Shown here: positions 1 through 64,000 of the stretch, piece by piece | Position numbering within the stretch: the first letter of the stretch is position 1 | How the letters are laid out: every line of letters begins with the position of its first letter | Assembly (NCBI GenBank): GCA_902798745.1 | Contig: CADBXM010000002.1 | Coordinates: forward strand, 62,001 to 126,000 | Reading direction: 5' to 3' | Length of the DNA stretch: 64,000 bases | From: an uncultured Eubacteriales bacterium | GTDB taxonomy: Bacteria; Bacillota; Clostridia; Peptostreptococcales; Anaerovoracaceae | Notes under the pieces: generated by a model | Seen by the model: only the letters and a program-made list of their open reading frames with translations | Told to the model about the DNA's origin: nothing | The model's database searches: none | Program-made: the position numbers and the translations under genes

Positions 1-898
<898 letters not shown>

Positions 899-902
<4 letters not shown>

Positions 903-1654
903 CCGAGAAATTCCTCTCTGCATCTTGCATATGCTTCATACGGTCTTTCGGCTGCTGTCACAGGGCGTCCTACTACTATATAGTCAGATCCCGCTTCTCT
1001 TGCTTCAGCAGGGCTCATGATCCTTTTCTGATCATCTGCCGCATTGTCCTTGAATCTGATTCCCGGGGTGACTGTTATGAAGTCATCTCCACAGGCAGCG
1101 TGGATCTCTGCCGCCTCAAACGCCGAACAGACCACTCCGTCAAGACCGGCTTTTCTGGCGTTGAGCGCATACTGTTTGACCACCTCGTCCATAGGCTTAT
1201 CTATGAGAAGCTGGTCATGCAGCATATCATCATCCGTAGAAGTAAGCTGTGTCACGGCAATGAGTTTTGGCTTGTCAGCATATCTGGCAGCTCCGAGCAT
1301 CAAGCCCTCCTTCGCAGCCTTCATCATTTCAAATCCTCCGGCTGCATGCACGTTGACCATATCCACTCCGTACTCTCCGAGCACGATCATGGCTTTCTTC
1401 ACTGTGTTTGGAATATCGTGAAGTTTCAGATCAAGAAAGACTTTATGGCCTCTTGCCTTGAGCGTTTTGATGATCGAAGGGCCTTCTGCATAGTACAGCT
1501 CCATGCCTATCTTTATAAACGGTCTGGCCGCTCCGCTGAATTCGTCGCAGCGCACTACCTCACTTCTTATCCTTGTCAGCTTGTCAAGAAGCTTGATAGT
1601 CTCATCAGCATTCTTGAAATCACAAGCGATTATAATGTCTCTGTCGTTTGTCAT
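899..1654 (-). CDS. pyrF: Orotidine 5'-phosphate decarboxylase
   Basis: PyrF decarboxylates OMP to UMP. The 251-residue protein has the catalytic stretch DLKLHDIPNT (Lys and Asp of the OMPDC active-site array) and a C-terminal VVGRPVTAA loop that would grip the phosphate. N-terminal IIIACDF supplies the first barrel strand. Its stop overlaps the pyrE ATG, and it starts 16 bases after the pyrD stop. Length and motifs fit the longer (about 250-300 residue) type of PyrF rather than the E. coli type. Confidence 0.95.
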
Positions 1655-1670
1655 AATGCACCTCTCAATG

Positions 1671-2621
1671 TCACTCCCTTAAAGTGCTTATTCCGTATCC
1701 GGCCATTACCTCCGGTAGTGCTTTTATTATATCACGTGACGCATACGGATTCACCAGATTGGCGGCTCCTATCTCGACCGCTGTCGCCCCGGCCATCATC
1801 ATTTCGAGCACGTCTTCAGCGCTGCTGATCCCGCCCATTCCTATGACCGGTATTTCCACAGCGTTCGCGACCTGATATACCATGCGAAGGGCCACAGGAA
1901 GCACCGCCGGCCCCGAAAGCCCTCCGGTAACATTGGCAAGTATCGGCTTCCTTGTCTTAAGATCGAACCTCATGCCCATGAGCGTGTTGATGAGGCTGAC
2001 TCCGTCGGCGCCTTCTGCCTCACAGCTCTTTGCTATACTCACTATATCCGTAACATTTGGAGAGAGCTTTATTATGATCGGCTTATCTGTCACTTTGCGA
2101 ACAGCCTTCACCACTTCTCCCGCCATGGCAGGGTCCGTGCCAAAGCTCATGCCGCCCCCGTGTACATTCGGGCAGCTGATATTTATTTCAAACCATCCTA
2201 TCATGTCGGATGATCCCGACTCTGAAAGACGGCGGGTAACTTCCGCGTATTCCTCTATGGAAAAGCCGCTGACGTTAGCCATGACAGGCTTATTGAATAC
2301 TTTTCTGAGTTTTGGGAGCTCGTCTGTTATAACAGCATCGACTCCGGGGTTCTGAAGCCCCACGGAATTGAGCATCCCGGAAGGACACTCTGCGATCCTC
2401 GGTGTATCGTTTCCGAATCTCGGCTCAAGCGTAGTGCCCTTGAACGAAAAAGTTCCCAGGCAATTGATATCGTAGAGTTCGGCAAACTCATAGCCGTAAC
2501 CGAAGGTGCCTGATGCCGGGATCACGGGATTATCCAGAGTGATGCCACAGAGCTCCACTTTTGTGTCCGGGATCTCTGTTCCTATATCGATTATTCTTAT
2601 ATCCTTATCCATATCAGTCAT
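1671..2621 (-). CDS. pyrD: Dihydroorotate dehydrogenase, catalytic subunit (class 1B)
   Basis: This FMN-dependent barrel of 316 residues oxidises dihydroorotate to orotate. NISCPNVHGG carries the conserved active-site region with the catalytic cysteine, SLINTL and VIGMGGISSAEDVLEM form the C-terminal FMN-phosphate site. It lies directly downstream of pyrK (stop 5 bases before this ATG), so it should form the class 1B heterotetramer that passes electrons to NAD+ through PyrK. The pyrK partner separates it from fumarate-dependent class 1A enzymes. Confidence 0.94.
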   Translation of the reverse strand: MTDMDKDIRIIDIGTEIPDTKVELCGITLDNPVIPASGTFGYGYEFAELYDINCLGTFSFKGTTLEPRFGNDTPRIAECPSGMLNSVGLQNPGVDAVITDELPKLRKVFNKPVMANVSGFSIEEYAEVTRRLSESGSSDMIGWFEINISCPNVHGGGMSFGTDPAMAGEVVKAVRKVTDKPIIIKLSPNVTDIVSIAKSCEAEGADGVSLINTLMGMRFDLKTRKPILANVTGGLSGPAVLPVALRMVYQVANAVEIPVIGMGGISSAEDVLEMMMAGATAVEIGAANLVNPYASRDIIKALPEVMAGYGISTLRE

Positions 2622-2626
2622 TCACA

Positions 2627-3406
2627 TCACCAGAGCAATTCCTCTGTCCGTAAGACGGGGCCGTCCTTGCATATCCTTTTATATCCTGTAACTGTTTTAC
2701 AGCTGCATCCCATGCACGCGCCGAACCCACAGCCCATGCGCTCCTCAAAGCTCATCTGTCCGCGTATCCCGGCCTCCTTGTATACTTTTCCGTATACGGC
2801 TTTAAGCATTGGCCCCGGGCCGCAAGTGTAGAAATGCGTAAAACCCGCCCCTCTTTCGAGAAGCTCAGCGAAGGCATCCGTGACGAAACCTCTGGTTCCG
2901 AAACTCCCGTCTGCAGTCGCTAAAACCACCTCGCATCCGAGCGCTTTGAATTCATCCACGTAATACATCTCTTCAGCTGTATTGAAACCCAGGATCACCG
3001 TAACGGACTTTACATTTGCCGTCTGTAGCAACTTTTTTGCCGCAAGATAAAGCGGCGGGATGCCGACTCCGCCTCCAATAAGAAGCGGACGCTCCCCCGC
3101 GTCATTAAGATCATATCCGTTTCCCAGACCCGTAAGCACATCCAATTCGGCGCCCGGAGCAAGGCGCGTCATCTCTTCAGTTCCTTGCCCGAGCACTTTA
3201 TAAATGATCGTTACAGCGCCGGCCGGATCATCGCAGCCTTCGACATCGCAGACGCTGATCGGGCGGCGCAGGAAGTGCTCGTCCAGCCTTATATCTATGA
3301 ACTGGCCGGGCGCCGTTACCGCCGATACATCCCCTTTGAGTTTCATCCGCCATGTACTCGGTGTCAGCTGCGTATTTTCTGTTATTGTATATAGACTTTG
3401 TTTCAT
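2627..3406 (-). CDS. pyrK: Dihydroorotate dehydrogenase, electron-transfer subunit
   Basis: PyrK binds FAD and a [2Fe-2S] cluster and carries electrons from PyrD to NAD+. The 259-residue protein begins with a ferredoxin-reductase FAD domain (RRPISVCD at about residues 47-54), then an NAD-binding domain (LLIGGGVGIPPLYLAAK). The C-terminal GCGFGACMGCSCKT plus a later ICKDGPVL gives the four cysteines that hold the cluster. It sits between carB and pyrD in the operon, with the short spacing typical of coupled genes. Confidence 0.94.
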   Translation of the reverse strand: MKQSLYTITENTQLTPSTWRMKLKGDVSAVTAPGQFIDIRLDEHFLRRPISVCDVEGCDDPAGAVTIIYKVLGQGTEEMTRLAPGAELDVLTGLGNGYDLNDAGERPLLIGGGVGIPPLYLAAKKLLQTANVKSVTVILGFNTAEEMYYVDEFKALGCEVVLATADGSFGTRGFVTDAFAELLERGAGFTHFYTCGPGPMLKAVYGKVYKEAGIRGQMSFEERMGCGFGACMGCSCKTVTGYKRICKDGPVLRTEELLW

Positions 3407-3438
3407 TTTTCTCCGCTAAGGAACTCTATGATCGATTC

Positions 3439-6400
3439 TTATGCGTCGATAGTCGAGATCGTCTGTGTAGTCTCTTCAAGTACATCGAGCAGTACTCTGA
3501 CTGTATCGAGCGATGTGAAGAGCGTCGCGTTGTTCTCGCTCGCGCACTGTCTTATCAGCGCTCCGTCGTTGGCCTGAACGTGATCGCCCACCTTACGCGT
3601 GTTGATGATGTAAGCGATGTGGCCGTTTCTGATAGCCTCAAGTATTTCATCGGAGCCTTCGCTGATCTTCTTCATTTCGCGAGTACGGATACCGTTCTCC
3701 TTAAGGAACTTAGCCGTTCCCGGAGTAGCCTCTATATTGAATCCGAGATTATAGAATCTGCGGATCAGAGGCAGCGCTTCAGCCTTGTCATCGCCCGCGA
3801 GTGTCGCGAACACTGTGCCGTAGTTACGAAGTTTAGTGCCCGAGGCGGTGAGTGCTTTGTAAAGCGCACGGTTGAGTTTGTCATCATATCCTATCGCTTC
3901 GCCTGTCGACTTCATCTCAGGCGAAAGATATGTGTCGAGTCCTTTGATCTTGTTGAAGCTGAACACAGGCACTTTGACGTAGAATCTCTTCTTCTCTTCC
4001 GGATAGAGGTCGAACAGACCTTGTTCTTTCAAAGTTTTTCCGAGGATAACTTCAGTTGCAATGTCGGCAAGACTGTAGCCCGTCGCCTTTGAGAGGAACG
4101 GAACTGTCCTCGATGATCTCGGATTGACTTCGATGATATATACATCATCCTTGTCATCCACTATGAATTGAATGTTATAAAGGCCCACGATACCGATGCC
4201 CGTGCCGAGCTTTTTCGCGTACTGCAGTATCTTGCCTTTGACCACATTGCTTATCGAGAATGTCGGATATACTGAGATAGAGTCGCCGGAGTGGATACCA
4301 GTCCTCTCGACCAACTCCATGATGCCCGGAACGAACACATCTCTACCGTCGCATATCGCGTCGATCTCGACTTCCTTTCCGAGAATATACTTATCTACCA
4401 GTACAGGCTTGTCCTCATCGATCTCTACCGCTGTCTTAAGATAGTGTCTAAGCTGATCCTCATCGCCGACTATCTGCATCGCGCGTCCTCCGAGTACGAA
4501 TGAAGGCCTGACAAGTACCGGATATCCGATCTCTGCCGCTGCTTTCACGCCTTCCTCGATCTTTGTAACAGCACGACCCTTTGGCTGAGGGATATCGAGC
4601 TCTTCGAGCACCTTTTCAAAGCGGTCTCTGTTCTCCGCTCTGTCAATGGCCTCGCAGTCTGTTCCGATCAGCTTGACGCCTCTGTCTCTGAGAGGTTCGG
4701 CCAGGTTGATCGCGGTCTGCCCGCCGAGTGTGGCAATCACGCCCTCCGGCTGCTCAAAATCGATGATAGCCATTACATCCTCAACTGTCAGCGGCTCGAA
4801 GTACAGCTTATCAGCTGTGGTGTAGTCGGTCGATACAGTCTCCGGGTTGTTGTTTATGATGATAGCCTCGTAGCCGGCGCGCTTGATAGTCTGTACCGCG
4901 TGAACTGTAGAATAGTCAAATTCCACGCCCTGGCCTATTCTGATAGGGCCCGCGCCAAGCACGATTATCTTTTTCTTGTCCGTCAGCCTTGACTGGTTTT
5001 CTCCCGTATATGACGAATAAAGGTATGCGATATACTTTCCTGTATGCAGCGTATCCACCATCCTGAATATAGGAGTTATGCCCGCTTTCTTTCTCTTGTT
5101 GTATACCTCTTCCTCCGAAAGATTCCAGATCTTGGCGATCTCCTTGTCCGAGAATCCGAGTATCTTTGCCGCCTTGAGAGTCTTTACGTCGTTGACTCTT
5201 TCCTTCAGAGCCTTCTCCATGTCGACGATCTCCTTGAACGCCTCGAGGAATAATTCAGTGATCATTGTCACTTTATGGATCTCATCAATGCTGATGCCTC
5301 TCCTCAGGAGCTCGGCGATAGCGTACATGTTGTCGTCTCTGAATTCCGAGATGTATTCCATAAGCTTGTTGCGGCTCATCCCGTCAAACTTCGCCAGATG
5401 GAGATGGCATACACCTGTCTCGAGAGATCTGATGGATTTGAGGAAACTCTCGGTGAGTGTCGCGCCTATGCCCATTACCTCTCCGGTCGCTTTCATCTGA
5501 GTGCCGAGTACGTTTGTGGCATCCGCGAATTTGTCGAACGGGAATCTCGGGAACTTCGCTACTATGTAGTCAAGTGAAGGCTCTGTCGATGCCAGACCGC
5601 CTGCAACTTCGATCTCATCCAGAGTCATACCAAGCGCGATCTTGGCTGTGACTCTGGCGATCGGATATCCCGATGCCTTCGAAGCCAGTGCTGATGACCT
5701 CGAGACTCTAGGGTTTACTTCTATAAGGTAGTATTCGCTCGTCTCAGGATGAAGTGCGAACTGCACGTTGCAGCCTCCCTCTATCTTGAGTTCGCGGATG
5801 ATCTTGATAGCTGAATCATTGAGCATCTTGAGATCGTGATCGTTGAGCGAAAGTATAGGCGCAACGACTATGGAGTCACCTGTATGGACTCCTACAGGGT
5901 CGACGTTTTCCATGCCGCAGATAGTGATGGCATTATCAGTGCCGTCACGCATTACTTCAAACTCGATCTCCTTGTATCCCTTTACTGATTTTTCAACAAG
6001 CACCTGATGCACAGGCGAAAGGCTGAATGCTTTGATACCAATGTCTTCAAGCTCTTCTTCGTTATTCGCAAAACCGCCTCCTGTGCCGCCGAGCGTGAAC
6101 GCCGGGCGAAGCACTACAGGATAACCGATATCCAGCGCGGCCTTTTTTGCTTCTTCCATGTTATATGTGATCTCGCTCGGGATAACAGGCTCTCCGATCG
6201 ATTCACACATCTCTTTGAACAATTCCCTGTCCTCTGCTCTCTCGATAGAATCAGCAGGAGTTCCCAGTAGCTTTACGCGGCACTCCTCAAGCACGCCTTT
6301 CTTGTCAAGCTGCATGGCGAGGTTTAGTCCTGTCTGCCCGCCGATACCCGGCACGATTGCATCCGGTCTTTCATATCTTAAAATCTTCGCTATATATTCG

Positions 6401-6612
6401 AGCGTGAGCGGCTCCATATACACCTTGTCAGCGATCGTTGTGTCTGTCATGATCGTTGCCGGGTTGGAGTTACACAGAATTACCTCGTAACCCTCTTCCT
6501 TCAGAGCAAGGCAGGCCTGTGTGCCCGCATAGTCAAACTCAGCAGCCTGACCGATAACGATCGGTCCCGATCCGATAATCAGTACTTTCTTTACATCTGT
6601 TCTCTTCGCCAT
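3439..6612 (-). CDS. carB: Carbamoyl-phosphate synthase, large (synthetase) chain
   Basis: CarB makes carbamoyl phosphate from bicarbonate, ammonia and two ATP. The 1057-residue length is the normal full size. Two homologous halves are visible: VLIIGSGPIVIGQAAEFDYA at residues 10-29 and VLGAGPIRIGQGVEFDYS near residue 560, each followed by an ATP-grasp domain (TLGGTGGGFA; VLGGRAMQIV). The C-terminus is the MGS-like allosteric domain that usually senses UMP or IMP and ornithine. It lies 66 bases after pyrC. No carA, the glutaminase subunit that normally precedes carB, is present here or elsewhere in the window. Confidence 0.97.
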   Translation of the reverse strand: MAKRTDVKKVLIIGSGPIVIGQAAEFDYAGTQACLALKEEGYEVILCNSNPATIMTDTTIADKVYMEPLTLEYIAKILRYERPDAIVPGIGGQTGLNLAMQLDKKGVLEECRVKLLGTPADSIERAEDRELFKEMCESIGEPVIPSEITYNMEEAKKAALDIGYPVVLRPAFTLGGTGGGFANNEEELEDIGIKAFSLSPVHQVLVEKSVKGYKEIEFEVMRDGTDNAITICGMENVDPVGVHTGDSIVVAPILSLNDHDLKMLNDSAIKIIRELKIEGGCNVQFALHPETSEYYLIEVNPRVSRSSALASKASGYPIARVTAKIALGMTLDEIEVAGGLASTEPSLDYIVAKFPRFPFDKFADATNVLGTQMKATGEVMGIGATLTESFLKSIRSLETGVCHLHLAKFDGMSRNKLMEYISEFRDDNMYAIAELLRRGISIDEIHKVTMITELFLEAFKEIVDMEKALKERVNDVKTLKAAKILGFSDKEIAKIWNLSEEEVYNKRKKAGITPIFRMVDTLHTGKYIAYLYSSYTGENQSRLTDKKKIIVLGAGPIRIGQGVEFDYSTVHAVQTIKRAGYEAIIINNNPETVSTDYTTADKLYFEPLTVEDVMAIIDFEQPEGVIATLGGQTAINLAEPLRDRGVKLIGTDCEAIDRAENRDRFEKVLEELDIPQPKGRAVTKIEEGVKAAAEIGYPVLVRPSFVLGGRAMQIVGDEDQLRHYLKTAVEIDEDKPVLVDKYILGKEVEIDAICDGRDVFVPGIMELVERTGIHSGDSISVYPTFSISNVVKGKILQYAKKLGTGIGIVGLYNIQFIVDDKDDVYIIEVNPRSSRTVPFLSKATGYSLADIATEVILGKTLKEQGLFDLYPEEKKRFYVKVPVFSFNKIKGLDTYLSPEMKSTGEAIGYDDKLNRALYKALTASGTKLRNYGTVFATLAGDDKAEALPLIRRFYNLGFNIEATPGTAKFLKENGIRTREMKKISEGSDEILEAIRNGHIAYIINTRKVGDHVQANDGALIRQCASENNATLFTSLDTVRVLLDVLEETTQTISTIDA

Positions 6613-6678
6613 TTCAGCCTCCGTGATTCTCTATATCTTTGATACACCGTATCCCCGTATCGGTGTTGTTTCACATGA

Positions 6679-7881
6679 TCATAAACCCTGCGACGCGCTA
6701 TAAGCTATTCTGCCATCCACTACAGTGAGGCAGCATCTCCCCATCACATGCCAGCCGTCAAAAGGTGTGGCCTTTCCCATGGAGAGAAGTTCATTCTCAT
6801 TTATTGTCCATTCCTCTGTGAGATCCCATACAGACCAGTCATTGCCGAGCGGTATACCGAAGCGCCTGCGCGGATTATATACGAGCAGTTCCTCTAATCT
6901 GTCCATGCTGATGATACCCGGCATCACAAGATATGTATAAGCAAGAGGAAAAGCCGTCTCTATGCCGACTATTCCGAAAGCAGACTTTTCAAGTCCGCGG
7001 GATTTCTCTTCTGCGGAATGAGGCGCGTGATCTGTCGCCAAGCAGTCGATAGTGCCGTCTGTGATCCCTTCCAAAAGAGCTTCTCTATCCGAAGCATCTC
7101 TCAGCGGCGGATTCATCTTCCACTTGCCGTCTTCCTGAAGCATGCTGTCATCGAGCAGCAGATAATGCGGCGCAGTCTCGCACGTCACATCAACTCCGCT
7201 CTTCTTTGCATCCCTTATGATGCTGACACTTTCCTTTGTCGAGATATGGCAGACATGGTAAGCGCATCCTGTCTCATCTGCCAGCTTCAGATCGCGCTCT
7301 ATCTGCCGCCATTCGGACTCAGAGCAAATACCCCTGTGACCGTGCGTTGCCGCATACTTTCCGTCATGTATGTATCCGCCCTTAAGCAGGCTGTTCACCT
7401 CGCAGTGTGCGGTTATTATCTTGCCCAGCGACTTTGCAGTAAGCATAGCTTCTCTCATCATGTCATCCGACTGGACTCCATGCCCGTCATCGCTGAACGC
7501 GATACAATTATCAGCCATGCCTTCAAGATCAGCAAGTTTCTCTCCCTTCTGCCCGACCGTGATAGCCGCATAAGGATAAACGTTTATGCAGGCGTCCCTG
7601 TCGATGATGTCCTGCTGTTCCTTAAGATGCTCTATCGAGTCGGATACAGGATCGAGATTCGGCATCGTGCATACAGCGGTGTATCCGCCATGCGCTGCTG
7701 CCATTGAGCCGGTGGCTATAGTCTCTTTATAAGAAAAACCCGGTTCCCTGAAGTGCACATGCACGTCACAAAAACCGGGAAGAATAGTATTTGTAGAAGA
7801 GAGCGCCACACCGGCCTCTCTCAGAAGCCTGGTATCTATTGTCGGGCTGAATTTCAGTTCATTACCGATATTACGTTCCAT
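6679..7881 (-). CDS. pyrC: Dihydroorotase
   Basis: PyrC cyclises carbamoyl aspartate to dihydroorotate. The 400-residue amidohydrolase has the metal-binding GFCDVHVHFREPG motif, ITAHCE and HVCHIS histidines, and the catalytic CLATDHAPH near residue 300. This is the type I dihydroorotase layout with a carbamylated lysine. The frame is open 13 codons upstream of the chosen ATG, but GGAGGGG lies a few bases before the ATG at 7881. It appears to be the first pyr gene of the operon, following thiN by 55 bases. I saw no PyrR-type attenuator in that gap. Confidence 0.94.
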   Translation of the reverse strand: MERNIGNELKFSPTIDTRLLREAGVALSSTNTILPGFCDVHVHFREPGFSYKETIATGSMAAAHGGYTAVCTMPNLDPVSDSIEHLKEQQDIIDRDACINVYPYAAITVGQKGEKLADLEGMADNCIAFSDDGHGVQSDDMMREAMLTAKSLGKIITAHCEVNSLLKGGYIHDGKYAATHGHRGICSESEWRQIERDLKLADETGCAYHVCHISTKESVSIIRDAKKSGVDVTCETAPHYLLLDDSMLQEDGKWKMNPPLRDASDREALLEGITDGTIDCLATDHAPHSAEEKSRGLEKSAFGIVGIETAFPLAYTYLVMPGIISMDRLEELLVYNPRRRFGIPLGNDWSVWDLTEEWTINENELLSMGKATPFDGWHVMGRCCLTVVDGRIAYSASQGL

Positions 7882-7936
7882 CGTCCCCTCCGTCAATTTC
7901 AAATCGATATAGAGTAACACGAATCAGGCGCTATTG

Positions 7937-8632
7937 TCAATGCTTGCCATGCCTCTCGGCAGCACCCGGCACGATCTTTATCAGGAGCAATTTTCCACTT
8001 TTCACCTCTATCTCGGCTGTCTGATCAGGCAGCGCCTCGTTGCTGGTCGCGTACTGATACCCCGGCTCTATCCTGCCGTCTTCAAGCGGGAATTTCGCGT
8101 TTAAGATAGTTACTCCACTCGCTTCTCCTTCTAAGGCTATGAGTGAAAAATACGGGTACTCATACGGCACTTCCGCTGCCCCGGAAACAGCTCTGCCATC
8201 CTCAGTAACGCGGTTCGCGATAAGCTCTATCTCAGAGTAATCATCCACTATCACTCCATGGCATCCGCCCTCTTCAAGGAGTGAGAGCGCATAAACATTC
8301 ACAAGCGTATGATCCAGTCTGGCGCCTATGACGCCGAGCAACAGAAACTCCCTGAAGCCCCTGCGCATACCTTCGCGCGCGGCAAATACAGTATCGGTAT
8401 CATCTTTGGCTACAGGCAGCGTGATAGTTTCAACCTCGGAATGCGGATCATCGTAAGAATCGAAATCACCCACAATAAGAGATGGCACCGCTCCCAGTGC
8501 TTCCATGTGCCTCAGGCCACTGTCGCAATAAATGATATAGTCATCATCTCTGAGATAGTTCCTGACACGTGAGTAATCAGCAATATCCGCGCCGCCGACT
8601 ATCACACATCTCGTATTGCATTCTGCTTTCAT
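7937..8632 (-). CDS. thiN: Thiamine pyrophosphokinase
   Basis: The enzyme converts thiamine to thiamine diphosphate using ATP. The 231-residue protein has CVIVGGADI at the N-terminus, LIVGDFDSYDD (metal and ATP site) and KDDTDTVFAA, then GVIGARLDHTLVN, all typical of the family, with a C-terminal thiamine-binding beta domain. A frame extension upstream uses a TTG; I chose the ATG at 8632, preceded by GGAGAAAGA. It lies between hslO and pyrC on the same strand. Its product would charge ThDP enzymes such as the IorAB pair in this window, but that link is only general. Confidence 0.9.
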   Translation of the reverse strand: MKAECNTRCVIVGGADIADYSRVRNYLRDDDYIIYCDSGLRHMEALGAVPSLIVGDFDSYDDPHSEVETITLPVAKDDTDTVFAAREGMRRGFREFLLLGVIGARLDHTLVNVYALSLLEEGGCHGVIVDDYSEIELIANRVTEDGRAVSGAAEVPYEYPYFSLIALEGEASGVTILNAKFPLEDGRIEPGYQYATSNEALPDQTAEIEVKSGKLLLIKIVPGAAERHGKH

Positions 8633-8670
8633 CTGCTTTCTTTCTCCGATTTTTTTCCGCAATTCTTTTT

Positions 8671-9561
8671 TCAGGCGTCTTTATTCCCCCGGCTTTCAAG
8701 CATTTCTTCAAGCTCGTCGACCCGGAACTTATACGCGGAATTGCAGAAGTAACATTTTACTTCTATTTCTTCTCCATCATTGATGATCTCTTCAAGATCT
8801 TCTCTGCTTATGGTTGCAAGAGCTCCGGCGACCCTCTCTTTGCTGCAGTCGCAGTGGAACCGCACAGGCAGTTTCTCATTGATCCTAAGATCGATATCGC
8901 CGAGATAATACTCCAGTATATCCTCAGGGCTCATTCCATTATCCATCATAGTTGTGACAGGGTCGGCTCCATCCAGCTTTGCTTCGACCGCCGCAATAGT
9001 CTCATCGGTAACATCAGGCATCATCTGTATAATGAATCCCCCTGCATGTTTTACAGAACTGTCTGTATCGACCATCACCCCAAGCCCTACCGCAGATGGA
9101 GTTTGTTCAGAAACCGTGAAATAGTATGCAAGATCATCCCCGATCTCTCCGGTCTGGATCTCAACTTGGCCGTTATACGGTTCCTTCAATCCAAGATCCA
9201 TTATGACAGTAAGGGTCCCCTTGCCTATGGCCCCGCCTACATCAAGCTTGCCCGCTCTTTTAAGCGGTATATCAACTGATGGTTCGGCAGGAAATCCTTT
9301 CACATTGCCATGGCTATCTGCTGTCACGGTCAGTTGAGCTATTGGGCCATCACCCTTCATCAGCAGGGTCAGTTTGTCGCGATTGCCTTTCATCATCGAT
9401 CCCATCATAGCTCCGGCGCTAAGCAATCTGCCAAGCGCAGCCGTCACGACAGGAAATGTATGGTGTATCTCACGCGCCTCTGCCGTAAGATCTGTCGATC
9501 TTATCGCGAACGCTCTTACGGTTTCCCCGGCAGCAGTCGCTCTTATAATATAGTCTTTCAT
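8671..9561 (-). CDS. hslO: Hsp33 redox-regulated chaperone
   Basis: Hsp33 is a cytosolic holdase switched on when oxidative stress releases zinc from its cysteines. The 296-residue protein has the N-terminal Hsp33 fold (LLSAGAMMGSMMKG; GKGTLTVIMDLG) and a C-terminal zinc site with CDC at about residues 238-240 and CYFC near 271-274, the full four-cysteine switch. It is the first gene of the minus-strand run into thiN and the pyr operon. No strong ribosome site precedes the ATG; GAGGGAT lies about 9 bases upstream. Confidence 0.93.
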   Translation of the reverse strand: MKDYIIRATAAGETVRAFAIRSTDLTAEAREIHHTFPVVTAALGRLLSAGAMMGSMMKGNRDKLTLLMKGDGPIAQLTVTADSHGNVKGFPAEPSVDIPLKRAGKLDVGGAIGKGTLTVIMDLGLKEPYNGQVEIQTGEIGDDLAYYFTVSEQTPSAVGLGVMVDTDSSVKHAGGFIIQMMPDVTDETIAAVEAKLDGADPVTTMMDNGMSPEDILEYYLGDIDLRINEKLPVRFHCDCSKERVAGALATISREDLEEIINDGEEIEVKCYFCNSAYKFRVDELEEMLESRGNKDA

Positions 9562-9643
9562 CTATGTTTTATCCCTCATCCTTTTCACATCTTACATACT
9601 AAAACCATTTTACTAAATCGTCATCACATTGACCAGCAGCCAT

Positions 9644-9679
9644 AAAAAAACTCCGGATGCAGACAGGAGCATCCGGAGT
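9644..9679 (-). terminator. Rho-independent terminator of the APC permease gene
   Basis: A 10-bp perfect stem (CTCCGGATGC at 9651-9660 pairing with 9669-9678) with an 8-base loop. Read on the minus strand it is followed by seven T residues. It lies 44 bases past the permease stop. Confidence 0.9.
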
Positions 9680-9722
9680 TGTATATCTGATCAAATCAGA
9701 TTCAAAGTGCTATCGAAGATAA

Positions 9723-11120
9723 CTATTCCTGGATAGCCTGAGACTCAGCGGCAACCTGTGCCTTGAGTTCTTCAAGTGGAATTGGCTTCCAGAGAGGCAG
9801 CTTCATAGCGAACTTGACCCAGCAAACCGAGAATACGGCGCAGATGATAAGTCCAGCACCGGCGAGTTTGTAGATCATCATCTTCTCTTCAGGATCTTCA
9901 ACGATCATGACGATCATGAGAACCAGAAGGATTGTCGAAACGACAGGAAGGATCGCGCCGCCAGGTACTCTGAATGGCCTTGCCTCATCAGGATATTTCT
10001 TTCTGAGAACGATAACATCGATGTGTGCAATGATGTATGCGATCATCCAGCCAACGCAGCCTGCGAGCAGAAGGATCTCAAGGTATGATGCATCGAAGAA
10101 TCCGATAAGAAGCATTGTAACGATTGTAACGAGTACAACACCTGCCCATGGGGAACCGAACTTATTCAGCTTACCAAAGATCTTAGGGAATTCGCCTTCG
10201 TTAGCCATACCGAAGAGCATTCTTGGGATAGCCGCTACGAATGTGTTAAGTGTTGAGCATGTAGCTACAAGTGAGATGATCGAAATCCAGATCTCACCGC
10301 CTCTTCCGAGAACTACCATCGCAGCGTCTACGTGTGGAGTTGTCGATTCAGCAAGTACATCCATCGGGATGTATTTCAGAGCCATGAAGCCGAACAGGAT
10401 ATCGCTGACGAAGATGATAGCGATACCGGAAATCATAGCCAGAGGGATGAACTTGTTAGGATTTGTGATCTCCTCAGCAAGTGGGCATACGAATTCGAGA
10501 CCTACGAACAGCCAGAACGCTGTAGCGAGCATTACCATAACTCCGCCACCTGCGCTCATATCGAACTTAGGGAATTCAGCAAGAGGCTCTCCCTGACCAC
10601 CGCCACAAAGACCGATGATGGAAAGAATTACCATCGAGCCGATCATTACAGAAGCGAAGATCGTCTGAGCAGTCGCGTACGATTTAACTGAACCGAGGTT
10701 CAGGATACCGAGGGCGATTACCATGAAGAATGCCCAGAATGTTGAGCTGAGTCCCGCATTAGGTAACAGGTGGATGCTGAGAACTTCTCCGCAAACCAGT
10801 GATTCAGCCGCGTTGGAAATTCCGGCTACCATGAAGTATCCGGAAAGCACTGAGAAGATACCCAGTGTTGGTCCAAGAGCCGGCAGTGTGTAGTGGTTGA
10901 TTCCGCCCGCAGCCGGAAGCATACCGGCGAGCTCTGAGAATGAGAACGCTACACAAAGGTTGGTGAACGCTGCGATGATCATGGCGATAACAAACGCCGG
11001 ACCGCCGCTAGCGAATCCGCCACCGAGCATGAACAGAGCAGAACTTGATACTACGATACCTACAGCTGTACAAATCGCAGGAAAAAGTCCTACTTCTCTC
11101 CTTAAACTGTTAGATTCCAT
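9723..11120 (-). CDS. APC-family amino acid/polyamine permease
   Basis: A 465-residue integral membrane protein with about 12 hydrophobic segments. The first helix carries GIVVSSSALFMLGGG, in place of the glycine-rich substrate loop of the amino acid-polyamine-organocation family, and FWLFVGLEFVCPLAEEI fits helix 6. The start at 11120 is chosen because GAGAGGAG stands 8 bases before it; the frame is open 26 codons further. It is divergent from the class III aminotransferase gene and shares an inverted operator-like box with it, so it probably imports the substrate of that pathway. The substrate cannot be read from the sequence. It has its own terminator. Confidence 0.85.
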   Translation of the reverse strand: MESNSLRREVGLFPAICTAVGIVVSSSALFMLGGGFASGGPAFVIAMIIAAFTNLCVAFSFSELAGMLPAAGGINHYTLPALGPTLGIFSVLSGYFMVAGISNAAESLVCGEVLSIHLLPNAGLSSTFWAFFMVIALGILNLGSVKSYATAQTIFASVMIGSMVILSIIGLCGGGQGEPLAEFPKFDMSAGGGVMVMLATAFWLFVGLEFVCPLAEEITNPNKFIPLAMISGIAIIFVSDILFGFMALKYIPMDVLAESTTPHVDAAMVVLGRGGEIWISIISLVATCSTLNTFVAAIPRMLFGMANEGEFPKIFGKLNKFGSPWAGVVLVTIVTMLLIGFFDASYLEILLLAGCVGWMIAYIIAHIDVIVLRKKYPDEARPFRVPGGAILPVVSTILLVLMIVMIVEDPEEKMMIYKLAGAGLIICAVFSVCWVKFAMKLPLWKPIPLEELKAQVAAESQAIQE

Positions 11121-11477
11121 ATAACTACTCTCCTCTCTATATTTAAAAAGAATGTAATTACCTCTGTTCGCGAAAGGAAGCGAACATCCATACAACACGT
11201 CTTATCATCTCCTGTCTTGCGCGATCCTAATAGGACCGCATTGAATCAAAGACTTGTTCTACGTAATATAGTATCACACTTTATACCTACTCAACGTCAA
11301 GACTTGTTTTCACCCTTTTGGGCAATTTTGTTGAGTTAACTCGACGTTTTTTTCGATTATAGGTAAATATACGCTTGACGTTGAGTTTTTTCATCATTTT
11401 ATTATATGGTTATCAAACTAGACTGACACCGATATGTCAGCTGGTCAGTTGTCTATTATTAATAAGGAGGAAAGATA
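11121..11477. promoter_or_regulatory. Divergent control region of permease and aminotransferase
   Basis: Two perfect 12-base inverted copies, CTCAACGTCAAG at 11290-11301 and CTTGACGTTGAG at 11374-11385, flank a palindrome GAGTTAACTC at 11333-11342. The three centres (11295.5, 11337.5, 11379.5) are exactly 42 bases apart. Each arm includes TTGACG, pointing outward toward its gene. Possible -10 elements are TATTAT at 11400-11405 for the aminotransferase, and GATACT or TATATT on the minus strand near 11265-11270 for the permease. A small hairpin CTGACA/TGTCAG (11423-11440) follows in the probable aminotransferase leader. GGAGGAAAG precedes its ATG. The binding protein is unknown; the LysR and MerR-like genes nearby are candidates. 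Confidence 0.6.
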
Positions 11478-12833
11478 ATGGATAAAGAGAAAACCTTGAA
11501 GGAATTGGCAAGAGCTCTCGACTTTATCGAAAGAGGTGACGAACTTACTCAGGAAGAGATGAAGGCCATCGAGAAAGATACTATTGAGAACTATACCGAG
11601 TATTATAATTCCGGTTATATGGATTTCCGTAAATCCTGCACTCCTGATGGAGCTACAGTTGAGTGGGCCAGCGAAGGCGAGCACGTCTTTGACGTTTATG
11701 GCAATGAATTCATCGACTGCATCGGCGGATTCGGTACATACATCGCAGGTCACCGCAATCCTGAGATCATCAAGTATGTAGAGCATCAGCTGCATCGTCT
11801 TACACTTTCCAGCACAGAGCTGATCGAGCCACTTCGTGGATATGCTTGCAAAGCTCTTGCTATGGTAACACCTGGAGATATCAAATTCTCATATCTTACA
11901 AACGGTGGTGCAGAGGCTGTAGAAATGGCACTCAAACTGGCTATGCTTTCTAATGGCGCCGGATACTTCATTTCCACAGTTCACGGATTCCACGGAAAGA
12001 GCATCGGTGCTCTGTCCATGACAGGTAACGACGTATTCCGTGAAAGATATTATCCAAACCTGCTTCCAAAGGTTCAGTTCATCGAGCACGGCAACGCTGA
12101 GGCTCTTGAAACTGCTATCTGCAACCTCGAAGCTATCGGTGAGCACGTAACTGCATTCATCTGCGAGCCGGTACAGGGTGAGTCCGGATTCATCATCCCA
12201 CCTAAGGGCTATCTGAAAGACGTTCGCGAGATCTGCTCGAAGCACGGTGTTCTTTGGATCGCAGACGAGATCCAGACAGGTCTCGGCCGTACAGGAAATC
12301 TCTGGGGTCAGGACAGAGACGGAGTCGCTGCTGATATCATGACATTCGGTAAGGTTTCATCCGGTGGAGCTATCCCATGCACAGGTATCGCTTATACACA
12401 GGATGTATTCGACAAGTCCGGTCTTGCTGACAATCCGTTCATCCTCGGATCGCCAACATTCGGCGGAAACGCTATCGCTTGCTCCGCACTGCTCAGTGTC
12501 ATCAATTACATCGTAAAGAATGACATTCCTAAGACAGTTGCTGAGAAGGGTGCTTACTACCTTGAAGGCCTCAAGAAGGTCGCTGAGGGTCGTCCACACG
12601 TTGATGACGTTCGCGGAATCGGCCTCATGCTCGCTCTCGAATTCGACAGCCCAGAATATGGTTGGGAAGTTTCGAAAGAGATGTTCGCTCAGAACGTAAT
12701 GGTAGCCGGTACACTTAATAACGCCCGCGTTATCCGTATCGAACCACCTGCAATCCAGACATACGAGACTATCGACAAGGTCATCGCAGCCATGGATCAC
12801 GCTCTCGCAGAAGTTGAGAAGCGCTGGAAATAA
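11478..12833 (+). CDS. Class III PLP-dependent aminotransferase, putrescine aminotransferase-like
   Basis: The 451-residue protein resembles E. coli putrescine aminotransferase (PatA/YgjG) along its length. It shares an N-terminal LTQEEMKAI helix, a DFRKSCT segment, EFIDCIGGFGTYIAGHRNP, and a C-terminal VAGTLNNARVIRIEPP. ADEIQTGLGRTG carries the PLP-binding Asp, and the Schiff-base lysine is in FGKVSSGG. Such enzymes transfer a terminal amino group to 2-oxoglutarate, giving an aldehyde. In this island the aldehyde could go to the acylating-type dehydrogenase at 15311. The substrate could be a diamine, an omega-amino acid or something else. A good ribosome site (AAGGAGGAAAG) precedes the ATG, and codon choice looks optimised for high expression. 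Confidence 0.85.
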   Translation: MDKEKTLKELARALDFIERGDELTQEEMKAIEKDTIENYTEYYNSGYMDFRKSCTPDGATVEWASEGEHVFDVYGNEFIDCIGGFGTYIAGHRNPEIIKYVEHQLHRLTLSSTELIEPLRGYACKALAMVTPGDIKFSYLTNGGAEAVEMALKLAMLSNGAGYFISTVHGFHGKSIGALSMTGNDVFRERYYPNLLPKVQFIEHGNAEALETAICNLEAIGEHVTAFICEPVQGESGFIIPPKGYLKDVREICSKHGVLWIADEIQTGLGRTGNLWGQDRDGVAADIMTFGKVSSGGAIPCTGIAYTQDVFDKSGLADNPFILGSPTFGGNAIACSALLSVINYIVKNDIPKTVAEKGAYYLEGLKKVAEGRPHVDDVRGIGLMLALEFDSPEYGWEVSKEMFAQNVMVAGTLNNARVIRIEPPAIQTYETIDKVIAAMDHALAEVEKRWK

Positions 12834-12869
12834 TCTTTCCTGATTACAGGTTTTAAAACCAAGTATTAA

Positions 12870-12899
12870 GGACCGGGGTTTCAGACCCCGGTCCTTTTT
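12870..12899 (+). terminator. Rho-independent terminator of the aminotransferase gene
   Basis: A 10-bp GC-rich perfect stem (GGACCGGGGT at 12870-12879 with 12885-12894), loop TTCAG, then TTTTT. It lies 36 bases after the stop codon and separates the gene from the convergent regulator. Confidence 0.95.
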
Positions 12900-12945
12900 C
12901 ATGATCTTTTTCTTATTCCGCATTTTGATCAGTTCGGATGATCAT

Positions 12946-14229
12946 TCAAACATGATCTCTCCCAATGCCCGTCGGTCCTTTTTTCAGCAGGAAAGAATCA
13001 AGACGGATCTTTTCATCATCATCTACAAAGCCGAGGCAGCGATAGTCCTCTCCGGTCTCTGTAGTCTCCCCTATTTCCTCCGACATTATTCCTAAAAAGC
13101 CTGCCTTCTTTATATCATCTCTGAATATGGCCAGATTGAAATTATCTGATGAAGCTTCAGGATAAAAATGCTTCATGCTCTTTATCGATTGCTTGCCTGA
13201 CGGTATTGAAAAATAAGTTCCAACAACATAGGATATCGGCGCCATGTATTGAGCCAGTTTTTCAATAAGAACCGAGTCATTGAAGAACTGATGCTCATTC
13301 GAGCCAAAAAAGTCTACAAATACATCTATCACGCCTTGGCTGAGCGGAATGTCTGTTCCGTCATCAGCAATAAAGAGCACCTCGACATCGGCCCCTGTCA
13401 TTTCCAAAGCGGATTTATACATTGAAAGTATCTCCGGATACTTGTCGACTAATATCAGTCTGCAGTTGTTTTTTTCCAGAAGATCCATCTCATACTGAAG
13501 GTAGAAATAAGTGTTGAGATGGGATTCCATCACCACCGAACCTTGATTCAGGATATCTTGGAGGCATTTTTCCATCCAATAGTAGGACTTCTGGTACAGG
13601 CTAGTGAGAAAATCCGGAACATCACTGTAGATCACTTTTGAGATATCAGGCTGGTCATATTTGCTCTGATTCTGGTTTGGTGTTAGCAGGATGCCGTCTC
13701 TGATCTTTGCTTTATAACCGCATGAGCAATTGATATCCGCATTCATTATCTGTGTCTGCGACATATCTGAATTAGAAAAATTCAGGTTGCCGCCGCATTG
13801 AGGACAGCGAAGCATCGAAACCATGGACAGAGGTACGCCCATCTTTTTGTTTGCGTTGCCTTTACTGTTTTTATCTTCGGCACGCAACTCTTCAGTATAT
13901 TTTTTTATTTCAACAAGCTTTGCTTCGAGATCGTTGATCTCATTGCTGATAGTCTCCGATCTCTGCATCAGGATCCCGGACAGTATATGCCTTGCTTCAT
14001 GCTCTTCCCCGGGAGAGTTCTTTCGGATTATCGAAAGAGCCGAGTGGATCTCATTCAGCTGAAAACCCCAGTCGCGGAATCTTAGAATCATTTGCAAGTC
14101 ACGCTCAAAAGTCTCATCCGCGATATACTGTTTCCCGTTTATCCTCGGTATGAGCAAGCCTTTTGAGATATAAAAATACAATGTATCCTTGGATACTCCA
14201 TATTTTTTTGATATTGCACTGATCTTCAT
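12946..14229 (-). CDS. MerR-type regulator fused to a zinc ribbon and a methyltransferase-like domain
   Basis: The 427-residue protein has three parts. Residues 1-70 are a MerR winged helix (ISKKYGVSKDTLYFYISKG), followed by a helical dimer segment to about residue 118. Residues 140-175 form a zinc ribbon (CPQC at 142-145, CSC at 168-170), resembling the one before the methyltransferase domain in RlmA-type proteins. Residues 200-400 look like a class I methyltransferase fold, with LILVDKYPEI at the acidic strand-2 position and IDVFVDFFGS as strand 4. The glycine-rich SAM loop is absent: residues 229-245 read GSVVMESHLNTYFYLQY. I infer a ligand-sensing rather than catalytic role. Its ATG overlaps the LysR stop as ATGA. 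A role in controlling the island is inferred from position. Confidence 0.75.
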   Translation of the reverse strand: MKISAISKKYGVSKDTLYFYISKGLLIPRINGKQYIADETFERDLQMILRFRDWGFQLNEIHSALSIIRKNSPGEEHEARHILSGILMQRSETISNEINDLEAKLVEIKKYTEELRAEDKNSKGNANKKMGVPLSMVSMLRCPQCGGNLNFSNSDMSQTQIMNADINCSCGYKAKIRDGILLTPNQNQSKYDQPDISKVIYSDVPDFLTSLYQKSYYWMEKCLQDILNQGSVVMESHLNTYFYLQYEMDLLEKNNCRLILVDKYPEILSMYKSALEMTGADVEVLFIADDGTDIPLSQGVIDVFVDFFGSNEHQFFNDSVLIEKLAQYMAPISYVVGTYFSIPSGKQSIKSMKHFYPEASSDNFNLAIFRDDIKKAGFLGIMSEEIGETTETGEDYRCLGFVDDDEKIRLDSFLLKKGPTGIGRDHV

Positions 14230-15134
14230 TGTTTCGAATTGTCTGTAATGAATTTTATAAACAGTTCTGCCTGATAACTTGAAGTTATATCGTCATTCCA
14301 CGCGACTCCGGCCCATGTATATATGTTGGTATCTTTTACGTGCTTAATATGCAGATTTCTTGAATCGACCATTCGCGCAGTCCTCTCCGGAACCAGAGAT
14401 GCAGCCAGTCCGTTCGCGGAAAGTATCATGCTGGCGATCGCGCCGCTGCATTCATATATTTTGGCAAACTCCGTTCCTTTAGCACTGAGTTCTTTTTGCA
14501 GCATTTCTCCATAATCCCAGTTTCTGGATTCCCTGAAATGCCTGTCAATGCCTCCGCAAAAAGCGAGGTCTTTAAGCCCATCTACGCTGATAGAGTCACT
14601 ATCAGGACATGGATCCATGTGCGCGGGGATCATTGCGACCATTTCTTCTTTCTCCAGCCACAAGACAGAAAACCTTCTTGCGCTCTTATTAGGAGAACGC
14701 ATGAACGCCACATCTATCTTCCCCGCCTCAAGCGAATCTTCAAGTTCTGCGGGAAGCATAGGAAATATCTTGAAATCGACTTCAGGGTAAAGCACAGAAA
14801 ACCTGTTGATATAATCTGCAGCAATACTCAAGCCGGAATAAAATGTGCCTATTATAATATCACCGGCAACGGTCTCATCGGCTTTTCTGACATCGTTCAA
14901 CGCATCTGAAAAGCTGTCTATTATCCCAAGCGCGTGTTTATACAAAACAAGCCCGGAATTAGTAGGCGTAACACCATTTGTTTTTCTGTAGAACAGCGTA
15001 CAACCCAGTTCTTCCTCAAGCGCCGATATCTGTTGTGAAAGAGCAGACTGGGAAACATATAACTGTTTCGCAGCTAATGAAATATTCCTGTTTTCAACTA
15101 CTGCCTTGACAAATTCGAGCTGTCTTAAAGTCAT
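14226..15134 (-). CDS. LysR-family transcriptional regulator
   Basis: A 302-residue protein with the standard layout: an N-terminal winged helix (AAKQLYVSQSALSQQISALE at about residues 21-40), a linker helix, and a periplasmic-binding-like effector domain from about residue 90. LysR proteins usually act as tetramers that bend DNA and activate a nearby operon when bound to a pathway metabolite. It is translationally coupled to the downstream MerR-like gene by a 4-base overlap, so two regulators are made from one message. It sits in the middle of the catabolic island, so its effector is probably an island metabolite (inference). Confidence 0.9.
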   Translation of the reverse strand: MTLRQLEFVKAVVENRNISLAAKQLYVSQSALSQQISALEEELGCTLFYRKTNGVTPTNSGLVLYKHALGIIDSFSDALNDVRKADETVAGDIIIGTFYSGLSIAADYINRFSVLYPEVDFKIFPMLPAELEDSLEAGKIDVAFMRSPNKSARRFSVLWLEKEEMVAMIPAHMDPCPDSDSISVDGLKDLAFCGGIDRHFRESRNWDYGEMLQKELSAKGTEFAKIYECSGAIASMILSANGLAASLVPERTARMVDSRNLHIKHVKDTNIYTWAGVAWNDDITSSYQAELFIKFITDNSKQ

Positions 15135-15239
15135 ATCTTTCGTTCTCCTTGCGGATATTATACTTCATCAATATTAAAAAAAACAAACAACGTCATACAG
15201 TTAATCACCCTCAGCCGGATCTACTGTCGATTAAATAAG

Positions 15240-15275
15240 GAAAAGCTCGAAACTTTTGCAAATTCCGAGCTTTTC
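15240..15275 (-). terminator. Rho-independent terminator of the racemase-AcnX-aldehyde dehydrogenase operon
   Basis: A 10-bp perfect stem (GAAAAGCTCG at 15240-15249 with 15266-15275). On the minus strand it ends in GCTTTTCCTTATTT. It lies 36 bases past the aldehyde dehydrogenase stop and could also act weakly on the other strand. Confidence 0.8.
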
Positions 15276-15310
15276 ATTGTCAGTTCAGTGTTTCAAATAA
15301 GCGATATTTC

Positions 15311-16666
15311 TTATTTGAACATTTCCTCTGCATCAGGCCATTCGATATCGAGACGGCGAGCGATGCGTGTGATGTTGAGGAAGTGGATGTAGTCAACATT
15401 TCCTGCAAGGATGTTGTTACCCCATGTTCCGCAAGACTCGGACATCGTAGGTGGAAGTCCGTTGTGGCTTGGGCCCCATCCATCTGAAGATGGCTGGTTG
15501 ATCATGAGACGGCTAACTGGGATCTTAGCTGCCACATAGCGGATGTGATCTTCATTGTGGGAGAGAACTCCTGTACCGTGTCCGATACCACCCTGCTCTG
15601 TGAGGATCTTGAGAGCCTTATCAACAGCCTCTTCGAATGTTTCATAAGTGATCATTGTCATTGTAGGTCCGAGGAACTCGTGTGTGAGGATCTCCTCAGC
15701 GCCGATCTTGTCGATCTTCAGAGCGATTACTTCTGTTTCCTTAGGAACATCGAATCCTGCAGCCTTTGCGATAACGTCAGCGTCATGTCCGATGATCTCA
15801 GCGTTTGCCTTGCCACCTGGGAACATTACTTCACGGAACTTGTCAACATCTTCCTTCTTATCGAATACTACGATGTTGCCCTTTCTCCAAGCCTCGAATA
15901 CCTCAGCCTCTTTCTCTGCTGGATAGAGGAAGTGGTTACATCCGTCACAAAGGATACCGTTTTCGAAGCCGGAAGCCTCTGCCATGATAGGAACAGCTTC
16001 TTCGATATCGAAGTCTCTGTCGAGGATAACAGGAGGGTTACCAGGACCTACGCCGTAAGCTGGAGTACCACTTGAGTAAGCAGCCTTTACCATTCCGGCT
16101 CCACCTGTAGCAACGATCAGGTCAGCAGCTGCCATGAGCTGTCCGGACTTTTCGATCGAAACGTTCTCAACGCACTGGATGAGGTCTGCAGGAGCTCCGC
16201 ACTTAACGCAAGCTTCTCTGATGAGGTTAACTGTTCTCTCAGATGTTGCCTTTGCACGAGGTGCTGGCGAAACGATCATTGCGTTCTTGCCCTTGATGGC
16301 CTGCATGAAGTTAGCGATTGGTGTAGCTCCAGGGTTTGTAGCTGGCGAGATACAAGCAACAACGCCTACTGGCTTAGCAACTTCTGTGATGCCGAGTTCA
16401 GGATGCTCAGCGATAACACCTACGGATGGCTTATCCTGCAGGTACTCCCACATCATGCTGCATGCGAGCTCGAGCTTGCCGATCTTGTGATCTACTCTAC
16501 CAAGTCTTGTCTCTTCAACAGCCATCTCGGAAAGAGTTTCTCTGTCCTTGTAGACTGCCTTAGCTGCCTCAAAGCAAATCTTGTCGACCTGCTCCTGAGT
16601 GTAGTCCTTGATCTGGTCCATCGCTACGCGACCTTTTTCAACCATTTCCTGAATAGTTAATTCCAT
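15311..16666 (-). CDS. Aldehyde dehydrogenase family protein, CoA-acylating type
   Basis: The 451-residue protein resembles the acylating aldehyde dehydrogenases (EutE, the AdhE N-terminal half, sulfoacetaldehyde dehydrogenase). These turn an aldehyde plus CoA and NAD(P)+ into acyl-CoA. Visible landmarks are PVGVVACISPATNPG, IVATGGAGMVKAAYSSG, YGVGPGNPP, and the nucleophile in ENGILCDGCN at about residue 240. LTHEFLGPTM and GIGHGTGVLS fit the C-terminal region. It is the last gene of the operon, 81 bases after the AcnX small subunit, with GGAGG before the ATG. The aldehyde could come from the class III aminotransferase, but no residue tells which aldehyde is used. Codon use suggests strong expression. 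Confidence 0.8.
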   Translation of the reverse strand: MELTIQEMVEKGRVAMDQIKDYTQEQVDKICFEAAKAVYKDRETLSEMAVEETRLGRVDHKIGKLELACSMMWEYLQDKPSVGVIAEHPELGITEVAKPVGVVACISPATNPGATPIANFMQAIKGKNAMIVSPAPRAKATSERTVNLIREACVKCGAPADLIQCVENVSIEKSGQLMAAADLIVATGGAGMVKAAYSSGTPAYGVGPGNPPVILDRDFDIEEAVPIMAEASGFENGILCDGCNHFLYPAEKEAEVFEAWRKGNIVVFDKKEDVDKFREVMFPGGKANAEIIGHDADVIAKAAGFDVPKETEVIALKIDKIGAEEILTHEFLGPTMTMITYETFEEAVDKALKILTEQGGIGHGTGVLSHNEDHIRYVAAKIPVSRLMINQPSSDGWGPSHNGLPPTMSESCGTWGNNILAGNVDYIHFLNITRIARRLDIEWPDAEEMFK

Positions 16667-16747
16667 TCTTGTTACCTCCTTGAATAACTTGAATAAATAT
16701 CAGCACCATATCTCCTTATGATGCTAAAATAACATTTTTTGTACCGA

Positions 16748-17152
16748 CTACTGGATCTCTACATATCCCTCGTCAGCATTTACTGTGACCATATCACCGT
16801 CCTTGACCGTGTCATAGAACTCCTGATCAATGCGGTCGACCATCGGGATCTCCATGATGATAGCTCCGGCAACCAATACAGGATCAGGATCCTTTACGAT
16901 AAGTGCCGATGGCATATTGCCGAATCTGTCCAGATGATAAAGACCGTCCTGCTGTACTACAGAGCTTCCTTTTCCACCAGGGAAAATAAGCACTTTCTTG
17001 GCGATGATCTTTCCTCTGATCTCGTGGTCTTTCTCATCCATCATTCCGTCTTCAGGACGAACCTGATAGAACATGATACGTTCATTTGTCTTGATAACCT
17101 CGGCTGTCGCGCAGCCCTCAGATATCTTATGGCATGCAAATCTCTTTCCCAT
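16748..17152 (-). CDS. Aconitase X, small (swivel-domain) subunit
   Basis: The 134-residue protein (chosen start MGKRFACHK) matches the AcnX swivel domain formerly called DUF126: FPGGKGSSVVQQDGLYHL and a later AGAIIMEIPMVDRI are the family hallmarks. It pairs with the large subunit encoded just upstream to form a dehydratase. The ATG overlaps the large-subunit stop as TAATG, and GGGGAGG precedes it, so I reject the 12-codon upstream extension of the frame. Characterised AcnX enzymes include cis-3-hydroxy-L-proline dehydratase and archaeal mevalonate-5-phosphate dehydratase. The substrate here is unknown. Confidence 0.87.
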   Translation of the reverse strand: MGKRFACHKISEGCATAEVIKTNERIMFYQVRPEDGMMDEKDHEIRGKIIAKKVLIFPGGKGSSVVQQDGLYHLDRFGNMPSALIVKDPDPVLVAGAIIMEIPMVDRIDQEFYDTVKDGDMVTVNADEGYVEIQ

Positions 17153-18360
17153 TACTTTACCTCCCCTGTCAGAGCAGCTTCGATACAACCATCAAGGTCG
17201 CGCAGTACGAACTTCAGTCCTCTGCGTCTTGGATAGTAAGCACATTTCGGCGATTCTGTAACGCCTGTTTTTCCGATCAGGAAATGCCATACCGGCTGAT
17301 CCGGGCAGCTGTCCGGGATGATCTCAGCGCCTGCATCATTGAGCACCTTTGTAACGCCCATTCTCTCAGCCATCTGTGCAGCGTGACTGCTTACCAGAAT
17401 GAACATAGGAACTGCAAGCTTCTTGCCTTCGATATGATTCGCGATGTACATAGCCTCTTCAAGAGTGAAGTGTGGGCATCCGAACATGGCAAAATCGATC
17501 TTACCATCGTTCTCATCGCTGAACTTCTCTGCGAAGTCCTTGAGATCCTTATCAGTGATAACAACTTCATGTTTAGGCTTCTTGCCGCCGAGCGCTGTCT
17601 CGAGATCCGGAGCTTCAGGAGTGAATCCTACGATATGATACATTCCATAAGCACCTGATGTGTTGAGCTGTGCGCCGAAATTTCTCAGGGCTTCCGGTGT
17701 GATCACTTTAGGAAGTCCAACGAATACAGGAAGTCCTTCTCCGATCTTATCGCCCATCATGCCGAGGCAGTGATATTCATAAGCAGACTTCATGTCAGCT
17801 TCTACGTGAACTACTATGTCGCCCTTGCGGTTCTCATCGAGCAACAGTCCGTATTCAGGAACGAAACCTGTAACACCGGCACAAAGAGCACTGTTGGCAC
17901 TCTCTCTGTTTGTGCGTGCGCCCCATACGGAGTTTACATAAGGAGGAGCGCTGGACTCAGAGAACGCACAAACTTCTCCGAAGTTTGGAACGTTTGTAGC
18001 CACATAAGGTGTGCAGTTGTACGAAAGTACTGCGCCCAGTGTACGGTAAGCGTTATCTGTTCTATGCATATGCTCTATGTCAGCATCAGTGAGGTCAGGC
18101 CAGCCTTTTTTAAAATAATCAAGACACCAGCCCGGATTTACTGTAGGAGCCACACGGCACTTAGCGCCGGCAGCAACCAATTTTTCAGCGAACCACAGGT
18201 CTCCAGCCTGATTACTCAGAGCAACGTGAGCTCTCTTGATTGGAACCATGCGCTCTGCATCGAAGCACTCGCCAATGCCTACCTGGATCTTCATCGCGTA
18301 AGCCGCGCCTTCTCCGTACTTGCCGTCAAGCATGGCCTGTTGTTCATCAGTTAATTTCAT
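17152..18360 (-). CDS. Aconitase X, large (catalytic) subunit
   Basis: A 402-residue member of the AcnX catalytic family (formerly DUF521), related to aconitase but with a separate small subunit. It begins KLTDEQQAMLDGKYGEGAAY, the typical N-terminus, and contains SYNCTPY, ESSAPPYVNSVWGARTNRES and FGCPHFTLEE, the conserved family blocks with the cysteines that can hold an iron-sulphur cluster. These enzymes remove water from hydroxyacids. The frame reaches a TTG 3 codons upstream, but the ATG at 18360 has AGGAGG 9 bases before it. It follows the LarA-like gene by 35 bases, so racemisation and dehydration may act on linked hydroxyacids (inference). Confidence 0.88.
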   Translation of the reverse strand: MKLTDEQQAMLDGKYGEGAAYAMKIQVGIGECFDAERMVPIKRAHVALSNQAGDLWFAEKLVAAGAKCRVAPTVNPGWCLDYFKKGWPDLTDADIEHMHRTDNAYRTLGAVLSYNCTPYVATNVPNFGEVCAFSESSAPPYVNSVWGARTNRESANSALCAGVTGFVPEYGLLLDENRKGDIVVHVEADMKSAYEYHCLGMMGDKIGEGLPVFVGLPKVITPEALRNFGAQLNTSGAYGMYHIVGFTPEAPDLETALGGKKPKHEVVITDKDLKDFAEKFSDENDGKIDFAMFGCPHFTLEEAMYIANHIEGKKLAVPMFILVSSHAAQMAERMGVTKVLNDAGAEIIPDSCPDQPVWHFLIGKTGVTESPKCAYYPRRRGLKFVLRDLDGCIEAALTGEVK

Positions 18361-18395
18361 ACCTGTCAACCTCCTTTTTAATAGTTTAACAATAT

Positions 18396-19625
18396 CTACT
18401 GAATCACGATTCTTTCGTCGTCTTTGATATCTTCGAGTACTTTATCTGATACTTCTATGTATCCGAGCTCAAGTGTGTTCGCTATCTTTACGACCCTCAG
18501 GTCTTCAAGCTCAACGCCCCTGACGCATTTTATCGCTACTCGCTCTGCCTCGTCTTCATCCTTCGCCACAAGTGGTATCTTGCAGTCGTCGATGCAGCGG
18601 CATGCTATGCTGTTGGCGTATGTGGACTCGAAGTCGAGTTGGTCGAATACTTCTTTTACAGTAACATCGAACAGGCCGAGACCTATGGCGTTGCCGTGAG
18701 ATGCCGGAGTAACGCCAAGAAGTACCATTTTTTTGATATCAGGTATTGGCAACATATACTCCTTAAGGCATGAGCTTCTGCCAAGGATATTAGGGTCAAA
18801 ACCCGCACCCGATATCTCCTTACCTATCGCGCCCACAAGGAGGACATCGATCTTAGGTGGAATGAGTACAGGCATCTTTGTCTTTGCGATTTTGACGAGT
18901 TCTTTCTCGCGAGCAATCAGATTCTCTCTTGGAAGGATCTCAATATGGAAAGTTTCGTCATAAGCATTTTCGATAGTTGCGACTCCCGCAACTACAGGAC
19001 ATTTTTCCATGATGATGGTAGCAGCGTCCTCGATGATCTGAGCGAAGAACTCAGGGTCCTCTTCATGTATGGACGAACAGCCGACCTGATTGCCGAGTCC
19101 GATAACCAGCATCTTGCAAATACCACTCTGCAGTTCTCCGACAAAGTCTGTATGCAGTTTGATCCTATTTATAGGAATGATAGCATCAGCCTCTGAAGCC
19201 GCGCGGTCAAAGTAGACTGTCTTGCCCGATGGAGTTTTGCCGAGTTCAACTACATCAACGGTAGTGTTAACAGGCACTCCCATGTATTCCTCTGTGATGC
19301 CGTAACCGGTAAGTACTTCTTTCTGACCTTCTTCTGTTCCGCCACCGTGGCTTCCCATGGCAGATACGATGAACGGCTCAGCGCCGAGTTCTTTCAACTG
19401 ATCTATTGTAGTCTTTACGATCAGCTGGAGATTCTTGATCCCGCGACTGCCGACAGCTACGGCTACTCTGGCGCCTGGTTTGATCTTTTCCCTTATCTCA
19501 GGGCGACTCCATTCTTTAAGAAGAGTACCTTCAACATCTTCCAAGGAAGTATGATCGAATACCTGTTGTACTTTCCTTAATTTAGGAAGCGGATATGCAT
19601 AATCATCCGGTAAAAGCAGTGGCAT
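18396..19625 (-). CDS. LarA-like nickel-pincer 2-hydroxyacid racemase/epimerase
   Basis: A 409-residue relative of lactate racemase LarA. Candidate catalytic residues can be placed by motif: His93 in MGSHGGGT, His158 in IKLHTDF, Lys171 in GICKML and His187 in SSIHEE. Their spacing (65, 13 and 16) follows LarA His108, His174, Lys184 and His200, where the lysine holds the nickel-pincer nucleotide. LarA homologues racemise or epimerise various 2-hydroxyacids. LarB, LarC and LarE, which make the cofactor, are not in the window. The ATG at 19625 is chosen for the AGAGGTGA before it; the frame runs 16 codons further. It is the first gene of the operon with AcnX and the aldehyde dehydrogenase. Confidence 0.75.
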   Translation of the reverse strand: MPLLLPDDYAYPLPKLRKVQQVFDHTSLEDVEGTLLKEWSRPEIREKIKPGARVAVAVGSRGIKNLQLIVKTTIDQLKELGAEPFIVSAMGSHGGGTEEGQKEVLTGYGITEEYMGVPVNTTVDVVELGKTPSGKTVYFDRAASEADAIIPINRIKLHTDFVGELQSGICKMLVIGLGNQVGCSSIHEEDPEFFAQIIEDAATIIMEKCPVVAGVATIENAYDETFHIEILPRENLIAREKELVKIAKTKMPVLIPPKIDVLLVGAIGKEISGAGFDPNILGRSSCLKEYMLPIPDIKKMVLLGVTPASHGNAIGLGLFDVTVKEVFDQLDFESTYANSIACRCIDDCKIPLVAKDEDEAERVAIKCVRGVELEDLRVVKIANTLELGYIEVSDKVLEDIKDDERIVIQ

Positions 19626-20024
19626 ATAATCACCTCTCTCGTAATCTTTTGAAACGCTCTTATGACAACGCATCCGTCAGCAAGCGTACTTCTTCTAATG
19701 CACTTTAATTATAAATAATTATCTGAACAATATCCACGTCAAAATTTTAGAAGTTGTCCTCGAGGGCCAGTCAAGAACAATTTAAAAAACACTTGCCGTA
19801 TCAGGCGAAAATCGTCAACTCCGCATAATAAGCCGTTTGCAGGCCAAGGCTTTAGCGGAGTTATAAGTTTTTCTTATGGGAACGCATGCCAATATTGTTA
19901 TTTTACTGGTATTATTATGGAGAATAAAATAAAAATGTACTATTATAAATAGTGTATGCGTACTAATTCTACATGCATTAATAATAGTTATATATTGGTT
20001 ATAAAAAGGTAAGGAGGGAAAGCG
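19626..20024. promoter_or_regulatory. Divergent control region between the LarA-like and D-hydroxyacid dehydrogenase operons
   Basis: About 400 AT-rich bases without a gene. Toward the LarA-like gene there is TATAAT at 19708-19713 (minus strand) and, further upstream, TTTGACGTGGAT at 19732-19743. The latter resembles the box at the permease/aminotransferase promoters, matching 9 of 12 bases. A hairpin with an 8-bp outer stem (AACTCCGC at 19817-19824 with 19855-19862) and a 5-bp inner stem (19830-19834 with 19848-19852) is followed on the plus strand by TATAAGTTTTTC, like an attenuator or terminator. Nearer the plus operon is a perfect inverted repeat ACTATT-ATA-AATAGT at 19939-19953. AAGGAGGGAAAG precedes the plus-strand ATG. 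Confidence 0.55.
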
Positions 20025-20984
20025 ATGAAAATTGTCATTCCAGATGGGCTCGGACTGAATCCTGGTGATCTGTCCTATGAAAACTTCGAAGTTCTCGGCG
20101 ACTTTACTGCATATGACAGCACTAAAGAGTCAGAGCTTATCGAAAGGATCCACGACGCAGAGGCTGTATGCATCAACGACATCATGATCAGCCGTGAAGT
20201 TATGGATCAGTGCCCTAATCTTAAGTATGTAGGCTGCCTTTCCACAGGATTCAACACTGTAGACCTTGAAGCAGCAACAGAAAAGGGAATCGTTGTAACA
20301 AATGTTCCGACATACGGCACAGCTTCCGTTTCAGAGTTTGCTATCACTCTTCTCATGGAAGTAGCTCACCGTGCAGGCGACCACAGCCTCGGAGTTCACA
20401 ACGGTCGTTGGAATGAAGTAGGCGAATGGTGCTACTGGGATTCCGAGCAGATCGAGCTCGCGGGCAAGACCATGGGAATCCTCGGCATGGGCCGTATCGG
20501 AAAGCAGACTTCAAAGGTAGCTCAGGCTATGGGCATGAACGTACTCGGATATGATATCTATCACGATGATTCCATCGTATGCGAGACCTTCAGATATGGA
20601 GAACTCGACGAAGTACTCGCAAAATCAGATGTTATCGTACTCCACTGCGTACTCACACCTGAGACAGAGGGCATCATCAACAAAGAGAATATCGCGAAGA
20701 TGAAAGATGGCGTTATCATCATCAACAACAGCCGCGGTCCTCTCGTAGTTCCTGAAGACCTCGCTGAGGCACTTAACTCCGGTAAGGTATTCGGTGCCGG
20801 ACTCGATGTAATGCTCACCGAGCCACCTGCAGTAGATAACCCACTCCTCAAGTGCGACAACTGCATCATCACTCCGCATATCAGCTGGGTATCCAAAGCC
20901 AGCCGCGGCCGTCTCCTGAACACAGCTGCTGAGAATCTCAAGCAGTTCATTGCAGGCAACACGGTCAACCAAGTTAATAAGTAG
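20025..20984 (+). CDS. D-2-hydroxyacid dehydrogenase (NAD-dependent)
   Basis: The 319-residue protein belongs to the D-isomer 2-hydroxyacid dehydrogenases, which interconvert a 2-oxoacid and a D-2-hydroxyacid. GILGMGRIGKQ at about residue 150 is the Rossmann loop, and an Asp in GYDIYHDD follows strand 2, favouring NADH. Catalytic Arg (NNSRGP), Glu (LTEPP) and His (TPHISW) are all present. It leads the plus-strand operon with iorA (17-base gap). It could reduce the same 2-oxoacid that IorAB oxidises, giving reductive and oxidative branches, or feed the LarA-like racemase. The precise acid is not evident. Confidence 0.88.
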   Translation: MKIVIPDGLGLNPGDLSYENFEVLGDFTAYDSTKESELIERIHDAEAVCINDIMISREVMDQCPNLKYVGCLSTGFNTVDLEAATEKGIVVTNVPTYGTASVSEFAITLLMEVAHRAGDHSLGVHNGRWNEVGEWCYWDSEQIELAGKTMGILGMGRIGKQTSKVAQAMGMNVLGYDIYHDDSIVCETFRYGELDEVLAKSDVIVLHCVLTPETEGIINKENIAKMKDGVIIINNSRGPLVVPEDLAEALNSGKVFGAGLDVMLTEPPAVDNPLLKCDNCIITPHISWVSKASRGRLLNTAAENLKQFIAGNTVNQVNK

Positions 20985-21001
20985 ATTTTAGGAGGTCTAT
21001 T

Positions 21002-22867
21002 ATGGCAAAAGTTAATCTCAGTGGTAACGAGGCTGCTGCTCAGGCGGCGCTTAGTTCCGGCGCAAAGCTGATCGTCGGTTATCCTGGAACTCCTAGTTCT
21101 GAGGTTATCGGCAGCATCTGGGGCAAAAAATACGATGGCGTAACCATCGAGTGGAGCACCAACGAAAAGGTTGCTTTTGAAGAAGCCGCAGCATGCGCAT
21201 GGGCAGGTCAGCGTTCAATCGTGACAATGAAGATGTCCGGACTCAACGTAGCTTATGACGCATTCATAAGCGTTGTATATTCCGGATGTACAGGCGGCAT
21301 GGTAGTATACGTTGCCGATGACCCGGGCGTATCCGCAGGTATGCCTGAGCAGGACATCAGAGGCTTTGCACTCATGAGTGACGTTCCTGTACTCGAGCCG
21401 TCTTCAGTACTCGAGAGCTATACTTTCGTTCAGTACGCATTCGAACTTTCCGAGGCTATCCAGGGTCCGGTAATCGTTCGTACAGTATCGAACGTATCGC
21501 AGAGCCACGCTCTCATCGAGCTTCCTGAAGCTCATCCGATCGAGCCGAGAAAGCCACATTTCGTAAACGATCCTTTCAAGTATACAAAGGCCGGAGCTAA
21601 GATCTGTATGGATCAGCACAGAGATCTTATCGCACGTCTCGCTGCTGCTCAGGTAAAGCTCCACAAGGATGGAATGCACAAGCTCAGCCTTGGTAAGAAA
21701 GGCGGCAAGGGTATCGTAACAGTAGGCGTTACTTCCGCATTCCTCGATGAGTCACTTGAACTCATCAAGGCTGCAGGCGCAGATGTTGAAGGAATTTCCA
21801 CACTGCAGCTCGCTGCTACACTCCCTGAAGCTACAGAGGAGTTCGCGGCAATGCTCGACAACTGCGAGAGCATACTCGTACTTGAAGAGAATGAGCCTCA
21901 TGTTGAGAAGGCCATCTCCCTCCAGGCATTCCACGAAGGAAAGAACGTGGAGATCATCGGAAAGCTGAACGGACCTCTGAGCCGCATCGGCAACTACACA
22001 GCAGCTACATGCGCTACAGGTATGGCAGCACTCTTCGGAGTAGAGTTCAAGATGGATACAGCAGCAGCTGACGACGCTGAGTCTCACTGCGCTGCACGTC
22101 CTATCGGAGTCTGCGCCGGATGCCCACACCGTGGTGTATACATGGGACTCATCGATGCTGTTAAGAAGCTCGGCTACAAGAAGGACGAAGTTATCATCAC
22201 AGGTGATATCGGATGTACTATCCTCGGAAGCTGCCCTCCATTCGACTGCCTCTGGACAGAGGTTGCTATGGGAGCATCCATCGCTATGGCACAGGGATTC
22301 ACTCACGCTGAGTGGCCAACACCTGTATTCGCCACAATCGGTGACAGTACATTCATCCACGCAGGTATGCCACCTCTTGTAAACGCTGTTCAGAACGAGG
22401 TTCCTATTACTGTTGTTATCATGGACAACGGCTGGACTTCCATGACAGGTATGCAGGTCAACCCTAATACCGCTGAAGAGTTCCAGTATCCTGGCGAGAG
22501 CCGCACACGCGTTGACGTTGTAGACATCGTTAAGGGCCTCGGCGTTAAGCAGCTGTGGGTAGTAGATCCTTATGATCTGCCTAAGATGACTGACACTATC
22601 GTTGAAGCAGCTAAGCTGCCTGGCGTAAAGGTCATCGTTTCCCGCCGTGAGTGCGCTATCCAGGCAGGACGCCGCAAGATCAAATACGGTCTCTCCGTAG
22701 TTGATCAGGAGAAGTGCATCAACTGCAAGCGCTGCATCAACACAACAGGATGCGCCGCTATCGTTTCTGATGAAAACGGCGTACACATCAATCCTTCACA
22801 GTGCAACGGCTGCGGAATCTGCACATACGTCTGCCCAGTGAATGCAATTGAGAAGAAGGAGGTCTAA
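21002..22867 (+). CDS. iorA: Indolepyruvate:ferredoxin oxidoreductase, alpha subunit
   Basis: IorA with IorB oxidatively decarboxylates aryl (or other) 2-oxoacids to acyl-CoA and CO2 while reducing ferredoxin. The 621-residue protein begins with the pyrimidine-type domain (GYPGTPSSEVIG), then a thiamine-diphosphate domain with GDIGCTILGS near residue 400 and GDSTFIHAGMPPL. The C-terminus has two 4Fe-4S ferredoxin motifs: CINCKRCINTTGC and CNGCGICTYVCP. It is full length. iorB follows after 5 bases. Known IORs act on transaminated aromatic amino acids, but this homologue might use another 2-oxoacid, given the island around it. Codon use is strongly biased, as in the ribosomal genes nearby. Confidence 0.93.
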   Translation: MAKVNLSGNEAAAQAALSSGAKLIVGYPGTPSSEVIGSIWGKKYDGVTIEWSTNEKVAFEEAAACAWAGQRSIVTMKMSGLNVAYDAFISVVYSGCTGGMVVYVADDPGVSAGMPEQDIRGFALMSDVPVLEPSSVLESYTFVQYAFELSEAIQGPVIVRTVSNVSQSHALIELPEAHPIEPRKPHFVNDPFKYTKAGAKICMDQHRDLIARLAAAQVKLHKDGMHKLSLGKKGGKGIVTVGVTSAFLDESLELIKAAGADVEGISTLQLAATLPEATEEFAAMLDNCESILVLEENEPHVEKAISLQAFHEGKNVEIIGKLNGPLSRIGNYTAATCATGMAALFGVEFKMDTAAADDAESHCAARPIGVCAGCPHRGVYMGLIDAVKKLGYKKDEVIITGDIGCTILGSCPPFDCLWTEVAMGASIAMAQGFTHAEWPTPVFATIGDSTFIHAGMPPLVNAVQNEVPITVVIMDNGWTSMTGMQVNPNTAEEFQYPGESRTRVDVVDIVKGLGVKQLWVVDPYDLPKMTDTIVEAAKLPGVKVIVSRRECAIQAGRRKIKYGLSVVDQEKCINCKRCINTTGCAAIVSDENGVHINPSQCNGCGICTYVCPVNAIEKKEV

Positions 22868-22872
22868 TCAAT

Positions 22873-23451
22873 ATGGCAAACTATAATGTTTATCTCGTCG
22901 GAGTCGGCGGACAGGGCATCCTTACTATCGCTGACATGATCATGCGTGCTGCGCAGGCACTCGATGTACCTGCAAACTACTACCCAACAAAGGGTATGGC
23001 ACAGCGTGGTGGATTCGTAAAAGCTCAGCTTAAGCTCGGAGCAGAGACAGTTGGTCCTGACATCCGCCCTCTCGGAGCAGATCTCGGAATCGCTATGGAG
23101 CTCTCGGAATCGCTTAAGTCCATCAGATACATCAAACCGGGTGGAACTCTCGTTGTTTACGGATACAAGTGGCAGCCAACAGCAGTTATGCTCGGCAAGG
23201 CTCCTTATCCTACACGTGAGGATGTTGAAAAGGCAGCAGCTGATGCCGGCCTGAAGCTGGTATTCCTTGATCCTGCTGATCAGCCTGAGGACACTGCAGA
23301 CAACATCTATCTGCTCGCCGCAACAATGCGCCACAGCGGACTCGGTGAAGTCGTAAGCGAAGAAGCTATCACAGAAGCTATCAAGGCTCGTTGGCCTAAG
23401 GGCGCTGAGCGCAACATGCGCAGCTTCGAGGCAGGACTCGCAGTCGAATAA
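22873..23451 (+). CDS. iorB: Indolepyruvate:ferredoxin oxidoreductase, beta subunit
   Basis: The 192-residue gamma-type subunit completes the IOR enzyme. GVGGQGILTIADMI at about residues 10-23 is the family signature, followed by KGMAQRGGFVKAQLKLG, which packs against the alpha subunit. The gene lies 5 bases past iorA, with AGGAGGTC in the iorA end serving as its ribosome site, and is the last gene before a strong terminator. Confidence 0.93.
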   Translation: MANYNVYLVGVGGQGILTIADMIMRAAQALDVPANYYPTKGMAQRGGFVKAQLKLGAETVGPDIRPLGADLGIAMELSESLKSIRYIKPGGTLVVYGYKWQPTAVMLGKAPYPTREDVEKAAADAGLKLVFLDPADQPEDTADNIYLLAATMRHSGLGEVVSEEAITEAIKARWPKGAERNMRSFEAGLAVE

Positions 23452-23501
23452 TCACTTATTCGCAGGGTTCAATCAAACAGCGATCATTGATCGAACGAAT
23501 A

Positions 23502-23535
23502 AGAGCCATCACCTTTACGGTGATGGCTCTGTTTT
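23502..23535 (+). terminator. Rho-independent terminator of the D-hydroxyacid dehydrogenase-iorAB operon
   Basis: A 12-bp perfect stem (AGAGCCATCACC at 23502-23513 with 23519-23530), loop TTTAC, then GTTTTT. It lies 50 bases after the iorB stop. Confidence 0.95.
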
Positions 23536-23589
23536 TACTGATTTAAAATGCAGAACTTTCCTCTTATTTATATTTCTATGAAGTCGCAA

Positions 23590-24210
23590 TCATATACGTT
23601 CAGCGGCTATGAACTGATTCGGTGTGCCCTCGTGAACATCTTCACTTTCAAGGACTTTGAAGCCTGCCCTTTCAATCGTCGCTTCAAGTTCTACCGGTGT
23701 AAAGAAACCTACGTAGGATAATTCTCCCTTATCCACCCTTCGCTTCTTTTCAGCAGCAACTTCATTATCGATATTTCCCACGCAGTCGGTCGCCGAAAGG
23801 AATACCCCGCCCGGTTTGAGCAAACTGTGTATACGCTCAAGAGCCTCATCCACATTCTCCAGATATAGGAGAATATTAAACGCCGCGATCACATCAAACC
23901 GTTTTCCATCGAGCAGATGATCAGAAATGTCTGTACAATGCAGGGTCAGATTTTGAACGCTCCCCCCTGCTTTCTCGCTCAGCCTTGCGATCATTTCTTC
24001 GGAGATATCGACAGCCGTTATATGCTTTACACGCTCTGCGAGAGCCAGAGTAACTATTCCCGTTCCGCAAGCGATCTCAAGCACTTCATCGCTTTCTTTG
24101 CAATACTTGAGCGATCTTGAGATCGTCTCTTCATATGCGTCAGCGTACTTATCTTTTACCTGCTCGTCATACAAAGCAGCCCTTTTGTTCCAATAATCCT
24201 TATTCTTCAT
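23590..24210 (-). CDS. Class I SAM-dependent methyltransferase
   Basis: A 206-residue methyltransferase with a Methyltransf_11/25-type domain. VLEIACGTGIVTLALAER at about residues 40-57 is the SAM-binding motif I, AVDISEEMIARL motif II, and FDVIAAFNILLYLEN motif IV. The N-terminus NKDYWNKRAALYDEQVKDKY resembles UbiE/ubiquinone-type small-molecule methyltransferases. The acceptor is unknown. It stands alone, divergent from the glycosyltransferase gene, with AAAAGGGGAAAAG before the ATG and an inverted repeat in the shared upstream region. Confidence 0.85.
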   Translation of the reverse strand: MKNKDYWNKRAALYDEQVKDKYADAYEETISRSLKYCKESDEVLEIACGTGIVTLALAERVKHITAVDISEEMIARLSEKAGGSVQNLTLHCTDISDHLLDGKRFDVIAAFNILLYLENVDEALERIHSLLKPGGVFLSATDCVGNIDNEVAAEKKRRVDKGELSYVGFFTPVELEATIERAGFKVLESEDVHEGTPNQFIAAERI

Positions 24211-24239
24211 TCTTTTCCCCTTTTGTGTGACCTGTTATC

Positions 24240-24262
24240 CTATTTGTCCCACTCACAAATAG
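24240..24262. promoter_or_regulatory. Inverted repeat, probable operator
   Basis: CTATTTGT at 24240-24247 and ACAAATAG at 24255-24262 are perfect inverted 8-mers 7 bases apart. They lie 30 bases upstream of the methyltransferase ATG, in the region shared with the divergent glycosyltransferase. The geometry suits a dimeric repressor such as a TetR or MarR type; none is encoded next to it. Confidence 0.45.
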
Positions 24263-24332
24263 TACTTCAAAAAATCCCATCAAGCAATGGTCCGCGGTGG
24301 GAACTGCACCCACTATCTGTTAAAATATAGAC

Positions 24333-25739
24333 ATGGATATGAATACAACTATTTGTTTACTGAATGATTCGTTCCCGCCTACCATAGACGGAGTGGCGAA
24401 CGCTGTCTTTAACTATGCCAGCATCATTGAGAACAATCACGCTCATTCTCTTGTCGTGACTCCTCAGGTGCCTGGCTGCGACGACAGCAAATATGATTTC
24501 ACGGTAGTAAGATACCCAAGCATAGATACAAGGAAGCTGGTCGGATATGTGACAGGCTACCCGTTTTCGCCTGAAGCAGCGCATGAGGTCAGTACAAGAC
24601 ACGCGGCACTGCTTCACACTCACTGCCCTATCACATCATGCATTCTGGCAAGGCAGCTCGCTGAATCACAAAGGCTTCCGCTCGTACTTACCTGGCACAC
24701 GAAGTATGACATCGATATAGCCAATGCCATCAAAGGCAAGCTGCTTCGTGAAGGCGCCCTTCAAGCCCTGCTCCACAATGTGAACTCATGCGATGAGATA
24801 TGGACCGTCAGCAAAGGTGCCGGGGAGAATCTCAGATCCATAGGCTACGAGGGAGAATATATAGTCATGCCAAACGGTGTGGATCTTCCAAAAGAAACTC
24901 TGCCTGAAGATACTGTCGCCGAAGCAATATCTGACTATGATATTCCCGCAAACGTTCCTTGCTTCCTATTCATCGGAAGGCTGATGTGGTACAAGGGACT
25001 TCGCATAATACTCGACGCATTAAAACTGCTTGATAATAGTGGTTTGGACTTTCGCATGGTATTTGTCGGCGGCGGTGGTGATGAAAAAGAAGTCAAGGCT
25101 CTCACCAAAAAGATCGGCCTTAGCCGCAAAGTCATCTTTACAGGCGTCATATCAGATAGGAAAAAACTGCGCGCATGGTACAGCCGAAGCGATTTGTTCC
25201 TCTTCCCTTCTACTTTCGATACCAATGGTTTGGTCGTGAGGGAAGCCGCCGCGTCAAATACGGCTTCTGTGATCGTCTCAGGAAGCTGCGCCTCAGAGGG
25301 AGTCATGGACGGACGCAATGGTTTCCTTATAGATGAGAACGCAGAGTCTTTGGCAGCGAAGCTTAAGGTTCTTTGTGCCGCTCCCGAACGTATGAAAGCT
25401 GTCGGAGAGAACGCCGGCGATGAGCTTTACATCTCGTGGGAGGACGCGGTCGCCCACGCATTTGAGAGGTATGAGATCGTAATCGATAACTATAAACGCG
25501 GTTTATATGGAGTGCATGATCCACTCAGAGGATCGCTCAGGCAGTCGCAGGGTGAGCTCATGCAGATTATGGGTGATATAGAAGCCGCCCGCAAAGCAGT
25601 CCGCCAGGATGTCCGCAAAAAAGGAAAAGAAGTCGAGGCTTCAATCAAGGCATTCAGAGCTGATATACACGAACAAATACACGAGCAAATAAAAGAGGCC
25701 GGAGAGGATATCTCGGAATTACTCGATAGATACCTATGA
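24333..25739 (+). CDS. GT4-family glycosyltransferase with C-terminal helical tail
   Basis: A 468-residue protein with the GT-B fold of family GT4. The N-terminal half has NDSFPPTIDGVANAVFNYA and HTHCPITSC; the C-terminal half has FLFIGRLMWYKGLRIILDAL and the donor-site stretch FPSTFDTNGLVVREAAAS. Relatives add glucose or mannose to diacylglycerol or other acceptors, so a glycolipid role is possible. The last 90 residues are a charged helix with heptad-like spacing (DIEAARKAVRQDVRKKGKEV), perhaps for membrane contact or oligomerisation. No ribosome site is visible; TAAAATATAGAC sits directly before the ATG, so translation may be leaderless. Confidence 0.8.
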   Translation: MDMNTTICLLNDSFPPTIDGVANAVFNYASIIENNHAHSLVVTPQVPGCDDSKYDFTVVRYPSIDTRKLVGYVTGYPFSPEAAHEVSTRHAALLHTHCPITSCILARQLAESQRLPLVLTWHTKYDIDIANAIKGKLLREGALQALLHNVNSCDEIWTVSKGAGENLRSIGYEGEYIVMPNGVDLPKETLPEDTVAEAISDYDIPANVPCFLFIGRLMWYKGLRIILDALKLLDNSGLDFRMVFVGGGGDEKEVKALTKKIGLSRKVIFTGVISDRKKLRAWYSRSDLFLFPSTFDTNGLVVREAAASNTASVIVSGSCASEGVMDGRNGFLIDENAESLAAKLKVLCAAPERMKAVGENAGDELYISWEDAVAHAFERYEIVIDNYKRGLYGVHDPLRGSLRQSQGELMQIMGDIEAARKAVRQDVRKKGKEVEASIKAFRADIHEQIHEQIKEAGEDISELLDRYL

Positions 25740-25750
25740 TTTGTTCACGG

Positions 25751-25788
25751 GAAAAAACAGGCACCGCAGTTCCTTAGAACGCGGTGCC
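25751..25788 (-). terminator. Terminator of the rpsB-tsf operon, possibly bidirectional
   Basis: GGCACCGC (25760-25767) pairs with 25781-25788, and an inner GTTC/GAAC stem (25769-25772 with 25777-25780) closes a CTTA loop. On the minus strand the stem is followed by TGTTTTTTC. On the plus strand AATTTATT follows, so it may also end the convergent glycosyltransferase transcript. Confidence 0.88.
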
Positions 25789-25814
25789 AATTTATTATGT
25801 GTAATATTATGAAA

Positions 25815-26909
25815 TTATTTTCCTGCCATCTGAGCAGCAACTTCCTCTGCGAAGTTCTCTTCCTTCTTCTCGATGCCCTCGCCTACCTCGAATCTGATGA
25901 CCTTCTTGATAGCAAGATCCTTGTCAACAGTTGCAAGGTACTGAGCAACAGTCTGCTTACCGTCTTCAGCTCTTACGTAAGTCTGGTCGAGCAGGCAGAT
26001 TTCCTTGAGCTGCTTCTTGATACGTCCGTCAACGAGGCCCTTGAAGATCTTGTTTCCGGAAATCTCTTCCTTAGCGGCAACAGCGAGTCCGGCCAGTTTT
26101 TCCTTTGCTTCGTCTGAAAGGAAGTTAGGGAGATAGTTGAAGTTGAAGCTCTTGTCAGCTCTCTTCTCATCGAGGATATCGATGTCAACCTTTTCCCATA
26201 CGTCAGCGACCTTGTCGAGGAGTCCGTTCAGGATCGGCTTAGGAAGTGTGAACGGATCGTTCAGAGCGCTTTCAAGAGTGATCTTTCCGAGGTTTGCGAG
26301 TTCTTCCTCAGAGATCTCATCTTTGCTTACATACTGAGGGTTCATTGCTGCAACCTGCATTGCAATGTTCTTCAGAGCTGCCTTGTTCTCATCATTGTCT
26401 GCGCCTTCAGCTGCAACGATGACACCAATGTTTCCGCCGCCGTGCATGTATGTAGCCATGACATCGCCGGAAGCCTTGTCGATTCTTCTGATCGACATGT
26501 TCTCACCGATCTTCGCGATCTTAGCAGTCAGCACTTCACCGGCTGTTGCGTCTTCGAAAGGCATAGCCTTGAATGCTTCGATATCATTGCTCTCTGCTTC
26601 CAGAGCCAGCTTAGCGAGTCCCTCTACGAAATTGATGAACTCATCGTTCTTAGCAACGAAGTCTGTCTCAGAGTTTACTTCTACGATTGCAGCTGTCTTT
26701 CCGTCTTCTGAAAATGCAGTTCTTACAAGACCCATAGCAGCGATTCTGCCGGCCTTCTTAGCAGCCTTTGAAAGACCCTTTTCTCTCAGGATCTCAACTG
26801 CCTTATCAAGATCAGCTTCAGCTTCGACCAGAGCCTTTTTGCAGTCCATCATGCCTGCGCCTGTCATATCACGCAGTTCTTTTACGAGTTTTGCTGTTAC
26901 CTCAGCCAT
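25815..26909 (-). CDS. tsf: Elongation factor Ts
   Basis: EF-Ts recharges EF-Tu by exchanging GDP for GTP. The 364-residue protein starts MAEVTAKLVKELRDMTGAGM, contains the EF-Tu-contacting TDFVAKN at about residues 82-88, and ends in a coiled-coil and C-terminal module. The ATG at 26909 follows AGGAGGAAG; an upstream frame extension is not used. It is about 60 residues longer than the usual clostridial protein, because of an extra segment at residues 208-275 within the C-terminal core domain. It follows rpsB by 65 bases in the standard rpsB-tsf order. Confidence 0.93.
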   Translation of the reverse strand: MAEVTAKLVKELRDMTGAGMMDCKKALVEAEADLDKAVEILREKGLSKAAKKAGRIAAMGLVRTAFSEDGKTAAIVEVNSETDFVAKNDEFINFVEGLAKLALEAESNDIEAFKAMPFEDATAGEVLTAKIAKIGENMSIRRIDKASGDVMATYMHGGGNIGVIVAAEGADNDENKAALKNIAMQVAAMNPQYVSKDEISEEELANLGKITLESALNDPFTLPKPILNGLLDKVADVWEKVDIDILDEKRADKSFNFNYLPNFLSDEAKEKLAGLAVAAKEEISGNKIFKGLVDGRIKKQLKEICLLDQTYVRAEDGKQTVAQYLATVDKDLAIKKVIRFEVGEGIEKKEENFAEEVAAQMAGK

Positions 26910-26974
26910 TTTCTTCCTCCTAGTTATCTGTATAATGCCCCTCTTTTGAAGGGGCATCTTGCTACATTTATATA

Positions 26975-27751
26975 TTACTTCTCTTCAGCTTCTTCAGCCT
27001 CTGCCTCAACTTCGGCTTCCTCTGCAGGTGCTTCTTCAGCCTGAGCCTCAGGAGCCTCCTGGAAGCTTTCACCCTGCTTAGCCTCGATGATGGCGTCTGC
27101 CATGCAGCTTGTGATCAGCTTGACCGCTCTGATCGCGTCGTCGTTTGCAGGGATGATGTAATCGACATCATCAGGATCACAGTTTGTGTCTACCATGCCA
27201 ACTACAGGGATTCCGAGGATCCTTGCTTCCTTGACAGCGATTCTTTCCTTCTTAGGGTCTACTACGAAGAGTGCTCCAGGCATTCCCTTCATATCCTTGA
27301 TGCCGCCGAGATATTTCTCGAGCTTGTCAGCCTCAGCGATCATCTTGAGAGCTTCCTTCTTGGCATACTTCTCAATTGTGCCGTCTTCCTGCATCTGTCT
27401 GATCTCTTCGAGTCTGTCGATTCTCTTGCTGATAGTCTTGTGGTTGGTGAGCATTCCACCGAGCCATCTCTCGTTGACGAAGAACATTCCGCATCTCTCT
27501 GCTTCATCCTTGATAGCAGCCTGAGCCTGCTTTTTGGTACCTACGAAGAGTACCGGCTTGCCGCTCTCGCCTACCTGTCTCATGAAGTCGTATGCTTTGT
27601 CGATGAGTCCGACTGTCTGCTGGAGATCGATGATATAGATCCCGTTTCTCTCTGCAAAGATGTAAGGAGCCATCTTAGGGTTCCATCTTCTTGTCTGATG
27701 TCCAAAGTGGACGCCTGCTTCAAGCAGCTGTTTCATTGATACTACTGACAT
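26975..27751 (-). CDS. rpsB: Ribosomal protein S2
   Basis: S2 binds the 30S head-body junction and is assembled late. The 258-residue protein has the N-terminal [28 protein letters not shown] and [12 protein letters not shown] blocks of the family. The last 30 residues are an acidic alanine/glutamate tail. CCGGAGGTTAATTT precedes the ATG. A consensus promoter and a folded leader lie upstream (see separate entries), and tsf follows in the same operon. Confidence 0.97.
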
Positions 27752-27777
27752 AAATTAACCTCCGGTTATATTACTTC

Positions 27778-27837
27778 CACTGCAGGCTTTGAGCCTTCAA
27801 CCCCGCTGATTACAGGGCACCGCGGCCCACCGCAGTG
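27778..27837 (-). ncRNA. Structured leader of the rpsB mRNA (possible S2 autoregulatory element)
   Basis: Between the promoter and the rpsB ribosome site the minus-strand RNA can form a closed junction. CACUGC (27837-27832) pairs with GCAGUG (27783-27778), enclosing a GGGC/GCCC hairpin with loop CGCGGU (27828-27815) and an AGGCU/AGCCU hairpin with loop CAA (27796-27784). A G-rich 18-base single-stranded segment joins the two hairpins. Many ribosomal-protein operons are controlled by such leaders binding the encoded protein. I do not match this to a named leader family. Confidence 0.5.
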
Positions 27838-27875
27838 TGACAATTGTTACACGTGCACAAAACGCACGCCCATAT

Positions 27876-27904
27876 ATTATAAGGAAACAGCTTGTTATAT
27901 GCAA
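27876..27904 (-). promoter_or_regulatory. Promoter of rpsB-tsf
   Basis: On the minus strand TTGCAT (27904-27899), a 17-base spacer, then a perfect TATAAT (27881-27876). Transcription would begin near 27869, giving a leader of about 115 bases. Confidence 0.85.
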
Positions 27905-27945
27905 GTTTTTGGGAAGTTTTTTTGTCTTTAAAATAATGCATTTTT

Positions 27946-27998
27946 ATGCCATAAATCCTCATTTTTGATTTGTAGATGAGGCAGGTTTGGCATATTAT
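27946..27998 (+). promoter_or_regulatory. Promoter and inverted repeat of the NCS2 permease gene
   Basis: A candidate promoter TTGTAG (27970-27975), 17-base spacer, TATTAT (27993-27998). It overlaps a nested inverted repeat: ATGCCA (27946-27951) with TGGCAT (27988-27993), and CCTCAT (27957-27962) with ATGAGG (27976-27981). A repressor bound here would cover the promoter. No purine riboswitch is seen downstream; the short leader ends in CAAAGGAGAAC before the ATG. Confidence 0.45.
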
Positions 27999-28050
27999 AG
28001 TAGAGTATTTTTTATTACACTAAAGAACACTTCAAAGGAGAACATCAACA

Positions 28051-29391
28051 ATGGAAAAGTATTTCAAGCTCAAAGAGAACAATACTGATGTTCGCACCGA
28101 GATCATAGCGGGTGTTACTACCTTCCTGTCGATGGTGTACATTCTTGCCGTAAACCCAAGCATTCTTTCGGCATCCGGCATGGACCCAGCTTCCATCTTC
28201 ACAGCGACTGCTATCTCGGCAGCATTCGGTACACTTCTCATGGCATTCCTTGCCAACTATCCGGTAGCGCTTGCGTCAGGCATGGGACTCAACGCGTACT
28301 TCGCGTTCACTGTCTGCCCTATGGTCGGAACAGACAAGCCTTGGCAGGTAGCTCTCGCTGCAGTATTCTTCGAAGGTATCATCTTCATTCTTCTCTCGTT
28401 CACTAATTTCAGAGAGTCTCTTGTAAATGATATCCCTCAGAATCTGAAGTCTTCCATCTCTGTAGGTATCGGACTCTTCATCGCCATCATCGGTCTCAAG
28501 AACTCCGGCGCAGTTAGCGTGACCACAGAGGGCGGCATCGCGCTCGGAAGCCTCGGAAGCGCTGCTATCACACTTTCGCTCGTAGGTATCCTGATCATCG
28601 CCGTATTCGATCATTTCAAGATCAAGGGATCGATCTTCTGGGGCATCATTGCTACATGGGTCCTGGGAATGATCGCTCAGGCAGTTGGCTGGTATGTACC
28701 TGACCCTGAAGCAGGCGTTTACAGCGTTTATCCTACATTCGCGTTCAGTGGTATGAAGCTTGACTACTTCTTCGATTTCGACTTCGCATGGATCGGATCA
28801 CATATACTTGACTTCATCGTCATCGTATTCTCGTTCCTGTATGTAGACATCTTCGATACAGTAGGAACTCTCATCGGAGTAGCTGAGAAAGCTGACCTCC
28901 TCGACGAGAACGGCAACCTGCCACATGCTAAGCAGGCTCTTCTCTCCGACGCTATCGCTACTGTAGTCGGCGCTGCATGCGGAACATCCACAGTAACTTC
29001 TTACGTCGAGTCATCAGCAGGCGCAGCGGCTGGCGGAAAGACAGGACTCACTTCGGTAACTACCGGTGTCCTCTTCATCATCTCGCTTATCCTCTCGCCT
29101 CTCTTCCTCTCGATACCGGGCTTCGCAACAACACCTGCTCTGGTATACGTAGGATATCTGATGATGAGCCAGGTCAAGAACGTTAAGTTCGAAGGCGCTC
29201 CGATGTCCGAGATCATCTCGGCATTCCTCGCGATCATCATGATGCCTTTCACATCTTCGATCGCAAACGGAATCATGTTCGGTATCATCTCATACCTCGT
29301 TCTCAAGGTTATCGAGGGCGGCGCTAAGGAGATCAAGCCAGTTATGTGGATCAGTGGTGTACTGTTCATCCTCTACATGATCGTAGGCTAA
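28051..29391 (+). CDS. NCS2-family purine permease (AzgA/PbuG type)
   Basis: A 446-residue membrane protein with about 12-14 hydrophobic segments. The AzgA-type N-terminus TDVRTEIIAGVTTFLSMVYI is followed by ASGMGLNAYFAF and, near residue 310, GTSTVTSYVESSAGAAAGG, which form the nucleobase site between broken helices. Relatives import guanine, hypoxanthine or adenine with protons. The absence of uracil-type motifs makes a purine more likely. It is a single gene with its own promoter and terminator. Confidence 0.88.
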   Translation: MEKYFKLKENNTDVRTEIIAGVTTFLSMVYILAVNPSILSASGMDPASIFTATAISAAFGTLLMAFLANYPVALASGMGLNAYFAFTVCPMVGTDKPWQVALAAVFFEGIIFILLSFTNFRESLVNDIPQNLKSSISVGIGLFIAIIGLKNSGAVSVTTEGGIALGSLGSAAITLSLVGILIIAVFDHFKIKGSIFWGIIATWVLGMIAQAVGWYVPDPEAGVYSVYPTFAFSGMKLDYFFDFDFAWIGSHILDFIVIVFSFLYVDIFDTVGTLIGVAEKADLLDENGNLPHAKQALLSDAIATVVGAACGTSTVTSYVESSAGAAAGGKTGLTSVTTGVLFIISLILSPLFLSIPGFATTPALVYVGYLMMSQVKNVKFEGAPMSEIISAFLAIIMMPFTSSIANGIMFGIISYLVLKVIEGGAKEIKPVMWISGVLFILYMIVG

Positions 29392-29448
29392 TCATTATCG
29401 AACGCAGCCGGGCTTTCCTCCGGCAAATAATAATGACAACATAAAAAA

Positions 29449-29492
29449 TGCGCCGGGCGGAGATCGATTCTCCATCCGGCGTATTGTTTTGC
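29449..29492 (+). terminator. Rho-independent terminator after the NCS2 permease
   Basis: ATGCGCCGG pairs with CCGGCGTAT, with one G-T pair, and an inner GGAGA/TCTCC stem; TTGTTTTG follows. A run of six A residues before it gives a T-tract on the other strand, so it may also end transcription coming from the flavodoxin gene. Confidence 0.85.
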
Positions 29493-29511
29493 TCAAATTT
29501 GAATCATTCTG

Positions 29512-30063
29512 TCAGGACCTCTTCTTGGCGTCTCTGACAAGTGCAGCGATGTTTCCACGCTCCACCATATCCACACCGTTGTCTATCCTGTCCCTCATCT
29601 TGTTGACACCGGCTCTCGCGTCCTTGGTGCTTCCCGAGACCAGTACTTTCCTCATTATCTTCATGAGGAGTCTGTCGAGTCCTGTTACCACCTCAGGGTC
29701 ATATCTTCCGCCGAGTATGTATAATACTGCGCCATTCTCATTCTTTGGGTCTATCTTTCCTATGCTGTAACCCCACACCTGAGCGTAGTTATCAGCTGTC
29801 TCATCGGCAAATCCTACACCAAATACTATGAGACGCTTCATCAGATCCGCGTCAAGATGCTTCGCGAACTTGTCGAAATCAACTATACCCGAGCCTCTGA
29901 TCCAACCTCCGTAAACTATGCAATCATACTCATATAAATTGAGTGCTTTAAAATCGACATCGGAAAAAGCAACGGCTTCACAGCCGAGATCCTCAGCGAT
30001 CCACTCGGCGTACTGCTTTGTGGATCCTCTTTTCGAAGTGTAGATCACTATCGCCTTTTCCAT
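29512..30063 (-). CDS. Flavodoxin-domain protein
   Basis: A 183-residue protein with an N-terminal flavodoxin fold. IYTSKRGSTKQYAEWIAEDL at about residues 7-26 is the FMN-phosphate loop, and DCIVYGGWIRGSGI fits the second flavin loop. Its size is like HemG-type protoporphyrinogen oxidase and other stand-alone flavodoxins of anaerobes. The C-terminal 60 residues are more basic. The start is 3 bases from the dnaE stop, so the two genes are probably co-transcribed. The redox partner is not evident. Confidence 0.8.
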   Translation of the reverse strand: MEKAIVIYTSKRGSTKQYAEWIAEDLGCEAVAFSDVDFKALNLYEYDCIVYGGWIRGSGIVDFDKFAKHLDADLMKRLIVFGVGFADETADNYAQVWGYSIGKIDPKNENGAVLYILGGRYDPEVVTGLDRLLMKIMRKVLVSGSTKDARAGVNKMRDRIDNGVDMVERGNIAALVRDAKKRS

Positions 30064-30066
30064 CTA

Positions 30067-33000
30067 TTATCCTTTTACGTTTTCCTCTCCCAGCATACGG
30101 ATCAGTTTGTCTCGAAGGTCAGCGGTGAATGTGATCCTGTTATCCGCGCTGCAGCGAACGGGTTTTCTACCCGGCAGGTATACCAGCACGTCCCGGTCAC
30201 CCGGATGCAGGCTTATCATATCTGTAAGGTGCATCAGCACTTTGCGCGTGTCTCCCATGTGGCCTTCGAGCACTTCTTCAGATACTCTGAGCTTTACAGG
30301 ATCATTTAACGGTGCGTTATTAACTGAAGGCCTCTGTCTAGGTGGCTGAGCCGGCTCGCTCCTGAAGGAGTCCCCTCCCGCATAATAATCCCTGTTCGAG
30401 CGCCTGTTGTTCGCCGATAGCTTCGCTATGTCCTCTATAGGCACTATGTCTTCTGCGAGTATCTCTGCTTCGCTCTCATCCTTAAAACTAACTCTTCCCG
30501 CCAGACCGACTATCATGTCATTACGGACGAGATTCCTGTTTCTCTCATACACTTTAGGGAAAACTATGGCGTCTATCACTCCATCGAAGTCCTCAAGTGT
30601 AAGCCTTGCCATCTCTTGTGACTTGCGGGTGATCATGGTGCGTACTCCGCTGATCATTCCTGCAAGCACCACATAATCACCGTCGTTGAACTTCGAGGTA
30701 TTGATCACCATGCTGTCCGCATCGTCCCCCTCAGCTGTGAACTCTTCGTTACCGCCTGTGAGATCCGCTGTGCCGGCACTGGTGTTGTTCCGGATAAGAT
30801 CTGCGTATTCGTCGAGAGGATGGCCGGAGAGATAGACTCCAAGCATCTCTTTTTCGAGCGCCAGTTTAGTATCCTTGCCGAAATCCGCTACCTTAGGAAG
30901 TTCAGGACTCATGAACGCCTCATCCTCGAAGCCTTCCATCTGGAATATGCTTATCTGGTCCTGATTGCCCTGTCTGGCCCTTTTTTGTGCCCTCTGCACA
31001 GCATCGCCCGATACAGCCATCATCTGCGCTCTGTTAGGATTTATATCGTCAAAAGCGCCTGCCTGTATCAGCGACTCTATCGCTTTCCTGTTTAGTTCGC
31101 TTGCATCAATAGCGTTGATGAACTCATATATGTCGTGGGTACCGGCTACTGACTCCCTACCTTTGATGATAGCTTCAACTATGCCCTCACCAACGTTCTT
31201 GACGGAGAGCAGGCCGAATCTTATACGCCCGTCTCTGGCAGAATAGTTTTTCGAACTCTTCATCACTGAAGGCGGGTCGAGAGCTATCCCCATCTCACGG
31301 CAGTTGCGCACATAGTTGGCAGTGTGCTTGGCATCGCCGGCCATGCTGCTCATAAGGGCAGCCATGAATTCCGCAGGGTAATGCGCCTTGAGATATGCGG
31401 TCTGGTATGAGATGACCGCATACGCTGCTGCGTGAGACTTGTTGAACGCGTATGACGCGAATGTGACCATGTCTTCGAATATGGTCTCCGCAGCAGCCGC
31501 AGGCACACCGCTTCGCACGCAGCCTGCGATCTCAAGGCTGCCATCATCCGCCGTCTTTCCGTTGATGAAATACTCCTTTTCTTCGAGCATCACATCCTTC
31601 TTCTTTTTGCTCATCGCACGGCGCACCAGATCGGAACGCCCAAATGAATAGCCTCCGAGGTCACGCACTATCTGCATTACCTGCTCCTGATAGATCAGGC
31701 ATCCATATGTAACGCCGAGGATTGGCTCCAGCGCCTTGTCCACATACTTTATGTGATCGGGATGCTTCTTGTTGTCTATGTATTTCGGTATAGAGTCCAT
31801 CGGACCCGGTCTGTAAAGCGCGATGCCCGCTACTATATCTTCGAAGCAGCTCGGCTTAAGATTCTTCATGAAATCAGTCATGCCGCCGCTCTCTAGCTGG
31901 AACACACCCGCTGTATTGCCCTCGGATATCAGCTTGTACACCTCAGGATCATCGTAATCCATCGAGGCGAAGTCGATATCCGTCCCGTGGTTTTCTTTGA
32001 TCATGCGAAGCGCGTCTCTTATGACAGTGAGGTTCCTGAGCCCCAGGAAGTCCATCTTGAGAAGACCCAGTTCCTCTATCGTTGTCATATTGAACTGTGT
32101 CGCGATGCCCTTGTCTGACGAGTAAAGCGGCACATATTCATCGAGTGGCATTTTGGAGATGACTATGCCTGCTGCATGAGTCGAAGCGTGCCTAGGCAGT
32201 CCTTCAAGAGCCATCGAAAGATCGAGCACCTGCTTCACGAGCGGCTCGCTCTCATAACGCTGCCTCAGATCCGGATTCACTTCAAGCGCCTTTGCTATGG
32301 TGATCCCAAGCTCATTCGGTATAGCCTTGGCTATAGCGTCGCCTTCAGCATAGGTAGCATCAAGTGCCCTCGCGATATCCCTTACCGCGGCCTTCGCCTT
32401 GAGTGTACCGAAGGTGATTATCTGTGACACCTTATCACGGCCATACTTGCGCGTTACGTAGTCGATCACTTCCTGCCTTCTCTCGATGCAGAAGTCTATG
32501 TCTATATCAGGCATGCTGACTCGTTCCGGATTAAGGAACCTCTCGAATATGAGATTATACTTGATAGGATCGATCTCTGTGATCGCCAGACTGTACGCGA
32601 CTATCGAGCCCGCCGCCGAGCCTCTGCCCGGGCCGACAGCTATACCGTTTTTCTTCGCGTAATTAATGAAATCCCATACGATGAGGAAGTACTCGACGTA
32701 GCCCATGCCCTCTATGACGCCGAGCTCTGTCTCAAGCCTCTTTCTGTAGACGCTGCCCGGATCCATCGCGGCATCGCCGTAGCGCCTAGCCAGGCCCTTG
32801 TAGCACAGTTCTCTAAGATACTCGTGTGTGCTCTTGCCATCAGGCGGTATGTATTCAGGCAGATGATAATTGCCGAATTCGAATTCCACATTACAGCGGT
32901 CTGCGATCTCCTGCGTCCTTGAAATGACTTCAGGCATGTCCGGGAAAAGAGCCTTCATCTCATCTTCCGACTTGATGTAGAACTCGTCATTCTCGAACCT

Positions 33001-33702
33001 CATGCGATCCTCATCCGTGACCTTAGTCTGGGTCTGGATGCACATCAGCACATCCTGGGCCGTGGCGTCCTCGCGCTTCATATAATGGGCATCGTTGGTC
33101 GCTACCATCGGGATGTCCAGCTCTTTGCTGAGCTCTTTCAACCCCTCGATCACCGTCACATCTTCCTGCAGATGGTGGTTTTGTATCTCAAGATAGAAAT
33201 TCCCTCGGCCGAAGATGTCCTGCAGTTCCAGAGCTTCTTTCTTCGCTCCCTCGTGGTCATGATTCAGAAGCATCCTCTGGACATTGCCCGCAAGGCAGCC
33301 CGAGAGACATATGATGCCGTCGCTGAATTCACGAAGCAGTTCTTTGTCTACGCGCGGTTTGTAGTAAAAACCGTCGACATAACTCTTCGATACTATCTTT
33401 ACGAGATTTGAATATCCCCTCTGGTTTTCAGCCAGAAGTATCAGATGTCCGCTGTTTCGGTCTCTGTCGGGATCCTTGTCGTATAATGTCCTCGCAGCCG
33501 TATATACCTCACATCCTATGATCGGCTTTACGCCGGCCTTCTTGCACGATTTATAGAAATCGATCACGCCAAACATGGCTCCGTGATCTGTGATCGCGCA
33601 GGAATCCATGCCCAGTTCCTTTACATAGGAGGGTAGCTCTTTTATCCTGCTCATTCCGTCGAGCAGGCTGTATTCAGTATGTACGTGCAGATGTGTGAAC
33701 AT
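30067..33702 (-). CDS. dnaE: DNA polymerase III, alpha subunit (DnaE)
   Basis: A 1211-residue replicative polymerase of the DnaE type. The N-terminal PHP domain begins MFTHLHVHTEYSLLDGMSRI and has ITDHGAMFG. The C-family polymerase core contains GPGRGSAAGS and the catalytic aspartates in PDIDIDF near residue 400. A tandem helix-hairpin-helix region follows, then an OB domain (DYVVLAGMISGVRTM). A proline/arginine-rich linker precedes the last 60 residues. Bacillota often also have PolC; that gene is not in this window. It starts 18 bases after the dehydrogenase-like gene, with only AAAGA as a ribosome site. Confidence 0.96.
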   Translation of the reverse strand: MFTHLHVHTEYSLLDGMSRIKELPSYVKELGMDSCAITDHGAMFGVIDFYKSCKKAGVKPIIGCEVYTAARTLYDKDPDRDRNSGHLILLAENQRGYSNLVKIVSKSYVDGFYYKPRVDKELLREFSDGIICLSGCLAGNVQRMLLNHDHEGAKKEALELQDIFGRGNFYLEIQNHHLQEDVTVIEGLKELSKELDIPMVATNDAHYMKREDATAQDVLMCIQTQTKVTDEDRMRFENDEFYIKSEDEMKALFPDMPEVISRTQEIADRCNVEFEFGNYHLPEYIPPDGKSTHEYLRELCYKGLARRYGDAAMDPGSVYRKRLETELGVIEGMGYVEYFLIVWDFINYAKKNGIAVGPGRGSAAGSIVAYSLAITEIDPIKYNLIFERFLNPERVSMPDIDIDFCIERRQEVIDYVTRKYGRDKVSQIITFGTLKAKAAVRDIARALDATYAEGDAIAKAIPNELGITIAKALEVNPDLRQRYESEPLVKQVLDLSMALEGLPRHASTHAAGIVISKMPLDEYVPLYSSDKGIATQFNMTTIEELGLLKMDFLGLRNLTVIRDALRMIKENHGTDIDFASMDYDDPEVYKLISEGNTAGVFQLESGGMTDFMKNLKPSCFEDIVAGIALYRPGPMDSIPKYIDNKKHPDHIKYVDKALEPILGVTYGCLIYQEQVMQIVRDLGGYSFGRSDLVRRAMSKKKKDVMLEEKEYFINGKTADDGSLEIAGCVRSGVPAAAAETIFEDMVTFASYAFNKSHAAAYAVISYQTAYLKAHYPAEFMAALMSSMAGDAKHTANYVRNCREMGIALDPPSVMKSSKNYSARDGRIRFGLLSVKNVGEGIVEAIIKGRESVAGTHDIYEFINAIDASELNRKAIESLIQAGAFDDINPNRAQMMAVSGDAVQRAQKRARQGNQDQISIFQMEGFEDEAFMSPELPKVADFGKDTKLALEKEMLGVYLSGHPLDEYADLIRNNTSAGTADLTGGNEEFTAEGDDADSMVINTSKFNDGDYVVLAGMISGVRTMITRKSQEMARLTLEDFDGVIDAIVFPKVYERNRNLVRNDMIVGLAGRVSFKDESEAEILAEDIVPIEDIAKLSANNRRSNRDYYAGGDSFRSEPAQPPRQRPSVNNAPLNDPVKLRVSEEVLEGHMGDTRKVLMHLTDMISLHPGDRDVLVYLPGRKPVRCSADNRITFTADLRDKLIRMLGEENVKG

Positions 33703-33720
33703 TCTTTATCGAAAATCTCT

Positions 33721-34629
33721 TTACTTATGCTCGTTTTTCTTCTTACCTACCGCGAGATTTCCTCCCTCGATATCATATCCGGTGTAAAATCCGGAGCCTG
33801 TCTTCATTCCGAGATTGCCGGCCTCTACCATTTTTACGAACTTTTCAGGAGGCAGATCGTCAGGATCTCCACTCGCGTTGTAGTATGAGTATTCTATGTT
33901 GAGTATCGTATCGAGGCCGATAAGATCCATCAGTTTAAAAGGAGCCACATCGGTATGCCACTCCGCCATCCATCCTCTGTCAAAGTCTTCAGGCGAAATA
34001 CTGCCGTTCGCCCATACTTTGAGGCACTCTTTCTTTACGGCACGCCAGACGCGGTTGATAGAATAACCCTTCTGCTCAAATTCGGTGATTACCGGTTCGA
34101 AGCCGAGTTCATGGTAGTGATCGATAGCGCGCTTCTTCGTCTCGTCAGAAGTAGCTACATTCCACATCATCTCAACGTAGCTGTTTCTTACAGGATCGTC
34201 ATGATCCACCTGGAAAGTCATCTTCCTGCGTTCAGGAGATACATCCTTGCAAATATCACTCATCAGAAGAGATGAAGTATTCGAACTAAGCAGCACGTCC
34301 TCATCGCAAACCTTTTCGAGCTGAGCGAACATCGCCTGTTTAAGTTCAAGCTTCTCAGGGATGTTCTCGATCACCATGTATGCTCCCTCGCAGGCCTCTT
34401 CCAGGCTCTCTGCATAGCTGATCCTTCCCTTAAGAGCCTCTGCTTCTTCTTTGCTCAGCCTGCCCTCTTCGACGTAATACTCAGCGAAGCGCTCTATCCT
34501 GGCGCGGCACTTTTCACGCGAAGATTCGTTCCTGCTATATGCGCTGACTTCTTTTCCGTAAAGCGCGTTTCTGAAAGCTATCATGCTTCCCTGGGTCCCT
34601 GCACCTATTACTGCAACCTTATTTCTCAT
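33721..34629 (-). CDS. 3-hydroxyacyl-CoA dehydrogenase-like protein with altered active site
   Basis: A 302-residue protein with an N-terminal Rossmann domain (KVAVIGAGTQGSMIAF) and a C-terminal helical domain ending GNLGMKTGSGFYTGYD, as in 3-hydroxybutyryl-CoA dehydrogenases. NTSSLLMSDI at 117-126 is the conserved serine/asparagine segment. The usual catalytic HFFNP is replaced by VDHDDP at 141-146, so the catalytic histidine is either shifted or missing. It follows the ammonia-lyase-like gene by 16 bases, with AAGGAGG before its ATG, so the two probably act on linked compounds. The substrate may be a free hydroxyacid rather than a CoA ester (inference). Confidence 0.75.
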   Translation of the reverse strand: MRNKVAVIGAGTQGSMIAFRNALYGKEVSAYSRNESSREKCRARIERFAEYYVEEGRLSKEEAEALKGRISYAESLEEACEGAYMVIENIPEKLELKQAMFAQLEKVCDEDVLLSSNTSSLLMSDICKDVSPERRKMTFQVDHDDPVRNSYVEMMWNVATSDETKKRAIDHYHELGFEPVITEFEQKGYSINRVWRAVKKECLKVWANGSISPEDFDRGWMAEWHTDVAPFKLMDLIGLDTILNIEYSYYNASGDPDDLPPEKFVKMVEAGNLGMKTGSGFYTGYDIEGGNLAVGKKKNEHK

Positions 34630-34645
34630 GGTTTTCCTCCTTTGA

Positions 34646-36166
34646 CTAAAAAACAGAGTCAGCGATCTCTGCCGGTTTCTCAGAGCAGATCAGCTCGTAC
34701 ATCTTCTGTATATCTTTGTAAATATTTCTGTTGTCATGAAGCGCAGGCACCGCTTCGCGCACTGCGTCATACATCTTCTGTGTTGCCTTTCCGAGCCTTA
34801 CATATCCGCCTTCTCTGAGGTCGACCGCCTGCGCCGCGTACATAGCTTCCATGCCTACCATATAGCGCATATTGTCCACTATCTTTCTGCACTTTGAAAC
34901 GACAAGCGGCAGATTGCTCGCGTGGTCTTCGATCGAGCCTTGCATAGGATAGAAATCGATCGATGACGGATTGATAAGATATCTTGTCTCCGCTTCAAGG
35001 GCGGAACTGGTCACCTGTACCTCCTCATAGCCGTGAGAGCTTTTGTCATACGGTTCGAGGAATCTCGGGAGCCCCGTAAAAGCAGGATCGCCGAGCCTTA
35101 TCATGCGGAAGTAAACTGTACGTGACAGATGCCCGAGAGCGATCGCCAGCATCTCCACTCCCAAAGCGAGAGTCGGCGTCTCGAAGTTCGAACAAACGAA
35201 AGTATCTTCCTTATCCTGCAAAATGCAAGGATTGTCGGACGGCGAATTGATCTGTATCGACAGATATTTCTTTACGAATTCAAGAGCGTCGGTCACGGCA
35301 CCGGTCACAGCGAACCCACCACGGAAAGTCAGTGGATCCTGCAATGCGTGATCCGGTCTGTCCTCGTCATGAAGATAGCTTCCCTCGAGGAACGCTCTGC
35401 ACCTTCGCGCGCATTCTATCTGCCCCGGCAGTCCGCGAAGATCGTTAACATCCTCGCGCATGGCCTCTATATTTCCGTTCAAGCCCTCATATGCCAGGCA
35501 ATATACAAGATCTGACATTTTCAGAAGCTGCTCTGTCTCATGCACCAGCACTGCAGCGGTGCCTTCGCCCTGTCCATTCGAAAGCATGATCGTGTGCACG
35601 TCCTTGAGCCTTAGCTGGAGTGGTGTCAGCCCTTCCTTTTCCATAGCCTCTTTTGCCGGAACGACGTTGCCTTTATAGCGCACTTCTCCCTCACCTATGA
35701 ATGCAAGTCCAAGATGAGTGATAGTCGTTATATCATCTTCACCTACCGAGCCTCTGGACGGTATAAGTGGTGTGATGCCCGCGTTCAGGAAATCCCTGTA
35801 CGAGCAAGCGAGTTCGTCCGTAGCGCACGACGCTCCTATCAGCATGTTGTTAAGGCGGATCACCATCATCGCGCGAACTTCTTCATCGCTGTTGTAAGGA
35901 GGTAGCCCAAGCGCATGCGTGCGAAGCATCGTCATGTTTTCAAGATCGATCGCGTCATCATCGACAACGACATCTTTATTTTGCCCGACTCCGCGGTTGA
36001 AGCCGTAGATAGGCTTGCCACCGTCAGCCAGTTTCTGCATTATCTCACGACCTTTAGCCAGACGTTCGAAGGCATCATCGGATATCTCCACTTTGCGGCC
36101 TTTAAATGCCACATCCCACACGTCCTCAAGCTTAAGGTCTTTGCCATTAAGTACGAGTGTCTTCAT
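34646..36166 (-). CDS. Histidine/aromatic amino acid ammonia-lyase family protein lacking the MIO triad
   Basis: A 506-residue protein that aligns with HutH over its length: YGFNRGVG at 54-61, MLRTHALG, RLNNMLIGAS, then GSVG at 139-142. Normal HutH continues with Ala-Ser-Gly, which cyclises to the electrophilic MIO cofactor; here it is Glu143-Asp144-Asp145. The usual QDxYSxR motif reads QDPLTFR at 276-282, so the catalytic tyrosine is leucine. EDHAS near the C-terminus is kept. Ordinary ammonia elimination through MIO therefore looks impossible. The ATG at 36166 is preceded by GGGAGG; the frame runs 13 codons further. It sits between a PutP-type transporter gene and the dehydrogenase-like gene. 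HutU, HutI and HutG are absent. Confidence 0.8.
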   Translation of the reverse strand: MKTLVLNGKDLKLEDVWDVAFKGRKVEISDDAFERLAKGREIMQKLADGGKPIYGFNRGVGQNKDVVVDDDAIDLENMTMLRTHALGLPPYNSDEEVRAMMVIRLNNMLIGASCATDELACSYRDFLNAGITPLIPSRGSVGEDDITTITHLGLAFIGEGEVRYKGNVVPAKEAMEKEGLTPLQLRLKDVHTIMLSNGQGEGTAAVLVHETEQLLKMSDLVYCLAYEGLNGNIEAMREDVNDLRGLPGQIECARRCRAFLEGSYLHDEDRPDHALQDPLTFRGGFAVTGAVTDALEFVKKYLSIQINSPSDNPCILQDKEDTFVCSNFETPTLALGVEMLAIALGHLSRTVYFRMIRLGDPAFTGLPRFLEPYDKSSHGYEEVQVTSSALEAETRYLINPSSIDFYPMQGSIEDHASNLPLVVSKCRKIVDNMRYMVGMEAMYAAQAVDLREGGYVRLGKATQKMYDAVREAVPALHDNRNIYKDIQKMYELICSEKPAEIADSVF

Positions 36167-36179
36167 AAGCACCTCCCAG

Positions 36180-36197
36180 GCACTTTTGCTCAAGTGC
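36180..36197. promoter_or_regulatory. Inverted repeat before the ammonia-lyase-like gene
   Basis: GCACTT and AAGTGC, 6 bases apart, lie just upstream of the GGGAGG ribosome site. TATACT upstream on the minus strand could be the -10 element. The repeat may be an operator or a leader hairpin. Confidence 0.3.
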
Positions 36198-36237
36198 ATA
36201 TACATTATTAGTATAGCATAGCTGCGCTGAGCGGGAT

Positions 36238-36272
36238 GAAAAAATCGCTCGTTCCTCTAAGGAACGAGCGAT
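36238..36272 (-). terminator. Rho-independent terminator of the PutP-type gene
   Basis: A 12-bp perfect stem (ATCGCTCGTTCC at 36244-36255 with 36261-36272) and loop TCTAA. On the minus strand it runs into a T-tract. It lies 28 bases after the stop and separates the transporter from the ammonia-lyase-like gene. Confidence 0.93.
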
Positions 36273-36299
36273 AGTTTTTCAGATAGATAGCGACTATCG

Positions 36300-37814
36300 T
36301 TAGCCGATCTGTGCGTCTCTTTCTCTTGATTTGTCAAATACAGCGATCTCCTTATCAAGAGTAGGAGTTACCTTGGCTACGATGACAGCAGCTATCATAG
36401 CGCAAATGAATCCAGGAAGAAGTTCATAAATGCCTGTCGCTGCGGTAAGGCCACCAAAGAGCCAGCCGAGGTCAACCACAAACCCCGTGATGATACCTGC
36501 AACAGCGCCCTTGTAGTTGAACTCTCTCCAGAAGAGCGACAGTATGATAACAGCACCGAACGATGAGCCGAACGCGCCCCAAGCGTTTTCGACCAGGTTC
36601 ATGATAGCCTGAGCTCCCGAGCCTTTCGAGGACGCGATCAGGTATGCGATCACAGCGATCACAACTACTACGATACGGCCTACCAGTACAGCTTCCTTCT
36701 CGCTTACGTTCTTCTTGAAGAGAGCATAAAGGTCAGCTGTGAATGAACTGGATGCCACGAGCAGCTGGGAATCAGCAGTCGATACAGAAGCGGCGATGAT
36801 GGCTGCCAGCAGCAGACCGGTTATAGCCGGTGGGAAGAACTCCCTTGCCATGGTTATGAACACCAGCTTCTGAAGTCCCTGTGGAAGGAGTTCGTCTGCA
36901 ACGAGCATTCTGCCGAAGTATGCGACCAGCACTGCTGAAAGCAGAGATATGAACACCCATACTATAGCGATGGCCGATGATTTCTTTATCTCGGAAGGCT
37001 TCTCTATCGACATGAAACGTACGATGATGTGAGGCATTCCGAAATATCCAAGTCCCCAGGCAAAGCCTGTCAGTATTTCTTGGATGCTTGCATTGAAGAG
37101 TCCACCTCCGAATACACACTGTACTACCTCTCCGTTAGCATCGGTATATTCAAACACCTTGTCGAGAAGCGATGTATCGAGGTTCTGATGAGTAGCAAGC
37201 ACAGTCAGAGGCACCGCCATAAGAGCTATCATCATCAGCATTCCCTGGAAGAAGTCAGTCCAGCACACAGCTGTGAATCCACCGAAGATCGTATAGATAA
37301 CGATCAGCAGAGCAAATATGATCATTGCTGTAGTAGTCGATATCTCCGGGAAGAGAGTTCCGAACACCGTTGTGCCTGCAACAAACGCGGATGCTACGTA
37401 AATAGTGTATGCAAACAGGAAGATAACAGCGCAGATCACCTGCAGCGTCTTCGAGTCCGCAGCGAAACGGTTCGCAAGAAACTGTGGGATAGTGATGGAA
37501 TCATCTGCTTCCTCCGAGAATACTCTCAGCCTTCTCGCGCAGAGTATCCAGTTGAGTGCAGTTCCGACTCCGAGACCGATACCGATCCACATCTGCCCGA
37601 ATCCGAATGCCAGTACAGAACCCGGAAGTCCCATCAAAAGCCATGCAGACATGTCCGATGCCTGAGCGGAAAGAGCTGTGACCCAAGGGCCCATCTTACG
37701 TCCGCCGAGGAAGAAGTCTTCCTGGCTTCTCTGCTTATCCTTGATGTAGAAGTATGCCACGACCCCGACAAGGGCGACAAAATACAATACAAAGGTCAGT
37801 ATTTCAGAATTCAT
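36300..37814 (-). CDS. putP: Sodium/proline symporter-like permease (SSS family)
   Basis: A 504-residue membrane protein with about 13 hydrophobic segments. FFLGGRKMGPWVTALSAQASDMSAWLLMG matches the N-terminal PutP region that holds sodium and proline ligands, and AAIIAASVSTADSQLLVASS carries the conserved sodium-site serine/threonine stretch. The family couples sodium entry to uptake of proline or another small acid. Its neighbour is the MIO-less ammonia-lyase homologue, so the substrate may differ from proline; the name rests on similarity. AGAGGAAAA precedes the ATG. Confidence 0.85.
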   Translation of the reverse strand: MNSEILTFVLYFVALVGVVAYFYIKDKQRSQEDFFLGGRKMGPWVTALSAQASDMSAWLLMGLPGSVLAFGFGQMWIGIGLGVGTALNWILCARRLRVFSEEADDSITIPQFLANRFAADSKTLQVICAVIFLFAYTIYVASAFVAGTTVFGTLFPEISTTTAMIIFALLIVIYTIFGGFTAVCWTDFFQGMLMMIALMAVPLTVLATHQNLDTSLLDKVFEYTDANGEVVQCVFGGGLFNASIQEILTGFAWGLGYFGMPHIIVRFMSIEKPSEIKKSSAIAIVWVFISLLSAVLVAYFGRMLVADELLPQGLQKLVFITMAREFFPPAITGLLLAAIIAASVSTADSQLLVASSSFTADLYALFKKNVSEKEAVLVGRIVVVVIAVIAYLIASSKGSGAQAIMNLVENAWGAFGSSFGAVIILSLFWREFNYKGAVAGIITGFVVDLGWLFGGLTAATGIYELLPGFICAMIAAVIVAKVTPTLDKEIAVFDKSRERDAQIG

Positions 37815-37884
37815 GATTTTCCTCTTTAATTAACTTTTTTCTTTTTGATTATTGTTCTTTATACTTTATATATGTAACTTGTTT

Positions 37885-37924
37885 ATTATACCAAAATAAT
37901 TTGCAATTTCCACTTTAATTTGCA
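37885..37924 (-). promoter_or_regulatory. Extended -10 promoter and direct repeats of the PutP-type gene
   Basis: Minus-strand TGGTATAAT gives a perfect -10 (37890-37885) with the TG extension. Two direct copies of the 9-mer TGCAAATTA (37905-37897 and 37924-37916) are 19 bases apart and cover the spacer and -35 positions, suggesting an operator pair. Confidence 0.5.
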
Positions 37925-37987
37925 TAAACGTATAACAAACCACAAACAGAAACATCTCGGAAAACCACGAATACCCTATAGAAGATA

Positions 37988-38015
37988 TTGACAATCCGTC
38001 CATGACGGTGATAAT
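37988..38015 (+). promoter_or_regulatory. Promoter of tRNA-Arg
   Basis: A perfect TTGACA (37988-37993), 16-base spacer and GATAAT (38010-38015). The tRNA 5' end lies 33 bases further on. Confidence 0.75.
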
Positions 38016-38047
38016 ATCTATAAGTCGCGGCGAGCGGCAAGTCAAAT

Positions 38048-38124
38048 GCGCTCTTAGCTCAGCTGGATAGAGTGTCTGACTACGAATCAGAAGGTCGGGG
38101 GTTCGAATCCCTCAGGGCGCACCA
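38048..38124 (+). tRNA. tRNA-Arg (ACG)
   Basis: A 77-base tRNA with CCA encoded. The acceptor stem pairs GCGCTCT with AGGGCGC. The D arm begins TAGCTCAG, and the anticodon stem is TCTGA/TCAGA around loop CTACGAA. The anticodon ACG at 38082-38084 reads CGN arginine codons after A34 deamination. The T arm is GGGGGTTCGAATCCC-like. A terminator follows immediately. Confidence 0.97.
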
Positions 38125-38130
38125 CGGAAA

Positions 38131-38158
38131 AGAGATACCCTTTTGGGTATCTCTTTTT
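38131..38158 (+). terminator. Terminator of tRNA-Arg
   Basis: A 10-bp perfect stem AGAGATACCC (38131-38140) with 38145-38154, loop TTTT, and a following T-run. Confidence 0.93.
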
Positions 38159-38182
38159 CGTTGATGTATCTTTTATGGATGA

Positions 38183-38303
38183 GAACCCCCGACCGTCATT
38201 CCAAGGGGTTCGGATCCGGGTATATGATTTATCCATACCCGGAAAACCGCAGTCAAGGACGCCTAAGGCGCCGATGCAATCGGTCGAAGATCCTTGACGG
38301 CGG
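38183..38303. ncRNA. Array of three stable hairpins beside tRNA-Arg, possible structured RNA
   Basis: No gene is seen, but three foldable units lie end to end. The first is GAACCCC (38183-38189) with 38205-38211. The second is TCCGGGTAT (38215-38223) with 38235-38243. The third is a three-way junction: GTCAAGGA (38252-38259) pairs with TCCTTGAC (38291-38298), extended by CCGC/GCGG across one mismatch, enclosing CGCC-TAA-GGCG (38260-38270) and CCGAT-GCA-ATCGG (38271-38283). Positions 38183-38194 are an exact reverse complement of tRNA bases 38093-38104. The strand and role are unknown, and it could be a relic rather than a transcript. Confidence 0.4.
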
Positions 38304-38307
38304 GATT

Positions 38308-38323
38308 ATCCCTCAGGGCGCAC
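38308..38323 (+). repeat. 16-bp direct copy of the tRNA-Arg 3' end
   Basis: ATCCCTCAGGGCGCAC is identical to 38107-38122 in the tRNA, 201 bases upstream. Copies of a tRNA 3' end are typical of attachment-site scars, but no integrase is nearby. It could also be the tail of a decayed tRNA duplicate. The dinB stop codon begins 9 bases further on. Confidence 0.6.
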
Positions 38324-38331
38324 TAACGGAA

Positions 38332-39576
38332 CTATTTGTGCTTTCTCATGTACTCCGCTGTTTTATACAGAGTGGTGCCCGTGAATATCTTCTCTAGCTT
38401 TCCTGCAAAATCCAAATGATATCGCTCTCCGAGTTCCGCTAACTTATTGTCAATGATCCGCTGCTTCTCTTCTGCAGATACTTCCATATAATCATCAATG
38501 GATATCTGCCGACCCTCATCTCCGGTCAGATTGTAAATGCCGGCTCCTATCAGGCGAACGGGGCGCTTCTCGATCGTCTCCAGCAACTGTGATGTTTCCT
38601 TCCAAATCTCAGCGGCTGAGTCGCATGAAGGCACCAACTTAGATCTGGTAATGCTCTTCATATCTTTATATGTGATCTTGAGCGTTACGCCTCCGCCGTG
38701 TAGCCCATGCCGGGCAGCTCTTCTCTCCACACCCATCGCAAGAAGGAAAAGCACATCTTCCAGCAGCTGTTGATCTATCACGTCTTCCTGGAATGTCAGT
38801 TCCCTGCTGATCGACTTCGCATCCTCCGGTTTATATGCGACGACTTTGCGATCGTCTATTCCGAGGGCAAGATCGCAGATCAGTCTTCCGTGTTTCCCGA
38901 AATGCTTCAGCACATCGTCTTGTCTCTCTTGTATGTCACGCACAGTGTTTATACCCATGCGTTTCAGCTTTTCAGCGGTTTTAGCGCCTACCGTATAGAG
39001 AGACTGCACATCACGGTCTATCATCAGGTTTACGAAATCCTCAGCTGTCCGTATTTCAAAATAACCATCGGGCTTTTTCTCTTCACTGGCCGTCTTGGCA
39101 GCTGTCTTAGAATATGCGATCCCTACAGAACATGTAAGGCCAAGTTCACTTCGTGTCCTGGACTTTATTTCTTTGGCCATCTCACATGCCCGTTCAAAAG
39201 AGCCGGCGCTATAGGTCACATCCAGATATGCCTCATCCAGAGCCACGGGTTCCATCACCACCGCATAGTCATTCCATATCTTCCGGATCTGATTCGAGGC
39301 TTCCCTGTATTTATCAAAGTTCGGGCGCATATAAATGCCTTGAGGACAGCGCCTGTATGCCTCCTTGATATTCATCGCGGAATGCACGCCGTATTTCCTC
39401 GCCTCATAACTACATGTGGCTACCACCCCTCGCTCATTAGGCATTGCTCCAATGATAAGAGGCTTGCCCTTCAGAGAAGGATCATCCCTTATCTCAACTG
39501 AAGCATAAAAGGCATCCATGTCCACATGGATTATTATCTGTTTCCTCTTCTTTTTCGTACCGGGATCGTTCATCAT
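38332..39576 (-). CDS. dinB: DNA polymerase IV (Y-family)
   Basis: A 414-residue translesion polymerase. The palm motifs are IHVDMDAFYASVE near the N-terminus, CSYEARKYGVHSAM, and LDEAYLDVT with the second catalytic Asp-Glu pair. A helix-hairpin-helix region (TAEKLKRMGINTVRDI) and a little-finger domain follow. It makes error-prone bypass products, usually under DNA damage. I saw no LexA-type box directly upstream. Its 3' end abuts the repeat next to tRNA-Arg. Confidence 0.93.
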   Translation of the reverse strand: MMNDPGTKKKRKQIIIHVDMDAFYASVEIRDDPSLKGKPLIIGAMPNERGVVATCSYEARKYGVHSAMNIKEAYRRCPQGIYMRPNFDKYREASNQIRKIWNDYAVVMEPVALDEAYLDVTYSAGSFERACEMAKEIKSRTRSELGLTCSVGIAYSKTAAKTASEEKKPDGYFEIRTAEDFVNLMIDRDVQSLYTVGAKTAEKLKRMGINTVRDIQERQDDVLKHFGKHGRLICDLALGIDDRKVVAYKPEDAKSISRELTFQEDVIDQQLLEDVLFLLAMGVERRAARHGLHGGGVTLKITYKDMKSITRSKLVPSCDSAAEIWKETSQLLETIEKRPVRLIGAGIYNLTGDEGRQISIDDYMEVSAEEKQRIIDNKLAELGERYHLDFAGKLEKIFTGTTLYKTAEYMRKHK

Positions 39577-39604
39577 CTATTGACGGTTTTTGAAAACAAG
39601 GCTA

Positions 39605-39916
39605 TCAGAACACCATCTGTATAAGAACCATATATACTACAGTCCCTGCCAGTATGCTGAGGATGGCATTGCGCTTCCATATCTGCGCGCCTATAACAAT
39701 TACCGCGGCGATCAGTTCAGGTATCCCAAACGGATAAGCTGTCACGCTTGTATCCTTCAGGCAAAAGACCACCAGCAATCCTATCATCGCAGGCGGAAGC
39801 ACTTTTCCGAGATATGTTATATATTTCGGAGTATTCTTTCTGAATGCTATAAATGGAATAAACCTAAGCAATGCGGTCGTGACCGCCATTGCAGCGACGA
39901 GGATGGCTGGATTCAT
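39605..39916 (-). CDS. azlD: AzlD-type branched-chain amino acid exporter subunit
   Basis: A 103-residue membrane protein with four hydrophobic segments, including FIPFIAFRKN and LPPAMIGLLVVFCLKD, the pattern of the AzlD/YgaH family. AzlD works with AzlC to export branched-chain amino acids or analogues. Its ATG overlaps the azlC stop by 4 bases, as usual for the pair. Confidence 0.87.
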   Translation of the reverse strand: MNPAILVAAMAVTTALLRFIPFIAFRKNTPKYITYLGKVLPPAMIGLLVVFCLKDTSVTAYPFGIPELIAAVIVIGAQIWKRNAILSILAGTVVYMVLIQMVF

Positions 39917-40602
39917 ACCGTTTCACCCTCCTCCCTTTTGCGCAGAAGCGTCAATATCAAAGTAATCAGCAGCATGGCAGGAATAAGGAAGTTTTCACTT
40001 CCAAATACCACCAGACAAAGAAGTGTGCTAAGTAATCCTGTCATTGCCGGGATGTGATCCTTTGTTGTGAGCCACTGCTCGGTAAATGATGCGATAAACA
40101 GAGCAGTCATTGAGAACTCTATCCCCATGGTGGAAAACGGCAGCACTCCGCCGATAATGCTTCCTATAATACTGCCCGTGACCCAGTAGCACTGGTCGAA
40201 CATGGATACCAGGAACCTATAGAGATTTGGGTCTGTCCCTTCAGGCGCCTTGCCGTCACACAGTAGAGTATACGTCTCATCCGTCAAGGCGAATATCATA
40301 TATGGTTTGTATTTGCCGGCATCTTTGTACTTATCCACCATGGATATACTGTAGAACAGATGCCTGGCATTCACCATGATCGTTGTGATGATCGTCGTAA
40401 TAACTGACGCTCCTCCAGTAAGAAGTCCAACTCCAACATATTGCATAGATCCGGCATAAATAAAAAGGCTCATGGACGCAGCCCACAAGACCCCATATCC
40501 GGCATTTCGCAGCAAAATACCGAACCCTATTCCTAATACTATGTATCCTGCCATTACAGGAATGGTTTTATAAAACGCCTGCTTGATTGTTTCCTTTTTC
40601 AT
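39913..40602 (-). CDS. azlC: AzlC-type branched-chain amino acid exporter subunit
   Basis: A 229-residue membrane protein of the AzlC/YgaZ family with GYIVLGIGFGILLRNAGYG, SMSLFIYAGSMQYVGVGLL and NARHLFYSISM, the conserved family blocks. It forms the main channel with AzlD. The gene begins 16 bases before the stop of cbiO, so the export pair may be co-transcribed with the ECF transporter genes. Confidence 0.9.
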   Translation of the reverse strand: MKKETIKQAFYKTIPVMAGYIVLGIGFGILLRNAGYGVLWAASMSLFIYAGSMQYVGVGLLTGGASVITTIITTIMVNARHLFYSISMVDKYKDAGKYKPYMIFALTDETYTLLCDGKAPEGTDPNLYRFLVSMFDQCYWVTGSIIGSIIGGVLPFSTMGIEFSMTALFIASFTEQWLTTKDHIPAMTGLLSTLLCLVVFGSENFLIPAMLLITLILTLLRKREEGETV

Positions 40603-40618
40603 TCATCGCACGTGATCA

Positions 40619-41341
40619 TTATCCGTTGCGTGACAGACTGAGCGGAAGCTCCATGTGATTGGCCTCAAGAAGCTCCTTATCGGAAAGTATGTCCTCTGCC
40701 TTTCCGTCAGCAACTATCGATCCTTTTGAAATCAGTATAACACGACTGCAGGTGTCCATTATCATATCTAAATCGTGTGATGTGATTATCTTTGTCTGGC
40801 TGAGTTCCTTTATCGTATTGATCACGATGCGTCTGTTATATGGATCCAGAGCCGAAGTAGGCTCATCCATCAGGATCGCCTCTGGCTCCATCGCCAGCAC
40901 AGTCGCGATCGCCGCCATACGTTTCTCTCCACCCGAGATCTTATGATTGTATTTGTGCTTAAGATGCTGAAGGTCAAGACGATCAAGGATCTCATCCACC
41001 CTTTTGTCTGCCTCCTCCCTGCTCACCATATAATTGAGCGGTCCGAACATCATGTCTTCGTACACAGTAGGCATGAACATCTGATTATCTGAATTCTGCA
41101 GCACAAACCCCAGCTTGTGCCTTATCGTGCTGAGGTTGTCCCTGTTTACCTCTGTTTCATCTACGAGTATCCTGCCCTCGCCCTGCACCAAGCCGAGCAA
41201 CAGCTTCATGATCGTGGACTTGCCCGCACCGTTGGCGCCTATAAGTCCCACTGCTTCGCCGTCTTCTATTCTAAAAGACATGTCCCTTATAACAGGTTCT
41301 CCGCTTTCATATGCAAAACTGACATTTTCAAATGCTATCAT
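40619..41341 (-). CDS. cbiO: Cobalt/nickel ECF transporter, ATPase subunit
   Basis: A 240-residue ABC ATPase. Walker A is GANGAGKST at about residues 36-44, the Q-loop FVLQNSDNQMF follows, the signature is ISGGEKRM, Walker B is AILMDEPTSALD, and the switch histidine is in ITSHDLDM. The DNQMF motif is characteristic of energy-coupling-factor ATPases. It ends the cbiM-cbiQ-cbiO set and powers metal uptake. The gene follows cbiQ by 6 bases. Confidence 0.92.
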   Translation of the reverse strand: MIAFENVSFAYESGEPVIRDMSFRIEDGEAVGLIGANGAGKSTIMKLLLGLVQGEGRILVDETEVNRDNLSTIRHKLGFVLQNSDNQMFMPTVYEDMMFGPLNYMVSREEADKRVDEILDRLDLQHLKHKYNHKISGGEKRMAAIATVLAMEPEAILMDEPTSALDPYNRRIVINTIKELSQTKIITSHDLDMIMDTCSRVILISKGSIVADGKAEDILSDKELLEANHMELPLSLSRNG

Positions 41342-41347
41342 CTATAT

Positions 41348-42151
41348 TTACCTCACAAGGAACATGCCCATAAGCTCGGACACGTTCACGTATTTTACAA
41401 TGGCGAAAAAGGCTATCGACAGAATCAGAAAAACTGCGTCACTGAATTTAAAAGGTTTGATCGGCGCGTAGTGGAAATGCTGATGATAACCCCTCAGCAG
41501 CATGCTCGAGTAGAGTTCCTGCGCTCTGTCCATGCTCCTCAGAAGAAGCTGCCCCAGGAACGAACCCCAGGCCGAAACATGTATGCCTTTCTGCCCTGGC
41601 GCTCTCAAATGGTAGGCGTCTGTCATCACAGCAAGCTCTTCAGTCATGACCCCGACATAGCGATACGTAAGCAGGAGCAATGTAACCAGCATTGCCGGGA
41701 AGTGTACCCTGCGTAATGCAGCGCAAATGTTGTCGAACGGAGTAGTGGCAACCAGCAGGAATGATGCCATCAAGCAAAGCACACCTTTCAGCATCAAGGT
41801 CAGCATGCTTATGACACCTCCGGATACACCTATGTTTCCGATGTGCAGCATTATCTCTCTATCAAAAATCGGATTGAAAAGGCCGACTGCCATCACGAGC
41901 GGAAGCACTATCCTTAGTTTGTAGAAACATGTCCTGACAGGTATGCCGCTCATCTGGTACATGAAAACAGGCCAGAGCAGCATCGGTATGAGTCCGCTCA
42001 GGTCGTATTTGTTGAATGACATCACAACCAGTATGTAGATCACTGTGCACAAGAGTTTGGCCCCGGCATTCATCGCGTGGACAGGAGATTCCTGAACAGC
42101 GAGTTCGTCCATATGACCAAGCTCGTTGAGCGCCTTTTCCATTTTGTTCAT
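41348..42151 (-). CDS. cbiQ: Cobalt/nickel ECF transporter, transmembrane coupling protein
   Basis: A 267-residue T component with five or six hydrophobic segments. The cytoplasmic coupling motifs are visible: DAYHLRAPGQKG-like and SMDRAQELYSSMLLRGY, the Ala-Arg-Gly type signature that contacts CbiO. I chose the ATG at 42151 (MNKMEKAL), where AAAGG precedes it. The longer frame would start inside the terminator after cbiM. That terminator would reduce read-through from cbiM, so this gene might have its own weak promoter. Confidence 0.87.
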   Translation of the reverse strand: MNKMEKALNELGHMDELAVQESPVHAMNAGAKLLCTVIYILVVMSFNKYDLSGLIPMLLWPVFMYQMSGIPVRTCFYKLRIVLPLVMAVGLFNPIFDREIMLHIGNIGVSGGVISMLTLMLKGVLCLMASFLLVATTPFDNICAALRRVHFPAMLVTLLLLTYRYVGVMTEELAVMTDAYHLRAPGQKGIHVSAWGSFLGQLLLRSMDRAQELYSSMLLRGYHQHFHYAPIKPFKFSDAVFLILSIAFFAIVKYVNVSELMGMFLVR

Positions 42152-42230
42152 ACTATGGCCTTTCGATATAGCCCCGCCATATGTCAGTCCGATCCAGAAC
42201 GACGGGACGCTACCTTCGTATAATAACATA

Positions 42231-42256
42231 AAACAGGGGCGTCAGCGACGCCCCTG
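42231..42256 (-). terminator. Terminator between cbiM and cbiQ
   Basis: A 10-bp perfect GC-rich stem (CAGGGGCGTC at 42234-42243 with 42247-42256), loop AGC. On the minus strand TTTTATG follows. Its place inside a transporter operon suggests that only part of the cbiM transcript continues. Confidence 0.85.
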
Positions 42257-42272
42257 AGAAATCACTTTAGTG

Positions 42273-43331
42273 TCAGGATTGTTTTTTCTTCTTTCGGAAG
42301 AAACCTCCGGCCAGACATATCAGGAGGGCGACCCCAGCCACCATGGCCGATCCGACGATACCGGATACCGTAGTCCCGGCAGCGCTTTCGCTGTCAGGGA
42401 AAGCGTAGTCTGGCAAGATTGATGTCTTCTCCTGTATGCTTTCAGCCTTTTCGGCTGCCTGACTTGATACCCCGAAGTTCTCCTCATCGAGCCCCATATT
42501 TGAGGAGTATCCGCCGTCAGTGTTTCCGAACAGCGCCCATTCGAGTCCATCCGGATTACCGCTTGCAAACAGGCTCAGTCCTCCACCCACTACGAGTGCC
42601 ACTATCGCGAGGATACCTATTGTTCCTTTGAGCGAGCGCTTGGCAGTGAGCCCGCTTACTCCCACCTCATCGACATCACGCAGAAGTTCAGGACGCGAAT
42701 CAAATACGAAGCAGAGGACAGCGGCTGTTATCAGGCCCTCAATAAGCCCTATAGCAAGGTGGATAGGCTGCATCAAACCGAGGAATGCCCCAAATGGCAG
42801 CTCTGTTATGCCAGAAAGGCTTGTCTCCAGCACTACAGAGAACGCACCCAGTTGCAAGGTGATCACGCAGCCCAGTATCGATGAGACGATTATCCTCTTG
42901 CGCAAGGCTGACTTATCAGCACCAAACCATTTGCTTTGAATGATTGGTTTCCATATAAGGAAGTATCCGACAAAGCATCCGTAGAATGCCATGTTCCAGC
43001 AGTTGGCCCCCAGCGCCATTAGCCCTCCGTCAGCGAAGAACAGGCATTGGATGGCCAATACCACAATCATAGAAAGGAACCCCGCATATGGCCCAAGCAA
43101 AGCGGAAAGCATCATGCCTCCACACATATGTCCGGAAGACCCCGTACCCGGGATCGTGTAGTTTATCATCTGTCCCGCAAATACCACTGCTGCGGCAACT
43201 GCCATAGTAGGGAGCTTTGCAGGTTCGTCATCTTTTCTGAGCTTGCTGATTGAAACGCCTGCCGCCGCGCCGGACGCAACATACATTGTCGCGGCAACTG
43301 CAGGAGCAAGCAACGCATCTGCCATATGCAT
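42273..43331 (-). CDS. cbiM: Cobalt/nickel ECF transporter, substrate-binding CbiM fused to a CbiN-like domain
   Basis: A 352-residue S component. The start MHMADALLAP places His2 at the N-terminus, where CbiM and NikM coordinate the metal. TGSSGHMCGGMMLSALLGPYAG and LGANCWNMAFYG are conserved helices. From about residue 235 a membrane segment, an extracellular NPDGLEWAL (PDGLE domain) and a final membrane segment form the CbiN/NikN-like part, so both subunits are in one chain. Whether it takes cobalt or nickel cannot be read. GGAGGTG precedes the ATG. No cobalamin riboswitch was found upstream. Confidence 0.88.
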   Translation of the reverse strand: MHMADALLAPAVAATMYVASGAAAGVSISKLRKDDEPAKLPTMAVAAAVVFAGQMINYTIPGTGSSGHMCGGMMLSALLGPYAGFLSMIVVLAIQCLFFADGGLMALGANCWNMAFYGCFVGYFLIWKPIIQSKWFGADKSALRKRIIVSSILGCVITLQLGAFSVVLETSLSGITELPFGAFLGLMQPIHLAIGLIEGLITAAVLCFVFDSRPELLRDVDEVGVSGLTAKRSLKGTIGILAIVALVVGGGLSLFASGNPDGLEWALFGNTDGGYSSNMGLDEENFGVSSQAAEKAESIQEKTSILPDYAFPDSESAAGTTVSGIVGSAMVAGVALLICLAGGFFRKKKKQS

Positions 43332-43332
43332 A

Positions 43333-43392
43333 AAAGCACCTCCATTTTCTGATTACAACAGAAATTATAGAGGTGCTTTATATCGCTCACAA
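43333..43392 (-). promoter_or_regulatory. Promoter of cbiM with a long inverted repeat around the -10
   Basis: On the minus strand TTGTGA (43392-43387), 17-base spacer and a perfect TATAAT (43369-43364). A perfect 10-base inverted repeat (AAAGCACCTC at 43379-43370 on the minus strand and its complement at 43342-43333) flanks the -10 and covers the cbiM ribosome site. A metal-responsive repressor is one possible reader (inference). Confidence 0.65.
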
Positions 43393-43409
43393 GCCCCCGT
43401 GGGGGTTGT
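43389..43409 (+). terminator. Hairpin between the DUF4230 gene and cbiM
   Basis: CCCCC and GGGGG with flanking ACAA/TTGT make a strong stem with one bulge. The T-rich stretch TATTTTGATTTTTT follows only on the plus strand, where no gene ends. It may still halt transcription from the minus-strand gene upstream, or stop antisense transcripts. Confidence 0.4.
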
Positions 43410-43431
43410 TATTTTGATTTTTTCTTTCAGT

Positions 43432-44205
43432 CTACTTGAATTCCACGTTCAGAGTGTACTTCGAGGACAAATTGGAGATCACCGGCTGGAAGATCTCCCA
43501 AATAGAGTGCTGGGCAGCTTTCGCGGCATCCTCAATGACTTTCTCATCATCGAGTTTCTTGAGCATACGTTCTTTGGCCTGTGTCTCTACCTCGGCCTGC
43601 TGTTCAGGCGTCAGCTTTATATTTCCGAATGCAAGAGCCTCCGTTTCGACTTCTCCGAACTGTATGTTCTCGCTTGGAATGTTTATAGGCTCAAGAACAG
43701 GATACGGTACCTTCATGGTGACCGTCTTCGTCGCCTCGTCCAGAGCTATATCATCAGGCGTAAGTCCGCTCAGATCCACAGTGTAGACGGCTTTACCATT
43801 GTATGTTATGAGCTGGTATTTTGAGAATGCCTTCACTTTGAACAGACCGGCCTGTGTGATCGTAGCAACATCTGAGACCTCTCTCGAATATACTTCAAGT
43901 TTCTTGAGTTCTTCCTCGTCGCCAAGTATCGCTTCAGCGAAATCTGCTGCTTTATAGCCGAATATCCTGTGATTGATCAGAGTAAGATCGCGGTCCTCAA
44001 CAGCTGTCTCTGAAGTGAAAAGTGCCTTGAATGTATCTTTTACCTTAAGGCCATGCATGTATGATGTGAATAACGTGAGGATGAGCATGCCAATGATGAT
44101 ACCAACGAAAAAAGTGCGTATCCTGGCGAGCCATCCTTTGCGGCGTCCCTTTTTCTCGGCTTTTTTGAGTTCATGCTTCATTTCATTGTCATTCATTTCA
44201 GCCAT
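43432..44205 (-). CDS. DUF4230 family membrane-anchored protein
   Basis: A 257-residue protein. After a charged N-terminus (KHELKKAEKKGRRKGWLARI) there is one membrane segment (TFFVGIIIGMLILTLFTSY), then an extracytoplasmic domain. LATI-type strand ATITQAGLFKVKAFSKYQL and YTVDLSGLTPDDIAL fit the DUF4230 family, which is of unknown function. I chose the ATG at 44205, preceded by GGAGGG; the long upstream frame has no such support. It is the last gene of the run that includes the glycogen genes. Confidence 0.75.
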   Translation of the reverse strand: MAEMNDNEMKHELKKAEKKGRRKGWLARIRTFFVGIIIGMLILTLFTSYMHGLKVKDTFKALFTSETAVEDRDLTLINHRIFGYKAADFAEAILGDEEELKKLEVYSREVSDVATITQAGLFKVKAFSKYQLITYNGKAVYTVDLSGLTPDDIALDEATKTVTMKVPYPVLEPINIPSENIQFGEVETEALAFGNIKLTPEQQAEVETQAKERMLKKLDDEKVIEDAAKAAQHSIWEIFQPVISNLSSKYTLNVEFK

Positions 44206-44224
44206 TTTTACCCTCCTTGAAATA

Positions 44225-45214
44225 CTACTTTCCGCAGCAATTCTTGTATTTCTTGCCGCTTCCGCATGGACATGGATCGTTTCTTCCGATCTTGACCCCA
44301 CGCCTGATCGGCACTTGCTTTTTCTCCTGTGAAGATGATCTGCCCGAATTCTTAAGAGACATAAGCGCCACCATCTCATAATAATCATGGCCGCGGTTAT
44401 CTCTCACTCTGCACTCACGTGTCATCTCCATATACTTCTCAATAAATTTTACATGGATCTCATCAGACGGAAAAGCGAACAGTCCGTCTTCATCACTTGC
44501 GGCAAAGGCTTCCGCAGCATCATTGACTCTCATATGGTCATTGGCCGCATCATATAGTTCCTTTACCCTCACGGCTGCTACATCTTTGTCACAGTCAAAG
44601 GTCTCCACTATGAAGTCGCGGAGCGCCGCATGCGACTCACGGCTTATGAGAGATCCCTGGTCGAACAGCTCCTCAACTTCCTCTTCCTTTGGGATGTAAA
44701 AGGATGTGTCGCCCTGCACCTCTTCGAGATGCTTGTAATAGTCGTTCTCCTCGTAACCGTTCACCACCAGCTTCCCGTCGAGTTCCATGAACCACTGATA
44801 GTTTACCGGAGTATTATCGAAGTATTCTTTTATCTCTTCATCTGTTGCGTCTGCGTACCTCAGTCTGAACAGTTTCCCGAGCACTTCCCATGTCATGACT
44901 CCATAGAGATTCATGCCGGCCTCGAGGCATTTATACATCCAGTTCTGCTTACGGTTCTTCTCTTCAAGTTCATCTGTCCAGATGATGCCATATGACTTCT
45001 GGATCGCCTTCGGTATCATCACTTTATCGCCCGGTTCTATGATAAGCAATCCTTTCTCTTCGAGCAACTGAGCGATCAGTTTATCGGTCGCGTAAGTCAG
45101 TATCGCCCCGTTTGGTCTGCCCATCATAAACTTAAAGAGTTGCATCTCTGCTTCGCCAAGTGAGATCAGCTTCTTCTCAAGTTTTTCCGGTTCGAATATC
45201 TTTCGTTCACCCAT
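44225..45214 (-). CDS. SEC-C zinc-motif protein of unknown function
   Basis: A 329-residue protein ending in [20 protein letters not shown], the SEC-C metal-binding motif found at the end of SecA and many other proteins. The first 300 residues are helical, acidic and not recognised. The motif usually binds zinc and contacts ribosomes or SecB-like partners. I chose the ATG at 45214, with AAAGG upstream and after the preceding stop; a GTG 7 codons earlier is possible. It lies 13 bases after the HAD-SGNH gene. Confidence 0.7.
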
Positions 45215-45227
45215 TAACGTATACCTT

Positions 45228-46466
45228 TCATTCACTGATTATTTTATACAACAGATCGCTTATCTGCGTATGGCCTTTCTCTGTAAGATGCATACAGTCA
45301 GCCGAAACTTCTATTCCCTCAGATGCGTCCGCAAACAGGCACCCATGTCTCTCTGCTATATCTCTGTAAAGCGGCGCTATATCTTTCGATTTCTGAACCG
45401 ACTCCGGAGAAAGTTCCCAGGCAAATGGGGAACCCCCGAAATCTTCAGATATCGCAGGCGGCACAGTAACTACTATCTGCGGGATATATCCCTGCAGTTC
45501 CGGCGACTTTTCCTCTGCCAGTTCCACCAGGTTTTCCATGCCTTTGGCTATATCCTCCGCAGACAGGCTAAGCCCTGCATTACAATCGTTTGTGCCGAGC
45601 ATGATGATCAGATAGTCTACCGGCTTATGTGTCCCAAGACATGCTATAAAACTCGACACACCGTTTTTCCAGCCTGCTCCAGGTCTGTCATATGCGGTCG
45701 TCCTGCCGTTAAGCCCTTCCGGTATCACCTCATAGTGTGCACCGAGCTTCTCACCCAGCAGTGTTGTCCAGCGTTTATCATATTGATAACGGCTTCCGGT
45801 GTTTGGATCGAATCCGTATGTGTTCGAATCGCCATAGCACACCACTGATAGTCTGTCGTGATTCTTGTCTTTCGTAAGTGCCTGATCGATGTTTGCCGCG
45901 AGCTGTTCGGGATCTATGTATCTGATAGCCTTCATACCGAGTCTTTTTGCCTTGGCAACATTTGCAGGAATGTCATCTATAAAAAGACATTCATCCGGTT
46001 TCAGGCTGTACTTTTCAAAGAGTTTTTCATATATCTCTTTTTCAGGTTTGATGTAATGCACCTCGTACGAATAGATGCCGCCGTCCATGTGGTCTGTAAA
46101 GTCAAAGGCTCTTGGATTCGAAGCGATCACATGCTCTGACATGTTTGACAGGTAAAGTACGCGATAGCCTCTCTCTTTTATTGAATCGATCAGAGGGATC
46201 ACCCAGTCTCGTCTTGCTACACACTCACCTACCCTTTCAAAAGCCTCATCGATCTCACGGCAATACTCAGGTTCGGTGTTATGGAATAACCCAACTATCT
46301 CTTCTTCGCTGAGAACAGCTCTGTCAAGTTCATGCCAACTGCTGCTTCCAAACATTGCGTGGGTGACTTTTTGCGCTGTTTCCTCATCAAAAAGGCTTCG
46401 AACGTACTCCTCCCAATCAAAGCCTATTAACACTTTTCCTATATCGAATACTACTGTTTTTATCAA
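45228..46466 (-). CDS. HAD-family hydrolase fused to an SGNH/GDSL hydrolase
   Basis: A 412-residue two-domain protein. Residues 1-198 are a HAD phosphatase of the YihX-like type: [10 protein letters not shown] (nucleophile Asp8), [18 protein letters not shown] and [17 protein letters not shown]. Residues 205-412 are an SGNH hydrolase: YGDSNTYGF with Ser214, MLGTNDC, and the Asp-His pair in ADCMHL. I prefer a TTG start at 46466, because GAGGAAAC lies just before it and HAD proteins normally begin MIKTVVFD; an ATG at 46511 overlapping the previous gene is the alternative. The neighbouring glycogen genes suggest sugar-phosphate or acyl-sugar substrates, which is inference only. Confidence 0.75.
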
Positions 46467-46503
46467 CTCTGTTTCCTCAGTCCCGTCTATAATAATCGCG
46501 TGT

Positions 46504-49500
46504 CTATTCATATCTGCCGGTCTCGGCAGCCAGTCTGTGGAGCCATGCGGCTTTCTTCCCTGCGGATGGGAACACGCTCCATATCGATCCTCCCTCAAGA
46601 TGCCAGGTCCAGTTGCCTTCGGCGATCCCCGGCACGTTCATGCGTGCTTCAGACCCCAGCATGAATACATCCTGTAGCTGCAGCACCGCAAGCCTTGAAG
46701 GGCTTCCGTATATTTTGCTTATGATATCAAGAGCTTCGATCTCCGGAGAGGCTCCGCTCCTCACTCCGTTCTCCCTTTTTTCGATGATGTAGCCTATGAG
46801 AGTGTTGTTGTCATGAGTGCCGCTGTAAAAGGCTCTATGCTCCGCCTTTTGGGGCTCTTTCTCTGACATTTCCATCATCTCATCTGCTGAGAACTGCCAT
46901 ATATCCATTCCGGGGAATCCTGAAAGCTTAAGAAGATTCATGCTGCCCGCGTCAAGGTATCCCAGATCTTCAGCCAGGAATAACATGCTGAGGCCTTCTT
47001 TCTTCAGCATTTCCCTCACCTTCGCGATAAAATCCATTGCAGGTCCGTGCTGCCAGTTACCGTCAAACGGTGTGCCTCCCTCAGGGATGGCATAATATTC
47101 CGAGAGTCCTCTGAAATGATCTATCCTGAGGATATCAAAACGCTCGGCGCATTGACGCAGTCTCTTCATCCACCAGCTATATCCTGTTTTCGCAAGCTTC
47201 TCCCAATCGTAAAGCGGATTGCCCCAATCCTGGCCTTCGCCGGAAAAGACATCAGGTGGTACTCCGGCATGAACGCGAAGACGACCGTCCTCATCCATAA
47301 GGAATATATCCTTGTTGGCCCATACGTCTGCTGAATCTTCCGACATGTACATCGGCAGATCGCCGAGTATCTTCACGCCTCTTGTATTGGCATATGACCT
47401 CAGTTCTTCCCACTGATGGTGGAAGTAATACTGCTCCCTGCAGAGCGTATTTGCGCGCTTCTCCTGGTATGGGGTAAGTGACATCAGTATATCTATCGAC
47501 TTTCCGTCTCTAAGATCAGCTGGCCACTCTGTCCAAGGCTTTCCGCCCTGTGACTCTTTTATTACTGTATAGGCTATATAGTCGGTAAGCCAATATGAAT
47601 TAGCTCTTATAAAATCTTCATATCCATTTTCATCAGGGAGCTCTTTTTCGTTTATGAATGCGGGCTCACCCGCAAAAGCTGCGTAACTTGAATAAGGAGA
47701 GCCTCCCTTTCCGGCAGGATTGAGTGGAAGCACTTGCCATACACTGAATCCCAAGGTAATTATATAATCCACGAAGTCCCTTGCCGGTTTACCGAGCTTT
47801 GCGCCCGGTATGGAACTGATATGCGCTATCACGCCTGCGCTTCTCTTTATTTCTTCTTTTTCCGGAGCTTCGCTTCTTATGCTGATGATCTTTACGGACA
47901 GCTTCTCCATTTGGAGTGTGCCGAGAGAGCCATCTTCATCTAAAGACATTTCCTCAGACGCAAGAAGATCTAGAGCGTAAGCACCGTTAAGATCTTTGTA
48001 TGGCTTTAGATCGACATAGGTATCACTATAATCGCGGTTGGCGATCACGAGCAGTGTCTCATCCGAACCGGCTTTGTCTCTCCCGCTTCTGGTGAACGCG
48101 AAGACATCGTCATTTTCCCAGGTATTCCCGCCGGATGATACTGATGAAAGCATTTCAAAACCGCCGTCTACAAGAGCAGGATGTCGGTCATATATAAGTC
48201 CCAACATTCTGTAATGATACAGGAGGTCTTTATTTTCATTCCCCCACGGATAGCAGCTCCTGTTTTCCGGGTCTGCTCCTCCGGTGAGTCCCGCCTCATC
48301 GCCGTAATAAATGCAAGGCACTCCAGGCAAAGCATAGCTCAAGGCCGCAAGCAGTTTCACTTTTCTGATAGCGGCGTCATGGTCCTCTTCATAGGCCATC
48401 ATCGTGAGTATACGCTCTCTGTCATGGCTTCCGATGAGATTGAGTGTACTGAAGAAGTTTTCCTCCGGGTAGTTCTCCCTGAGGCTCTCGAGCTTTTCTC
48501 CTGCCTCACATGAACTTACAGTGTAATTGATATAGTCGAGGAGTATGTCTCTGAGTGGATAATTCATGGTTCCGTCCAGTTCGTCACCCAGAAGATACCG
48601 CCTCGGTTCATCATAACTCACCTTGTTGCTGGCGTCTTCCCAAACCTCGCCTATGAGCACGTTATCAGGGCCGGAAGCCTTCACTCTATGGCGAACATCT
48701 TCTATGAATGAGTCGGGAAGCTCATCCGCAACATCAAGCCTCCAGGCCGAGGCTCCCATATCAAGCCAGTGGGCTACGACTCCGTCCTTGCCCGTGATGA
48801 ATTCTCTGTAACTCTCGTTGTCTTCATCCACTTCCGGGAGGTCCTTTACTCCCCACCAGGACTTATATCCGTACGGCTCGTTTTCGTCCCACTTGTACCA
48901 GTCCTTATTGTTTTCAAAATAGATGCTGTCTAATCCCGTATGACTGAATACCCCGTCGAGCATGATGCGAATGCCCCTTTTGCGCGCGGCATCGCACAGG
49001 CTTCTGAATTCCTCATCTGTGCCGAGCGCCGGGTCTGTATGCATGTAGTCTGCGGTGTCATAGCGGTGATTGGATACAGCTTCGAATATCGGATTCAGAT
49101 ATATGCATTTCACTCCAAAGGAGCTGAGATAATCGAGCTTTGACTCTATTCCCTTAAAGCTGCCACCGTAAAACGGCCACTCTATGACATTATCCTCTTC
49201 ATCTCTTCCGTAATATGCCGGCATGTACCAGTCGTCCACTGCTGTACGCTTTATATCCGAGCGCCTTGTGTTGACTCTTTCATTGGCAGCCTCGGTGCGT
49301 TCTTTCCATCCCTCGTCGCGACAAAATCTATCCGGGAATATCTGGTAGACTATGCCGTCTTTGTACCATTTAGGAACTGCTGCCGGCTTGTAAACCGTGA
49401 TCTGATAGCACTCAGGGCTCGCTTCATATATTTCACCGATCCCACCGAGTGCTCTTTTGTTATTGCCGTAGTAAACGCTTTCATCTCCGTTTACTATCTC

Positions 49501-49833
49501 AAAGGCATACCAAAGCAAGACTCCTTTATCAGGCGCCCTGAATGTAGCGCTGTATCTTAGCAGATCTGACCCTCTACCGACACGAGGATCTTCTGTCATG
49601 TCATAATAGCGCGGAGAGAGAGCTTCGCCCTCCCACACCATCAGTCTTACACGGGGTTCAAAAAGTGCAGGAGGACGATCCTCTTGCGCTCTTGCAAGAG
49701 AACCATCCCCTTTTGCAGTTTTTTCAGTCCCGTTATCTGCTATATCGATCGCAATGTATATTTCGCTGCCGATCGACACAGCACCGAATGGCTTTCTGTA
49801 TGCTATGTCTCTTGAATCATGTCTTATCTTCAT
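46504..49833 (-). CDS. GH13 alpha-amylase/neopullulanase fused to GH77 4-alpha-glucanotransferase
   Basis: A 1109-residue fusion. Residues 1-145 form a beta domain like the N-terminal part of neopullulanase-type enzymes. Residues 155-600 are GH13: YQIFPDRF, DGVFSHTG, nucleophile Asp367 in WRLDVADE, acid Glu396 in IGEVWED and Asp471 in GSHD. Residues 665-1109 are GH77 (MalQ-type): nucleophile Asp905 in RIDHFRG, Glu955 in AEDLG and Asp1008 in GTHDNNT. Both active sites look intact. It would trim and rearrange alpha-glucans for GlgP. It follows glgA by 29 bases. No signal peptide is seen, so it is cytosolic. Confidence 0.88.
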   Translation of the reverse strand: MKIRHDSRDIAYRKPFGAVSIGSEIYIAIDIADNGTEKTAKGDGSLARAQEDRPPALFEPRVRLMVWEGEALSPRYYDMTEDPRVGRGSDLLRYSATFRAPDKGVLLWYAFEIVNGDESVYYGNNKRALGGIGEIYEASPECYQITVYKPAAVPKWYKDGIVYQIFPDRFCRDEGWKERTEAANERVNTRRSDIKRTAVDDWYMPAYYGRDEEDNVIEWPFYGGSFKGIESKLDYLSSFGVKCIYLNPIFEAVSNHRYDTADYMHTDPALGTDEEFRSLCDAARKRGIRIMLDGVFSHTGLDSIYFENNKDWYKWDENEPYGYKSWWGVKDLPEVDEDNESYREFITGKDGVVAHWLDMGASAWRLDVADELPDSFIEDVRHRVKASGPDNVLIGEVWEDASNKVSYDEPRRYLLGDELDGTMNYPLRDILLDYINYTVSSCEAGEKLESLRENYPEENFFSTLNLIGSHDRERILTMMAYEEDHDAAIRKVKLLAALSYALPGVPCIYYGDEAGLTGGADPENRSCYPWGNENKDLLYHYRMLGLIYDRHPALVDGGFEMLSSVSSGGNTWENDDVFAFTRSGRDKAGSDETLLVIANRDYSDTYVDLKPYKDLNGAYALDLLASEEMSLDEDGSLGTLQMEKLSVKIISIRSEAPEKEEIKRSAGVIAHISSIPGAKLGKPARDFVDYIITLGFSVWQVLPLNPAGKGGSPYSSYAAFAGEPAFINEKELPDENGYEDFIRANSYWLTDYIAYTVIKESQGGKPWTEWPADLRDGKSIDILMSLTPYQEKRANTLCREQYYFHHQWEELRSYANTRGVKILGDLPMYMSEDSADVWANKDIFLMDEDGRLRVHAGVPPDVFSGEGQDWGNPLYDWEKLAKTGYSWWMKRLRQCAERFDILRIDHFRGLSEYYAIPEGGTPFDGNWQHGPAMDFIAKVREMLKKEGLSMLFLAEDLGYLDAGSMNLLKLSGFPGMDIWQFSADEMMEMSEKEPQKAEHRAFYSGTHDNNTLIGYIIEKRENGVRSGASPEIEALDIISKIYGSPSRLAVLQLQDVFMLGSEARMNVPGIAEGNWTWHLEGGSIWSVFPSAGKKAAWLHRLAAETGRYE

Positions 49834-49862
49834 TTGTTTCCGTTGAAAAACTCATTCTGAAC

Positions 49863-51308
49863 CTAGTCTAAGAGACTTGAATAGAGCTCGCGGTATTCAG
49901 CCGCCGATTCCTCCCAGCCGTAATTCATCGCCATGGCATTCTGCACCAGATGCGACCAGGTATTCTTTTGATCGTAGTAAAGCCAGAGGGCAAGATCCAC
50001 CGTGTTGAGCAGACCTTCCGCGTTGAAGTCTTTGAACGAGAATCCGTTGGCGTTTTCTTCCGCTTCCCAGTATCCGTCTACAGTATCCTTGAGACCGCCG
50101 GTCTCTCTCACAAGCGGAAGCGTACCGTAACGCATCGCGATCATCTGCGCAAGACCGCAAGGCTCAAACTGCGAAGGCATCAGGAAAACATCAGCTCCGG
50201 CGTAGAACCTTCTGGAAAGAGGTTCATTGAACGTGATGCGCGCGGCAAACTTATCCTGATTATTGTACGCGAAATCTCCTATAGCATGCTCGAACGCGAA
50301 GTCGCCGGTACCGAGTACCGCAAGCTGCATCCTGCGCTCACGGAATGCCGGAAGAAGCTCCGCGATCAGATTTGCTCCCTTTTGCACGGTAAGACGGCTT
50401 ACCATAGCGAAGAGAGGTATATCCGGGTCTTCCTCAAGCCCGAGCTCTCTCTGGAGCGCCAGCTTGTTTTCCTTTTTCTTGTCGATGCTTGCCGCGTCAA
50501 AATTCACGGCGATGGCTTTATCCGTTGCAGGATCGTAATCAGCTCTGTTGATGCCGTTGATTATCCCGAAGAGCTTGTAGCTTCTGGACTCAAACAGCCC
50601 CTCCAGATGCTCTCCGTATTCTGGAGTGCATATCTCGCCCGCGTATGTCGGGCTTACCGTCGTTACTGCATCGGAATATATAACAGCACCCTGAAGGAAA
50701 TTTACGGCGTTATCGTGGTTCATCTGCCCATCAGCCGGGGTACCCAGAAGGCCAAGAACGTCGCCGACCATGAGACGGCTGTACTGACCCTGGAACTTCA
50801 GATTGTGGATAGTGAACACTGTCTTGATCCTGCTATACATTGGCTCGTCGTTATAGTGCTCTCTAAGGAACACCGGAACAAGCGCTGTATGCCAGTCGTT
50901 GCAGTGCAGGATGTCAGGCTTAAAGTTACGCGCTATGTGCCTTATGGTCTCGAGCACAGCCATAGAGAAGAAGGCCACTCTCTCACCATCGTCAAACTCG
51001 CCATAAACCTGTGAGCGGCGGAAGTAATACTCATTGTCGATAAAGTAATAAACTACTCCGCCCTGCCTTAATGTGAAGAGTCCGCAGTATTGGCTTCGCC
51101 ATCCGAGCCACACTTCATAGCTCTCCACATACTTCATCTTCTCTTTGTACTTCTCCGGTATGGAGCTGAGAAGAGGCAGTATGACTCTTGCGTCGTATTC
51201 ATCATTCTTGACACAAGCAGGTAAAGACCCGGCAACATCGCCGAGCCCACCTGTTTTTATAAACGGCGTTGCCTCGAACGCCGCAAATAATACATTTTTC
51301 TTGGACAT
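49863..51308 (-). CDS. glgA: Glycogen synthase (ADP-glucose)
   Basis: GlgA extends alpha-1,4-glucan from ADP-glucose. The 481-residue GT5 protein has the N-terminal FIKTGGLGDVAGSLP (KTGGL ADP-glucose site) and HCNDWHTALVP. Near residue 380 it has MPSQFEPCGLAQMIAMRYGT, the C-terminal catalytic glutamate region. It starts 8 bases after glgD, completing the order glgP, glgC, glgD, glgA in one run. Confidence 0.94.
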   Translation of the reverse strand: MSKKNVLFAAFEATPFIKTGGLGDVAGSLPACVKNDEYDARVILPLLSSIPEKYKEKMKYVESYEVWLGWRSQYCGLFTLRQGGVVYYFIDNEYYFRRSQVYGEFDDGERVAFFSMAVLETIRHIARNFKPDILHCNDWHTALVPVFLREHYNDEPMYSRIKTVFTIHNLKFQGQYSRLMVGDVLGLLGTPADGQMNHDNAVNFLQGAVIYSDAVTTVSPTYAGEICTPEYGEHLEGLFESRSYKLFGIINGINRADYDPATDKAIAVNFDAASIDKKKENKLALQRELGLEEDPDIPLFAMVSRLTVQKGANLIAELLPAFRERRMQLAVLGTGDFAFEHAIGDFAYNNQDKFAARITFNEPLSRRFYAGADVFLMPSQFEPCGLAQMIAMRYGTLPLVRETGGLKDTVDGYWEAEENANGFSFKDFNAEGLLNTVDLALWLYYDQKNTWSHLVQNAMAMNYGWEESAAEYRELYSSLLD

Positions 51309-51316
51309 ATCGTCTC

Positions 51317-52420
51317 CTATAAAGTTTTGTTTTTACCCAATACGACTGGTTCTCTATCTCCGCCGTAGATCTTTACTCCATCGCTGATCGTCACATATTT
51401 ATCGGCTATGACATTGTCGATAACAGCGCCCTCTCCGATGTCACCGTGCATCATTATTATGGAGTTTTTTACTACAGCGCCTTTGGCGATATTCACACTT
51501 CTGAAGATGATGCTGTTCTCCACTCTGCCTTCGATCGTGCAGCCTGCCGAAACGACAGAATTGCGGACATCTGCGTCAGGAAGATGGAATACAGGAGCTT
51601 CGTCCTGGGCCTTTGTGTAGATAGGTCTTTCAGGGTTGCAGAATATCTCATTACGAAAATCATAGTCAGTCATAGCCTGGCTGACCTTGAGGAAATCCGT
51701 TGGGTTCTTGATTTTCCCGAGGTAACCCTTGAATTCATACGTGTCGATATCAATGGCTCCCGGATTGTTCTTGATGATCTGTACCATGTCCATGTATTCG
51801 AGAGTTTCAAACGAGTCGATAAACTCACTCAGATACTCTCTGTCGATAATGAAGCAGTCTGCAAAGTAATTTGACCATGCATGACCCTCACTCGTGATAT
51901 CTTTGACCATGCCGTTCTCATCAATATCCAGGAAGTATCCCGAGTAGTCTTCTCCTCTAGGGACCTTCTTGTAGACCATAGTAACCGGATTGTCCGATTT
52001 TGAATGCTGTTCGATAAGCGGTCTGAAATCGATGTTCCACACATCGGTCGAACCTTCCATGATAACGTAGTCAGCATCATCACGGTCAATGAAAATCCTG
52101 TTTTTGAGGATATCTCTCAGCAGGAATCTGCTGCCTGCCGACTGTAGTCCATATGCGGAACCCGGCATAACGAACAGACCTCCGTTTTTGCGGTCAAGCC
52201 CCCAAGGAGCTCCTACTCCGATGTGGTCGATCAGCGAACCGGAATCATACGGTGAGATAACTCCTACCGTGGTGATGCCGGAATTTGCCATATTGGAAAG
52301 CGCGAAATCGATGAGTCTGTACCTGCCCCCGTAAGGAAGCGAAGCCAGCGACCTGTTGTCCAGGAGCTCGCCGAACATTTTGCTGATGTAATTGGCGGAA
52401 ATCAATCCTATAGTCTTCAT
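51317..52420 (-). CDS. glgD: Glucose-1-phosphate adenylyltransferase-like regulatory subunit
   Basis: A 367-residue GlgC paralogue of the GlgD type. The N-terminus MKTIGLISANYISKMF lacks the GGxGxRL nucleotide loop of GlgC, while PYGGRYRLIDFALSNM is kept. A C-terminal left-handed beta helix (GCTIEGRVENSIIFRS) is present. In Bacillota GlgD joins GlgC to make a more active heterotetramer and has little activity alone. It follows glgC by 15 bases. Confidence 0.9.
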   Translation of the reverse strand: MKTIGLISANYISKMFGELLDNRSLASLPYGGRYRLIDFALSNMANSGITTVGVISPYDSGSLIDHIGVGAPWGLDRKNGGLFVMPGSAYGLQSAGSRFLLRDILKNRIFIDRDDADYVIMEGSTDVWNIDFRPLIEQHSKSDNPVTMVYKKVPRGEDYSGYFLDIDENGMVKDITSEGHAWSNYFADCFIIDREYLSEFIDSFETLEYMDMVQIIKNNPGAIDIDTYEFKGYLGKIKNPTDFLKVSQAMTDYDFRNEIFCNPERPIYTKAQDEAPVFHLPDADVRNSVVSAGCTIEGRVENSIIFRSVNIAKGAVVKNSIIMMHGDIGEGAVIDNVIADKYVTISDGVKIYGGDREPVVLGKNKTL

Positions 52421-52435
52421 GTCACTTCCTCCTTT

Positions 52436-53566
52436 CTAGATCGAGAGCTTTGCTCTTCCGTATACGCTTATCTCTTCATCGGCACCGCCGATCGTGAGAT
52501 TGTCCTCCGTGACCGCGCCTTCATTGACTATGGTATTTTTGATCACGCAGTTGCGTCCGACGATAGCGTTTGGCAGCACTATTGAGTCTTCGACCACAGC
52601 GCCCTTGCCGATAACGGCGCCTGATCCGACTATGGAATGCTTTACGCTTCCGTATACCGTGCAGCCGTTGCATATCAGAGAATCCTTTACATTTGCGTCA
52701 GGACCGATGAACTGCGGCGGATACATATTGGAGTTGGAAAGCACTTTCATGTCACCGCTGAAAACGTTGATATTCTCAACATTGTCCATGAGATCCATCT
52801 GGCTGTCGTAATAGCTCTTTACTGTTCCGACATCCCTCCAGTATCCTTCGAACCTGTAAACAAAGAGCTTTTTCTTCTCAGCGAGCATCTTTGGGATCAG
52901 ATCTTTACCGAAATCGTGGCTTGTATTCTCGGCGTCGTGGTCTTCGAGAAGAGCCTTGCGCAGAGCCTTCCACTTGAAGATGTAGATGCCCATGGAAGCG
53001 AGATTGCTGTCAGGTTTTTTAGGCTTTTCGCTGAATTTGGTGATCCTGTCCTTATCGTCTGTCGACATGATACCGAATCTGCTCGCCTCTTCCCAAGGGA
53101 CTTCAATTACCGATACAGTAAGATCGGCGTTCTTCTTCAGATGTTCCTGAAGCATGAGATTGTAGTCCATCTTATAGATGTGGTCGCCGGAGAGAATGAG
53201 TACATTCTCAGGGTCGTACATATCGATAAAATCGATGTTGTGATAAATGGCATCGGCTGTACCTTCATACCATTCACCGCCCTTTTCGCCTGCGTATGGA
53301 GGCAGGATGTGTACTCCGCCGTCCTCTACCGCGAGGTCCCAGGACTCGCCTGTGCCCACATATTTGTTCAGCACAAGAGGTTTATACTGGACCAGTATGC
53401 CGACTGTATCGATGCCGGAATTCGCGCAATTGGAGAGGCCGAAATCCACGATACGATATTTCCCGCCGAACGAAACCGCAGGCTTGGCGATATTGGTCGT
53501 CAGTCTGCCCAGTCTGCTTCCCTGCCCTCCGGCAAGGAGCATTGCAATGCATTTTTTCTTTTTCAT
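52436..53566 (-). CDS. glgC: Glucose-1-phosphate adenylyltransferase, catalytic subunit
   Basis: GlgC makes ADP-glucose from glucose 1-phosphate and ATP, the control step of glycogen synthesis. The 376-residue protein has [14 protein letters not shown] (nucleotide loop), [25 protein letters not shown] (metal Asp) and [10 protein letters not shown]-terminal beta helix follows. All catalytic motifs are present, in contrast to GlgD. Confidence 0.94.
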
Positions 53567-53598
53567 TTATTCTTGGCCCTCCTATTGATCGTAAAACT

Positions 53599-56016
53599 CT
53601 AGAATGACATCCCCCAAATGTCCTCAGCATACTCCGCGATAGTTCTGTCGCTTGAGAAGAATGCCGAATTTGCGATATTTGCCAGGGACATTCTCTGCCA
53701 GCGCTCTTTGTCGCCGTAGATGCTGCCCATATTTTCCCATGCTTTCACATATGAGTCGAAATCTCCCAGTACGAAGTACTCATCGTTGTTTTTTGTAAGA
53801 GCATCATGAATGCCCCAGAAACTGCTGCCCGAACGACTGAATGTACCATCGATAAGCTGGTTTGTGATTTTTTTCAGCCTTTCATCGTTTTCTATACATA
53901 CCTGAGAGGAATAGCCTCCATTGCGGTTAAAGCTCTCCACTTCGTCTGAAGAATAGCCGAATATGCATATATTGTCAGTTCCCGCGAGCTGACTGATCTC
54001 CACATTGGCTCCGTCCATTGTGCCGAGTGTGACGGCACCGTTCATCATGAATTTCATATTGCCTGTGCCGCTCGCTTCTTTACCGGCCGTCGATATCTGT
54101 TCGGATACATCAGCTGCAGGATAGATGAGCTGAGCGTTGGATACGCAGAAGTTTTCTATGAATACCACCTTGATCCTCTCGTTGACATCAGGATCGGCAT
54201 TGACCATATCTGCCAGGCTGTTGATGAACTTGATCACTTCCTTAGCAAAAGCATATCCCTGTGCAGCCTTGCCGGCAAACACGAATGTATGGTTTTTCAC
54301 AGGAAGATCCGGATCCTCTTTAAGCCTGTTATAAAGGTCGAGGATCTTGAATCCGTTAAGGAGCTGGCGCTTATAAGCATGTATCCTCTTTACCTGTACG
54401 TCGAACACAGAGTCAGGATCGACATCGATCTCCATGCGATCGCTAATGTACTTGGCAAGTCTCAGCTTGTTATCTCTCTTTACCGACGCGAGTTTATCGA
54501 GGAACGCGCTGTCATGGTAATACGCTTCGAGTCTTTTGATTTCGTTGAAATCTGTATGCCAGCCTGTTCCGATCGACTCATCGATAAGCTTTGAGAGCCC
54601 CGGATTTGCCTGCATCATAAAGCGTCTCTGGCTTATGCCGTTGGTCTTGTTGTTGAACTTCGACGGCGTTAGCTCGTAAAACTGTCTGAATACTGTTTTT
54701 GTGAGGATATCGCTGTGGAGCGCCGATACTCCATTGACGGAGTGGCTTCCGATGACTGAAAGATTGGCCATCTTGACCTGATCGTCCCAAAGTGGCGATG
54801 TCTCACGTGAGATCAGCTGCCAATCTCCTGAGCCTTTAGGCAGATACGCTTGCCAGCGGCGGTTGATCTCTTCGATTATCATGTAGATGCGAGGAAGCAT
54901 CTGCTGGAAATGCGGGATACTCCATTTTTCCAGAGCTTCAGGAAGTACCGTGTGATTGGTGAACGACACTGTCTTCTTTGTGATCTCCCAGGCGTCCTCC
55001 CACTCAAGCTCTTCTTCATCCATCAGAACTCTCATAAGTTCGGGGATACACATGGTTGGATGTGTATCGTTGATGTGGATCTGAACCCTTTCAGGGAGTT
55101 TATCCCACTCATCATCTCCATACTTCGACTTATAGTCTCTTATTATCTTGCCTATTCCGGCAGCGACGAGGAAGTACTCCTGACGAAGCCTGAGCTGCTT
55201 TCCGATACCGTTTGTATCATCCGGGTAGAGAATGCTGGTGATGGCCTCTATCTCACTTTTCTCCGCCATCGCTCTTGAGTAATCTCCGCTGTTGAACGCT
55301 GCCATGTCTATGGTGTCATGAACAGGCTGAGCGTCCCAAAGACGCAGTGTGTTTACTGCATTCGCGTTATATCCGACAACAGGTACGTCATATGGAACGG
55401 CCCTGATGGTCGTATAGTCGACATGGCTATACTCGGTCTTGCCATTTTTGAGTGACCTGTCTACTCTGCCGCCGAATCTCACTATCACTGAATCGTATGG
55501 TTTTGCTTTTTCCCAGACGTAGCCGTCATCGAGCCATGCATCAGGCTCCTCAAACTGATAGCCGTTTTCTATCTTTTGCTTGAAGAGGCCGAATTTATAG
55601 CGAAGCCCCATGCCGTCTCCGTTGATGCCTAGTGCAGCCATTGAATCAAGGAAACAGGCTGCCAGTCTTCCGAGGCCGCCGTTTCCAAGACCCGGGTCAG
55701 GTTCAAATGCCAATATATCATCTATATCCGCACCATATTCTTTTAAAGTCTCTTCGGCGAAGTCTCTGATCCCAAGATTGATGAGATAGTTTTCCATCAG
55801 CTTTCCGATCAAAAACTCCATCGAAAAATAATAGACCTTCTTGTCGTTTTTGTCTGATTTCTTTTTCTCTGCGGCCCTCTCTTTTGCCTCAGCCTTGATC
55901 AGTTCCGCGAGTACCGCGTACCTGTCTCTGTTACTCAAGCGTCCGGTATCTATTCCGAACATTGAATCCGCTAATTCTGAATAGCGTCTACTGAATTCTT
56001 CTTTATTATTTATCAT
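53599..56016 (-). CDS. glgP: Glycogen/starch/alpha-glucan phosphorylase
   Basis: An 805-residue GT35 enzyme that releases glucose 1-phosphate from alpha-glucan ends. PLP binds the lysine in EASGTGNMKFMMNGAVTLGT near residue 640. GNGGLGRLAACFLDSMA near residue 112 and HINDTHPTMCIPELMR near residue 312 are family blocks. It is full length and starts the glycogen gene run, 32 bases ahead of glgC. Having both synthesis and breakdown in one run suggests dynamic carbon storage. Confidence 0.95.
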   Translation of the reverse strand: MINNKEEFSRRYSELADSMFGIDTGRLSNRDRYAVLAELIKAEAKERAAEKKKSDKNDKKVYYFSMEFLIGKLMENYLINLGIRDFAEETLKEYGADIDDILAFEPDPGLGNGGLGRLAACFLDSMAALGINGDGMGLRYKFGLFKQKIENGYQFEEPDAWLDDGYVWEKAKPYDSVIVRFGGRVDRSLKNGKTEYSHVDYTTIRAVPYDVPVVGYNANAVNTLRLWDAQPVHDTIDMAAFNSGDYSRAMAEKSEIEAITSILYPDDTNGIGKQLRLRQEYFLVAAGIGKIIRDYKSKYGDDEWDKLPERVQIHINDTHPTMCIPELMRVLMDEEELEWEDAWEITKKTVSFTNHTVLPEALEKWSIPHFQQMLPRIYMIIEEINRRWQAYLPKGSGDWQLISRETSPLWDDQVKMANLSVIGSHSVNGVSALHSDILTKTVFRQFYELTPSKFNNKTNGISQRRFMMQANPGLSKLIDESIGTGWHTDFNEIKRLEAYYHDSAFLDKLASVKRDNKLRLAKYISDRMEIDVDPDSVFDVQVKRIHAYKRQLLNGFKILDLYNRLKEDPDLPVKNHTFVFAGKAAQGYAFAKEVIKFINSLADMVNADPDVNERIKVVFIENFCVSNAQLIYPAADVSEQISTAGKEASGTGNMKFMMNGAVTLGTMDGANVEISQLAGTDNICIFGYSSDEVESFNRNGGYSSQVCIENDERLKKITNQLIDGTFSRSGSSFWGIHDALTKNNDEYFVLGDFDSYVKAWENMGSIYGDKERWQRMSLANIANSAFFSSDRTIAEYAEDIWGMSF

Positions 56017-56042
56017 CCCCGATAATTAACCTTTCGTTATAT

Positions 56043-56774
56043 CTAGATATTAACATCTATATTGATGTTGCGTGCTCTTGGATAAAATCCCGCCCTGTAG
56101 TCGGCCTTTGACATCTTGCGGATCATGGTTATAGCTGCGATGTAGAGCAGTACCACCAATACCAGGAGCGGGAAAGTGCCTCTTTCTCCGAGGAAAGCAA
56201 AAGTGTCATATGTGCCGTGAATAAGCATAGGCACCAGCAACGCCAAAATCGTGTAAGGCAGTGGCGACTTACCCATTATGGAAGCCTTCTTGGAATATGA
56301 ATAGAACGCACCCATGAACGCTCCGCAGAAAGCATGGAGCGGCACGGCAGTAAATGCTCTTACGATTCCTGTCTCGAATCCATACATAGCAACATACATG
56401 ATATTTTCATATACCGCAAAGCCGATAGCGGAAGACATTCCATATACTATGCCGTCAAATCTGTAGTTGAATGCCGGATGCCTCCAGGTAGGTATCCTCA
56501 TCGCAATATACTTGACCGTCTCTTCTACGAGCGCAGCCATAAGGAACGATGTCTGGACCGCGTATTCAACGCTACCTTCCGGATAGCTCGGAAGCACCTG
56601 ACTCTCAGCTTCCTCAAGGAATCCCGCGGCGAAGCATGATAATATGCCACAGATTATTATTTTGATAATAAGACCGATAGGCTCCTTTTCTACCTTGTCT
56701 TTCCCGTATACATAAATGATAAGTAGGAGTCCGGGTATGATGGCAAGAGCCATCAGCTGATTATTCATTTGCAT
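56043..56774 (-). CDS. prsW: PrsW-family intramembrane metalloprotease
   Basis: A 243-residue protein with seven or eight membrane segments. The catalytic motifs are visible: LVEETVKYIAMR (EExxK) near residue 88, a histidine segment HAFCGAFMGAFYSY, and HGTYDTFAF near residue 190. PrsW homologues cut membrane substrates such as anti-sigma factors; no anti-sigma factor gene is seen here. Start MQMNNQLM has AGGTGAT before it. A tiny membrane-peptide gene sits 18 bases upstream. Confidence 0.85.
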   Translation of the reverse strand: MQMNNQLMALAIIPGLLLIIYVYGKDKVEKEPIGLIIKIIICGILSCFAAGFLEEAESQVLPSYPEGSVEYAVQTSFLMAALVEETVKYIAMRIPTWRHPAFNYRFDGIVYGMSSAIGFAVYENIMYVAMYGFETGIVRAFTAVPLHAFCGAFMGAFYSYSKKASIMGKSPLPYTILALLVPMLIHGTYDTFAFLGERGTFPLLVLVVLLYIAAITMIRKMSKADYRAGFYPRARNINIDVNI

Positions 56775-56792
56775 TGATCATCACCTTTTACT

Positions 56793-56888
56793 TTAAAGTT
56801 TGTGTCTGTTGTTCTTGTAAAGGAGCAGTATGTACCATATGCAGACTGCAAGCAGCACGCCGCCCATTATTCTTTCAATAACGCTCAT
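56793..56888 (-). CDS. 31-residue single-span membrane peptide
   Basis: A short frame begins MSVIERIMGG, continues with the hydrophobic VLLAVCIWYILLLY and ends with the basic KNNRHKL. GGAGGG lies 8 bases before the ATG, a good ribosome site. The stop is 18 bases before the PrsW ATG, and fbp ends 17 bases upstream, so it fills a gap between two genes on the same strand. Such peptides often modulate a membrane protein. No family is recognised. Confidence 0.6.
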   Translation of the reverse strand: MSVIERIMGGVLLAVCIWYILLLYKNNRHKL

Positions 56889-56905
56889 GCTTTTTGCCCT
56901 CCTTG

Positions 56906-58855
56906 CTAATTGAACTCCTTGATCCCACCGCTCTTGTATTCATGATACAGAGCCTCGAGATTCTCGATCTGCTGGCGGATCTCATCGCCGTTATCAGTCT
57001 CTCTTACAAGGAGACGTTCAGGCACAGTATCTACAAGGTGCATTACAGGTCTGTGGAATACCTGAGTGCCGTCTTCGCGAAGCGGCTCATATGGTTTATG
57101 CTCCGCAAGGTACATGTGCTTTGATGTAAGTATAGCAGTATAACCCGCGATACCCGTCGTCTTTTGATATGCCTTGGAAATGCCTCCGTCGATTATGAAC
57201 AGCTTACCGCCCGCCTTTATAGGTGTCTCTCCGTCCTTGATCTTGACCGGTACATGACCATTCAGTATCTTGCCTATCTTCGGATTAAGACCGAAGTCCT
57301 CAAGTATGATGTCCGCAGTCTCTTCCTTTTCGATCAGTTTATAGTAAGGGACCGTATGTTCCTTGTGAGTCGACTTATCTGCAATGAAGTAGCGCTCAAA
57401 CGTAGTCATCTTGTCTTTTCCGAACAACGGTGAATCCGCGGCGAGCCACAGATACCACATTATGGATGCTGCTTCGGCCTGAGTCTGACCTTCAGGTGGA
57501 TTGAAGTGTGCGGCTCTGATCCTCTCGTCGAGCATCTGCATATATGCGCAGCCTTTGTACTTCCTTCCCTCGAACTCCACGTCCTTCAAGGAACCGTCTT
57601 CGTTGAAGAGTATGCAGCCATGATAGAACAGATTCCCATTGGCTGCCTTAAAGAGCGCGCCGTGGCTGAACAGATAGTCAAGGTGGGTCTGTAGCTTCTC
57701 GGAGTTCAGTATTGAGGACTCGAGCGCAACCATTACTTCTTCTTCCTCTTCCGTCAGCTTGTAAGGATCCTTAGGGTCCACAGTTGGAAGATTCATGTCT
57801 CTCATCGGCCACTCGACTCCGTCAACAGTCACAGTACCTTTCTTGAAGTCTATCGCTTCAAGGAGATTCCTATGATCCAGATGATATTCCGGATGCTTCT
57901 TTATTTCCTGACCCTCGACCTTGAACTGTATAATGGATATCATTTTGTGCATCTTAGCAGCGAGTTCCGGCGGGATCGGGTCATATTTGTTGGTCTCAAG
58001 AACATTTGGTTTGAAGAACTCGCACGGATCATCGGCATAGATCTCAGCCGCGAGCGACGCAAGCGGTCTCAGATTGATCCCGTATCCGACCTCGAGCATA
58101 TCGAAGTTGTTGTATCTCACATTGATACGGATCATGGTCGCTATGCATGAGCGGTTGCCGCATGCGGCTCCCATCCAGAGAACGTCATGATTGCCCCACT
58201 GTATGTCCACACCTCGGTTGGACATCAGATAATCCATGATAAGATGCGACTTGGCTCCTCTGTCGAAAATATCTCCGATTATATGCAGTTTGTCGACCAT
58301 CATATTGCTTATGGTCTCGCTCAGATCTTCTATAAAATCTCTGGCGGCATCATATTCTATGATGGATTCGATGATCTCATCATAGTATTTGTGTCTGTCA
58401 GGAACATCATCCATGAAGAGAAGCTCATCCATGATGTAAGCGTAGTGATCAGGTATGCGCTTCTTCACTTTTGATCTTGTGAATTTGTTGGATACGACGC
58501 GGCACACTGCGACAAGTCTCCTAATAGCGATCTTGGCCCACGCGTCAAAATCCGGCTCGGATTTTTCTCTCCTTGCCATCTCCGCCTCAGGATTGTAGAT
58601 CAGTGCTGCAAGATCATCTCTTTCGGCCTCTGTAAGAAGATCACCGAACACTTCATCTATCCTCATCCGGATCATACCGGAACCGCTGCGTACGAAATGG
58701 CTGAATGCATCGTATTCTCCGTGGATGTCGCTCAGAAAGAATTCCGTAGCTTTTGGGAGGGCGAGTATCGCTCTTAAGTTGATTACCTCTGTTCTTACCG
58801 CTCTTCTATTTGGGTATTTCTCCGCAAGCAGTCTCAGGAATTGAATATCAGGCAT
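56906..58855 (-). CDS. fbp: Fructose-1,6-bisphosphatase, class III
   Basis: The 649-residue protein is the large Bacillota-type FBPase of gluconeogenesis. The metallophosphoesterase motifs are FFLSDIHGEYDAF near residue 39, IIGDIFDRGAKS, IQWGNHDVLWMGA and NGHVPVKIKDGE. I chose the ATG at 58855 (MPDIQFLRLL), with a perfect AGGAGGTC before it, over an ATG 8 codons upstream that overlaps murA. It removes a phosphate from fructose 1,6-bisphosphate toward glucose 6-phosphate, which fits the glycogen genes downstream. Confidence 0.94.
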   Translation of the reverse strand: MPDIQFLRLLAEKYPNRRAVRTEVINLRAILALPKATEFFLSDIHGEYDAFSHFVRSGSGMIRMRIDEVFGDLLTEAERDDLAALIYNPEAEMARREKSEPDFDAWAKIAIRRLVAVCRVVSNKFTRSKVKKRIPDHYAYIMDELLFMDDVPDRHKYYDEIIESIIEYDAARDFIEDLSETISNMMVDKLHIIGDIFDRGAKSHLIMDYLMSNRGVDIQWGNHDVLWMGAACGNRSCIATMIRINVRYNNFDMLEVGYGINLRPLASLAAEIYADDPCEFFKPNVLETNKYDPIPPELAAKMHKMISIIQFKVEGQEIKKHPEYHLDHRNLLEAIDFKKGTVTVDGVEWPMRDMNLPTVDPKDPYKLTEEEEEVMVALESSILNSEKLQTHLDYLFSHGALFKAANGNLFYHGCILFNEDGSLKDVEFEGRKYKGCAYMQMLDERIRAAHFNPPEGQTQAEAASIMWYLWLAADSPLFGKDKMTTFERYFIADKSTHKEHTVPYYKLIEKEETADIILEDFGLNPKIGKILNGHVPVKIKDGETPIKAGGKLFIIDGGISKAYQKTTGIAGYTAILTSKHMYLAEHKPYEPLREDGTQVFHRPVMHLVDTVPERLLVRETDNGDEIRQQIENLEALYHEYKSGGIKEFN

Positions 58856-58871
58856 TGTGACCTCCTGTTTT

Positions 58872-60146
58872 TCAGTCATTATCTATCTTCATGATATCGG
58901 CTCCGAGAGCCTTGAACTTGCCTACGAAATTCTCGTAGCCGCGCTCGATGTGATATATCTCGCTCACTTCAGTCGTACCGCTCGCGGCAAGCCCCGCCAG
59001 AACCATAGCCGCTCCGGCTCTGAGGTCGGTAGCTCTTACCTTGGCGCCTTTGAGCTTTTTGCCTCCCGGCACACGGGCTTCTCTGTTCTCTGTAACAATA
59101 TCCGCTCCCATACGGTTCAGCTCTACCACGTGCATGAATCTGTTCTCAAAGACCGTCTCTCTCACGACGCTCTTGCCGTTTACAGTGGTGAGGAACGCCA
59201 TGAACGGAGACTGGATATCGGTAGGAAAGCCCGGATAAGGCAGAGTTTTTATATCTGTTGAATTGATCTCTCTGTCACGTGCATCAACATATATACCTTC
59301 AGGCGTAACATCCACGCCTACGTTGCACTCTCTTAGCTTAGCAATGATAGGCCTCACGTGGCCCGGTAACGCGTTCTTGATCAATACGTCGCCGCGGGTG
59401 ATAGCTGCAGCAAGCATGAACGTTCCGGTCTCGATCCTGTCCGGAATAGCTTCATGGATACATCCCGAGAGCTTCTCTACACCCTCGATCCTGATCATAT
59501 CAGTGCCGGCGCTCTTGATCCTCGCTCCCATCTTGTTGAGAAGGTTGGCGAGATCGATTATCTCAGGCTCTTTCGCGGCGTTTTCAATGATGGTAGTGCC
59601 CTTTGCGAGAGTAGCCGCCATCAGTATATTTTCAGTCGCTCCGACGCTCGGAAAATCCAGATAGATGGCGTCTCCGACTAATCCGTCTTTCCCGGCAGTC
59701 ACCGTAACGACTTCATTCTCTTCATCAATGTCCACTTTCGCCCCAAGTGCTCTGAAACCCTTGAGATGTAGATCTATAGGGCGCTTTCCTATTGTGCATC
59801 CGCCCGGCATCGGCATAATGACCTTGCCATATCTGGCGAGCATAGGCCCCATTGTAAAAAGAGACGCTCTCATTTCCTGAACGAGCTCTCTTATGCCTTC
59901 ACAGGAAACAACCTCCGGGGTCTTGATTTTGATGACGCTTTCCTCGCTGTCATCTACACACGCTCCGTAGTTTTCAAGCATTTGCTTCATAACAGTAACA
60001 TCTGCGAGATCGGGAACGCCCTCGATCACGCAGCTGTCATCTGTAAGTATTGTTGCGGCGAGAAGCGGCAGCACAGAATTCTTGGCGCCGCTTATCCACA
60101 CCTCTCCGTGGAGAGGGCCGCTGTTGTTAACAAGGATTTTTGCCAT
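58872..60146 (-). CDS. murA: UDP-N-acetylglucosamine 1-carboxyvinyltransferase
   Basis: MurA adds enolpyruvate to UDP-GlcNAc, the first committed step of peptidoglycan. The 424-residue protein has SGAKNSVLPLLAA near the N-terminus and the active-site cysteine in MPGGCTIGKRPIDLH near residue 117. It also has DLRAGAAMVLAGL near the C-terminus. Cys rather than Asp at the active site predicts fosfomycin sensitivity. Bacillota often have two MurA copies; only one is here. GGAG precedes the ATG. Confidence 0.95.
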   Translation of the reverse strand: MAKILVNNSGPLHGEVWISGAKNSVLPLLAATILTDDSCVIEGVPDLADVTVMKQMLENYGACVDDSEESVIKIKTPEVVSCEGIRELVQEMRASLFTMGPMLARYGKVIMPMPGGCTIGKRPIDLHLKGFRALGAKVDIDEENEVVTVTAGKDGLVGDAIYLDFPSVGATENILMAATLAKGTTIIENAAKEPEIIDLANLLNKMGARIKSAGTDMIRIEGVEKLSGCIHEAIPDRIETGTFMLAAAITRGDVLIKNALPGHVRPIIAKLRECNVGVDVTPEGIYVDARDREINSTDIKTLPYPGFPTDIQSPFMAFLTTVNGKSVVRETVFENRFMHVVELNRMGADIVTENREARVPGGKKLKGAKVRATDLRAGAAMVLAGLAASGTTEVSEIYHIERGYENFVGKFKALGADIMKIDND

Positions 60147-60168
60147 TAATTTGACACTCCAATTTTAA

Positions 60169-61170
60169 TTATTTGTTTTTTTCGTTCTTTTTTGCTGCCT
60201 TTTTAGCTGTCTTTGCGGCAACTCTTTTGGCGGTTTTCTTGGCTTTCGCTGCCGTCTTTTTGTTTTGCGCGCTGAGTTTTTTTGCCTGCTTTTTATCTGC
60301 TCTTTTGGCTTTCTTTGCAGCCTTCTTTACAAGCTTCTTTTCCTTGGAAGCCTCTTTCTTTGCAGCTTTCTTCTCAGCTATTACGGCTGCCGCCAACGCG
60401 ACCTTTTCAGCTTTCTTTGCTTTTTTCTCTACCTTCTGGGCGAGAGCTATGGCTGCTTTCTCGGCCTTGACTGCCTCGATCGCTGCTGCCTTTTCTACTT
60501 TGGCTGCTTTAGCCTGTATGGCCTTTTCAACTTTTGCTGCCTTTGCAGCTGCTTTCTTTTCAGCCTTGAGAGCTTTGGCCTCTGCTGCGGCTGCCAGGGC
60601 TGCGGCTTTTGCTGCTGCTTTGTTTTCTTTTGCTTCTACCTTGGCCGCTATCTTTTGCTCGGCTTTGGCGATCTTAGCTTCTCTTTTGGCGTTCGCAAGC
60701 TCTTTCTCGTGACGCTTTTTGCTTTCCTTCTCGGCTTTGGCATAAGCCTTTCTTTCGGCCTTGGCTCTCTTGTTCATTTCCTTGATGGTCTTTTTCGAGA
60801 GCTTGATTTCCTTTTCGGCTTTTTTTCTCTCTTTTCTTGTGGACTTAGCCGGAAGCAGTCCGACTGTCCTGAGAAGAGACTTTACCACACCTGTACCGAG
60901 ATTGAGCGCGGTGAGTCCGGCTCCCGCAGCTGCTACAGCTTTGATCCCTATAGACGAGTCCGCTATCACGCCATTGACTGCCGTCATCGCTCCGTCAGTG
61001 AGCGCGTCTGCTTTTCCTTTGACTTCCTCTACCGCGTCTTTGCTAACGCCTACGAGCACCTTAGTCTTTTTGAGCAGGTCTATCGCCTGCACCGCCATCA
61101 GCGCCAGTACTACCAGAAAGCCGATCAGCACAGCGACAAGGCAGAACCCTAATACCTGATTTATTGTCAT
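60169..61170 (-). CDS. Membrane-anchored protein with long lysine/alanine-rich tail
   Basis: A 333-residue protein. Residues 5-28 are one membrane segment (LGFCLVAVLIGFLVVLALMA). A DUF948-like amphipathic helix follows to about residue 105. The remaining 225 residues are almost only lysine, alanine and glutamate (KKAAKKAKRADKK and similar), like a histone H1 tail or AlgP. The tail should be cytoplasmic or extracellular depending on topology, and strongly positive. It could bind DNA, RNA, polyphosphate or wall polymers. Its DNA is repetitive. A smaller protein with the same N-terminal plan is encoded 19 bases upstream. No function is known. Confidence 0.7.
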   Translation of the reverse strand: MTINQVLGFCLVAVLIGFLVVLALMAVQAIDLLKKTKVLVGVSKDAVEEVKGKADALTDGAMTAVNGVIADSSIGIKAVAAAGAGLTALNLGTGVVKSLLRTVGLLPAKSTRKERKKAEKEIKLSKKTIKEMNKRAKAERKAYAKAEKESKKRHEKELANAKREAKIAKAEQKIAAKVEAKENKAAAKAAALAAAAEAKALKAEKKAAAKAAKVEKAIQAKAAKVEKAAAIEAVKAEKAAIALAQKVEKKAKKAEKVALAAAVIAEKKAAKKEASKEKKLVKKAAKKAKRADKKQAKKLSAQNKKTAAKAKKTAKRVAAKTAKKAAKKNEKNK

Positions 61171-61189
61171 GATTAATCTCCTTATCCGC

Positions 61190-61465
61190 TTACTTGATCA
61201 CTTTTCCGACAAGTCCTGATACTGCGCTTACTCCTCCGGAAGCGATCTCCGTTACCTTGGCCGCTCCTTCTTTTACGGTAGCAGATACGTTCTCGACCTT
61301 CGCCTTGGCGCTTCCGGCTGCAGCCGTGCCGCCATCGATGAGTGCATTGGCTTTCTTGATCGTGTCAGTCAGATTTGAGACCAGTACGATCAGGAATACT
61401 ACCAGCACTATGAGTGCGATCAGAAGGACTCCGATCAGTACACCTTTAACGCTTACTGAAATCAT
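61190..61465 (-). CDS. Small membrane protein, DUF948-like
   Basis: A 91-residue protein with one membrane segment at about residues 7-30 (GVLIGVLLIALIVLVVFLIV), then an amphipathic helix rich in alanine, glycine and lysine. It resembles the N-terminal third of the next protein and may be a paralogue or partner. It has its own promoter, and the pair probably forms an operon. Confidence 0.7.
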   Translation of the reverse strand: MISVSVKGVLIGVLLIALIVLVVFLIVLVSNLTDTIKKANALIDGGTAAAGSAKAKVENVSATVKEGAAKVTEIASGGVSAVSGLVGKVIK

Positions 61466-61527
61466 ATGAAATCTCCTTTTCTTACACTTTGTCCGCGTGA
61501 AATAATGCGGCCTTCTTAGTTGATATT

Positions 61528-61556
61528 ATTATACTGTTAAGCGCCCTTGTGTTCAA
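61528..61556 (-). promoter_or_regulatory. Promoter of the small membrane protein operon
   Basis: On the minus strand TTGAAC (61556-61551), 17-base spacer, perfect TATAAT (61533-61528). The leader is about 55 bases and ends in AAAAGGAGATTTC before the ATG. Confidence 0.8.
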
Positions 61557-61582
61557 GGACGCGGAGCAGCGATCACGTTGTA

Positions 61583-62533
61583 TCAGAACTCTCTCATCAG
61601 CTTTTCAAGCTCCTGGATCTCCTCGATATCTCCCGAGAGTATGTCCTCGTTGAGCTCTGTCTGATCCAATGAATCAGGGTCCTGATTCTTCTTGGCGTTC
61701 TTCCCTATTCTGCGTATCTCTTCTTTCGTATAAGGGATTATCTCCTGAGCGAATATTTCCTCGCCCGTTTCAGGATCCTTATCGATAGCTCTGGTATTGA
61801 TCTTTCCGTTGAAGTAGTCGACGTTGACCACTTTAGCAAGGCCACCCGGAGTCTGGACTCTCTCGTTATCTCTCGGCATGCCCTTTCGTAGTTCTTTATA
61901 TGTCTTGTCCTCAAAGTTGAGACAGCACATCAGTCTTCCGCATGTACCGGAGATCTTTGTAGGATTGAGTGAAAGATTCTGCTGTTTGGCCATCTTGATC
62001 GAGACCGGATGGAAGTCGTGAAGCCATTTGCTGCAGCAGAGAGGTCTACCGCATATACCGATGCCTCCGAGCATCTTGGCCTCATCTCTTACTCCAATCT
62101 GGCGAAGCTCTATCCTGTTCCTGAAGTAGCCCGCAAGATCCTTCGCGAGTTCTCTGAAGTCAACTCTGCCATCAGCGGAGAAATAGAACACTATCTTTGA
62201 GCCGTCTATCATGAACTCCGCATCAATGAGTTTCATTTCGAGTCCATGTTTTCTGATCTTTTCGGCACAGACCTTCATAGCCTCTTCTCTTTTAGCGAGG
62301 TTTTCCTTGTACTTTTTAAGGTCATCGTCTGTCGCCTTCCTCTCGACAGGCTTGAGCTCGGCGACGAGCTCGGACTCGTCTATCTCTTTGTTCGCTATGA
62401 GGACGTGTCCGAGCTCCGGGCCGCGAGCGGTCCGGGCGATGACCATATCCCCCATCTCAAACTGTATCCCTGCCGGGTCAAAATAGTATGTTTTGCCGGA
62501 TTTCATGAATCCGACGCCTACGATCTCTACCAT
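61583..62533 (-). CDS. ricT: PSP1-domain protein RicT (YaaT)
   Basis: A 316-residue protein. GICGRPLCCSKWL near residue 152 and GTCGRLMCCLNFE near residue 187 give the cysteine-rich PSP1 core that in the Bacillus RicA-RicF-RicT complex holds iron-sulphur clusters. That complex promotes maturation of RNase Y-processed RNAs and affects development. The last 50 residues are acidic. AAGGAGGATC precedes the ATG. It follows holB by 15 bases, the usual tmk-holB-ricT order of Bacillota. Confidence 0.92.
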   Translation of the reverse strand: MVEIVGVGFMKSGKTYYFDPAGIQFEMGDMVIARTARGPELGHVLIANKEIDESELVAELKPVERKATDDDLKKYKENLAKREEAMKVCAEKIRKHGLEMKLIDAEFMIDGSKIVFYFSADGRVDFRELAKDLAGYFRNRIELRQIGVRDEAKMLGGIGICGRPLCCSKWLHDFHPVSIKMAKQQNLSLNPTKISGTCGRLMCCLNFEDKTYKELRKGMPRDNERVQTPGGLAKVVNVDYFNGKINTRAIDKDPETGEEIFAQEIIPYTKEEIRRIGKNAKKNQDPDSLDQTELNEDILSGDIEEIQELEKLMREF

Positions 62534-62548
62534 ATATGTTGATCCTCC

Positions 62549-63274
62549 TTACCCTTTCATCTCCAGAAAGAGTCTCTTCAGAGCTTTGTTTTTATCCATG
62601 TCTCTCTCTATGTCCGCTCTCACCTTCTCGGCAAGCTCGATCCTTTCCGCATACGCCGCCGGATCGCCGGAAATCATCATGCCTTCTCTTAAAACATCCT
62701 CGAGCGCGTCCACAAGAAAGAGCGCGTCTGCCTTACTCTTTACGCATTTATTGGCGGCTTCTCTGAACTCATAAAAGTGTGAGTCGTCTGTCATCAGAGC
62801 TGCGGCTTCTCTTATCTCCTCCGAATGCGCAGCTTCTTCCGCGTCTTCTCCCTCAAACCCATAATCGGATATCCTGATCGCCATGCACCTCGACCTGACA
62901 GTGCTGAGAAGATGATCCGGGTTTGACGTACCGATCAGCAGCACCACAGATGAGTGCGGTTCCTCGATAGTCTTCAGAAGTTTGTTCTGTACTATCTCAG
63001 ACAGACTGTCAGCGTCCTCTATGATGCCGGCCAGAAAGCTCCCATAGGCTCCCATAGTAAGTCTCTCACTGAAAGCCGAAGCGTCATCCGTCTTATACGA
63101 TGTTTTGCCGCTCATCTCCATGCGGACCGTATCGAGACTGCTGCAGCCAAGGCCCGATACCAGTTCGTCTATAAATCTGCCCCTGGCCTCCCTGCTTCTG
63201 CCTTCGAGTATATAAGCGTGGGCAGCGCTTTCACCGCTTCTGAGATTGTCGACAAGCTCTTTAATGTCTCTCAT
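62549..63274 (-). CDS. holB: DNA polymerase III delta' subunit-like protein
   Basis: A 241-residue clamp-loader-like protein. It has HAYILEGRSREARGRF where delta' carries its degenerate P-loop. SSVVLLIGTSNPDHLLSTVRSRCMAIRI fits the SRC motif that delta' presents to its neighbour subunit. It is shorter than typical delta' (about 320 residues), and the zinc-module cysteines are absent. The ATG at 63274 comes 4 bases after the tmk stop, so I reject the upstream extension into tmk. Confidence 0.82.
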   Translation of the reverse strand: MRDIKELVDNLRSGESAAHAYILEGRSREARGRFIDELVSGLGCSSLDTVRMEMSGKTSYKTDDASAFSERLTMGAYGSFLAGIIEDADSLSEIVQNKLLKTIEEPHSSVVLLIGTSNPDHLLSTVRSRCMAIRISDYGFEGEDAEEAAHSEEIREAAALMTDDSHFYEFREAANKCVKSKADALFLVDALEDVLREGMMISGDPAAYAERIELAEKVRADIERDMDKNKALKRLFLEMKG

Positions 63275-63278
63275 ACCT

Positions 63279-63902
63279 TTATTCTTTTGCGCAAAGCTTC
63301 TCCAGATGCGCGAAGATCTCACCTTTCATTTCATCGGGAGTTCTTGTGGCATCTATTCTTTTGATCCTTTCAGGATATGCAAGCGCAAGCGCTTTATAGC
63401 CTTCATAAAGTCTGTAGTGAAAGTCTATCTTCTCAAGTTCCAATCTGTCAGGCTCGCCGGTCTGCTTCGCTCTCTCTCTGCCTGCCTCAGGGTCAATGTC
63501 AAGCCAGAAAGTGATGTCTGGTTCAAGACCTCCTGTCGCACTTGCATTTACTTCGGAGACCACATCTCCAAGACCTCGTCCGTATCCCTGATACGCTATG
63601 GACGAATCCGTGAACCTGTCACAGATGACCACCTTGCCCTCGTTTACAGCGGGACGTATGACTTCCGCCACGTGCTGCGCTCTTGACGCAGCGTAAATGA
63701 GCATCTCAGCCACAGGATCCATTTCACCGTTGTTCCTGTCGAGCAGGATGTCCCTTAGTTTTTCGCCGATCGGAGTCCCTCCCGGCTCTCTCGTATGTAC
63801 CACAACAAAGCCTCTTTCTCTAAAGAAGCTTTCAATGTTGCTTATCTGTGTGGATTTGCCTGCACCGTCTCCGCCTTCGAGAGTGATGAAAAGCCCTTTC
63901 AT
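63279..63902 (-). CDS. tmk: Thymidylate kinase
   Basis: Tmk phosphorylates dTMP to dTDP. The 207-residue protein has the P-loop TLEGGDGAGKSTQI at about residues 7-20, the DR(Y/F) motif in VICDRFTDSSIAYQGYG, and a lid with REPGGTPIGEKLRD near residue 38. The ATG overlaps the stop of the upstream partial gene as ATGA. Confidence 0.95.
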   Translation of the reverse strand: MKGLFITLEGGDGAGKSTQISNIESFFRERGFVVVHTREPGGTPIGEKLRDILLDRNNGEMDPVAEMLIYAASRAQHVAEVIRPAVNEGKVVICDRFTDSSIAYQGYGRGLGDVVSEVNASATGGLEPDITFWLDIDPEAGRERAKQTGEPDRLELEKIDFHYRLYEGYKALALAYPERIKRIDATRTPDEMKGEIFAHLEKLCAKE

Positions 63903-64000
63903 CTGCGCCTCGCTTCCTTTTCAGCACGGTTCTTCGCCTTTACATACTCGACGACCTGAAAGTACAGAAATGTCGCGAGCGCGACCACAGGCAAAGCTAT
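63899..64000 (-). CDS. C-terminal end of a small membrane protein
   Basis: The last 33 codons of a gene cut by the window edge. A hydrophobic stretch (IALPVVALATFLYFQVVEYV) is followed by a basic tail KAKNRAEKEARRR, typical of a membrane protein with the positive end inside. The stop overlaps the tmk start. The family cannot be told from this part. Confidence 0.6.
   Translation of the reverse strand: MALPVVALATFLYFQVVEYVKAKNRAEKEARRR

What the first reader, a model, noticed from the sequence alone, without database searches (positions are those of the whole stretch)
34646..36166. HutH-family protein that cannot form the MIO cofactor
The protein aligns with histidine/aromatic ammonia-lyases throughout, but the Ala-Ser-Gly triad after GSVG is Glu143-Asp144-Asp145, with the sequence one residue shorter. 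The usual catalytic tyrosine in QDxYSxR is leucine (residue 279). Arg282 and the EDH motif near the C-terminus remain. Two independent active-site changes, in an intact full-length gene with a good ribosome site, suggest a new reaction rather than decay. A hydratase, lyase or isomerase without MIO is possible. I know of no characterised member with this triad.
Basis: partly seen in the sequence, partly recalled or inferred. Interest (0 to 1): 0.78.

Follow-up and report, generated by a model that had tools for sequence, protein, structure and literature searches.

The report
Cofactor-free lyase descended from ergothionase
This bacterial gene encodes a relative of histidine ammonia-lyase that lacks the residues from which that family builds its cofactor, as the known enzyme ergothionase also does; it belongs to a separate branch that has lost a lysine found in every other ergothionase-type relative aligned here, and it likely splits an amine off a different, still untested histidine-like compound.

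Summary
In detail: an intact 506-aa minus-strand gene, PF00221 fold, no MIO tripeptide, Leu279 for the catalytic Tyr, Arg282 and EDH kept. One correction: two residues (Glu143-Asp144) replace Ala-Ser-Gly; Asp145 is the family's ordinary Asp. The claim of no precedent fails: both changes are standard in ergothionase, a characterised MIO-free trimethylamine lyase and the best PDB match by sequence and fold. What remains is more specific. The gene belongs to a monophyletic branch nested inside the ergothionases. All 90 aligned branch members lack Lys385 (kept by the 123 other relatives) and differ sharply at 409, 310, 195, 191 and 226. The gene is under strong purifying selection. Its partners differ too: a 3-hydroxyacyl-CoA-dehydrogenase-like gene is adjacent in 7 of 8 loci, all 8 genomes carry aconitase X, and four of the 120 listed homologue clusters are fused to the aconitase-X swivel domain. 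Best reading: an MIO-free elimination lyase whose substrate changed from ergothioneine to an imidazole compound without the thione, hercynine being the leading but untested candidate. Not a new reaction class on present evidence; a new specificity branch with new partners.

The parts
34646..36166 (-). MIO-free HAL-family lyase of the Lys-less ergothionase branch ('clade A'), 506 aa
   Evidence: PF00221 422.9 bits; best PDB match ergothionase 6s7j, 543.9 bits, Foldseek TM 0.92; tree
35732..35740 (-). codons of Glu143-Asp144-Asp145 at the place of the MIO tripeptide
   Evidence: sequence; alignments
35330..35332 (-). codon of Leu279, Tyr in all 27 HutH rows
35012..35014 (-). codon of Val385, Lys in the 123 other ergothionase-type sequences; N62/D19/V7/H2 in the 90 branch members
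34940..34942 (-). codon of Gln409, Ala/Ser in the Lys+ sequences (one gap), Gln/Glu/His in the branch
35237..35239 (-). codon of Ser310, Asp/Glu in the 123 Lys+ sequences of the alignment
   Evidence: one Lys+ sequence read later (G685) has Gly
35582..35584 (-). codon of Leu195, the column that is Asn in 27 of 27 HutH rows and Ser in 118 of 123 Lys+ sequences
33721..34629 (-). 3-hydroxyacyl-CoA-dehydrogenase-like protein (302 aa), 16 bases downstream, likely co-transcribed
   Evidence: PF02737 + PF00725; adjacent to the lyase in 7 of 8 loci; dN/dS 0.041 over the 243 codons held for L006
36210..36215 (-). TATACT within TGCTATACT (extended -10-like); the same nine bases stand in L006; candidate promoter, by eye
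   Evidence: both intergenic stretches; not among the hits of the consensus scan
36172..36176 (-). GGAGG ribosome-binding site
36244..36272 (-). intrinsic terminator-like hairpin between the symporter gene and the lyase gene; L006 shows, by eye, a hairpin with a T run in the same place
36300..37814 (-). PutP-like sodium/solute symporter upstream; same order in L006; role in the pathway unproven
   Evidence: PF00474; TIGR02121 485.4 bits, below its cut-off of 515.5; L006 82%
17152..18369 (-). aconitase X large subunit (separate operon, possible pathway partner)
   Evidence: PF04412 419.6 bits; AcnX in 8 of 8 branch genomes
16748..17188 (-). aconitase X swivel subunit with GKGSS motif; its relatives are fused to the lyase in other genomes
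   Evidence: PF01989; GKGSS; fusions

Best explanation
The protein is predicted to be an MIO-free elimination lyase that descends from ergothionase and likely acts on an imidazole compound without ergothioneine's sulfur, hercynine (histidine betaine) being the leading untested candidate. Shown: the HAL fold family, no MIO tripeptide, a place inside the ergothionase group in the tree, absence of that group's Lys385, the change of five further columns, purifying selection, and a conserved dehydrogenase neighbour. Inferred: catalysis by acid/base residues kept from ergothionase and HutH (Tyr54, His84, Arg282, Glu413), with the beta hydrogen removed and a trialkylamine leaving from the alpha carbon to give an acrylate (urocanate if the substrate is hercynine). 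Inferred: Lys385, Ala409 and Asp310 belong to recognition or activation of the thione ring in ergothionase, so Asn/Asp/Val385, Gln/Glu409 and Ser310 mean a ring without thione. The dehydrogenase and aconitase X would act on neighbouring steps; their order is not known. I put about 0.7 on an MIO-free amine-eliminating lyase with a substrate other than ergothioneine, and about 0.3 on hercynine itself.
For: Best PDB match by sequence is ergothionase 6s7j (543.9 bits against 249.3 for the next) and by fold (TM 0.92, rmsd 2.3, 50% identity; model pLDDT 83.5, pTM 0.88). Tree of 141 rows (quick method, SH-aLRT only, midpoint root): the branch is monophyletic (29 rows, support 100) and nested among Lys+ ergothionases, with Lys+ P0083 as sister (support 91). 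Of 213 ergothionase-group sequences, 123 have Lys385, with Ala/Ser409 (one gap) and Asp/Glu310; 90 lack Lys385 and have Gln/Glu/His409 and no Asp/Glu310; His191, Leu195 and Tyr226 are fixed in the 90 and absent from the 123. Kept in both: Tyr54, His84, Arg282, Glu413 (one gap in the Lys+ group). Three of 8 branch genomes also carry a Lys+ ergothionase (G681, G683, G685), which argues for a different substrate. In L008 the order is urocanase, dehydrogenase, lyase, then a choline/betaine-family binding protein 20 bases on; that urocanase is 70% identical to HutU of the window genome and 73% to the urocanase about 7 kb from the lyase in L012. Hercynine is named among sheep rumen metabolites (PMC11839056, a preprint, passages read). 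dN/dS 0.052.
Against: No substrate or activity was measured. The residue switches all lie on one branch of the tree, so their co-variation is one event and not independent support, and the two groups were counted by presence or absence of Lys385. The window protein has Val385, not the polar Asn/Asp of most branch members. A basic residue was gained at position 82, two residues before His84 (81% of the branch, 4% of Lys+; Arg in the window), and could stand in for the lost Lys. Hercynine to urocanate needs neither aconitase X nor a 3-hydroxyacid dehydrogenase, which are the most constant partners; this is the main weakness. The window genome already holds a HutU-HutI-HutH set. Asp310, lost here, could equally have bound the trimethylammonium group.
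Confidence: 0.5

Rival explanations
1. It is a (de)hydratase or other lyase without an amine leaving group, working on a hydroxy acid or acrylate between aconitase X and the dehydrogenase, so that lyase, aconitase X and dehydrogenase form one CoA-free beta-oxidation-like module.
For: Dehydrogenase gene adjacent in 7 of 8 loci; aconitase X in 8 of 8 genomes against 24 of 247 in the order sample, the window genome included; swivel domain fused to the lyase in 4 of 120 listed clusters with the GKGSS motif kept; AcnX-L and the fusion overlap by 4 bases in L009. Asp/Glu310, which could bind trimethylammonium, is lost.
Against: The protein sits inside a group whose known member is a trimethylamine lyase and keeps its Leu279 and MIO-free loop; a betaine-family binding protein follows the lyase in L008; no hydratase of this fold is known to me (recall).
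Confidence: 0.22
2. It is simply an ergothionase: it splits ergothioneine into trimethylamine and thiourocanate, and Lys385 is dispensable or replaced from elsewhere in the pocket.
For: About 50% identity to 6s7j, same MIO-free loop and Leu279. A basic residue gained at 82, near His84, in 81% of the branch could be a replacement.
Against: Lys385 is kept in the 123 other group members, down to Achromobacter and Bordetella, and absent in the 90 here together with Asp/Glu310 and Ala/Ser409; three genomes hold both types. That this Lys is one of the essential ergothionase residues is my recollection; the paper was not held.
Confidence: 0.15
3. It is a degenerate or non-catalytic member on its way out.
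For: Loss of MIO, of the catalytic Tyr and of the ergothionase Lys could be read as decay.
Against: dN/dS 0.052; Tyr54, His84, Arg282 and Glu413 kept in 90 of 90; conserved partners and gene fusions.
Confidence: 0.03
4. It is a normal MIO histidine ammonia-lyase (HutH) with a variant cofactor loop.
For: PF00221 and HutH model matches below cut-off.
Against: No Ala-Ser-Gly or equivalent; TIGR01225 337 bits against a cut-off of 539; the genome has a canonical HutH with Ser-Ser-Gly in a hut operon.
Confidence: 0.01

Closest known systems
Ergothionase (ergothioneine trimethylamine-lyase), Treponema denticola, PDB 6s7j/6s7q
   Same: HAL fold, MIO-free loop one residue shorter, Leu in place of the catalytic Tyr, Tyr54/His84/Arg282/Glu413 kept, about 50% identity; the tree places the branch inside this group
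   Different: Lys385, Asp/Glu310, Ala/Ser409 all replaced; Leu195, His191, Tyr226 instead; neighbours are a dehydrogenase and, in some loci, aconitase X. Of 62 Lys+ loci, 36 hold a molybdenum-hydroxylase homologue, 14 a distant urocanase homologue (31-36%) and 1 a piece of the dehydrogenase
HutH, histidine ammonia-lyase (P. putida 1b8f; T. acidophilum 7tqr)
   Same: Fold (TM 0.88-0.91); Tyr54, His84, Gln276, Arg282, Glu413 columns
   Different: No MIO tripeptide, Leu279 for Tyr, Leu195 for Asn; scores far below the HutH cut-off
[quoted passage not shown] phosphomevalonate dehydratase)
   Same: The domain fused to the lyase in four clusters is its swivel domain (domain 4) and keeps GKGSS; the paper likens Ser70 of this enzyme to the general base of aconitase and finds S70A almost inactive (PMC8184944, passages read); that this Ser is the one in GKGSS is my reading
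   Different: In the window genome it is a separate operon; its substrate is unknown (210.8 of 700 bits on the cis-3-hydroxyproline dehydratase model)

Membership tests
MIO ammonia-lyase (HutH/PAL/TAL) | PF00221 domain and fold | tested here: met
   422.9 bits; Foldseek TM 0.90-0.91 to HAL 1gk2/1b8f
MIO ammonia-lyase (HutH/PAL/TAL) | Ala/Ser-Ser-Gly tripeptide that forms MIO | tested here: not met
   Glu143-Asp144 in its place
MIO ammonia-lyase (HutH/PAL/TAL) | Catalytic Tyr in QDxYSxR | tested here: not met
   Leu279; Tyr in 27 of 27 HutH rows
HutH | Score above NCBIfam TIGR01225 cut-off | tested here: not met
   337 of 539.15 bits
Ergothionase (broad MIO-free group) | Nested in the ergothionase group and closest to 6s7j by sequence and fold | tested here: met
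Ergothionase (broad MIO-free group) | MIO-free loop one residue short and Leu at 279 | tested here: met
Ergothionase sensu stricto | Lys at 385 with Ala/Ser409 and Asp/Glu310 | tested here: not met
   Val385, Gln409, Ser310
Ergothionase sensu stricto | Near a molybdenum hydroxylase or a distant urocanase homologue (a trend, not a rule: 36 and 14 of 62 loci) | tested here: not met
   The window gene's neighbours are a symporter and a dehydrogenase; among branch loci, molybdenum-hydroxylase genes do occur in L007 and L012
Ergothionase sensu stricto | Trimethylamine release from ergothioneine | not testable with these tools
   needs purified protein

The most novel reading that the evidence does not exclude
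A previously undescribed anaerobic pathway for histidine betaine or a related imidazole compound: an MIO-free lyase evolved from ergothionase, physically coupled (in some genomes fused) to the catalytic-base domain of aconitase X and paired with a dedicated 3-hydroxyacid dehydrogenase, so that elimination, hydration and oxidation run on the free acid without CoA.
Probability: 0.22. Interest if true: 0.78.

Novelty: new variant of a known kind. Interest (0 to 1): 0.5.

Why it matters
If the reading is right, gut and rumen anaerobes have a second trimethylamine-forming or related elimination enzyme that some database records now call histidine ammonia-lyase. It would be a clear case of a substrate switch inside an MIO-free lyase family, readable from a handful of columns, and it would give aconitase X a new physiological setting. 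It also shows that HutH-like labels cover at least two MIO-free groups besides true HutH.

Tried and rejected
Sequencing error or decay: rejected (independent assemblies, dN/dS 0.052). MIO variant: rejected. A wholly new MIO-free reaction class: not needed, since ergothionase shares the MIO loss and Leu279. Plain ergothionase: disfavoured by 385, 310 and 409, not excluded.

Led nowhere or little: the T. denticola ergothionase paper is not held, so its catalytic residues are recalled, not checked; 'thiourocanate' is in one held paper; a search for MIO-less HAL terms found one paper, on a PAL, seen in the listing only; hercynine with trimethylamine, urocanate and lyase: 20 of 22 papers listed, no hercynine lyase in the titles; hercynine lyase or catabolism terms: of 37 papers 15 were listed, all for 'histidine betaine' alone; aconitase-X swivel or aromatic amino acid lyase terms: 10 of 90 listed, none on this fusion by title. 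L030 carries cut-short dehydrogenase and aconitase X pieces, possibly an assembly fault, and was not counted with the branch. Family sample of the Lawsonibacter genome: 1 of 300 (itself) at E <= 1e-150. Rows dropped before the tree: 5 duplicates or fragments and 18 of the 22 remaining HutH rows of the family sample.

Full report
What was checked. The gene lies on the minus strand (36166-34646) and encodes 506 residues behind GGAGG; a longer ATG at 36205 is not needed. PF00221 covers residues 11-471. One point needs correcting: two residues replace the MIO tripeptide, and Asp145 matches the Asp that follows it in ordinary members.

Precedent. By sequence the best solved structure is T. denticola ergothionase 6s7j (543.9 bits; next 249.3, a probable histidine ammonia-lyase). 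By fold, on a model of pLDDT 83.5 and pTM 0.88, it is again 6s7j (TM 0.92, rmsd 2.3). Ergothionase splits trimethylamine from ergothioneine and lacks MIO (PMC13405746, passages read). It shows the same kind of loop (SIGEGDIT) and the same Leu (QDPLSFR). So the two 'independent' changes are the hallmark of a known MIO-free group.

What is different. An alignment of 252 sequences holds 213 of the ergothionase group (207 distinct). Position 385 is Lys in 123 and Asn (62), Asp (19), Val (7, including the window) or His (2) in 90. The 123 have Ala/Ser409 (115/7, one gap) and Asp/Glu310 (112/11); the 90 have Gln/Glu/His409 (48/41/1) and Ser, Ala, Ile or Gly at 310. His191, Leu195 and Tyr226 are fixed in the 90 and absent from the 123. 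Column 195 is Asn in 27 of 27 HutH rows; from recall this is HutH's active-site Asn195. A Lys+ sequence read later (G685) has Gly310, so Asp/Glu310 is not absolute, while it keeps Lys385 and Ala409. A scan for columns basic in over 60% of the branch and under 15% of the Lys+ group found one, position 82 (81% against 4%), two residues before His84; it could stand in for the lost Lys and is reported against my reading. In a 141-row tree (quick method, SH-aLRT only, midpoint root) the 29 branch rows form one clade (support 100) inside the Lys+ group, with Lys+ P0083 as sister (support 91). Because all these switches lie on one branch, they count as one event. Of the 120 homologues listed out of 653 found, 85 lack the Lys, 34 have it and one fragment does not reach it.

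Distribution. The branch is rare. In the order sample 21 of 247 genomes have a match at E <= 1e-100, and only the window genome's is a branch member; the rest are Lys+. In the class sample it is 6 of 391, again only the window's. Seven of 71 loci from the genome collection are branch members (L006-L012: rumen and gut Clostridia, Lawsonibacter, Acidaminococcus, Lachnospiraceae); 62 are Lys+, two are short partial matches.

Partners. The dehydrogenase-like gene 33721-34629 is 16 bases downstream. Its subfamily is adjacent to the lyase in 7 of 8 loci; in L010 the contig begins within aconitase X, in L006 the gene runs off the contig, and in L008 its reading frame stops at 226 residues. At E <= 1e-60 it occurs in 1 of the same 247 genomes, the window's own. 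Eight contig lengths are shared between the first 82 lyase clusters and the 120 dehydrogenase clusters, against a mean of 0.58 and a maximum of 3 for shifted lists. In 62 Lys+ loci the dehydrogenase appears once, as a cut-short piece (L030). Aconitase X (PF04412) is in 8 of 8 branch genomes and in 24 of 247 of the order sample at E <= 1e-60, the window genome included. This control does not match the seven other genomes in kinship, and four of five other genomes of the window's genus hold an aconitase X, three of them only a lower-scoring kind. In three loci aconitase X abuts the lyase (L009, L010, L011), and four of 120 listed clusters are single polypeptides of swivel domain plus lyase. The fused swivel domains keep GKGSS. 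In L009 six genes run head to tail with gaps of 8, 30, 39, -4 and -4 bases: type-2 HAL, symporter, unknown protein, dehydrogenase, aconitase X, swivel-lyase. In the window genome aconitase X is in another operon about 16 kb away.

Reading. A place inside a group whose known member is a trimethylamine lyase, an MIO-free loop and Leu279 all point to elimination of a good leaving group without MIO. The switch sits at 385, 409 and 310, while Tyr54, His84, Arg282 and Glu413 stay. If, as I recall, Lys385 serves catalysis on the thione ring in ergothionase, the branch should bind a ring without it. Standard urocanase in the loci of L008 and L012, a betaine-family binding protein directly after the lyase in L008, and the report of hercynine in sheep rumen make hercynine the leading candidate. 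The dehydrogenase and aconitase X are not explained by hercynine to urocanate alone, which keeps the module rival alive at 0.22.

Verdict. Observation right, novelty claim too strong, and a narrower novelty found: a likely substrate-switched branch of the ergothionase family with its own partners. New variant of a known kind; interest 0.5.

Noticed in passing
G000:C1:63720-65246 (L004, L155); also L009 2620-4176, L010 2317-3897 and 3985-5511, L012 10546-12072, L175 8937-10463: A second MIO-free HAL group: ASGDLAPL is replaced by Y(L/I)(S/A)(P/L)E, three residues shorter, with Leu for the catalytic Tyr. It groups with HutH, not with ergothionase, occurs at 64% identity or more in 7 of 8 branch genomes (in G680 only as a 198-residue piece) and in the same locus as Lys+ ergothionase in L019, L021, L025, L033, L058 and L070. 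The window genome's copy passes the NCBIfam PRK09367 subfamily cut-off for histidine ammonia-lyase (526.8 of 524 bits), so it is probably misnamed.
   Followed up: partly
L175, L179, L180 and loci L013-L074: A molybdenum hydroxylase of the xanthine dehydrogenase family stands in 36 of 62 Lys+ ergothionase loci, and a distant urocanase homologue (31-36%) in 14 of 62, ten of them Paenibacillus or Bordetella.
   Followed up: partly
window 15311-19673 and L153: Aconitase X large and small subunits lie in an operon with a nickel-pincer-cofactor isomerase of group 22 (NF052515, above cut-off) and an aldehyde dehydrogenase; in G682 a related aconitase X cluster holds imidazolonepropionase (TIGR01224 above cut-off), HutD, an M20 peptidase-family and an amidohydrolase-family enzyme. 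Suggests an imidazole or hydroxyacid route of unknown substrate.
   Followed up: partly
genome collection, 62 loci L013-L074: Lys+ ergothionase-type genes occur in Peptoniphilus, Sedimentibacter, Blautia, Clostridium symbiosum, Paenibacillus, Synergistaceae, Achromobacter, Bordetella and others, wider than the 'limited number of bacterial genera' of PMC13405746 (passages read). Activity untested here.
   Followed up: partly
L030 16001-16657: Dehydrogenase without its N-terminal half and only the first 70 or so residues of aconitase X, in the locus of a Lys+ ergothionase: remains of the branch's gene set or a chimeric assembly.
   Followed up: partly
L009 5859-6401, L155 1413-1958, L175 1556-2101, L179 10803-11405: A protein of about 180-200 residues, without any Pfam match in L009, accompanies the large symporter SSS2 in these loci.
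   Followed up: no
L006, symporter and lyase reading frames (2804-4369, 4502-6052): Both frames carry a short in-frame duplicated stretch near their start that relatives lack, perhaps an assembly artefact of this MAG.
   Followed up: no
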